From contig CALMVT010000424.1 of NCBI GenBank assembly GCA_937873175.1, positions 1 through 34,335 of the forward strand: 34,335 bases of DNA, written 5' to 3'. Both the position numbers and the translations under genes were made by a program. Below the pieces are notes generated by a model, which saw only the letters and a program-made list of their open reading frames with translations, was not told the origin of the DNA and ran no database searches. Shown here piece after piece: positions 1-34,335 of the stretch (positions are counted from its first letter, which is position 1; every line of letters starts with the position of its first letter). The DNA is from an uncultured Acetobacteraceae bacterium (GTDB taxonomy: Bacteria > Pseudomonadota > Alphaproteobacteria > Acetobacterales > Acetobacteraceae).

Positions 1-1122
1 GATCAGCTTCTTGTAGGTGCCGCGCTTCGGCTCGCTGAACTGGATCACCTCGTCGGCGTCGCTGGCCGGCTCGGTGATGCCCATGCTCGCCAGCTCGACG
101 CCCATCACCTTGAGCTTGGTGGCCAGCTTGCTGCCGAGGTACTCGGCCCCCGTGTTGGCACCCGTCACCTGGTCCGCGAACACCTTGGCCTGGTCCCACA
201 ACGGCGCCACGAGGCCGTACACCTTGCCGCGGTGCTGCACGCACTCGCCCACCGCGTAAACGTGCGGGTCGTCCGGACAGCGCATGGTGTTGTCCACCAC
301 GATGGCCCGCTCCACCGTCAGCCCGGCGCGGCTGCCGATCTCGGCGTTCGGGCGGATGCCGGCGGACACCACGACCATGTCGCAGGCAAGCCCGGTCCCG
401 TCCTTGAAGCGCAGGCCCGTGAGTTTCCCGTCCTCCACCACCAAGCCGGTCGTCATCTTGCCCGTGTGCACCTGAACGCCCATGCCCTCCATGGCACGGC
501 GCAGCATGGCGCCGCCGGTGGCGTCGAGCTGCATCTCCATCAAATGCTGCGCCAGGTGCACGACGTGCACCTCGCAGCCGTGATTCAACAAGCCGCGCGC
601 CGCTTCCAGCCCCAGCAGGCCGCCGCCGATCACCGCCGCGCGCTTGCTGCGGGCGGCTTGCGCCACGATGGCGTTGCAGTCGTCGATGCCGCGGAACGCA
701 AACACGCCGGGGCGCAGGCGGCCGTCCTCGCCCCAGATGCCCTCCATCGGCGGGATAAAGGCCCGGCTGCCGGTGGCGATCAGCAGGATGTCGTACTCTT
801 CCTGCACGCCGTTGTCGGCTGTCACCACCCGGGCGGCGCGGTCGATATGCGTCACGCGGGCGCCGCTGTGCAGGCGGATGTTGTTCTCCTTGTACCAGTC
901 CAGCGGGTTGATGTAGATTTCGCTGTGATCCTGCTGGCCGCTCAGGATGTTGGACAGCAAGATGCGGTTGTAGTTGCCGTACGGCTCGTCGCCGAACATG
1001 GTGATGCTGAACATCTCCGCACCGCCGCGGGCCAGCACCTCCTCGACGGCGCGGGCGCCCGCCATCCCGTTGCCTATCACCACCAGTTTGCGCACGGTGC
1101 TGCCGAACGTCATGCCATCCAT
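1..1122 (-). CDS. nirB: Assimilatory nitrite reductase large subunit NirB, N-terminal part (cut by window edge)
   Basis: NirB uses NAD(P)H to reduce nitrite to ammonium in the cytoplasm. Only the N-terminal 374 residues are here; the gene runs off the left edge, so the Fe-S and siroheme domains are not visible. What is visible is the FAD/NAD(P)H pyridine-nucleotide-disulfide oxidoreductase part: an FAD-binding glycine motif near residue 15 (VVIGNGMAGARAVEE), the NirB-like stretch FGDEPYGNYNRILLS, an NAD-binding VIGGGLLGLEAARGL near residue 150, and VYAVGECVQHRGKVYGL near residue 245. The ATG at 1122 has a GGGGG ribosome-binding stretch 5 nt upstream; a second in-frame ATG follows three codons later. 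It starts 9 bp after the preceding gene, as the last visible gene of the nitrate operon. A rubredoxin reductase-like protein could look similar over this part, but the context makes NirB nearly certain. Confidence 0.93.
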   Translation of the reverse strand, partial: MDGMTFGSTVRKLVVIGNGMAGARAVEEVLARGGAEMFSITMFGDEPYGNYNRILLSNILSGQQDHSEIYINPLDWYKENNIRLHSGARVTHIDRAARVVTADNGVQEEYDILLIATGSRAFIPPMEGIWGEDGRLRPGVFAFRGIDDCNAIVAQAARSKRAAVIGGGLLGLEAARGLLNHGCEVHVVHLAQHLMEMQLDATGGAMLRRAMEGMGVQVHTGKMTTGLVVEDGKLTGLRFKDGTGLACDMVVVSAGIRPNAEIGSRAGLTVERAIVVDNTMRCPDDPHVYAVGECVQHRGKVYGLVAPLWDQAKVFADQVTGANTGAEYLGSKLATKLKVMGVELASMGITEPASDADEVIQFSEPKRGTYKKLI

Positions 1123-1131
1123 GATTGCCCC

Positions 1132-1476
1132 CTAGATCTCAACCAGGCCGACATCGAGCGCCAGCGTGCCCTCGGCGCCGGACGGCGCCGCGACCAGCAG
1201 TTCCAGCCGCGTTTCAGGCATCAGGTCCTCGACGACCACAAGCGGGATGTGCACGGCGCCCTTGGCGCCGATCGGGAAGGTGCGCATAGGCGTGCCATCC
1301 CGGGTCAGCACGACGGCCACCATCTCGGACGCGCTGTTGCCGCCGCGGAAGTAGATCATCTGCGCGCGGCGGTCGCCGGGCACGCTGTAGGTCACGTCCA
1401 GGGACACCGGCGAGTCGTAGCCGCGGCCGTCGAACGCATACATCCCCGTCAGGATGCGGGGGGTGCTCTCTCTCAT
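1132..1476 (-). CDS. Small conserved-looking protein of unknown function in nas operon
   Basis: A 114-residue protein encoded between nasA and nirB. Its ATG overlaps the nasA stop as ATGA, and nirB begins 9 bp after its stop, so the three are tightly, probably translationally, coupled. I do not recognise the family. The sequence alternates short hydrophobic stretches with Gly/Pro/Asp turns (for example SLDVTYSVPG, VHIPLVVVED, TRLELLVAAP), which suggests a compact beta-sandwich. There is no signal peptide or membrane segment. It is not the Rieske-type small subunit NirD: it has no cysteine at all and no Cys-X-His pairs. Its position suggests a part in assembly of, or electron delivery between, nitrate and nitrite reductase, but that is inference from location only. 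Confidence 0.88.
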   Translation of the reverse strand: MRESTPRILTGMYAFDGRGYDSPVSLDVTYSVPGDRRAQMIYFRGGNSASEMVAVVLTRDGTPMRTFPIGAKGAVHIPLVVVEDLMPETRLELLVAAPSGAEGTLALDVGLVEI

Positions 1477-3587
1477 TCGGTCTCTCCTGTGAGCGCCGGC
1501 GCACGATCCAGGCGTACGGCGCAGGCCTTGTACTCGGGAATGCGCGACACCGGATCGAGCGCCGCGATGGTCAGGTGGTTGGCGTTGCCTTCGCCGCTCC
1601 AATGGAACGGCACGAACACGGTGTCCCGGCGGATGTCCCGCGTCAGGCGCACCGCCATCCGCGCCGTGCCCCGGCGCGTCGTGAGCTGCACCGCATCGCC
1701 GGCCCGGAGGCCATGCTGGCGTGCGGTGTCGGGGTGGATCTCGGCAAAGGCGGCCGGCTCGGCGGCGGCAAGCTCGGGAACGCGCCGGGTCTGGGTGCCG
1801 GTTTGGTATTGCCCCATGACGCGCCCGGTAGTCAGGACCAGCGGGAACTCGGCGCAGGGCTGCTCGGCGCTGCCTCGGTACTCGACAGGGTGGAAGCGGG
1901 CCAAGCCGTCGGGATGGGCGAAGCGGTCGGCAAACAGCCGGGGCGTGCCGGGGTGGGCGGCGTCCGGGCAGGGCCAGAACAGCCCGGCCTCCTCCTGCAC
2001 CCGGTCCCAGGCCATGCCGGCGTAGTCGGCCGGGCCGCCCGCCGTGGCGCGGCGGAACTCGGCGCCGGTGGTCGCCGGGTCGCCGGAGAAATGCGCTTCG
2101 GCACCGAGCCGCGCGGCCAGCCCTGCGATCACCTGCAAGTCGGTCCAAACGCCCGGCGGGGGCGGCTTGACCTGGCGGCGCAGCAGCACGCGGCCTTCCA
2201 GGTTGGTCATCGTGCCCGACTCCTCCGCCCACTGCGCGACCGGCAGCACCACGTCGGCGATTGCTGCGGTTTCCGACAGGAAGGGGTCGGCGACCACGAG
2301 CAGATCCACCGCGTCCAGCCGCTTGCGCAGCGCCGCCGCGTCCGGGGCGGAGACCAGCAGGTTGCAGGCGAACACCAGCAGCCCGCGCACCTTTGCTCCC
2401 GCCCCGCCGGCCTGTGCCAGCATCTCGCAGGCCGAAAGGCCTGGCTGCGGCAGGGTATCGGGCGAAACGCCCCAGACCTGCGCGACCTCCGCGCGGTGCA
2501 CCGGGTTGGCAAGCTGCCGGTAGCCCGGCAACTGGTCCGCCTTCTGCCCGTGTTCCCGCCCGCCCTGCCCGTTGCCCTGGCCGGTCATGCAGCCCCAGCC
2601 GCTGCCGGGCCGGCCGGGCAAACCCAGGGCGAGCGCCAGGTTGATGAAGGCCAGGGAGTTATCGACGCCCCGGCTCTGCTGCTCCGGCCCACGCCCGGAC
2701 AGGACCAGCGCGCGGGCCGCTTCCCCGAGCAGCACCGCCGCGCGCTCGACATCCCGCGCCGGCACGCCGGTGATCCGCTCCACCCGGTCCGGCCAATAGC
2801 TCGCGACGACGCGGCGCACCCGGTCCCACCCGGCGGTGCGCGCCTCGATGTAATCGGTGTCGATCAGCCGGCGGACGACCGCGACGTGCAGCAGACCGTT
2901 GGCCAACGCCGCGTCCGTGCCGGGCGTCAAAGGCAGATGCAGCGTCGCGGCGCGGGCGGTCGCGGTGCGGCGCGGGTCGGAAACGATGATCTGCGCCCCG
3001 CGGGCACGGGCCTCGTCAAAGTATTGCATGATCGGCGGCATAGTTTCCGCCGGGTTGCCGCCGCTGATCAGGATGCAATCGGCGCCGGCGATGTCCGCGA
3101 TCGGGAACGGCAGCCCGCGGTCGATGCCAAAAGCGCGAAGCCCGGCAGCGGCGGAGGACGCCATGCAGAACCGGCCGTTGTAGTCGATGTTGGCCGTGCC
3201 CAGCGCCACGCGGGCGAACTTGCCGAGCGCATAGGCCTTTTCGTTGGTCAGCCCGCCGCCGCCGAACACCGCAACTGCGTCCGGCCCGGCCGCGCCCTGG
3301 ATGGCCCGGACGCCGGCGGCGACACGGTCAAGCGCTTCGTCCCAACTTGCCGGGCGCAGCGGCGCTCCCTTGCCGTCCCGCAGCAGCGGGCCGAGCAGCC
3401 GGTCGGAACTGTTGAGCAGGGTGGCTGCGGTCCAGCCTTTGCGGCATAGCCCGCCGCGGTTGGTCGGGAAGTCCCGCGCTTCAATGCCCCAGCCCGCCTC
3501 AGTCTCGACGACGTTCATGCCGCATTGCAGGGCGCAATACGGGCAGTGCGTCGCCGTTCCCGTGGTGATTGCGATGTTGCTGTCCAT
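1473..3587 (-). CDS. nasA: Assimilatory nitrate reductase catalytic subunit NasA
   Basis: Cytoplasmic molybdenum enzyme of 704 residues that reduces nitrate to nitrite. The N-terminal [4Fe-4S] cysteines are C15, C18, C22 and C48 (HCPYCALQCGMN and GGLCRKGW). The next region is the molybdopterin oxidoreductase domain; the probable Mo-ligand cysteine is C141 in NGRFCMASSAAAG. The C-terminal molydop-binding domain ends with VFVPFHWSGEGNANHLT. There is no extra C-terminal [2Fe-2S] domain, so it resembles the shorter NarB/NasA forms. I prefer the ATG at 3587, 14 residues before the first Cys; the frame stays open to 3722 but that extension is not family-like. No Shine-Dalgarno is evident, and the start codon can pair in a small hairpin (3585-3598). 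The upstream gap of 241 bp to narK is long for an operon and may hold its own control element. Confidence 0.95.
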   Translation of the reverse strand: MDSNIAITTGTATHCPYCALQCGMNVVETEAGWGIEARDFPTNRGGLCRKGWTAATLLNSSDRLLGPLLRDGKGAPLRPASWDEALDRVAAGVRAIQGAAGPDAVAVFGGGGLTNEKAYALGKFARVALGTANIDYNGRFCMASSAAAGLRAFGIDRGLPFPIADIAGADCILISGGNPAETMPPIMQYFDEARARGAQIIVSDPRRTATARAATLHLPLTPGTDAALANGLLHVAVVRRLIDTDYIEARTAGWDRVRRVVASYWPDRVERITGVPARDVERAAVLLGEAARALVLSGRGPEQQSRGVDNSLAFINLALALGLPGRPGSGWGCMTGQGNGQGGREHGQKADQLPGYRQLANPVHRAEVAQVWGVSPDTLPQPGLSACEMLAQAGGAGAKVRGLLVFACNLLVSAPDAAALRKRLDAVDLLVVADPFLSETAAIADVVLPVAQWAEESGTMTNLEGRVLLRRQVKPPPPGVWTDLQVIAGLAARLGAEAHFSGDPATTGAEFRRATAGGPADYAGMAWDRVQEEAGLFWPCPDAAHPGTPRLFADRFAHPDGLARFHPVEYRGSAEQPCAEFPLVLTTGRVMGQYQTGTQTRRVPELAAAEPAAFAEIHPDTARQHGLRAGDAVQLTTRRGTARMAVRLTRDIRRDTVFVPFHWSGEGNANHLTIAALDPVSRIPEYKACAVRLDRAPALTGETE

Positions 3588-3828
3588 CAGGGCTGATGAA
3601 GGGTCCGCATGGAATGACCTCATGCATGTCATGGGTTGAATAATAGGCAGGCTGGCGGTCGCCAAGTCTGAAACGCACTCAGCTTTCGCAGAAAACTGCG
3701 AACGTCTGGCTAAACTGCACAATAAATAATCATACAGCCCAGCATCCGAATGATTTTTAGGCGATGCTGCCAGAGGCGGCGGGCGCTTGGACGCCCGCAG
3801 CCCTGCATACGGTCCGCAAGCTCCGCGT
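3588..3828 (-). promoter_or_regulatory. Long, hairpin-rich, locally AT-rich leader between narK and nasA
   Basis: No gene is seen here. Reading on the minus strand, four inverted repeats follow the narK stop. The first is a 7-bp stem with a hexaloop at 3779-3798 (GCGGGCG/CGCCCGC, loop TCCAAG). The second has 7-bp arms CAGCATC/GATGCTG (3740-3769) around a 16-nt spacer. The third is a perfect TTCGCAG/CTGCGAA hairpin with a TTTT loop at 3685-3702. The fourth, CATCA/TGATG with a 4-nt loop at 3585-3598, has the nasA ATG in its 3' arm. The stretch around 3715-3760 is much richer in A/T than its surroundings. The first hairpin could end or stabilise narK mRNA; the rest could control nasA. The TCCAAG hexaloop lacks the A1/G4 pattern expected for ANTAR binding. 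Confidence 0.45.
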
Positions 3829-5184
3829 TTATGACGCCGCCGCCATGTTGGAGCTTGCGCCCAAGCCCATGCGCTGCGCGAGCGCTTGGTCGTAGAGGAT
3901 CTGCTCGGCCTGCTTGTGCGTTGCGGAAAACCGCACCGCGGCGGCGCAAAGGGCGCTGCACAGCACGGTCCAGCCCAGGATATACAATGCCTGCGGCAGG
4001 TTCCCCGACGCCTTCAGCAGAAAGCCGGCCGCCACCGCCCCGACATTGCCGCCGGCGCCGATGATGCCCGCGACCCCGCCCAGCGCCTTGCGGTCGATGA
4101 ACGGCACCAGCGCGTAGGTCGAGCCGCACGCCATGTGGGTGAACAAGCCGAACGCCAGCATGGCGATCACGGCAGGCAACACGGACCCCATGGTGGAGAA
4201 GGCGAGCAAACCAATGCCTTCGCCGACCATCAGCAGGCAGAGCAGCATGGTGCGGCCGTCCAAGCCCCAGCGGCGCGCCACGCGGTCGGACGCAAGGCCG
4301 CCCAGCGCGCGGGCGAACAGCGCCAAGAGGCCGAAGCTGCCGGCGGCCATGCCGGCCGAGGTCAGCGACAAGCCGAAGCGCTCCACGTAGTAGCTGGCCG
4401 CTACCGCATGGATGAAGATCTCGACGCCGAAGCAGGCGCCATAGGTGATCGCCAGCATCCACACCCGGTAGTTGCTCATCGCCGCCTTGAACACCGCAAG
4501 GCCGCCCTTCTTGCCGGAATCAACGCTGACGCCGCGGGCGCGCAGTTCCAAGATGTTGCCCTCCGGCGTGTCCTGGGTGTAGCGCCAGTACAGCACCGCC
4601 ACGACCAACATGAGCGCGCCCGGCACGAACATCGCGAGCCGCCAGCCCAACGACTGCTGCACGCCCAGGCTGACGATCGCGGCCAGGATCAGCGGCATCA
4701 CGCTCTGCGTCACGCCGCCGCCGGCGTTGCCCCAGCCGCCCACCGTCGCGTTCGCCGTGCCGACCACGTTCGGCGCGAACATGACGGAGGTATGGAACTG
4801 GGTGATGACGAAGCTCGCCCCGATGGCGCCGATGGCCAGGCGGAATACCAGGAAGCTCTCATAAGAGGTCGCGAACGCGATGCCCATCACCGGGATCGCG
4901 CCCAGCACCAGGAGTGCGGTGTAGGTGATGCGCGGCCCCCACTTGTCGCACATCGGCCCGACGGCCATGCGCACCAGGATGGTGACGCCGACGGCCGCGA
5001 TGTTGATGTTGGCGATCTGGTCGGCCGTCAGGTGGAACTCGCCCTTGATCACCGGCATCAGCGGCGACACGGCGAACCAAGCGAAGAAGCAGACGAAGAA
5101 CGCCATCCAGGTCAGATGGAAGGCACGCATCTGTGGGGTCGAGAAACTGAAAAGGTCAATTCTCGTGGCCTTTTGGGAGATCAT
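3829..5184 (-). CDS. narK: MFS nitrate/nitrite transporter, NarK/NrtP type
   Basis: Inner-membrane major facilitator protein of 451 residues, about twelve transmembrane helices, importing nitrate and possibly exchanging or exporting nitrite. Family marks visible are the first-helix stretch FFVCFFAWFAVSPLMPVIK, the loop motif GPMCDKWGPR, and the two glycine-rich nitrate signatures GGWGNAGGG near residue 150 and GIIGAGGNVGA near residue 375. Conserved arginines expected in helices 2 and 8 are plausible (for example RFHxx-like FHTSV region and the MRAFHLTW start), but I did not align them. The ATG at 5184 has AGGA just upstream. It lies 106 bp after the coiled-coil gene, with a strong hairpin in between, and is followed by nasA. 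Context and motifs agree on nitrate assimilation rather than respiration, since no narGHJI is seen. Confidence 0.95.
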   Translation of the reverse strand: MISQKATRIDLFSFSTPQMRAFHLTWMAFFVCFFAWFAVSPLMPVIKGEFHLTADQIANINIAAVGVTILVRMAVGPMCDKWGPRITYTALLVLGAIPVMGIAFATSYESFLVFRLAIGAIGASFVITQFHTSVMFAPNVVGTANATVGGWGNAGGGVTQSVMPLILAAIVSLGVQQSLGWRLAMFVPGALMLVVAVLYWRYTQDTPEGNILELRARGVSVDSGKKGGLAVFKAAMSNYRVWMLAITYGACFGVEIFIHAVAASYYVERFGLSLTSAGMAAGSFGLLALFARALGGLASDRVARRWGLDGRTMLLCLLMVGEGIGLLAFSTMGSVLPAVIAMLAFGLFTHMACGSTYALVPFIDRKALGGVAGIIGAGGNVGAVAAGFLLKASGNLPQALYILGWTVLCSALCAAAVRFSATHKQAEQILYDQALAQRMGLGASSNMAAAS

Positions 5185-5232
5185 AGGTCCTGTTCCGGTT
5201 AGAAACGTATGGCGGGAAATGCTACGGGGTTC

Positions 5233-5266
5233 GGCCGATGCCCCGGCGGTGGCCGGGGCACCGGCC
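5233..5266 (-). terminator. Strong intercistronic hairpin between coiled-coil gene and narK
   Basis: A 15-bp stem (GGCCGGTGCCCCGGC with GCCGGGGCATCGGCC, one G-T pair) with a CACC loop, 24 bp after the coiled-coil gene stop and 48 bp before the narK start. No T-run follows on the minus strand, so it is not a classical intrinsic terminator. It could be a partial terminator, an mRNA stabiliser giving different amounts of the two proteins, or an attenuator under ANTAR control. Confidence 0.5.
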
Positions 5267-5290
5267 TAGAAGCAGGTCATGCGGGCGGGA

Positions 5291-5974
5291 TCAGGCGGCG
5301 ACGCCGAGCTTCGCGGCGATGGCCAACAGCAATTCATGGTTCGACCGCATCATCTCGGCGTTCGCCTTCAGCAGCCGGCTGTTGGCCTCAAGCAGGGCGT
5401 GGTTGGACTGCAGCGCCTCGGCGTTGCCGGCCACGGTTGAAGCGTTCGACGTGAGCACGGCGTGGTTGCGCGCCATCGCCTCGGCGTTCGCGGCCAGCGT
5501 CCGGGCATTCGCGTCCAGCAGGTCCTTGTTGCCTTCCAGCAGGCCATGGTTTGCCGTGAGCGTTTCGCTGTTGGCCGTGACCACCGCGCGGTTGTCCGCA
5601 ACCACCGCCGCGTTCCGGGCCAGCACCTCGCTGTTGGCGCCGATCCGTTCCGAGTTCTGCGCAAGCGCCTTCCGGCTGCCCTCAACCGCGGCCGCGTTGC
5701 CTTTGATGGCCGCCGAGTTGCCGGCGAGCATGTCTCGGTTCTCCGAAACCGTCGCCCGGTTCGCTTCGAGCAGCGCGTGGTTGGACGCAAGCTGCGTGGC
5801 GTTCGCCGAAAGGGTCTTGTGGTTCCCGGCCAGGGTGCCGCTGTTGCCCGCCACGATGTCGTGGTTGGCTTCCAGCAACTCGTAACTGCTTTTCAACCTT
5901 GCGGCATTTGATTGCAGCAGGCTGTTGTTCCTGATCAGCAAGGAATTATTCGTTTCAATCGTCGTCTCGGTCAA
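5291..5974 (-). CDS. Heptad-repeat coiled-coil protein with Asn core (N@d), first gene of nas operon
   Basis: 227 residues, of which residues 9-218 are 30 uninterrupted 7-residue repeats with consensus N-x-x-x-[L/V/I/M]-x-x, for example NHALLEA, NAAVVAD, NSETLTA. The first position is Asn in 28 of 30 repeats and Ser in repeats 4 and 14. The fifth is always aliphatic. In heptad terms the aliphatic residue is at a and Asn at d, a continuous N@d coiled coil. Position e is mostly Ala, Ser, His or Arg. The protein has no Pro, Cys, Trp or Phe, no signal peptide and no membrane segment, so it is probably a cytoplasmic rod of about 30 nm if fully helical. I chose the TTG at 5974 because GGAGG lies 5 nt upstream; the frame also has an ATG at 6046 without a good ribosome-binding site. 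Known N@d layers (trimeric autotransporter adhesins such as SadA) hold anions in the core. Function here is unknown. Confidence 0.85.
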   Translation of the reverse strand: MTETTIETNNSLLIRNNSLLQSNAARLKSSYELLEANHDIVAGNSGTLAGNHKTLSANATQLASNHALLEANRATVSENRDMLAGNSAAIKGNAAAVEGSRKALAQNSERIGANSEVLARNAAVVADNRAVVTANSETLTANHGLLEGNKDLLDANARTLAANAEAMARNHAVLTSNASTVAGNAEALQSNHALLEANSRLLKANAEMMRSNHELLLAIAAKLGVAA

Positions 5975-5989
5975 ATTGACCTCCAAAGG

Positions 5990-6012
5990 GCTGCCCCGGA
6001 CGGGCCGGGAGC
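5990..6012 (-). terminator. Candidate attenuator hairpin just before the coiled-coil gene
   Basis: On the minus strand CCCGG pairs with CCGGG across a 5-nt loop (5995-6009). The stem can be extended, with single-base bulges, to 5990-6012. Only TTT follows, then the GGAGG ribosome-binding site. It sits downstream of the two ANTAR-type hairpins, where a nitrate-controlled attenuator or a ribosome-site blocker would be expected. The weak T-run makes a Rho-type or translational mechanism as likely as an intrinsic terminator. Confidence 0.35.
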
Positions 6013-6028
6013 GGGAGGCACAAGCTGG

Positions 6029-6089
6029 CCACAGCGTTGTGGACATGACGCGCAGTGCGTTCGCGTTTGTCGGGACACCTCGATGTGTC
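6029..6089 (-). promoter_or_regulatory. Tandem ANTAR-type hexaloop hairpins in nas operon leader
   Basis: Hairpin 1 (6074-6089) is a 5-bp stem GACAC/GTGTC closing the hexaloop ATCGAG. Hairpin 2 (6029-6042) is CCAC/GTGG closing AACGCT. Both loops have A at position 1 and G at position 4, the rule for RNA targets of ANTAR antiterminators. They are separated by 31 nt. Hairpin 1 begins about 3 nt after the transcription start predicted from the sigma-54 site at 6103-6118. The divergent gene encodes an ANTAR protein, so target and regulator are neighbours. In hairpin 2 the first and last loop bases could pair and shrink the loop, which is the weakest point. Confidence 0.6.
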
Positions 6090-6102
6090 AGAAGCACGCG
6101 TA

Positions 6103-6118
6103 TGCACGCCGCGTGCCA
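6103..6118 (-). promoter_or_regulatory. Sigma-54 (RpoN) -24/-12 promoter of nas operon
   Basis: TGGCACGCGGCGTGCA matches the RpoN consensus TGGCACG-N4-TTGCA at all but one defined position, with GG at 6117-6116 and GC at 6105-6104 at the required spacing. The predicted start is near 6092 on the minus strand. Sigma-54 use implies an NtrC-like activator. Only a loose GCACCA half-site is visible upstream, near 6130-6140, inside the region before the divergent regulator gene. Confidence 0.7.
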
Positions 6119-6183
6119 ACAGCCGCCGGCTGGTGCGGAACTTGCGTCGCGACGGGGGGCCGCGCCTGGAGGATCACCCAAAC

Positions 6184-7458
6184 ATGATGTCTGCTTTGCT
6201 GTCCCTGACCGCCGCGCCCGGCGCGCCGCCGCTCTCCGACGACCTGGACGCCGTGGGGGTCAAAGTGCTGCAAGCCGGCGGATGCTCAACTTTGCTGCAG
6301 GACGTGGTTAAAACCGCGCCTGATTTGGTTGTCATCTACGAGGAACACCCTGAATCTGCGCTTTTTTCAAGCACAATGGCGGTGAACGCCGCGGCGCCGC
6401 GGCCGGTGATTGTGTTCACCACCGACCCGGATGCGGAGAAGATCGCGCTCGCGACCCGCTCCTGCGTCCACGCCTACGTCGTGAACGGCTACAGCCAGAG
6501 CCGGCTGCGCTCGGTGATCCATCTCGCCCAGGCGCGCTTCCACCACGACCAGCTTCTCCGCAAGGAACTGACCGAGGTGAACCAGCGCTTCGCCGAACGG
6601 AAGCTGGTTGACCGGGCCAAGGGCATCCTGATGGGCGCGCGGCAACTGCGCGAGGAGGAAGCGTTCCGGGCCTTGCGCAACACGGCGATGCACACGAAGC
6701 AGCGGATCGGCCAGGTGTCGCAGCGGGTCATCGACTCTGCCCGCTATGCAGAGGCGATCAACCGCGCGGGCCAGCTCCGCATGCTGTCGCAACGCCTAGT
6801 GAAGCTTTATGCGCTCACCTGCGCGGACATCCGGCCGGAGGAAACCCGGCGGCTGTTCGCGGCCTCGCTCGGCCACGTCGATGGCAACCTGGACAGCCTG
6901 GGACGCAGCCTGTCCAAGCCGACCTTTGGCGACCTGCTCGACGCCGTGCTGACCCCTTGGGCGGAACTGCGCCAAGCTCTCGGCGCGGCGCCGCGGGCCA
7001 GGCGGCTGGCGGAGGTGGACCGGCTGGCGGAGCAGGTGCTGCTGCGGGCGGAACAGTTGACGGCCAACCTGGAGATTGCCGGGTTCGCGGCGGCGCTGCG
7101 CGTCATCAACGTCGCGGGGCGGCAGCGCATGCTGTCCCAACGGGTCGCCAAGGCGGCGCTCATGGGCGCCCTGCTCGGCGGCGCCGCAGGCAGTGCCGCG
7201 CGGGCCAGCCTGAGATCGACGATGGCCGAGCTGGTGGACGGCTTTGCCTACCTTGAAACGCTGCCGCTGAGCAATGCCGAGATCGGCCGGGAAGTCGGCC
7301 AAGCGGCCCAGGGTTGGGCGGGCCTCCAGGCCGCGCTGCCGCAGGCCGGCACCGCGGCGGGCCAGGACGGCATCGCGGGCTTCAGCGAGGCCCTGCTCGC
7401 AAGCATCGACCGCCTCACGGAGCACCTCGAACGCGGGATGCAGGCGCTGGTGCGTTGA
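6184..7458 (+). CDS. Nitrate-responsive ANTAR antiterminator: pseudo-receiver + ANTAR + two P-box (PilJ/NarX-type) segments
   Basis: 424 residues with no membrane segment, so a cytoplasmic regulator. Residues 1-125 look like a response-regulator receiver without its catalytic residues: the usual phospho-Asp position in PDLVVIY is Tyr52, and the Lys near the end is Asn101 (YVVNG). Residues 128-187 are the ANTAR RNA-binding domain (DRAKGILMGARQLREEEAF, then TKQRIGQVSQRVID). Residues 189-210 (EAINRAGQLRMLSQRLVKLY) and 306-328 (VINVAGRQRMLSQRVAKAAL) each match the P-box helix of nitrate sensors NarX/NarQ and PilJ_N domains. The arrangement suggests that nitrate binding directly changes RNA binding, replacing the two-protein NasS-NasT system and differing from Klebsiella NasR, which pairs a NIT domain with ANTAR. 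The start is the first of two adjacent ATGs; GGAGG lies 11 nt upstream, rather far. It is divergent from the nas operon and 18 bp from the convergent gene. Confidence 0.9.
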   Translation: MMSALLSLTAAPGAPPLSDDLDAVGVKVLQAGGCSTLLQDVVKTAPDLVVIYEEHPESALFSSTMAVNAAAPRPVIVFTTDPDAEKIALATRSCVHAYVVNGYSQSRLRSVIHLAQARFHHDQLLRKELTEVNQRFAERKLVDRAKGILMGARQLREEEAFRALRNTAMHTKQRIGQVSQRVIDSARYAEAINRAGQLRMLSQRLVKLYALTCADIRPEETRRLFAASLGHVDGNLDSLGRSLSKPTFGDLLDAVLTPWAELRQALGAAPRARRLAEVDRLAEQVLLRAEQLTANLEIAGFAAALRVINVAGRQRMLSQRVAKAALMGALLGGAAGSAARASLRSTMAELVDGFAYLETLPLSNAEIGREVGQAAQGWAGLQAALPQAGTAAGQDGIAGFSEALLASIDRLTEHLERGMQALVR

Positions 7459-7476
7459 CAGGCACCCCGGCGGCCA

Positions 7477-8412
7477 TCAAGCCAGTCGTGCCAGCCGTTC
7501 AAACAGCAGGTCGAAGAAGCCGTCGGCGTTTGCCCGGTTGAGCCAGTTGGCATTGGCCGGGCGGCCCGTGACGCCGAACCAATCGGCTACAGTCATGCCG
7601 AGGGTCAAAGGGCTTGCGGTTTCCACGGCCACGTTGATGGCCCGCCCGGCGAACAGGCCCGGTCGCAGCAGGTGCGCGATCACGCAAGGGTCGTGCAGCG
7701 GGTCGCCCCGCCCCCCATGCAGCGCCGCGCCGTCCGCGTTGGAAAACAGCGCCGCAACCGTCCGCGCCGCCGCCGTGTCGATCCGCCGCAGCCGGTCGAG
7801 CCGCGCATCGGTCGCCCGGACCTGATGGGTGAGATCAAGCGGCAGCAGGGTCAGCGGGATGCCGCTGTCCAGCACCACCCGCGCCGCGTCCGGGTCGGCA
7901 TGGATGTTGTACTCTGCGGCTGGAGAAACGTTGCCGCCCTCGCTGCGCGCGCCAGCCATCCACACCACCTCGGCGATGCGCGGGCCGATGTCGGGCGCCT
8001 TGACCAGCGCCATCGCCAGGTTGGTCGCGGGGCCGAGCAGGCACAAGGTGATCTCCCCGGGCTGCCCCGCGCGCAGCGCCCCGATCAGGTAATCCACCCC
8101 ATGCTCCGGCCGCAGCGGGACCTGCGGCTCCGGCAGGTCGAGGCCGTGCAGGCCGGTGCCGCCATGCACGTGCTCGGCGGTGATGGGCGGGCGCACCAGC
8201 GGGCGGGCGCACCCGGCATAAACCGGGATGTCCGGGCGTCCGCCCAATTCCAGCAGGCGGCGGGCGTTGCTTTCCGTGCGGGCGAGCGGCACGTTCCCGG
8301 CCACCGCGACCAAGGAAAGCAACTCAAGCTCCTCTGGCGCCGCCAAGGCCAGCAGGATGGCGACGGCGTCGTCCCGTCCGGGATCGGTGTCGATGATGAT
8401 TTTGCGGGCCAA
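7477..8412 (-). CDS. Inosine-uridine preferring nucleoside hydrolase
   Basis: Hydrolyses ribonucleosides to base and ribose for salvage. The 311-residue protein begins with the calcium-binding signature ARKIIIDTDPGRDDA (DxDPGxDDA form). VVWMAGARSEGGNVSPAAEYNIHADPDAA at about residues 150-180 and the C-terminal DPLHDPCVIA (active-site His/Asp) follow the family. The likely start is the TTG at 8412, giving the N-terminus usual for the family and lying 5 bp after the upstream stop; the AGGAG there is only 2 nt away, so coupling to the upstream gene may drive initiation. Further in-frame TTG/GTG codons exist at 8457 and 8436. It forms a two-gene unit with the deoxyribosyltransferase. Substrate preference cannot be read from the sequence. 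Confidence 0.92.
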   Translation of the reverse strand: MARKIIIDTDPGRDDAVAILLALAAPEELELLSLVAVAGNVPLARTESNARRLLELGGRPDIPVYAGCARPLVRPPITAEHVHGGTGLHGLDLPEPQVPLRPEHGVDYLIGALRAGQPGEITLCLLGPATNLAMALVKAPDIGPRIAEVVWMAGARSEGGNVSPAAEYNIHADPDAARVVLDSGIPLTLLPLDLTHQVRATDARLDRLRRIDTAAARTVAALFSNADGAALHGGRGDPLHDPCVIAHLLRPGLFAGRAINVAVETASPLTLGMTVADWFGVTGRPANANWLNRANADGFFDLLFERLARLA

Positions 8413-8417
8413 GTCTC

Positions 8418-8978
8418 CTACCCCCGCCCCAGGCACCGGGCGGCGAGCGCCACGCAAGCCTCGAACACCTCCAACGAGTCGAAGGGCCGGTCCCGCCCGT
8501 CATGCGGCAGGACGACCGGCTGGCCGCCGCCCTGCACCGCCGCGCCTTGGATCATCAGGTTGTCCGGCAAGCCGAAGCCCTCGACGCTCAGGCCGGGCAG
8601 CGGGTCGGGCAGCGCCGCGGCCTGTTGGCGGCAGCGTTCGGCAAAGGGGGTGGCGCTGTTGGAATAGCCGAACACCGGGCGTCCGCGGCCGAGGAACCAG
8701 CCGACCTCGATCAGCGTGCCGCTGTCGGCAGACGCGCCGCGGAACGGCGTGAGGTTGGCAATCACCACGTCGCAAGCCTCCATCATCGCGATGTCCTTGC
8801 GGTAGATGGCGGCCCAGGCGTCCTCGTTGCCCATGGCCGGCAGGCTGGCCACGTCCTCGTTCAACGGCGACAGGCCCTCGATGCCGTGACGCGCGCAGAA
8901 CGCGGCCTTGCGGCGGGCGTGGCCGGCAGCGTCGGGCAGGAACACGTCGGGGCCGGCAAGGTAGGCCTTTGTCACCAT
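8418..8978 (-). CDS. Nucleoside 2-deoxyribosyltransferase
   Basis: A 186-residue cytosolic enzyme predicted to move 2-deoxyribose between nucleobases or to hydrolyse deoxynucleosides (PF05014 family). Visible motifs are the N-terminal YLAGPDVF (residues 6-13), DVVIANLTPFRG near residue 72, and ADSGTLIEVGWF near residue 85, which carries the probable nucleophilic Glu. The length is slightly above the 150-165 residues usual for the family. The ATG at 8978 has AGGA about 10 nt upstream. It is the first gene of a pair with a nucleoside hydrolase 5 bp downstream, which supports a nucleoside salvage role. Confidence 0.9.
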   Translation of the reverse strand: MVTKAYLAGPDVFLPDAAGHARRKAAFCARHGIEGLSPLNEDVASLPAMGNEDAWAAIYRKDIAMMEACDVVIANLTPFRGASADSGTLIEVGWFLGRGRPVFGYSNSATPFAERCRQQAAALPDPLPGLSVEGFGLPDNLMIQGAAVQGGGQPVVLPHDGRDRPFDSLEVFEACVALAARCLGRG

Positions 8979-9135
8979 GGTTGGAGAGTCCTATGCAGTT
9001 CCGCGCACCGGCGAGTGTCACGGCAGCATAGGACGTGTCCGGCTTGCGCTTTGCAACTCAAGGTAAAGGTGGCGATGGCGGTGGTTGCCCGCGGGCTGTT
9101 GCGGGCTGGCCGTCACCGGCGGGCAGAAAACCGTG

Positions 9136-10035
9136 CTAAAGGCCGAACTGCCGCAAGACGGCCGGAACGCCGCGTCCGACTTGGCGGAGATCCTCGAACA
9201 GCGTTGCAACCTCGAAGCTCACGAGGAACGCTGCGCCGTAGGCCAGGCCCGGCCGCTCCTGTCCCCACGCAATTGCCCGGCGTGCCAGCCTGCGCGGCCC
9301 GAACCGCACGAACATGAACACGAGACCCATGCCGAGCGCCGCCCCGGCCACGACGTCGCTAAGATAATGCAGGCCGAGATAGACCCGCGGCAGCACGCCG
9401 AACAGGGCGCTGCAGGTTGCAAGCAGGCCGAGCCACCGGGACTGCCCCCAGACGGCTGCGGCCAACGCGAAGAACAGCGCCGCATGGTCGCTGGGGAAAG
9501 AGCCCCAATGGTTCGCAAGCGCCAGGTCGATGCCGGGGAGCGGATTGAACCCACTGTCCCAGGCGTGCATCGGACGCAGCCGCATCGGCAGCGAGATCTG
9601 CAGGAGCCGGCTTGCCACGCCCGACACCAGAACCGCGCCGAACCCGAGTAGCAGCCGCATGCGCGACTCTGCCGTCACATTGCTGAACCAGCAGTAATAA
9701 AGTAGGGCGACCATCAGCGCGCCGGTCACGAAATCGGTCTGGCCTGCGATATACACCGCATGGTTGATGACCTCGTTGCGTGACGCCCAATGGTTGATCG
9801 CCCTCGAGACGTACTCGTCAGCCTCCCGCGACAGCGCGAAGTGGTCAGAAACGACCTGCCAGCAAAGCAACCCGCTTAGCAAGCCGACGCCGCCCCATGC
9901 GAGAATGCAACGAACCTTTGACGCCGGGTTTGACACGCGCGCGCGTCCGATCCCGTAAATGATGTCGGACGCCGTGAGAACCGGGGACGTACTCGGAACG
10001 AACGTTGAAGCTTCTACCCCAGCCAATCGGGTCAT
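9136..10035 (-). CDS. PAP2-family membrane phosphatase
   Basis: 299-residue inner-membrane protein with about six transmembrane helices and the three phosphatidic acid phosphatase type 2 motifs: LPMRLRPMHAWDSG (motif 1, KxxxxxxRP-like with Arg in place of Lys), SFPSDHA (motif 2) and PRVYLGLHYLSDVVAG (motif 3, with the catalytic His and Asp). Members dephosphorylate lipid phosphates such as phosphatidate or undecaprenyl diphosphate at the outer face of the inner membrane; the substrate here is unknown. The ATG at 10035 has AAGG upstream. The roughly 45 N-terminal residues before the first helix are polar and could be over-called. It stands alone, with 157 bp before the next gene downstream and 173 bp upstream. 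Confidence 0.88.
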   Translation of the reverse strand: MTRLAGVEASTFVPSTSPVLTASDIIYGIGRARVSNPASKVRCILAWGGVGLLSGLLCWQVVSDHFALSREADEYVSRAINHWASRNEVINHAVYIAGQTDFVTGALMVALLYYCWFSNVTAESRMRLLLGFGAVLVSGVASRLLQISLPMRLRPMHAWDSGFNPLPGIDLALANHWGSFPSDHAALFFALAAAVWGQSRWLGLLATCSALFGVLPRVYLGLHYLSDVVAGAALGMGLVFMFVRFGPRRLARRAIAWGQERPGLAYGAAFLVSFEVATLFEDLRQVGRGVPAVLRQFGL

Positions 10036-10208
10036 TGCCGCCTTGCCACATGATTGTTCGATGCTAATACGGATTAAACCTGTTTCGTGTCATGAACATT
10101 GCGATCCATGGCATATCCTCGACGCGCCGAGGCGGCTCCGTCCGGCTCGCAGGTGGGGCATGAAACGCACCCGGCACCGTGCTTTGTGCGAACCGTTCCG
10201 GGCTACGA

Positions 10209-10871
10209 TCAGGGCTGCGGCGCGCCCTCCTGCCGCATCGGATCAGCCTTGGCGAACGCTTCCTGCGCTTCGCAGAGCGCCGCAATGCGGTTGACCGTCG
10301 GCGTGCCCGCGACCTCGATCTTGAACACGCGGACCACGACGATGATGCTCATGAGCACGATGTCGGCCATCGTCACCGTGTCGCCGTGGCAGAACCGGCC
10401 GGTCTGGCTTTCCGACGCAAGCCGCTGCTCCACGGCGCGCAGCCCGGTTGAGAACCACTGAATTTGCCATGCGCGCCAGGCCGCGTCGTCGAAACCGTGT
10501 TCCATGAGGTAGCGCTTGATCCGCGGCGTGATCAGCGGGTGGGTGTCGGTGGCCAGCATCGCCGCAAGCGAGCGCACCCGGGCGCGCCCATGCGGATCGG
10601 ATGGCAGCAAAGGCGGGTTCGGGGCGATCTCTTCGAGATACTCAAGGATCGCCGCGGATTGGGTGAGCGGCGGGAACCCGGCTTCGACCAATGTGGGAAC
10701 TCCGCCGAGCGGGTTGATCTTGAGGAACGCCTCGCCGCGATTCTCCCCGGCATCGACGTTGACGAAGCGCTCCTGCGCGGCCAACCCCTTGAGGTTGAGC
10801 GCGACCCGCACGCGGTAGGTCGCCGAGGTGCGCCAGTAGGCATAAAGCTCGAAGCGCGGCTGGTCGGGCAT
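10209..10871 (-). CDS. maiA: Maleylacetoacetate isomerase / zeta-class glutathione S-transferase
   Basis: 220-residue soluble protein. The zeta-class GST N-terminal thioredoxin-like domain shows YWRTSATYRVRVALNLKGL (residues about 11-29), the NPLGGVPTLVE glutathione-binding loop and TQSAAILEYLEE, followed by an all-helical C-terminal domain. Zeta GSTs isomerise maleylacetoacetate in tyrosine and homogentisate breakdown or maleylpyruvate in gentisate breakdown; no partner genes (hydrolase, dioxygenase) are nearby, so the pathway is uncertain. The ATG at 10871 follows GGAGG by 5 nt. A 7-bp hairpin (10889-10907) lies just upstream of the ribosome-binding site. Confidence 0.88.
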   Translation of the reverse strand: MPDQPRFELYAYWRTSATYRVRVALNLKGLAAQERFVNVDAGENRGEAFLKINPLGGVPTLVEAGFPPLTQSAAILEYLEEIAPNPPLLPSDPHGRARVRSLAAMLATDTHPLITPRIKRYLMEHGFDDAAWRAWQIQWFSTGLRAVEQRLASESQTGRFCHGDTVTMADIVLMSIIVVVRVFKIEVAGTPTVNRIAALCEAQEAFAKADPMRQEGAPQP

Positions 10872-10888
10872 AGGGGCCTCCGAATGGA

Positions 10889-10907
10889 GCGGCGCGATAT
10901 GCGCCGC
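10889..10907 (-). other. Hairpin in the maiA leader
   Basis: Perfect 7-bp inverted repeat GCGGCGC/GCGCCGC around GATAT, 17 bp upstream of the maiA ATG and 7 bp before its GGAGG. It could be an operator or an mRNA structure; nothing else supports a function. Confidence 0.35.
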
Positions 10908-11230
10908 GGTTGGCACCGAAAACAGCGGTCCATGATGGCATCGAACCACGGCGGTGTCCCGGCCTTCCTGCACTGGCGTCCGTCCGGAGCTGTGCAACGA
11001 TCTTGCGCCGATTGCGCCCCATTGCGTCGTCGGACTATGTTCGACGTCAACAAAGCAAGACTCGGGAAACGCCATGATTTCTCAAACGTGACCGCCACTT
11101 GCGCCGCGGCCAAGACGATGAGCGGCGTCAACCGCGCCGGGTCGGACATGGAGGCGCTTGCGGACCGGTAGCGCCCCGCGTGGCGGGGCCGCCGCGCTCG
11201 ATCCGTTGCAACCTTACAGGGAGACAAGCC
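10908..11230 (+). other. Intergenic region before the small helical protein gene, no gene seen
   Basis: About 320 bp between the maiA leader and the next start on the plus strand. No convincing coding frame is seen. It ends with a perfect 7-bp hairpin GCCCCGC/GCGGGGC with a GTG loop at 11173-11189, about 40 bp upstream of the following ATG. A promoter for the downstream plus-strand gene must lie here, but I cannot point to clear -35/-10 boxes. Confidence 0.4.
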
Positions 11231-11425
11231 ATGCGCGCCTTTGAAGGCCAGCGTTCGGACAACCAGCCGGTGAAGCGGTCCCGGCAGGAGAAGGAAAAAC
11301 TGCTCCGCGACCTCCGGGAAACGCTGGCCGGGATGAAGTCGCACAGCGCGGCGTCGCTGCGGCAAAGCCTGCAGAAGCGGATCGCCGAGCTGGAAACGGA
11401 GCTGGGCGTGTCCGCTCGGCGCTGA
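11231..11425 (+). CDS. Small highly charged helical protein, unknown function
   Basis: 64 residues. The first 15 are polar; the rest, rich in Lys, Arg, Glu and Leu (EKEKLLRDLRETLAG, LQKRIAELETELG), are predicted to form one or two amphipathic helices able to pair as a short coiled coil. There is no signal peptide, membrane segment or cysteine. AGGGAG lies 7 nt before the ATG, a good ribosome-binding site, which is the main reason to call it real. It precedes choline sulfatase by 84 bp on the same strand, but a link is not evident. Function unknown. Confidence 0.7.
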   Translation: MRAFEGQRSDNQPVKRSRQEKEKLLRDLRETLAGMKSHSAASLRQSLQKRIAELETELGVSARR

Positions 11426-11509
11426 CAGCGCCTGCAGCTTCGCGTTCAGGCTTGGCACGACCTATGGTGTTCCGGAACGAGCCGGGCCGAGGCGCCGGCA
11501 GGGGACCCC

Positions 11510-13039
11510 ATGGCACGACGGCCGAACATCCTGGTTCTGATGGCCGACCAGCTCACGGCCGGCGCCTTGCCCGCCTACGGCAACCGAGTGGCCCGGACGC
11601 CGCACATGGACGCCCTGGCCGAGCGCGGCGTCGTGTTCGGCGGCGCTTACTGCAACAGCCCGCTCTGCGCCCCGTCGCGCGCCGTACTCATGTCCGGCCG
11701 ACTGCCGTCCGCCACCGGCGCCTATGACAACGCCGCCGAGTTCCCCTCGCAAGCACCGACCTTTGCTCATTACCTCCGCCACGCTGGATACCGCACGATC
11801 CTGGCCGGCAAGATGCACTTCTGCGGGCCGGACCAATTGCACGGGTTCGAGGAGCGGCTGACCACCGACATCTACCCGGCCGATTACGGTTGGACGCCGG
11901 ACTGGCAGCACCCCGATGTCCGGCTCGACTGGTATCACAACATGGACAGCGTGACGTCTGCCGGGCCGTGCGTGCGGAGCAACCAGGTCGATTTCGACGA
12001 GGAAGTGGCATTCAACGCCCGGCAGCGCTTATTCGACATCGCGCGTGACGGCGACGCGCGCCCGTTCCTCATGGTGGTGTCCCTGAGCCACCCGCACGAC
12101 CCCTTCACCATCCCCGATCCCTGGTGGAGCCGCTACGGCGACGCGGAGGTGGACATGCCGCAGGTGCGCCGGGAGGAGGTGGCGGCGGACCCGCACTCGC
12201 TCCGTTTGCGCCGGGTCTGCGCAATGGACGGGCACGAGGTGACGGAGGCGCAGGTCCGCGCCGCGCGCCGGGCATATTACGGCGCGTGCGCCTTCGTGGA
12301 TGACCAGGTAGGAATGCTGCTGGCGGCGCTGCGGAGCTGCGGGCTGGAGCAGGACACGGTGGTGGTCCTGCTGGCCGACCACGGGGAGATGCTCGGGGAG
12401 CGCGGGCTTTGGTTCAAGATGAGCTTCTTCGAGGCGGCGTGCCGGGTGCCGTTGGTCGTGCACGCGCCCGGCGTGTTCGCCGCCGGCCGGCGGGGGGCCC
12501 CGGTCTCGCTCGCCGACATCCTGCCGACGCTGGCGGAGATCGCCGGGGACGGCCTGGCGCCGGATTACGTGACTCCGCTCGACGGCCAATCGCTGCTGCC
12601 GCAACTTTCGGGCAGCGCGGGGCATGGAGAGGTGCTGGGAGAATACCTGGCGGAAGGGGCGCTCGCGCCGATCGTGATGCTGCGCCGCGGGACGGCCAAG
12701 TTCGTGCATTCCCCCGCGGACCCCGACCAGCTTTACGACCTGGCGGCCGACCCGGAGGAACGGGTGAACCTCGCCGCCGATCCGCGCTATGCCGCCGCGG
12801 TTGGCGCGTTCCGCGCCGAAGTCACGCGCCGCTGGGATTTACCGGCCCTGCACCGGGACGTGCTGGCGAGTCAGCACCGCCGCCGCTTCGTCGCCGAAGC
12901 GTTGCGTCAGGGAACGCCGACACCCTGGGACCACCAGCCGGTCCGCGATGCGAGCCGGCTTTACATCCGCAACGGCGTGAAGCTCGACGATTTGGAAGCC
13001 ATGGCTCGCCTCCCCCGCGCCGGGGCTCCTACCGTTTGA
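11510..13039 (+). CDS. betC: Choline-sulfatase
   Basis: Type I sulfatase of 509 residues that cleaves choline-O-sulfate to choline and sulfate. It starts with the sulfatase metal-site motif RPNILVLMADQLT. The catalytic cysteine that becomes formylglycine is C53 in the CAPSR signature (LCAPSRAVLMSGRLPS). GKMHFCGPDQLHGFEER, the metal-binding LLADHGEMLGERGLWFKMSFFE and a C-terminal tail ending in the choline-sulfatase region around PWDHQP fit BetC closely. There is no signal peptide, so it acts in the cytoplasm on imported choline sulfate. AGGGGA lies 4 nt before the ATG. The choline-binding protein gene follows after 16 bp, which supports choline as the product. A formylglycine-generating enzyme would be needed and is not in the window. 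Confidence 0.94.
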   Translation: MARRPNILVLMADQLTAGALPAYGNRVARTPHMDALAERGVVFGGAYCNSPLCAPSRAVLMSGRLPSATGAYDNAAEFPSQAPTFAHYLRHAGYRTILAGKMHFCGPDQLHGFEERLTTDIYPADYGWTPDWQHPDVRLDWYHNMDSVTSAGPCVRSNQVDFDEEVAFNARQRLFDIARDGDARPFLMVVSLSHPHDPFTIPDPWWSRYGDAEVDMPQVRREEVAADPHSLRLRRVCAMDGHEVTEAQVRAARRAYYGACAFVDDQVGMLLAALRSCGLEQDTVVVLLADHGEMLGERGLWFKMSFFEAACRVPLVVHAPGVFAAGRRGAPVSLADILPTLAEIAGDGLAPDYVTPLDGQSLLPQLSGSAGHGEVLGEYLAEGALAPIVMLRRGTAKFVHSPADPDQLYDLAADPEERVNLAADPRYAAAVGAFRAEVTRRWDLPALHRDVLASQHRRRFVAEALRQGTPTPWDHQPVRDASRLYIRNGVKLDDLEAMARLPRAGAPTV

Positions 13040-13055
13040 CTTTCTGGAGGATGGC

Positions 13056-14000
13056 ATGATGCAGCTCACCAAAATGCCCGTGGCGGCGATGGCGGCCTTG
13101 GCGATCTGGACGAGCGCCCAGGCGGCCGAGCCGGCGTCCTGCGCCACCGTGCGCATGGCCGACCCCGGCTGGACCGACATCACCTCGACCAATGGCGTCG
13201 CCGGCACGCTGCTCAAGGCGCTCGGCTACAAGCAGGCGGTGAACACGCTGTCGGTGCCGATCGTTTTCCAGGCGCTGTCGTCCGGCCAACTCGACGTCTT
13301 CCTGGGCAACTGGATGCCGGCGCAGACGAATTTCATCAACCCGCTGCTCAAGGAGGACAAACTGGTCGTGGCGCGTCCCAACCTGCAGCACGCGAAGTTC
13401 ACCCTGGCCGTGCCGGACTACGTCGCCGCGGCGGGCGTGCGCAGCGTAGCCGACCTCGCCCCCCACGCCGACAAGTTCGGCAAGCGCATCTACGGCATCG
13501 AGGCCGGGGCGCCGGCCAACCAGAACATCCAGCGCATGCTGACTGCCGGGGAGGACGGGCTGAAAGGCTGGAAGCTGATCGAGTCGAGCGAGACGGGCAT
13601 GCTCGGCGAGGTGGAGCGGGCGCAGCGCAGCCAGCAATGGATCGCCTTTCTCGCCTGGGAGCCGCACCCGATGAACGAGCGGTTCCGCATCACCTACCTG
13701 CAAGGCGCCGAGCAGTATTTCGGCCCAAACTACGGCAGCACCACCATCAACACGCTGACCCGCAACGGCTACGCCGCGCAGTGCCCGAACGTGGACCGTT
13801 TGTTCCGCCAGCTCAGCTTCACCGTGCCGATGGAAAACGCGCTGATGACGGCGATCAGCAGCCAGCGCATGGACGGCATGGCGGCGGCGCGCGGATGGCT
13901 GAAGGCCAACCCGGGCCAGCTTGATGCCTGGCTGGACGGGGTGACGACCTTTGACGGCAAGGACGGCCCCGCTGCCGTTCGCGCCGCGCTGGGCCTTTAA
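13056..14000 (+). CDS. choX: Choline ABC transporter periplasmic binding protein
   Basis: 314-residue OpuAC-type substrate-binding protein. Residues 1-23 are a Sec signal peptide with likely cleavage after AQA. The mature part shows the ChoX pattern: RMADPGWTDI, FLGNWMPAQ and FLAWEPHPMN carry the aromatic residues that make the cage around the choline trimethylammonium group. GGAGG lies 5 nt before the ATG at 13056; a second ATG follows directly. It sits 16 bp after betC in one transcription unit. The permease and ATPase (ChoW, ChoV) and the betaine synthesis genes betA/betB are not in the window, so it must work with subunits encoded elsewhere. It might bind choline-O-sulfate, acetylcholine or betaine as well. 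Confidence 0.93.
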   Translation: MMQLTKMPVAAMAALAIWTSAQAAEPASCATVRMADPGWTDITSTNGVAGTLLKALGYKQAVNTLSVPIVFQALSSGQLDVFLGNWMPAQTNFINPLLKEDKLVVARPNLQHAKFTLAVPDYVAAAGVRSVADLAPHADKFGKRIYGIEAGAPANQNIQRMLTAGEDGLKGWKLIESSETGMLGEVERAQRSQQWIAFLAWEPHPMNERFRITYLQGAEQYFGPNYGSTTINTLTRNGYAAQCPNVDRLFRQLSFTVPMENALMTAISSQRMDGMAAARGWLKANPGQLDAWLDGVTTFDGKDGPAAVRAALGL

Positions 14001-14048
14001 GGCGGCGGGCACACGCCTGAGCCGCACCAGGGCCGACCGCAGGTTGGG

Positions 14049-14074
14049 AACGGGCTGCTTGGCCGCGGCCCGTT
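14049..14074 (+). terminator. Candidate hairpin between convergent choX and SDR gene
   Basis: 7-bp arms AACGGGC/GCCCGTT around a 12-nt GC-rich loop, in the 114-bp gap between two convergent genes. There is no T-run on either strand, so terminator function is a guess from position. Confidence 0.3.
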
Positions 14075-14114
14075 GCCGCGCGCCGGACCTGTCGGCGCTC
14101 CGAGCGGTGTTCGA

Positions 14115-14969
14115 TCAGTCCGTGCGGCCCGCAAAAGCCTTGAACGCCGCCGCATAGTCGGGATGCCAGCGCGACAAAGCCGGGCGGTTCTCGACGATGT
14201 CGCCGGCGGCCCAAAGGATGCGGCGCTCATCCACCGGCCGGGATACGTCGTTGTCCGGGCACAGGATGTAGAAATCGCCGGCCGGGAGGCGGTCCACCAT
14301 GAAATCCACTGTCTGTTCCGGCGTCCAAGCGCCGTCCGGCTTCGCGGTCCGGCCGTTCGCGGTCAGGGGCGTGAACACGAAGCCGGGGATCAGCAGGTGC
14401 GCGGTGATTCGGCAGCCGGGCGTGCTGCGCAACTCGTGCTGCAGCGCCTCGGTGAACGCCTTCACCCCGGCCTTGGACACGTTGTAGGCAGGGTCGCCGG
14501 GCGGCGTGGTGATGCCCTGCTTGGACCCGGTGTTGATGATGAAGCCTGGCCGTCCGCGGGCGATCATGCCGGGCGCGAAGACGCGGGAACCGTGGATGAC
14601 GCCCCAAAGGTTGACGCCGATCACCCGGTCCCAGGATTCGGCCGGGCCGAACATGGCGCTGCCGGGCTGCACGCCGGCGTTGTTCATCAGAAGATCGGTG
14701 CCGCCAAACCGTTCGCGAACCGCTGCCTCCAAGCGGTGAAGGTCCTCGGCGCGGCTCACATCCGTGGGCCAGGCCATGACGCCGGCAGGGCCGTCCGGGG
14801 CCAGGGCGAACAACGCCTCGGCGGCTTGGGAAAGCCGGTCGCCCCCGAGGTCGGCGATGCAGACGCGCAGGCCCATGGCCGCGAAACGACTGGCGGCGGC
14901 GAGGCCGATTCCGGATGCGCCGCCGGTGACGACGGCCACGGATTGAGGAGCTAAAGCAAGCTGCGGCAT
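14115..14969 (-). CDS. Short-chain dehydrogenase/reductase (SDR)
   Basis: 284-residue NAD(P)-dependent oxidoreductase. Classical SDR motifs are present: TGGASGIG cofactor-binding loop (residues 15-22), NNAG near residue 95, catalytic Ser in INTGSKQG, and YNVSK with catalytic Tyr and Lys near residue 162, followed by PGFVFTP. The Asp after strand 2 (CIADLGG) suggests NAD over NADP. The long C-terminal tail after residue 200 is unlike minimal SDRs and probably shapes the substrate pocket. The substrate cannot be assigned. The gene is single, convergent with choX and divergent from the next small gene. Confidence 0.9.
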   Translation of the reverse strand: MPQLALAPQSVAVVTGGASGIGLAAASRFAAMGLRVCIADLGGDRLSQAAEALFALAPDGPAGVMAWPTDVSRAEDLHRLEAAVRERFGGTDLLMNNAGVQPGSAMFGPAESWDRVIGVNLWGVIHGSRVFAPGMIARGRPGFIINTGSKQGITTPPGDPAYNVSKAGVKAFTEALQHELRSTPGCRITAHLLIPGFVFTPLTANGRTAKPDGAWTPEQTVDFMVDRLPAGDFYILCPDNDVSRPVDERRILWAAGDIVENRPALSRWHPDYAAAFKAFAGRTD

Positions 14970-15268
14970 GCGGTTTCCTTTCGGCGCCGGGACGCATCCG
15001 GCCCGGCCCGGCGGGCCGCGCCGACCATGCGTCCGGCCAGATCTTTAGCATTCACAGCCTGCAATCGCACGCAGCATCCCCATCACTTTGCGAGCGCCCG
15101 AATGACCGGCGAAGTGGGGATACTTGGCAAAACCTAAATCTAGGGTTGTATTAACTTCTTGTGAATCAATCGATCCGCATGATAACCGGAGGGACGGCGG
15201 CGATGATCCAGGAGTCATGCCCTTGGTTGGCGCGTCCGCACCACCCAAACCGAAGGTGCCCCTCATCG

Positions 15269-15556
15269 ATGGATGCCCAGGATCTCTCGTCAGCCGAAGC
15301 CCGCCTTCTCGTCTTGGAGATGTCGGTTGCGGCGTTGATTGCGCAACTGCCGCAGCAGTCCTTGGAAGAAGTGGCTAGCATGCTTTGCTTCGTCGCCAAC
15401 ACCACCGAGGACGCGGAAGAGTTCACCGCCGCGGCCGGAGACCGGCATCTGGGCTATGTGCGCCATTGGGCCAGCGAGATGCTGCATCGCGTGATGATAT
15501 CCCGGAAGGGATCGCGCACAGACAGTCCGACCGCCGTGCTGTCGCCGCAGGAGTGA
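15269..15556 (+). CDS. Small hypothetical protein
   Basis: 95 residues from the ATG at 15269. The core (about residues 5-55) looks helical: LLVLEMSVAALIAQLPQQS, then LEEVASMLCFVANTTEDAEE. The tail after residue 80 is basic and polar. The frame is open from 15161, and an ATG at 15203 has GGAGG 10 nt upstream, so the protein may be up to 22 or 36 residues longer; the extra part is rich in Pro, Arg and His and looks non-coding to me. There is no known domain, signal peptide or membrane segment. The 5' region (15110-15180) is AT-rich and includes a hairpin-like CCTA-AATC-TAGG, probably the promoter area for this gene and the divergent SDR gene. Confidence 0.6.
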   Translation: MDAQDLSSAEARLLVLEMSVAALIAQLPQQSLEEVASMLCFVANTTEDAEEFTAAAGDRHLGYVRHWASEMLHRVMISRKGSRTDSPTAVLSPQE

Positions 15557-15808
15557 TCTGCCACCGAGCAGGGCCGCTGGACTCGGCGCACGCCGGGTTG
15601 ATCGCCAGGAACGTCTTGCCCGTCGCAACACGCCCGACTGGGGTTAAGTAGTCCCACGTAGCCCTGCTCTCCCCAGGCCCCTTACTGGGCTGCCCGCGCC
15701 CGCGCCTACCCGGCCAGCGTCGCCGCTCCCACCAGGACCGTCCGCTGCCCGGCACCTCGTGCAACCCTCGATATCCCCTCGTCATCGCCATCACTCCGTG
15801 CCGGCACC
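15557..15808 (-). other. Region downstream of P450, no supported gene
   Basis: About 250 bp between a plus-strand small gene and the P450 stop. A minus-strand frame is open through this region (for example WDYLTPVGRVATGKTFLAI around 15590-15660), but it has no ribosome-binding site or recognisable family and continues antisense into neighbours. I treat it as non-coding or as a decayed gene remnant. Confidence 0.4.
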
Positions 15809-17014
15809 CTACCCGTTCAAGGTGGTGGGAACGCAGGCGAATCCGCGGAACCGCGCCCGCATCCCGCGCGCCGGCGCCCCATCCAGGGCGTAGCGCGGGA
15901 AGCGTGCGACGAAGCGGCCGATGGCCACAGCGCCTTCCAGGCGGGCCAGGCTCATGCCGACGCATTGGTGAATGCCGGCAGCAAAGGCGAGATGGCGGTT
16001 CGGCGAGCGGCCGATGTCGAAGCGGTCCGGATCGGCAAAAACCTCCGGGTCGCGGTTGGCGGCGCCGATGCAGAGCGTAACCGGGGTGCCGGCCGGGCAA
16101 GCCACGCCGCCGATCTCGACCGGCACGGTTGTGATGCGGTTGCCCAACTGGTTGCTGCTCTCGAAGCGCAACACCTCCTCCACCGCGCTGCGCCCCAGGC
16201 CGGGGTCGGCCAGCAGCCGTGCCCGCTCCGCCGGATGCTGCGCCAGGGCGACAAGCCCGTTGCCGATCAGGTTGGTGGTAGTCTCGTGCCCGGCGTTGAG
16301 CAGGAAGATGCAGTTGTGCAGCAGCTCCGCTTCCGTCAGCCGCTCGCCGGCGGCGTCCGGCTGCAGCAGCCGGGTCAGCACGTCCCGTTCGGGGTTTCCT
16401 GGCTGGGCACGGCGCCCGGCGACCAGCGTTTCCAGGTAGGCCAGGAACTCCGTCACCGCACAGTTGCCGCGCGCCGCCGCCTCTGCCGTCACCACCGGCT
16501 CCAGCGCGCCCAAGATCGCCAGCGACCAACGCCGCAACGGTTCGCGCTCGGCCGCGGGCACGCCGAGCAGGTTGCCGATGACCTCAACTGGGATGGCCGC
16601 CGCGAAATCGGCGATCAGGTCCGCCTGCGCCCGGGTCGCCAGCCCGTCCAGCAAGCCGTCCACCACGGCGACCAGCCCGGCCTCCATGCCGGCGATGGCG
16701 CGAGGCGTCAGCGCGCCGGCGATCAGCCGACGCACCCGGCTGTGCCGGGGCGGGTCGTTGAACACGAGGCTCATGGTGTGATGTGCGTAAAGCGGCGTGT
16801 CGCCGAACTTCGGCCGGAACTCGACCGCCTTGTCGCTGCTGAAGGATTGGGTGTCCCGGTACACCCGCGACAGGTCGGCATGCCGGGTCAGGAACAGGCT
16901 GCCGTCCGGCATCCGCTTGACCGGCACCCGTTCCCGCAAGGCCCGGTACGTCGGGTAGGGGTCCGCCAGGAAGCCGGGCGTCAGGTGCGAAAGGTCGAAG
17001 CTACCCACGTCCAC
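15809..17014 (-). CDS. Cytochrome P450
   Basis: 401-residue soluble bacterial P450 monooxygenase. Visible landmarks are FNDPPRHSRVRRL (helix C region), the I-helix oxygen-activation motif NAGHETTTN near residue 245, the K-helix ExxR as EEVLR, NRDPEVFADPDRFDIGR, and the heme loop FAAGIHQCVGMSLARLE with the heme-ligand Cys near residue 353. The start is a GTG at 17014; no strong ribosome-binding site is visible. It follows the disordered-protein gene by 28 bp on the same strand and may be transcribed with it and the upstream antiporter. No ferredoxin or reductase is nearby, so redox partners and substrate are unknown. Confidence 0.93.
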   Translation of the reverse strand: MDVGSFDLSHLTPGFLADPYPTYRALRERVPVKRMPDGSLFLTRHADLSRVYRDTQSFSSDKAVEFRPKFGDTPLYAHHTMSLVFNDPPRHSRVRRLIAGALTPRAIAGMEAGLVAVVDGLLDGLATRAQADLIADFAAAIPVEVIGNLLGVPAAEREPLRRWSLAILGALEPVVTAEAAARGNCAVTEFLAYLETLVAGRRAQPGNPERDVLTRLLQPDAAGERLTEAELLHNCIFLLNAGHETTTNLIGNGLVALAQHPAERARLLADPGLGRSAVEEVLRFESSNQLGNRITTVPVEIGGVACPAGTPVTLCIGAANRDPEVFADPDRFDIGRSPNRHLAFAAGIHQCVGMSLARLEGAVAIGRFVARFPRYALDGAPARGMRARFRGFACVPTTLNG

Positions 17015-17042
17015 CGTGCGCCCCGTCCCGACTCTGCCTGTG

Positions 17043-17363
17043 CTACTCCGACTTGCGGTGGCCGCGGCCGTGCTGCTCCTGGGTCAGCTCCGCCTTGCGG
17101 TGGGCCGCTTCCTTCTCCGCCTTGCCGGCAGTGGCAGAGCTGGTGCCCTCCTCCGGCGTGCCGTCCTCCGCCGCGCGGGATGCGGCGGGCATCGGCGCGC
17201 CCTTGGCGGCCTTGGGCGAAGGCGCCTTGCCGCCCTCGTTCACCACGGGGTGGCCGGCGCCAGCCTTGGCGCTGCCTGCGGCCTGCACCTCGTCCGCCCT
17301 CTGCGCCTTGGCGGAGCGTGCGGTGCTGGTGTCGTTGTCAGACTTGGTTTTCTGATGCGGCAT
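17043..17363 (-). CDS. Disordered Lys/Ala-rich small protein, unknown function
   Basis: 106 residues composed mainly of Ala, Lys, Glu, Gly, Ser and Thr with almost no aromatic or large hydrophobic residues, so predicted intrinsically disordered. It has no cysteine, membrane segment or signal peptide. Repetitive motifs such as SAKAQRADE, GSAKAGAGH and KAAKGAP recur loosely. GGAGA lies 6 nt before the ATG. The start overlaps the end of the upstream antiporter gene by 26 bp, which supports a real, coupled gene. Composition recalls histone H1-like or stress-related disordered proteins, but no assignment is made. Confidence 0.7.
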   Translation of the reverse strand: MPHQKTKSDNDTSTARSAKAQRADEVQAAGSAKAGAGHPVVNEGGKAPSPKAAKGAPMPAASRAAEDGTPEEGTSSATAGKAEKEAAHRKAELTQEQHGRGHRKSE

Positions 17364-19200
17364 GGCGGGTCTCCGGTTTGGGGTGGGCGGTTAACCCGGC
17401 GGCGAGGTCGGAGTTGCGCCGCAGCCGCGTCTGCCCCAGCGCACGCACGGGGGCGCCGGGCACGGCGGCCTTGATCTCCGCCTGGAACTCCGCCCGCTTC
17501 TCGTGGATCGAGACCAGGACCGGCCCCATGGGAATGCCGAGATCGACCAGCACGGCCTCCGCCAACTGCAGGCTGGCCTCGATGGTTTCCGGCACCGCGT
17601 CCGACGCGCCCAGGGCGTAAAGCTGCGCCGCGTGCCGCCCGTCCCGGGCACGCACCACGATCATCAGGTCCGGCCGCTCGGCGCGGGCGATGCGCACCAC
17701 CGCGTCCGCGCGCACCCGGTCATCAACCGTAACCACCAAGGCGCGGGCGGCGCCCAGGCCGACGCGGCGCAGCAGCTCGGGCTGCATCACGTCGCCATAG
17801 TACACCCGGCGGCCGGCCTGGCGGCCCGCGCCCACCCGGGCGGCGTCGTTGTCCAGCGCGACGTAAGGGATGCGATGGGTGTCCAGCAGCGCCGCAACGG
17901 TCCGCCCCACCCGGCCGAACCCGGCCAGGATCACCCGCGGCGCGTCATCTTCCATCTCCGGCGGCAGCAGGCCGGGGTCAATGGGCGCCGCACGTTGCCC
18001 GGCGAGCCGCGCGCCCAGCCGGGACAGCAGCGGGATCGTCGCCATGGTCAGCGCCGCCACGAGGAAGGCGAAGCCCGCCAGCTCCGCGCCGATCAGCCCC
18101 GTGCCGGCACCAAGGCCCAGGATCACGAAGCTGAACTCGCCGCCAGGTCCCAAGAGCAGGCCGGTCGGCACCCCCACCGACCAGCGCAGCCCCATCGCGC
18201 GGGCCAGCGCGGCGATGACGCCACCCTTGAACACCACGAGGGCCACCGCCGCCCCCAGCACCGCGCCGGGCTGCGCCGCCACGCGGCCGAGATCGACCGC
18301 AAGCCCGATGGAGATCAGGAACACCCCCACCAGCAGCCCTTTGAACGGCTCCACCGTCACCTCGATCTGCCGGCGGTACTCGGTTTCCGCGAGCAGCAGC
18401 CCGGCGATCAGCGCGCCCAGCGCCATCGACAAGCCCGCCGCCGCCGCGGCCAGCCCGGTCGCCAGCACCACCAGCAGGCAGGCAGCCATGAACAGCTCCG
18501 GGCTGCGGGTGCGGGCCACGCCGCGGAACAGCGGGCGCAGCGCCAAACGGCCCAGCCCGACCAGGCCGACCACCGCCGCCAGCGCCTGCCCAACCGCGAG
18601 CGCAAACGCGCCCCACCCCGCGGCGCCGTCCCGGCCCAGCACGCCAAGGGTGAACAGCACCGGCACCACGGCCAAATCCTGGAACAGCAGCACGGCGAAG
18701 CTGGCCCGGCCGACCAGCCCGGTGACCCGGCGCTCATTGGCCAGCACCTGCACCACCACCGCGGTGGACGACATGGCGAGCGCCAAACCGATCACCGCCG
18801 CACCTGTCGGCGCCACGCCGAGCAGCGCCGCGCAGCCGCCCGCCAGCAGCGCACACGCGGACACCTGCATGGCGCCCAGCCCGAACACCAAGCGCCGCAT
18901 CGTCACGATGCGCTCGAACGACAGCTCAAGCCCGATCATGAACAGCAGCAGCACCACGCCCAGCTCGGACACCGCCGCGATGCGCTCCCGGTCATACATC
19001 GTCACGGCCGACAGCCATGGCGCCTGGCCAGCCAGCGCGCCCAGGCCGGACGGCCCCAGCAGCACCCCCACCAGCATGAAGCCGAGCACCGTGCTGATGC
19101 GCATGCGGTGGAACAACGGGATCACCACGGCGGCGGCCCCCAAAATCACCAGCGCTTCCCGCATCGGCCCGCCAAGATGCACCGTCTCTACCCCTCCCAT
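17338..19200 (-). CDS. Kef/YbaL-type cation:proton antiporter (CPA2) with RCK domain
   Basis: 620-residue inner-membrane protein. Residues about 10-385 form the Na+/H+ exchanger-type membrane domain with around 12 helices (for example STVLGFMLVGVLLGPSG, LLFMIGLELSFERI, SSTAVVVQVL, LLFQDLAVVPVLF, LGPGGEFSFVILG). From about residue 415 a cytoplasmic TrkA-N/RCK domain follows with the nucleotide-binding AGFGRVGRTVAALL and VYYGDVMQPELLRRVG. The family exchanges K+ or Na+ for H+ and can be gated by nucleotides or glutathione adducts; ion choice is not readable here. The ATG at 19200 has AAGGAGG 5 nt upstream; the frame is open further upstream but not family-like. It is the first gene of a likely three-gene unit (antiporter, disordered protein, P450) and divergent from pncA. 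Confidence 0.93.
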   Translation of the reverse strand: MGGVETVHLGGPMREALVILGAAAVVIPLFHRMRISTVLGFMLVGVLLGPSGLGALAGQAPWLSAVTMYDRERIAAVSELGVVLLLFMIGLELSFERIVTMRRLVFGLGAMQVSACALLAGGCAALLGVAPTGAAVIGLALAMSSTAVVVQVLANERRVTGLVGRASFAVLLFQDLAVVPVLFTLGVLGRDGAAGWGAFALAVGQALAAVVGLVGLGRLALRPLFRGVARTRSPELFMAACLLVVLATGLAAAAAGLSMALGALIAGLLLAETEYRRQIEVTVEPFKGLLVGVFLISIGLAVDLGRVAAQPGAVLGAAVALVVFKGGVIAALARAMGLRWSVGVPTGLLLGPGGEFSFVILGLGAGTGLIGAELAGFAFLVAALTMATIPLLSRLGARLAGQRAAPIDPGLLPPEMEDDAPRVILAGFGRVGRTVAALLDTHRIPYVALDNDAARVGAGRQAGRRVYYGDVMQPELLRRVGLGAARALVVTVDDRVRADAVVRIARAERPDLMIVVRARDGRHAAQLYALGASDAVPETIEASLQLAEAVLVDLGIPMGPVLVSIHEKRAEFQAEIKAAVPGAPVRALGQTRLRRNSDLAAGLTAHPKPETRHAASENQV

Positions 19201-19285
19201 ACCCGCCTCCTTGCGGTAGCTTAGGCAAGATTCGGCCCCACCACGGCGTAAAACGACCATACCAAGTACAAGGAGACTTCCGACC

Positions 19286-19921
19286 ATGCGCTTGTTGCCC
19301 GGCGACGTGCTGCTCGTGGTGGACGTGCAGGGGGATTTCCTGCCCGGCGGGCCGCTGGCAGTGCCCGACGGCGACGCGGTGGTGGCACCCATTAACCGGC
19401 TGGGCACGCTGTTCAACCACGTGCTGCTGACCCAGGACTGGCACCCGGCGGACCACGTGTCGTTCGCCGCCAACCATCCCGGCCGGGCGCCGTTCGAGCA
19501 GATTGAGCTGCCCTACGGGAGGCAGGTGCTGTGGCCCACCCACTGCGTGCAGGGGAGCGATGGCGCGGGGTTCGCGCCCGGCTTGGACCTGCCGCGGGCG
19601 GAGCTGGTCGTGCGCAAGGGGTTCCGCCCCGGGGTGGACAGCTATTCCGCCTTCACCGAAGCGGACCGGCATACGCCCACGGGCCTCGCCGGCTACCTGC
19701 GGGAGCGCGGCCTGCGCCGGTTGTTCCTCGCGGGGCTGGCCACGGACTTCTGCGTGGCCTGGAGCGCGATGGACGCTGCGGCGGCCGGGTTCGAGGCTTG
19801 TGTGATCGAGGATGCGTCCCGGGCCATCGACATGCAGGGGTCGCTGGACAATGCCTGGCGGACCATGGGCGAAGCGGGTGTCGGGCGCACCGGCAGCCAC
19901 GCACTGGAAGCGCGGGCGTAA
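19286..19921 (+). CDS. pncA: Nicotinamidase
   Basis: 211-residue isochorismatase-fold hydrolase converting nicotinamide to nicotinate and ammonia for NAD salvage. The catalytic triad is D13 (VDVQGDF), K111 (VRKGFRPGVDSYSAF) and C156 (GLATDFCV). Metal ligands D51, H53 and H57 are in TQDWHPADHVSF, and WPTHCVQG near residue 83 is a PncA hallmark. AAGGAG lies 10 nt before the ATG. It sits alone between two Kef-type antiporters, 85 bp from the divergent one and 119 bp before the co-directional one. Confidence 0.95.
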   Translation: MRLLPGDVLLVVDVQGDFLPGGPLAVPDGDAVVAPINRLGTLFNHVLLTQDWHPADHVSFAANHPGRAPFEQIELPYGRQVLWPTHCVQGSDGAGFAPGLDLPRAELVVRKGFRPGVDSYSAFTEADRHTPTGLAGYLRERGLRRLFLAGLATDFCVAWSAMDAAAAGFEACVIEDASRAIDMQGSLDNAWRTMGEAGVGRTGSHALEARA

Positions 19922-20040
19922 CCGGCGCCCCGCATCTTGGAAATGCCGTCGCTTCCGGTATTGCTGGCGCTTGAAGGGCGGCGGCAAAGGCCGGCCCCCC
20001 GCGGCGACGCGCCACGGGCTGCATCAGGACCAGACCAACC

Positions 20041-21843
20041 ATGCTCCTCACCCTCGCCATCCTGCTGGCAACGGCGGTTCTCCTGGTGCCGCTTTCGCGC
20101 CGGCTGGGCTTCGGCAGCGTGCTGGGCTACCTCGCGGGCGGCGCGCTGATCGGGCCATCGGGCCTCCGCCTCATCACCGATGTCGATGAGATCGCCAGCG
20201 TGTCGGAACTCGGCGTCGTCATGCTGCTGTTCCTGATCGGCCTGGAGGTCCGGCCGCAGCGGCTATGGGTCATGCGGCGCGCGGTGTTCATCCTGGGACC
20301 CGCGCAGGTGGTTGTCACCGCCGCGGCGCTGGCCGCCGCCGCGCATTGGACGGGCCTGCCGTGGCCGGCGGCGGCGGTTATCGGCGCGGGCATCGCCTTG
20401 TCCTCCACCGCCATCGTGTTGCCGATGCTGGCCGAGCGCGACCTGCTCGGCACGCCAGCGGGCCGGGACACCTTTGCGGTGCTGCTGTTCCAAGACCTCG
20501 CCTTCATCCCGCTGGTCGCTGCCGTCCCGCTATTTGCGGGCGGGGCCGCTGCCCCCGATCATGTGCCGTGGCTGGAGCTGGCCCGCGCCGTCGGCGCCAT
20601 CGCCATTATCCTGGTCGGCGGGCGCTTCCTGATCCGGCCCGCGTTCCGCGCCATCGGCGGCGCGCGCACGCCGGAGGTGTTCACGGCGCTGGCGCTGTTC
20701 GTCGTGGCAGGCTCGGCGGCGCTGGCGAGCGCGGCCGGGCTGTCCACCTCGCTCGGCGCATTCATCGGCGGCGTGCTGCTGTCCGACTCCGAATACCGGC
20801 ACGAGGTGCAAGCCGACGTGGAGCCGTTTGAGGGCCTGCTGCTCGGCTTCTTCTTCCTTTCCGTCGGCATGGCCGCGAACCTGGCCCTCGCGATGGAGGA
20901 GCCTGGGCTGTTCGCGATGATGGTGCCCGGGGTGATGGTCGTGAAGGTGGCGGTGGCGTTCGGTTTGGGGCGCCTGGGCGGGCAATCGAACCGGACCGCG
21001 CTGCGCTTCGCCCTGGCCCTGCCCCAGGGCAGCGAGTTCAGCTTCGTGCTGTTCTCCGCCGCCATCACGGCCGGCGCGCTGACGCAGGCGGCGTTCGACC
21101 GGGCCACGCTGGCCATCGCGCTGTCCATGGCTGCGACGCCCCTGCTGTTCGCGGTTTCCGAACGCTTCGTCGTCCCCCGGCTGCAAAAAGCGGCGAAGCC
21201 CGCCTACGACGCGATCCAGGACGATGGCGCGCCGGTGATCATCTGCGGCTTTGGCCGGGTCGGCCAGATCGTCGGGCGCATCCTGCGCATGCGCGGCATC
21301 CCGTTCACCGCGCTGGAGCAGGACCCGGAGCAGGTCGAGGTGATCCGCCGCTTCGGCTCCAAAGTCTATTACGGCAACCCGTCACGGCCCGACCTGCTGC
21401 GCGCTGCCGGCGCCGAGCACGCCCGCCTGCTGGTGGTGGCGCTGGACGACATGGAGCAGACGCTCAGGGTGGTGGAGGTCGCCCGGCGCACCTTTCCCCA
21501 CCTGCGCGTGCTTGCCCGCGCCCGCAATCGGCGGCACGCCCACCTGCTGATGGACCGCGGCGTGAACCGCCTGGTGCGCGACACCTTCCATTCCAGCCTC
21601 CGCCTGAGCGAGATGACGTTGGAAGACCTTGGCATCTCCTCGGACGAGGCCCGGCGTGCCGTGGCAATCTTCCGCGACCACGACGAGAAGAGCTTGATTG
21701 AGAGCCACGCCTTTTACGAGGATGAGCGGCAGTTGATACAGAACGCCAAGCAGGCGGCCGACGAGCTGTCCGGGCTGTTCGAGGCGGACCAGAAGCAGCG
21801 GCAGGCGATGCCGCCGAGAATTCGGAAGCCGGTCAGCAACTGA
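20041..21843 (+). CDS. KefB/KefC-type potassium:proton antiporter with RCK domain
   Basis: 600-residue CPA2 antiporter. The membrane domain covers about residues 1-380 (LGYLAGGALIGPSGLRLI, LLFLIGLEVRPQRLW, SSTAIVLPMLAERDLL, LLFQDLAFIPLVA, LPQGSEFSFVLFS). The TrkA-N domain from about residue 395 has ICGFGRVGQIVGRILRMRG and VYYGNPSRPDLLRAAG. The arrangement and the wording of these motifs fit glutathione-regulated KefB/KefC proteins; their quinone-reductase-like partner KefF/KefG is not seen. The ATG at 20041 has only AGGA about 11 nt upstream. It is a distant paralogue of the antiporter at 17338-19200, with pncA between them. Its stop is 12 bp from a convergent gene. Confidence 0.93.
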   Translation: MLLTLAILLATAVLLVPLSRRLGFGSVLGYLAGGALIGPSGLRLITDVDEIASVSELGVVMLLFLIGLEVRPQRLWVMRRAVFILGPAQVVVTAAALAAAAHWTGLPWPAAAVIGAGIALSSTAIVLPMLAERDLLGTPAGRDTFAVLLFQDLAFIPLVAAVPLFAGGAAAPDHVPWLELARAVGAIAIILVGGRFLIRPAFRAIGGARTPEVFTALALFVVAGSAALASAAGLSTSLGAFIGGVLLSDSEYRHEVQADVEPFEGLLLGFFFLSVGMAANLALAMEEPGLFAMMVPGVMVVKVAVAFGLGRLGGQSNRTALRFALALPQGSEFSFVLFSAAITAGALTQAAFDRATLAIALSMAATPLLFAVSERFVVPRLQKAAKPAYDAIQDDGAPVIICGFGRVGQIVGRILRMRGIPFTALEQDPEQVEVIRRFGSKVYYGNPSRPDLLRAAGAEHARLLVVALDDMEQTLRVVEVARRTFPHLRVLARARNRRHAHLLMDRGVNRLVRDTFHSSLRLSEMTLEDLGISSDEARRAVAIFRDHDEKSLIESHAFYEDERQLIQNAKQAADELSGLFEADQKQRQAMPPRIRKPVSN

Positions 21844-21855
21844 CGCGGCTTGAAC

Positions 21856-22482
21856 TCAGGCCGTGATGATCATCAAGAGGCCGGTCAGCGCCAGCGCGCC
21901 GGTCCACAGCCGGTCGAAGTTGATCCAGCCCCGGCGCAGAACCGTCAAGCCGACCCACTCATACACGGCCAGCGCGACCAGCCCCGTCGTTGCCAGCAGG
22001 GCCGCCGTATGCAAGCCAACGGCCGCAAGCGGGATCAGCAGCGATTCCCTGCCCTCGGCCACCCGCCCCGTGCACAGCGGCACGAGCGCGGGCAGCAGCA
22101 TCAGCCCGGCCCCATGCCCGGTCGCCATCAGGAACGACCAGACAGCAAGGCCCGCCATCCCCGCCGTCATGCCCACCCGCACGCGATGGCGGTGGCCATA
22201 CCGCCAGTAATACCCGGCCCAGAGCACCAGAAGCACGCCCGCGGCAAGGCGCACGGCCGCTCCATCGACCACCGCGCCCATCGCCAGCACGGACGCAGCC
22301 ACGAGCCAAATCGAGAGCGCATGACCCGCGGCCATGGGCGGCAACGCCAGCAGCACCGCCCGGCGGCTGCCCCGGTGCAAGCCGAGCGCCACGGCAAACA
22401 GCCAGCCCATCGCCGGGTTGAGACCATGGAACAGGCCCAGCCCGGCGAATGTGAGCCAAGGCCAGGCGCCCTCATCCGCCAT
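21856..22482 (-). CDS. Polytopic membrane protein of unknown function, paired with SBP56/MTO
   Basis: 208 residues with about six transmembrane helices. Notable is the N-terminal GLFHGLNPAMGWLFAVALGLH with a His-Gly-Leu-Asn-Pro motif in the first helix, and AAGHALSIW and MATGHGAGLMLLP with further intramembrane histidines, which suggests a metal or small-molecule transporter. I cannot place it in a named family with confidence. It begins 30 bp after the methanethiol oxidase gene, and a perfect 9-bp hairpin fills the gap; there is no ribosome-binding site, so translation may depend on coupling. The neighbour hints at copper supply or at export of a sulfur product, as inference only. Confidence 0.85.
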   Translation of the reverse strand: MADEGAWPWLTFAGLGLFHGLNPAMGWLFAVALGLHRGSRRAVLLALPPMAAGHALSIWLVAASVLAMGAVVDGAAVRLAAGVLLVLWAGYYWRYGHRHRVRVGMTAGMAGLAVWSFLMATGHGAGLMLLPALVPLCTGRVAEGRESLLIPLAAVGLHTAALLATTGLVALAVYEWVGLTVLRRGWINFDRLWTGALALTGLLMIITA

Positions 22483-22490
22483 CGTGGCGT

Positions 22491-22512
22491 GGCCCGGGCG
22501 CCGGCCCGGGCC
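22491..22512 (-). terminator. Hairpin directly after SBP56/MTO stop codon
   Basis: Perfect 9-bp stem GGCCCGGGC/GCCCGGGCC with a 4-nt loop, starting on the base next to the stop codon at 22513-22515 and ending 8 bp before the next start codon. No T-run follows. It may slow or stop transcription, or hide the start of the downstream membrane protein gene. Confidence 0.5.
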
Positions 22513-23907
22513 TCACGGGTAGCAGTAGGAGTCCGACGAGCAGTCGCCGCCTTCCAGGCGGATCTGGTGCGGCCGGTGCGTCTTCGGCCATTCGATGAAG
22601 AAATCGGGGTCGAACGCGATGCCGCCCTCCGCGTTGGCATCGAGCTTCACCATCCAGCCGTCGATCCCTTCGGGATAGAACTGCTCGTCGATGACGCCGT
22701 AAAGCGAATTGGTGAAGTACACCCGCTTCCCGTCGCGGCTGATCTCCACCATCTGCGGCCCGCCGTTGAGCTTGCCGTTCTGCGCCTTGGGATGCGTCGC
22801 GCGGGAGGCGATGCCGCCGATCCGGACCGTGCCCGTGAGCTTCGGCGCGAACGGGTCGGACACGTCGTATTGCCGCAGGTCGCCGGTGCCCCAGCAGGAA
22901 ACATACAGGAACCGGTCGTCCATCGAGAGGTCGATGTCTGTGACCAGCGGCGGCACCGCGCCGAAGCCTTTCAGCATGTCCGGCAGCAGGGCCGGGTCGG
23001 CCGGCTCGGCGGGGATCTCGATGACCTTACGCACCGCCCAGGAGTCGCCCTCGCGGTACCAGGTCCAGATCGACGCGGAGAGATCCTTTAGGCTGATCAC
23101 CGAGTTGACGAAGCCATAGGCTTTGGTCGGGTCGTGCGCCGGGCGCAGCTCGAATACGAGCTGGTTCTCGGCGCCGAAGTCAATCTCCTGCTGGTGCTTG
23201 CGCGTGTGCAGGTCCCAGAAGTGCAGCTTGTGGCCGTATTGGCCGCCGAGCAGGATCTCGGGCACCAGGCCGTTCTCGAAGCTGGCGGGCAGGCCCCATT
23301 CGCTGGTGACCATGGTGTCATGGCCGAGATGCCACCACACGTCGTAGGCGAGGCGCTGCGGCCCGCGGTCGATCTCCCACTGGCCGCGTATGTCGAAGGT
23401 TTCGTGGTCCATCAGGAACACGCCGCCGGGCGCCTCGCCCTGCGCGTTCGCCAGGGCCGCGACGTAGATGCCCTCCGGCCCGCAATGGATCGTGTGCGGG
23501 CGGGTGTAGTTCGACCGCTCCGCCACCTCCTTGGGTTCCAGCACGCGGACGATCTTCGGCTGGCGCGGGTCGTCCTTCACGTCGAGGATGTGGATGCGGG
23601 ACGAGCGGAGGCCGGGCACGACGAGGTAGCGCCGTTCGGAATGCGGATGCGGCGCGTTCGGGCACAAGCAGGCGCTGCAAGCGTTCCAGCCGAAATGGTG
23701 CAGTTCGTCGCCGGTGTTCGGCATCGCCACCGTACCCACCACCTGCGAGAAGGTGGGCGACCCCGGTGCCACATCGACAACGGTGATCGCGTCTGGAAGC
23801 CGGCGCGTCGGGTCGAAGCTCGCGACGTAGGCCAGCGTTTCCACCGGCGCCTGCATGGCCATGCGGGGAGAAGGATAGAATGTCGGATCGGGTGTCCAGG
23901 TCGCCAT
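22513..23907 (-). CDS. mtoX: Methanethiol oxidase / selenium-binding protein SBP56 family
   Basis: 464-residue seven-bladed beta-propeller family protein. Members convert methanethiol with oxygen and water to formaldehyde, hydrogen peroxide and hydrogen sulfide, and bind copper. Visible signatures are MPNTGDELHHFGWNACSACL (residues about 65-84), NYTRPHTIHCGPEG, AYDVWWHLGHDTMVTSEWG, YGHKLHFWDLHTRKHQQ, and the C-terminal HRPHQIRLEGGDCSSDSYCYP. The histidine-rich segments are the probable metal site. GGAGG lies 8 nt before the ATG. No signal peptide is visible at this start, unlike some periplasmic versions. It is followed in the same direction by a membrane protein gene. Older annotations call it selenium-binding protein. 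Confidence 0.93.
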   Translation of the reverse strand: MATWTPDPTFYPSPRMAMQAPVETLAYVASFDPTRRLPDAITVVDVAPGSPTFSQVVGTVAMPNTGDELHHFGWNACSACLCPNAPHPHSERRYLVVPGLRSSRIHILDVKDDPRQPKIVRVLEPKEVAERSNYTRPHTIHCGPEGIYVAALANAQGEAPGGVFLMDHETFDIRGQWEIDRGPQRLAYDVWWHLGHDTMVTSEWGLPASFENGLVPEILLGGQYGHKLHFWDLHTRKHQQEIDFGAENQLVFELRPAHDPTKAYGFVNSVISLKDLSASIWTWYREGDSWAVRKVIEIPAEPADPALLPDMLKGFGAVPPLVTDIDLSMDDRFLYVSCWGTGDLRQYDVSDPFAPKLTGTVRIGGIASRATHPKAQNGKLNGGPQMVEISRDGKRVYFTNSLYGVIDEQFYPEGIDGWMVKLDANAEGGIAFDPDFFIEWPKTHRPHQIRLEGGDCSSDSYCYP

Positions 23908-24100
23908 GGCGGTCGCCTCCTGCTGATCTCGTGATCCGACCCTTGCGTGGGTCGTTTGCAGGGACGGCTGCCTCGCTGGCGAGAAGCCCAATCGCTGAAG
24001 CAGGCGGCCCCAAACGTCAGTCTAGGATGCCCGTTGGGCACTCACAACAAACATCGTGAATGCCTGCCCGCTGCAGCAGGGATGATCGGCAGGCGGAGAC

Positions 24101-24121
24101 GGGCCACGCATGGCGTGGCCC
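24101..24121 (-). terminator. Hairpin downstream of rhlE
   Basis: Perfect 9-bp stem GGGCCACGC/GCGTGGCCC with a 3-nt loop, 9 bp after the helicase stop. A second inverted repeat, GCCTGCC/GGCAGGC with a 19-nt spacer, lies at 24062-24094. Neither has a T-run. Together they fill most of the 223-bp gap before the methanethiol oxidase gene and probably mark the 3' end of the helicase mRNA. Confidence 0.5.
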
Positions 24122-24130
24122 GGAGCACCC

Positions 24131-25399
<1,269 letters not shown>

Positions 25400-25407
25400 G
25401 AATCAAG

Positions 25408-25423
25408 GGCGCCTCCTGGCGCC
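25408..25423 (-). promoter_or_regulatory. Hairpin enclosing the rhlE ribosome-binding site
   Basis: The minus strand reads GGCGCC-AGGA-GGCGCC: a 6-bp GC-only stem whose loop and first 3' arm bases form AGGAGG (25417-25412). Pairing would partly hide the ribosome-binding site of rhlE and could make translation depend on temperature or on the helicase itself. Confidence 0.4.
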
Positions 25424-25940
25424 GGGTCGTCAGGCCGCGCTCCTGGTCAGGAGGCAAGCGGCGCTTGGGAGAATGCCCTGCGTGGCATGGGACGCGGCGG
25501 AATTGCCGCTGAAACTCGGTGGAAGCAGTATACGGTCGAAACCTGGGGGCGAAGGGCGCTTCCGTGTTGGGCGTCGGCTCTCTGCGCGCGAGGACACCGG
25601 AAAAGGAAGGCTCAAGCAGTCGCAGTCTGCTGCATTGCACATAAACCCACTGGGTGAAAAATGCAACGGGATCGTGTCAGGAAAGCAACCCGCAAGGCAG
25701 AAATGCCACAATGCCGTTCGGCGAGGCTTCGGGGACGCCGTCCGCCAACTTGATCAGGCTGCTGGCCCCCAAGCAGCGCGATGAGGGCTTGAGCGCCGCT
25801 AACCGGCGCTTGTGCGCCGAGGCCGTCCCGTCCGGCCGGGCGGCAGTCTGGCCTGGGACGGGCCTCGGTTTCCGCCCGGGTGGCGGCCAGTGTTGACCAC
25901 AAGCCGCTGAGCGCGGAGCAGCGGCGCGAGGACCGCGCCA
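25424..25940. other. Long intergenic region upstream of rhlE, no supported gene
   Basis: About 520 bp with no convincing gene. Near 25631-25665 there is an AT-richer stretch with nested inverted repeats: TGCATT/AATGCA as outer arms and ACCCA-C-TGGGT (25645-25655) as an 11-bp palindrome, a plausible operator or promoter area for rhlE. A plus-strand frame (25654-25896) exists but has no good ribosome site and no family features. The stretch next to the mobB stop (about 25921-25939) has a short GCGCG/CGCGC hairpin. Confidence 0.4.
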
Positions 25941-26441
25941 TCAGCCGACCGGGACCGCCAGCGCCTGCACGGCTTCCGCAATGGCCGAGATGTCGTCCAA
26001 CTGCATCCAGGGCAAGGCCAGGTCCGGCACCGGCTCGTCCGACGCCACCGCGACCACGGAGGGATCGTTGGGATGGATCATGGGCTTGCCGTTCGCGGCG
26101 CGGAACACCTCAAGCTTGGGCTGCCCGCCGCGCTTGAAGCCTTCCACCAGCACGAGATCGACCGGGCTGAGGCGGGCCAGCAGGTCGGCAAGCTCGGGTT
26201 CGGCGTCGCCGCGCAGCTCGTGCATCAGAGCCCAGCGGTGGGCGGACGCCACCAGCACTTCCTGGGCGCCGGCCTGCCGGTGCTCCCACGAGTCTTTGCC
26301 GGGCTGATCCACGTCGAAGCCGTGATGCGCGTGCTTCACGGTCGAGACGCGCAGCCCTTCCCCGACCAGCACCGGGATCAGCCGGCGCAGCAAGGTGGTC
26401 TTGCCCGCGCCGCTCCAGCCGGCAAGGCCGATCACCCGCAT
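25941..26441 (-). CDS. mobB: Molybdopterin-guanine dinucleotide biosynthesis protein MobB
   Basis: 166-residue GTP-binding accessory protein for making bis-MGD molybdenum cofactor, the form needed by NasA in this window. It has the P-loop GWSGAGKTT at residues 8-16, the family motif VSTVKHAHHGFDVDQPGKDS after it, and LVLVEGFKRGGQPKLEV, containing the Walker B-like Glu, near residue 100. The start is the ATG at 26441, which gives the usual N-terminus; only a weak GGTG lies upstream. The frame is open further upstream, but that part has a different base composition and holds an RNA-like structure. mobA and moeA are not nearby. Confidence 0.93.
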   Translation of the reverse strand: MRVIGLAGWSGAGKTTLLRRLIPVLVGEGLRVSTVKHAHHGFDVDQPGKDSWEHRQAGAQEVLVASAHRWALMHELRGDAEPELADLLARLSPVDLVLVEGFKRGGQPKLEVFRAANGKPMIHPNDPSVVAVASDEPVPDLALPWMQLDDISAIAEAVQALAVPVG

Positions 26442-26467
26442 GAGGCACCAACAACACGAAGAACTGG

Positions 26468-26523
26468 CGGGGACTTTAGTTTCATCTGTCCTGTCTGCTG
26501 TTTCTGGCCCGAAGACGTCCCCG
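26468..26523 (-). promoter_or_regulatory. Candidate structured leader upstream of mobB
   Basis: Perfect 7-bp arms CGGGGAC/GTCCCCG enclose 42 nt that contain a smaller GTCT/AGAC helix. The 3' end is 26 nt before the mobB ATG. The stretch is less GC-rich than its surroundings. It might be a regulatory RNA fold; I could not match it to the molybdenum-cofactor riboswitch or another class by eye. Confidence 0.35.
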
Positions 26524-26639
26524 AGGCAACCCGGCTCTGTGTGCCATTCGACTTTCCTTTCGTCATGCACATTAGAATTCATATGGCGGGGGCCACTGTG
26601 ACTGCCCTCGACGACCCGCGCCCCCCTGCGCGCCGGCCC

Positions 26640-26658
26640 GGGCGGATGCGCCCCGCCC
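26640..26658 (-). terminator. Hairpin abutting the VOC-protein stop codon
   Basis: 6-bp stem GGGCGG/CCGCCC with a 7-nt loop, beginning on the base next to the stop codon at 26659-26661. No T-run follows. Position alone suggests a 3'-end or stabilising structure. Confidence 0.4.
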
Positions 26659-27507
26659 TCATTCCTGGAACAGCAGCGCCACGCCGCAGGCTGCCGCCGC
26701 CGCGACCGCGATGCCGCGTCCGTTCTGCGTCGCCGCGATGCCGCCGTCCCGCAGGGCGCGCGAGGCCTGATCCAGCGACGACGTGCGCAGGGTGAGCGCC
26801 GCCATGAACTGATCGCGGCCCGCGGCCTCGGGCGCATCGGCGCCGAATTCGGCATCGAGCGCCGCCCGGGTCATCACGTCGATGCTGGCCAGCCCGGCAA
26901 GGAGGCGGAATCCCTCGGCGGTCGGCCGCACATGCTCGCCACCGAACATGCGGGCGAACAGGCCGCCGAGCATCGCCGGCTCGGCAGCGCAAACAACGGC
27001 CCGCAAGATGCCCAGCGCGCCGTTCGGGTGGCGCCGCCAGGGATCGTGCCACACCAGCTCCGGCGTCAGGTGGTGGCAGAAGAACACCCGGCCGGCGGGC
27101 ACCGCTTCACGCTCCAGCCGCACGGTGCGGAACGCGGCGTCGCGCGGGCCGCCGGGCATGGCGACGGGGCGGGAGAACGCCTGGGGCGGCAACACCGGCA
27201 CCCCGGCGTCTTGCAGGGCCGCAAAGGTGCCGTCGCTGTCAAACGTCTTGAACACCAGGCCGTTCAGGCCCGCCGGCCAGTCCAGCACGTCCGTCCGCTC
27301 ATCCGCGCCGGGCGGCACCCCCAGCAGTTCGAGGTAGTCGGTGCCGAGGATCGCCAAGTTGTTGACCGAACCGAGCGTATGATGCCCGCGCGGCGTCAGC
27401 GAGAAGCCCAGGCGGTGGTAGGTCGCGGCGGCCTCGTCTAGCCGGTCGCGGGCATTGATCACGACATGGTCAATAGCCGGGACGGGGGAAGGGATGAGTC
27501 GGGCCAT
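26659..27507 (-). CDS. VOC-superfamily (glyoxalase-like) protein
   Basis: 282-residue soluble protein. The N-terminal half has the vicinal oxygen chelate pattern: IDHVVINARDRLDEAAATYHRLGFSL with the first metal His, GSVNNLAILGTDYLELLGVP with a metal Glu, and a second module with FFCHHLTPELVWHDPW. The C-terminal third, with GGLASIDVMTRAALDAEFG, looks like a decayed repeat of the fold. It resembles the glyoxalase_3 group (PF13468), whose substrates are mostly unknown; isomerase, dioxygenase or resistance roles are all possible. The start is the ATG at 27507; no strong ribosome site is visible. It is a single gene, divergent from minC. Confidence 0.82.
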   Translation of the reverse strand: MARLIPSPVPAIDHVVINARDRLDEAAATYHRLGFSLTPRGHHTLGSVNNLAILGTDYLELLGVPPGADERTDVLDWPAGLNGLVFKTFDSDGTFAALQDAGVPVLPPQAFSRPVAMPGGPRDAAFRTVRLEREAVPAGRVFFCHHLTPELVWHDPWRRHPNGALGILRAVVCAAEPAMLGGLFARMFGGEHVRPTAEGFRLLAGLASIDVMTRAALDAEFGADAPEAAGRDQFMAALTLRTSSLDQASRALRDGGIAATQNGRGIAVAAAAACGVALLFQE

Positions 27508-27684
27508 GGAGTCGCTCCGCTGCTGCCGGCTTGGTGGCTGGGGCCAGCATGTCGCGCGAGGCTGGCGCAGGAGGGGGCCTGGCGTCCAGATGCGGGCTAG
27601 GTCCAGGGTGCCGGAAGCAAAAGAGTCGTTAATCGCAACTAATCGTGTTGACGGGCCTGGCTTGTGCCAGTACGCCCGTTAACC

Positions 27685-28419
27685 GTGAGTAACACAGCGC
27701 GCCCCCGTCCGTTCCTGCGTCTCCGCGGCCGTTCGTTCATGGCCGTGGTGCTCATGCCGGATCAGCCGCTTGTCGAATGGATGGCGCAGCTCGACGCGCA
27801 GATCGCCCGCTCGCCCCGGTTCTTCGACGGGCGCCCGGTGGTGCTGGACCTGGAAGGCTTGGCCGGCGCGGAGGCCGGGTTCCTGGCCTTGATCGACGAC
27901 TTGGCCGCCCGCGCCATCCGCATCATCGGGATCGAGAACGCGGATGAGGCCGCGCTGGGTCCGCTGCTGCCCCGCTTGCCGCCCGTGCTGTCCGGCGGGC
28001 GCACGGTGGGCCTGCCGGTGCTGGTGCCGGGCGATCCCCCGCCGCCGCCGGAGCCGGAACCGCCGCCGGAGCGCGAGCCGCCCGCCCTGGTGCTCGACCG
28101 CCCGGTGCGGTCGGGACAGAGCGTCGCCTTCACCGGCGGCGACGTGACGGTGATCGGCTCCGTCGCGTCGGGGTCGGAGGTGATCGCCGGTGGGTCGATC
28201 CACGTTTACGGCACGCTGCGCGGCCGGGCCATCGCCGGGCTGCTGGGGTCCGGACTCGGCGGCGTGCCGGCGCGGATCTTCTGCCGGCGGCTGGAGGCGG
28301 AGCTGCTGGCCATCGACGGGGTGTACAAGACGGCGGACGAGATGGACCCGGCCTTGCAAGGCCGTGCGGTGCAAGTCTGGCTGGACGGCGACCAGATCGC
28401 AATTGCCGCGCTCGATTAG
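27685..28419 (+). CDS. minC: Septum site-determining protein MinC
   Basis: 244 residues. The N-terminal domain (about 1-105) inhibits FtsZ polymerisation. A proline-rich linker around residues 115-135 (PPPPPEPEPPPEREPP) joins the C-terminal beta-helix domain (from about residue 140), where RSGQSVAFTGGDVTVIGSVA and GGSIHVYGTLRGRAIAG are family signatures that bind MinD. The start is taken as the GTG at 27685, which keeps FLRLRGRSFMAVVL at the N-terminus; no good ribosome site is visible, and a GTG at 27664 is possible. It is the first gene of minCDE; minD begins 35 bp after its stop. Confidence 0.93.
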   Translation: MSNTARPRPFLRLRGRSFMAVVLMPDQPLVEWMAQLDAQIARSPRFFDGRPVVLDLEGLAGAEAGFLALIDDLAARAIRIIGIENADEAALGPLLPRLPPVLSGGRTVGLPVLVPGDPPPPPEPEPPPEREPPALVLDRPVRSGQSVAFTGGDVTVIGSVASGSEVIAGGSIHVYGTLRGRAIAGLLGSGLGGVPARIFCRRLEAELLAIDGVYKTADEMDPALQGRAVQVWLDGDQIAIAALD

Positions 28420-28454
28420 TTTTAAGACATTTCTCAGATATAGAGGTGACGGCG

Positions 28455-29270
28455 ATGGCCAAGGTGTTGGTCGTGACATCGGGCAAGGGAGGCGTCGGCA
28501 AGACGACCTCGACGGCAGCACTCGGCGCAGGACTGGCGCAAACCGGCAAGAAGGTTGTCGTGGTCGATTTCGATGTGGGCCTGCGTAACCTCGACCTGAT
28601 CATGGGGGCGGAGCGCCGGGTCGTTTACGACTTGATCAACGTCGTGCAGGGCGACGCGAAGCTGTCGCAGGCGCTGATCCGCGATAAGCGGCTTGAAACC
28701 TTGACCTTGCTGCCGGCCAGCCAGACGCGCGACAAGGACGCGCTCTCCTCCGAAGGCGTTGCCCGCGTCATGGAGGAGCTGAGGGAGAAGTTCGACTGGG
28801 TGATCTGCGACAGCCCAGCCGGCATCGAGCGCGGCGCGCAGCTTGCGATGTATCACGCCGACACGGCCGTCGTGGTGACCAACCCCGAAATCTCCTCAGT
28901 CCGCGACAGCGACCGCATCATCGGCCTGCTGGACAGCAAGACCGCGCGCGCGGAGAAAGGGGATCGCGTGGACAAGCACCTGTTGCTGACCCGCTACGAC
29001 CCGGCCCGCGCCAAGCGCGGAGAGATGCTGAAAACCGAGGACATCCTCGAAATCCTGTCCATCCCGCTTCTAGGCATCATCCCGGAAAGCCAGGACGTGC
29101 TGCGCGCCAGCAACCTGGGCGCCCCCGTCACGCTCGCCGACCCGGCCTGCCCACCCGCCCGAGCCTACACGGACGCGGTCCGGCGGCTGCTGGGGGAGAA
29201 GCTGGCGATGGCCGTGCCCGGGGACAAAAAGGGACTGTTCAACAAACTCTTTGGACGGAGGGTTGCTTGA
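28455..29270 (+). CDS. minD: Septum site-determining protein MinD
   Basis: 271-residue membrane-associated ATPase that recruits MinC to the cell poles and oscillates with MinE. The deviant Walker A is GKGGVGKTT at residues 10-18, with the signature [13 protein letters not shown] near residue 40 and [10 protein letters not shown] near residue 118. The C-terminal [12 protein letters not shown] is the amphipathic membrane-targeting helix. The ATG at 28455 has AGAGGTG about 6 nt upstream. Its stop TGA overlaps the minE TTG start (TTGA), so the two are translationally coupled. Confidence 0.96.
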
Positions 29271-29563
29271 GCCTGCTGAATCTCTTCTACCGGCGCCCAA
29301 CCACCTCCGCCCCGGTCGCGCGGGAACGGCTGCAGATCCTGCTCGCGCATGAGCGCGGCGCCGGGAGTTCCGGCAACCATTCGCAACTCGTGGCGGTGCT
29401 GCAGGAGGAAATCCTGGCGGTGATCGCCCGGCACATGCAGATCGACCGTGACAAGGTCGTCGTCAAGCTGGACCGCGCAGAGGACGTTTCGATGCTTGAG
29501 ATCGACATCGAGATGCCGCCGCAAGCCGGGGAAATGCTGCCGCAGATCAGGGCGCAGGCCTGA
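29267..29563 (+). CDS. minE: Cell division topological specificity factor MinE
   Basis: 98-residue protein that stimulates MinD ATPase and restricts MinCD to the poles. The N-terminal membrane-binding segment ([10 protein letters not shown]) and the MinD-contact helix ([15 protein letters not shown]) are followed by the dimerisation beta domain ([38 protein letters not shown]). It starts with TTG overlapping the minD stop by four bases; the weak start with overlap may keep MinE in proportion to MinD. It ends 40 bp from a convergent small gene. Confidence 0.95.
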
Positions 29564-29603
29564 TCCGCGGCCAATGGGCCGGGAGGCTCGGCCGAACGCC
29601 CCT

Positions 29604-29870
29604 TTAAAGGTTGCCTGCCGCGTCCGCGTGGCCCGGCTGCCGTTCCAACGCGCCCGCCATGCGGATCATGTCGCCCATGTTGCGCCAGTGCTGCAGCGCC
29701 TCGCCCAACGTCAACTCGATGAACATGCGCCGCGGCTTGCGGCCCGCCGCGGTTTCACTCGCGATCTCCCGCGAAAGGTGCACCACCACCGCGCCGGCCA
29801 GCGCCTCCGCTGTGAGGTGCGATCCCTCGATCTCCGCTAGGTAGCCGGCGTTGAAGCTTGAATTCGGCAT
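29604..29870 (-). CDS. Small hypothetical protein near min operon
   Basis: 88 residues with no known domain that I recognise. It has a mixed pattern: PNSSFNAGYLAEIEGSHLTAEALAGAVVVHLSRE looks like a helix-rich start, then RRMFIELTLGEALQHWRNMGDMIRMAG. There is no signal peptide, membrane segment or cysteine. GGGAAGG lies 6 nt before the ATG at 29870, a good ribosome site. The upstream 70 bp are AT-rich with a TATGAT that could serve as a -10 box. It is convergent with minE, so it is probably independent of it. Confidence 0.7.
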   Translation of the reverse strand: MPNSSFNAGYLAEIEGSHLTAEALAGAVVVHLSREIASETAAGRKPRRMFIELTLGEALQHWRNMGDMIRMAGALERQPGHADAAGNL

Positions 29871-29992
29871 GTTCAACCTTCCCGTCAGTGTCCACTCCAA
29901 AGATCATAACATAAACGTGATGAATCCACGGTTAATTTCGGCCGTCTAGCAAAACAGCCGCGTTTGTTGCGCGGGTGCCACAGCGCGGCCAC

Positions 29993-31009
29993 TCAGCCGC
30001 GCAACGCCGTGTGCGGGGCCTCGCTGACCGCGCGCATGACGGCGGCCGGGCTGATGCCCGCCATGCCGTGTGTCCGGTCGAGCCCGCCGGGCGGCAGCAC
30101 GGGCACGATCAGCGGGCTATGTCCCAACGGCGGCGTTGCGCCGAACAACCCATAACTGCGCGTGCCGGCTGCAGCCGCGATGTTGAGCGCCGCGGTGTCG
30201 TTGCCCACGTAGAATGCCGCTTCGGCCAGCAACGCCGCGAGTTCCCTGAGGTGCCAGCCCAGAACCAGCCGGACCCGCCCCGCTTGCGCGCCGAGCGCCG
30301 CGGTGATCGCATCCGCCATGCCCTGCTCCGCCGGGCCGCCCACCAGCGCCACCTCCGGCCACCCGGAGTCCAGCAGCGCCGCCGTCAACGCCGCGAAACG
30401 TGTCGCCCCCCAGTTTTTCCACTCGTCCGACGATGCAATGCCGAGCGCCACGAACCCGCCCGGCACGGCCAAACCGCCCGCCCGGAGCCGTTGCACGGCT
30501 GCGAGCCGGTCCGCCACGCGGACATGCAGCACGGGGTCCGGCCGATCGAGCGCGATCCCGGCCGCCGCCATCCACGCGTTCGCCTGCTCGTACGGGTGAC
30601 TCTTCCACGCGGACCGCGGCAGGAACGGCCCCTGTAGCACCCGGCGCTGCATCCCGATGCCGTAGCCGTGCCGGTGCCGCGCGCCCATCGCCAGCACGGC
30701 CAGCGTCAGGTTGCGGCTGCGGGTCATCAGCACCGCGCCATCGCAGCGGAGGCCGCGCAGGTCGCGGATCAGCCGCAACATCCCGGCGGTGCCCTCGTGC
30801 CGTCCGCCCGGGCTCCATTGGCCGCGCTCGACCCACAGGATATCGTGCACCCCGTCCTCCGGCCCGACGAATTGGTCCGCCATGGACCGGGGGCGCGTGA
30901 CCAACGTGACGCGTCCGGCGACGTGCCGCGCCAGCGCCCGGATGTGCGGCAGGTGCCAGATCATGTCGCCGATGCCGACGCGCGGCTGCACCAGCGCCAG
31001 ATGGCGCAT
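29993..31009 (-). CDS. Glycosyltransferase family 9 (heptosyltransferase-like)
   Basis: 338-residue GT-B glycosyltransferase of the ADP-heptose:LPS heptosyltransferase type. The N-terminal HLALVQPRVGIGDMIWHLPHIRAL has the GxGD acceptor-site motif. The C-terminal half shows FVALGIASSDEWKNWGATRFAALT, the typical K-W/R-W sugar-donor region, and FYVGNDTAALNIAAAAGTRSYGLFGATPP with the conserved GNDT..LNIAAA segment. It acts at the cytoplasmic face on lipopolysaccharide or another glycan; donor and acceptor are unknown. No ribosome site is evident at the ATG at 31009. It lies 35 bp after the heparinase-like gene on the same strand, so probably in one operon. Confidence 0.88.
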   Translation of the reverse strand: MRHLALVQPRVGIGDMIWHLPHIRALARHVAGRVTLVTRPRSMADQFVGPEDGVHDILWVERGQWSPGGRHEGTAGMLRLIRDLRGLRCDGAVLMTRSRNLTLAVLAMGARHRHGYGIGMQRRVLQGPFLPRSAWKSHPYEQANAWMAAAGIALDRPDPVLHVRVADRLAAVQRLRAGGLAVPGGFVALGIASSDEWKNWGATRFAALTAALLDSGWPEVALVGGPAEQGMADAITAALGAQAGRVRLVLGWHLRELAALLAEAAFYVGNDTAALNIAAAAGTRSYGLFGATPPLGHSPLIVPVLPPGGLDRTHGMAGISPAAVMRAVSEAPHTALRG

Positions 31010-31044
31010 GGGGGGAATAGGGGACAGGACAGCCGCGCCGGGCC

Positions 31045-32640
31045 TCACGCCACCTTCGTGATCGCCCACTTGACCTGCTGCGCGCCGTCCGCCTTGCCGG
31101 CCAGCACCACCTGCTGCGCTGGGCGCGGGTCGGGGCCGCCGAGGTACACGCTTTCCTCCAGCGACATCTGCACGCCCTCCGCCCGCAGGCGCCAACTGGT
31201 GCCGCCGGGCAAGCGGAGCAGCACCGTTTCGTGGTCCGGCTGCAAGGCGGCGCCCACGGACGGGTGCAGGTGGAAGCGGACGGCGTAGGACTGCGCCGCG
31301 GCGCCCTCCACCGCGTCCTCCCCACGGATGTCCTCACCGCTTTCGGCCATGTACAAGCGGCGTCGGTGCAGCGCGCCGAACGAAGCGAGGTAACCGTCGT
31401 GGCTCGCTTCCAGCCAATGCGCACCATTGGCCTCCTGGCGCTGCACCTCCACCTGGTTGGGATGGCGGCCGATTCCGCAGGGTCGCAGTTCCGAGGAATT
31501 GGTGTCCGCGATCACCAGGGTGGAGTGCGCCGCCGTGGCGCGGCTCGCGTCCTGCCAGGCCGGGCCGGCCGCGGGCGCCGCGCCGCAATTCACGATCATC
31601 CGGTCGCGCCCGACCGACACCTCGATGGACAGCGTGCCGGCATGCGCCAGCCGGTCGATGCCGGGCGGCGGCGGTGCGCCGCAATCGACGACCAGCACGC
31701 AGCGCCCGGCCTGCAAGCGGTGGAACCCGCCCTCCGTCAGCCCGGCGGGCGCCCGGCTGCTGCGCCCGGTCTGATGAAGCACGAGGTCGATCAGCGGCGC
31801 CGACTCCTCCTTCGTCCCGTTGAACAGCGCGAGTCCCCCGTCCCCGTGCCGGAACACGCGGAGCGCCGGCGCCATGCGCTCGATGGCCGAGGCCAACGCG
31901 GTCGGCGGGTGCGCCTGCGCGGCCTGCAGCAAGGCGCGGATCTCGGTCAGATCCTGCAAGGCGGCGAGCTGCGCGGCCGGACTGCGCTCCACATGGCAGC
32001 CGTCCGGCAGTACCTGCCGCGCGATCTCCTGGGGCAGGAACCGCAGCGCGCGGGTCAGGAACGCCGCGTGGTCCGGCAGCGCCACGGCCGCGGCGATCAG
32101 GCCCTTCAACGCCGTGAGCGCGCGGGCGTCCAACTCCTCCGCCGGCATGGACGCTGCCAGCATGCGCGCATCCGCCACGAGGCGACCCATCAGCCGCGTG
32201 CGGAACGTGTCGTCGGCGCTGGCGGCGAAGAAGTCGTAATGGCTCAGCCAGGCGGTGATCCGCGCGCCGGTCACGTCCGGGCGCCGCGCCAGCCGTTCCA
32301 GAGAGGGCGTGGCCATCCAGTCGGCGACCAAGGTGCGGGCGCGGGTGCGGGCCGCGTCCGTGCCGAGCGCACGGAGGTCGCGCAGCCAGGCAAAGCCGTG
32401 CGCCGCGGCGCGCAGCGACTCGCGGCCTTGCGTGCTGGCCCAACTGCCGGGTGCCAGCCGGTGCACGGCGCCGCACAGCACCATCTCGTCCTTCAGCAGC
32501 CGGGCGCCGCGGGCGGGGTCGCCGGGCCAAGGATCGCGCACCGGCAAAGCCGGCGCGTCCGGCACCCGGCCCATCCGCAGCACCGGCATCGCGGCCATGA
32601 CCCGGCGCGCATCCCGCGCCCACCGGCCTGGTTTGATCAT
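31045..32640 (-). CDS. Heparinase II/III family protein
   Basis: 531 residues. The N-terminal two-thirds form an alpha-helical toroid (residues about 40-270, including WLSHYDFFAASADDTFRTRL). From about residue 300 a beta-sheet domain with the Hepar_II_III pattern follows (LTEGGFHRLQAGRCVLVVDCG, HAGTLSIEVSVGRDRMIVNCGA, AAHSTLVIADTNSSEL). The family contains polysaccharide lyases for acidic glycans, but many alphaproteobacterial members next to rpe and rsmB are uncharacterised. There is no signal peptide, so it may act in the cytoplasm or be exported in an unknown way. Its ATG overlaps the rpe stop as ATGA, showing coupling. Confidence 0.9.
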   Translation of the reverse strand: MIKPGRWARDARRVMAAMPVLRMGRVPDAPALPVRDPWPGDPARGARLLKDEMVLCGAVHRLAPGSWASTQGRESLRAAAHGFAWLRDLRALGTDAARTRARTLVADWMATPSLERLARRPDVTGARITAWLSHYDFFAASADDTFRTRLMGRLVADARMLAASMPAEELDARALTALKGLIAAAVALPDHAAFLTRALRFLPQEIARQVLPDGCHVERSPAAQLAALQDLTEIRALLQAAQAHPPTALASAIERMAPALRVFRHGDGGLALFNGTKEESAPLIDLVLHQTGRSSRAPAGLTEGGFHRLQAGRCVLVVDCGAPPPPGIDRLAHAGTLSIEVSVGRDRMIVNCGAAPAAGPAWQDASRATAAHSTLVIADTNSSELRPCGIGRHPNQVEVQRQEANGAHWLEASHDGYLASFGALHRRRLYMAESGEDIRGEDAVEGAAAQSYAVRFHLHPSVGAALQPDHETVLLRLPGGTSWRLRAEGVQMSLEESVYLGGPDPRPAQQVVLAGKADGAQQVKWAITKVA

Positions 32641-33314
32641 GCCGTGCCCCGCATCCCGTCCATCGCCATCCGATAATCCTTTGCCGCGAACACCGCGGTT
32701 CCCGCCACCAGCACCCCCGCCCCGGCCGCCACCGCCCGCGGCGCGGTTTCGGGGGAGATGCCGCCATCCACCTCGACCGCGACCGGCCGCCCGGCGATCA
32801 TCGCGCGGACCTCCGCCACCTTGGCGAGCTGCCTCTCGATGAATGCCTGGCCGCCAAAGCCTGGGTTTACCGTCATGACAAGCACCAGGTCGGCAACATC
32901 CAGCACGTGCGCCACCGCCGAGGCCGGCGTGCCCGGATTCAGCGCGACGCCCGCGCGCTTGCCGAGCGAGCGCACAAGCTGCAGCGTGCGGTGCAGATGC
33001 GGCCCGGCCTCCGCATGCACGATGATGTGGTCCGCCCCGGCCTCGGCGAAGGCCGGGACATAGGGATCGGCGGGGCTGATCATCAGGTGCACGTCGAAGG
33101 GGATGCTGACCTGCCGGCGCAGCGCCTTGAGCACCAAAGGCCCGAAGGAGATGTTCGGCACGAAATGCCCGTCCATCACGTCCAGGTGCAGCCAGTCCGC
33201 ACCCGCCGCCTCAACCGCTGCGGCCTCTTCCCCCAAGCGGGAAAAGTCGGCGGCGAGCAGGCTGGGTGCCACGACGACCCGGGACGGCGGCCATTGGGAA
33301 TCACGGTGCGGCAT
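32637..33314 (-). CDS. rpe: Ribulose-phosphate 3-epimerase
   Basis: 225-residue TIM-barrel enzyme interconverting ribulose 5-phosphate and xylulose 5-phosphate in the pentose phosphate and Calvin cycles. Signatures are APSLLAADFSRLGEE (residues 16-30), DWLHLDVMDGHFVPNISFGP with metal-binding His and catalytic Asp, FDVHLMI, HAEAG, MTVNPGFGGQAFI and VEVDGGISPETAP with the second catalytic Asp and phosphate-binding loop. The stop overlaps the heparinase start. It lies 64 bp after rsmB on the same strand. Confidence 0.96.
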   Translation of the reverse strand: MPHRDSQWPPSRVVVAPSLLAADFSRLGEEAAAVEAAGADWLHLDVMDGHFVPNISFGPLVLKALRRQVSIPFDVHLMISPADPYVPAFAEAGADHIIVHAEAGPHLHRTLQLVRSLGKRAGVALNPGTPASAVAHVLDVADLVLVMTVNPGFGGQAFIERQLAKVAEVRAMIAGRPVAVEVDGGISPETAPRAVAAGAGVLVAGTAVFAAKDYRMAMDGMRGTA

Positions 33315-33378
33315 GGGGGAGTTCTAAAGCCGCGGACGCCGGACGCAAGCCATTATGCAAGCGATTGTAACCGGCCCA

Positions 33379-34335
33379 TCAAACCCGGACGAAACGCGCC
33401 GCGAAGAACCCGTCCATGCCGCCGCGCTCCGCCCACAGGCCCGGGTGGGTACGGAGCGTACCGTGGGGTGTCAGCGCCGCGGGCACGCCCGCCAGCTCCG
33501 CCGCGGTGAACGGGTCAGGGCGCAGGCCCGGCAGGGCGGCCACGCGCCCCGGCCCTTCTTCCGGCTGCAAGGAGCAAACGGCATACACTAGGCGTCCGCC
33601 CGGGCGCAGCAAAGCAGTCGTCGCCGCTAGCAGCCGGTCCTGCCCGGCTGCCGACTCCGCCACGTCGCGGGGGCGCTTCAGCCGGGCCACGTCGGGGTGG
33701 CGGCGGATAGTGCCGGTGGCGCTGCACGGCGCGTCCAGCAGCACGGCATCGAAAAGGGCCGGCGGGGTCCAGTTGGTCGCGTCGGCCTGCACCACCTCCA
33801 CCTCAAGCTGCAAGCGAGCCAGGTTTTCGTGCAGGCGGCGCAGGCGGAACACGTCGCGCTCCACCGCCGTGACCTGCGCGCCGGCCGCCGCCAACTGCGC
33901 GGTCTTGCCGCCCGGAGCGGCGCACAAGTCGGCCACGCGCTCTCCGGGCCGTGCGTGCAGCAGGGCGGCCGGCAGGGCGGCGGCGGCGTCCTGCACCCAG
34001 AACGCGCCGGAGGCGAAGCCCGGCAGGTCCTGCACCCGTGTTCCCGCCGGCATCCGCACCGATCCAGTTGGCAACAGCGTCCCGCCCGGCGGCAGGTCCG
34101 CGCCGGGGCGGAGCGTCAGATCGAGCGGCGCTTCATGGCCATGCGCCTCCGCGATGGCCCGGGCATCGGCGCCCCAGCTTGCCCAAAGCCAGAGCGGCGT
34201 GTCGAGCCGCGGGCCGTCCAGCCCGTCGAGCGCCGCCGGGCCCGCCTCCGAGACCCGGCGCAGCACCGCGTTGACCAGCCCGGCAAAGGGCGCGAGCCGC
34301 CGGGCGCGGGCAAGCCCCACCGCCGTCGCCACCGC
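33379..34335 (-). CDS. rsmB: 16S rRNA (cytosine-5) methyltransferase RsmB, C-terminal part (cut by window edge)
   Basis: The frame is open to the right edge, so the N-terminus (including most of the NusB-like domain) is outside the window; about 318 residues are seen. The catalytic SAM-binding domain has AWVQDAAAALPAALL-like start (FWVQDAAA), motif I VADLCAAPGGKTAQLAAAG, motif IV LLDAPCSATGTIRRHPD and motif VI LVYAVCSLQPEEGPG, with the two cysteines of RNA m5C methyltransferases. RsmB modifies C967 (E. coli numbering) of 16S rRNA. It is followed by rpe and the heparinase-like gene, an arrangement I associate with Rhodospirillales. Confidence 0.95.
   Translation of the reverse strand, partial: AVATAVGLARARRLAPFAGLVNAVLRRVSEAGPAALDGLDGPRLDTPLWLWASWGADARAIAEAHGHEAPLDLTLRPGADLPPGGTLLPTGSVRMPAGTRVQDLPGFASGAFWVQDAAAALPAALLHARPGERVADLCAAPGGKTAQLAAAGAQVTAVERDVFRLRRLHENLARLQLEVEVVQADATNWTPPALFDAVLLDAPCSATGTIRRHPDVARLKRPRDVAESAAGQDRLLAATTALLRPGGRLVYAVCSLQPEEGPGRVAALPGLRPDPFTAAELAGVPAALTPHGTLRTHPGLWAERGGMDGFFAARFVRV

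Follow-up and report, generated by a model that had tools for sequence, protein, structure and literature searches.

In the window, a stretch of 34,335 nt, a gene on the minus strand (5291..5974) encodes a coiled-coil protein of 227 amino acids with an asparagine core of 30 heptads. The gene is real and under purifying selection, its regulatory tie to nitrate appears strong from the signals in the surrounding sequence, and by analogy with known coiled coils a function in holding anions is plausible.

The coiled-coil gene and its conservation

The open reading frame is read from position 5974 down to 5291 and starts with TTG, with the Shine-Dalgarno sequence GGAGG (5980..5984, minus strand) five bases upstream. 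After a short start, heptads 2–31 make up exactly 30 repeats without a gap, in which Asn occupies the key column 28 times and Ser twice, while four positions further on there is Leu, Val, Ile or Met in every heptad of the window protein (30/30), followed by a closing heptad with Ile in the place of Asn. This recount, made on the minus strand, agrees exactly with the initial annotation, and its statement that the protein lacks an export signal is shared by us since no signal peptide could be seen by inspection. When the invariant aliphatic residue is set as position a the Asn falls at d, while position e is Ala, His, Ser, Arg or Asn and position g Leu, Thr, Ala or Val. The protein contains no Cys, Trp, Phe or Pro. 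The pattern N-x3-[LIVM] in a single register was seen 28 times compared to a maximum of 8 across 20,000 shuffles, and the heptad pattern is far beyond chance expectation.

Three independent homologues were identified, L001 (on a contig of genome G163), L002 (on a contig of G108) and L007 (genome G017), with 96%, 87% and 58% identity to the window protein, respectively. All three carry Asn at 30/30 key positions, the two core Ser being specific to the window protein, and for the four homologues including the window this amounts to Asn at d in 118/120 and an aliphatic residue at a in 120/120 cases (Leu in 82/120). Over 222 codons there are no insertions or deletions among the homologues. The window protein and L007 share 94% of their residues at d, 75% of those at a and 39–56% at the remaining positions, and between homologues dN ranges from 0.02 to 0.32 and dS from 0.22 to 1.58. 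The Asn are encoded by both codons (AAC 26, AAT 4), which argues that the repeat is not a DNA repeat artefact, and the codon usage shows nothing unusual. Asn at 30/30 positions, a fixed length, dN far below dS and the use of both Asn codons together argue that selection at the protein level acts on both the Asn core and the length. A low-complexity or wrong-frame artefact is ruled out by dN/dS, the constant length and the shuffles. The C-terminal tail LLxAIAAKLGVxA, with a hydrophobic I where Asn would stand, is also conserved.

AlphaFold, run on a single chain with an alignment of the four sequences, gave one continuous helix covering residues 2–223 (mean pLDDT 94), together with a low pTM of 0.38 as expected for an isolated long rod. 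The model supports a helical coiled-coil rod, ~33 nm in length at 0.15 nm per residue, and the 30 unbroken and strict heptads would argue for self-association in a supercoil.

With an aliphatic residue at a and Asn at d in consecutive heptads, the protein shows the defining pattern of N@d coiled coils and, judged from its sequence, resembles the N@d stalks of adhesins such as SadA, UspA1 and OMP100 but is not an adhesin itself. Adhesin stalks are exported, vary in length and have an anchor in the outer membrane, whereas the coiled-coil protein is 227 amino acids long with a fixed number of 30 heptads and is apparently co-regulated with nitrate genes; since it has neither a signal nor a YadA beta-barrel anchor (no Pfam match to an anchor within the 227 amino acids) it does not belong among the trimeric autotransporter adhesins. 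The other Asn-heptad proteins found were all adhesins (in G639, G759 and G1067), by inspection with a signal and a YadA-type anchor, with Ala, Thr, Lys or His at position e as known for N@d stalks, and with a longest run of 15 heptads. The longest N@d run reported for an adhesin is 19 heptads. That position e lacks Thr had been raised earlier as an objection to this likeness, a weak one considering that the adhesins found have Ala, Lys and His at e and that OMP100 has Ala, Ser, Arg or Lys (PMC4786415).

Gene order and genomic distribution

Downstream of the coiled-coil gene and on the same strand are genes for a NarK-type nitrate/nitrite MFS transporter (3829..5184), a NasC-type assimilatory nitrate reductase with the conserved start MDSN (1473..3587), a small ORF (MRESTPRILTGMYAFDG..., 1135..1476) with no Pfam match and a FAD/NAD-dependent oxidoreductase, probably NirB-like, that is cut by the end of the window (1..1122). 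This gene order, together with the promoter and leader described below, supports the proposal that the coiled-coil gene is the first gene of a nitrate assimilation operon. In another part of the window (11510-14000, plus strand) a choline sulfatase adjoins a glycine-betaine/choline-type binding protein.

Just 3' of the coiled-coil gene a 15-bp hairpin without U-tract was found (5233..5266, minus strand). The window, L002 and L007 each have a hairpin of 14–15 bp after the stop codon, differing in sequence (fold z -3.4, -3.4 and -4.7, respectively), and the equivalent in L001 is a weaker, 10-bp hairpin that is not significant. Such a hairpin may function in processing or protection of the mRNA, giving more coiled coil than NarK.

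The coiled-coil gene is present in 4/4 genomes of the genus, which belongs to the Acetobacteraceae. Searches of the family, order, class and phylum samples revealed no homologues in other genera, only adhesins, and none were found in phages, plasmids or viral contigs, nor did narK have an N-heptad gene ahead of it in any of four further genera. The linkage to nitrate genes, on which the initial annotation had let its reading depend, was checked and is retained, as all four homologues are located directly upstream of a narK. In genome G017 the main nas locus (L010, G017:C403) consists of regulator, leader, a 25-residue ORF starting with TTG, and narK, with no coiled coil. The stop codon of the 25-residue ORF overlaps the start of narK and the ORF occupies the site of the coiled-coil gene in the relatives; it may be what a deletion left behind, or else a leader peptide of ancestral origin. 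The coiled-coil gene of G017 is intact on another contig (L026, G017:C155), with transposase genes on both sides, next to a narK that breaks off after about residue 234, and this pair comes with a sigma-54-type promoter and ANTAR-type hairpins of its own. The coiled-coil gene is linked to narK everywhere, yet not every nas operon requires it, given that the nas locus of G017 has none.

Promoter, leader RNA and regulator

When analysing the region upstream of the coiled-coil gene by pattern matching, a sigma-54-type promoter (TGGCACG-N4-GTGCA) was identified at 6103..6118 on the minus strand with 11/12 consensus bases, while the corresponding promoter of L002 has 12/12. The pattern has a single match in the window, with 0.09 expected; when one mismatch is allowed the count rises to three against 1.9 expected, and it is therefore the recurrence of the promoter in relatives that carries the weight. 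Two hairpins on the minus strand follow the -12 element at distances of about 13 and 57 bases, P1 (GACAC-ATCGAG-GTGTC, 6074..6089) and P2 (core CCAC-AACGCT-GTGG, 6026..6045), both having a hexaloop with A at position 1 and G at position 4. Two small hairpins with such hexaloops constitute the target of ANTAR proteins (PMC3369931). Promoter and both hairpins occur with constant spacing in five leaders (window, L001, L002, L010 and L007), and in L007, the 58% homologue, they are kept although most of the leader sequence has changed, with one mismatch per stem. Covariation over the four close leaders revealed one compensatory pair, not significant compared to shuffles. The linker between P1 and P2 is ~28 nt while the spacing in eut leaders is 5–12 nt, which is a reservation on the ANTAR reading.

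Further downstream a hairpin (5979..6019, minus strand) would pair CCTCC with the Shine-Dalgarno sequence GGAGG and encloses an inner GC hairpin; its halves are invariant in the four close leaders (window, L001, L002 and L010), in all of which this pairing can form. A canonical terminator with U-tract (T7) is found in L010; the leaders of the window, L001 and L002 lack one, and their hairpin covers the Shine-Dalgarno sequence instead. The leader may accordingly exert control by antitermination, by release of the Shine-Dalgarno sequence, or by both. With the hairpin hiding the Shine-Dalgarno sequence, the ANTAR protein might act on translation besides termination. A search with Rfam gave nothing above the gathering score, the match to sX6 being the hairpin after the coiled-coil gene.

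Divergent from the operon lies a gene (6184..7458, plus strand) for a putative regulator with an ANTAR domain followed by PilJ domains, both above cut-off. Its second P-box INVAGRQRMLSQ (from 7105) fits exactly the nitrate N-box pattern [IVL][ND]xAGxQRML[ST]Q of McpN (PMC6381276), and the first P-box departs from it at one position. The fusion is possibly a nitrate sensor and antiterminator in one protein. A literature search gave no paper devoted to an ANTAR-PilJ fusion, and at E 1e-50 the regulator has no counterpart in the 288 other genomes that make up the class sample. A second ANTAR protein of the genome, AmiR-like (L025, G000:C333:6885-7046), lies among genes for an ABC transporter and urease accessory proteins and was set aside as belonging to a urea/amide-type cluster.

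The dual A1/G4 hairpins 5' of the first gene and an ANTAR regulator with a predicted nitrate input are traits of ANTAR-controlled nitrate operons, and the arrangement resembles the NasT/NasR-type regulons, in which an ANTAR regulator and such a dual hairpin likewise precede nitrate assimilation genes; here, in contrast, the regulator has PilJ domains and a coiled coil is the first structural gene. The sigma-54-type promoter, the dual hairpin, the ANTAR-PilJ architecture and the N-box are all sequence evidence of control of a nitrogen/nitrate type, which is thereby much better supported than in the initial annotation.

Possible roles of the rod

The reading that we favour, tentatively and at less than even confidence, is that of a cytoplasmic, self-associating, parallel coiled-coil rod with an anion core, belonging to the nitrate regulon and acting beside NarK. 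The rod would be produced under nitrogen limitation in the presence of nitrate. If it behaves as known N@d coils, its Asn would form core rings that hold anions, leaving the rod unstable when empty and stabilised as anions fill the core; under nitrate induction these anions may be nitrate, nitrite or chloride, and the rod could serve close to NarK, either as a scaffold stabilised by anions or as a local anion reservoir. N@d trimers bind anions and the stability of some depends on them (PMC12933892, PMC4786415). Human L1ORF1p is a non-secreted, metastable trimer with a chloride-binding Asn at d (PMC5940361), differing in having one Asn d-layer in 14 heptads and in being fused to RNA-binding domains, and this protein together with the anion-holding trimers favours an anion-stabilised cytoplasmic rod. 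The best PDB sequence match (E 0.03) was to designed Asn-containing trimers (6nx2 and relatives), similar in their Asn-rich helices but designed proteins with no homology.

Several observations weigh against the anion-core rod or limit it. GCN4 trimers lose stability with each N@d layer, and the chloride affinity inferred for a GCN4 N@d variant is weak, 0.1–1 M (PMC12933892). With one anion per three-chain layer, holding 1 mM anion needs ~60,000 chains per fL, and because of this number and the weak affinity a scaffold or an assembly switch appears likelier than a bulk buffer or nitrate store, unless the affinity is much higher. That position a is mostly Leu, and not the Ile or Val of N@d trimers, speaks against a typical trimer and makes a tetramer or another bundle possible. 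The congener whose nas operon lacks the gene and whose copy lies beside a truncated narK speaks against an essential role, and the gene is restricted to one genus among those sampled. The more specific proposal, that nitrate or nitrite is bound in a stack of 30 Asn rings and that the substrate of the operon itself thereby switches rod assembly, as an anion-gated rod or reservoir beside the transporter, we consider doubtful.

Possible as well, though also short of an even chance, is a purely structural part for the protein, as a rod or spacer of the nitrate regulon whose Asn only fix register and oligomeric state and keep so long a coil soluble, with bound anions being incidental and no role in handling nitrate. 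N@d layers do define trimeric state and register (PMC5940361), the Asn cores in adhesin stalks have been interpreted as a means of holding the chains in a soluble, loosely folded state (PMC3297439), and the fixed length of 30 heptads is ruler-like. A cytoplasmic rod, however, has no need of export competence, Asn at 30/30 positions goes far beyond what setting a register needs, and the control by nitrate would be left unexplained.

An origin as a captured piece of a trimeric autotransporter adhesin stalk, now a lineage-specific accessory travelling with narK and having little or no nitrate function, is unlikely. It would fit the distant profile matches, which are adhesin stalks only, the occurrence in one genus, the nas operon without the gene and the position of the G017 copy among transposases, but not the purifying selection, the exact retention of 30 heptads or the promoter and leader conserved even at the separate G017 locus. 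Still less probable is a role as a binding partner, the helical protein attaching to the PilJ domains of the regulator, which are helical bundles (PMC6381276), or to NarK and thereby adjusting induction or uptake. The place of the gene as first in the operon and divergent from the regulator, and the conserved tail with I for Asn, would suit a partner; G017, however, has regulator and narK together with no coiled-coil gene between them.

A seven-residue beta-roll of the ice-binding kind is barely credible: Pfam PF21300 (LbR_Ice_bind) did match above its cut-off with 37.8 bits and the grass protein 3ult weakly, but the single helix predicted with pLDDT 94, the Asn-to-aliphatic spacing and Ala/Leu/Glu content that fit a helix, and the invariant aliphatic a oppose it, and the PF21300 match is taken as a compositional false positive. 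The NCBIfam match to HmpF (29 bits against a cut-off of 200) was likewise set aside as generic coiled-coil similarity.

No comparable nitrate-operon context for an Asn-core coil was found in the literature searched. The Asn-core coils of adhesins are explained by the needs of secretion, and a nearly pure case in the cytoplasm would offer a clean test of whether an ion-holding core does something in its own right. With every Asn under selection and nitrate-type signals in front of the gene, the coiled coil would be a component of a kind new to nitrate assimilation in bacteria.
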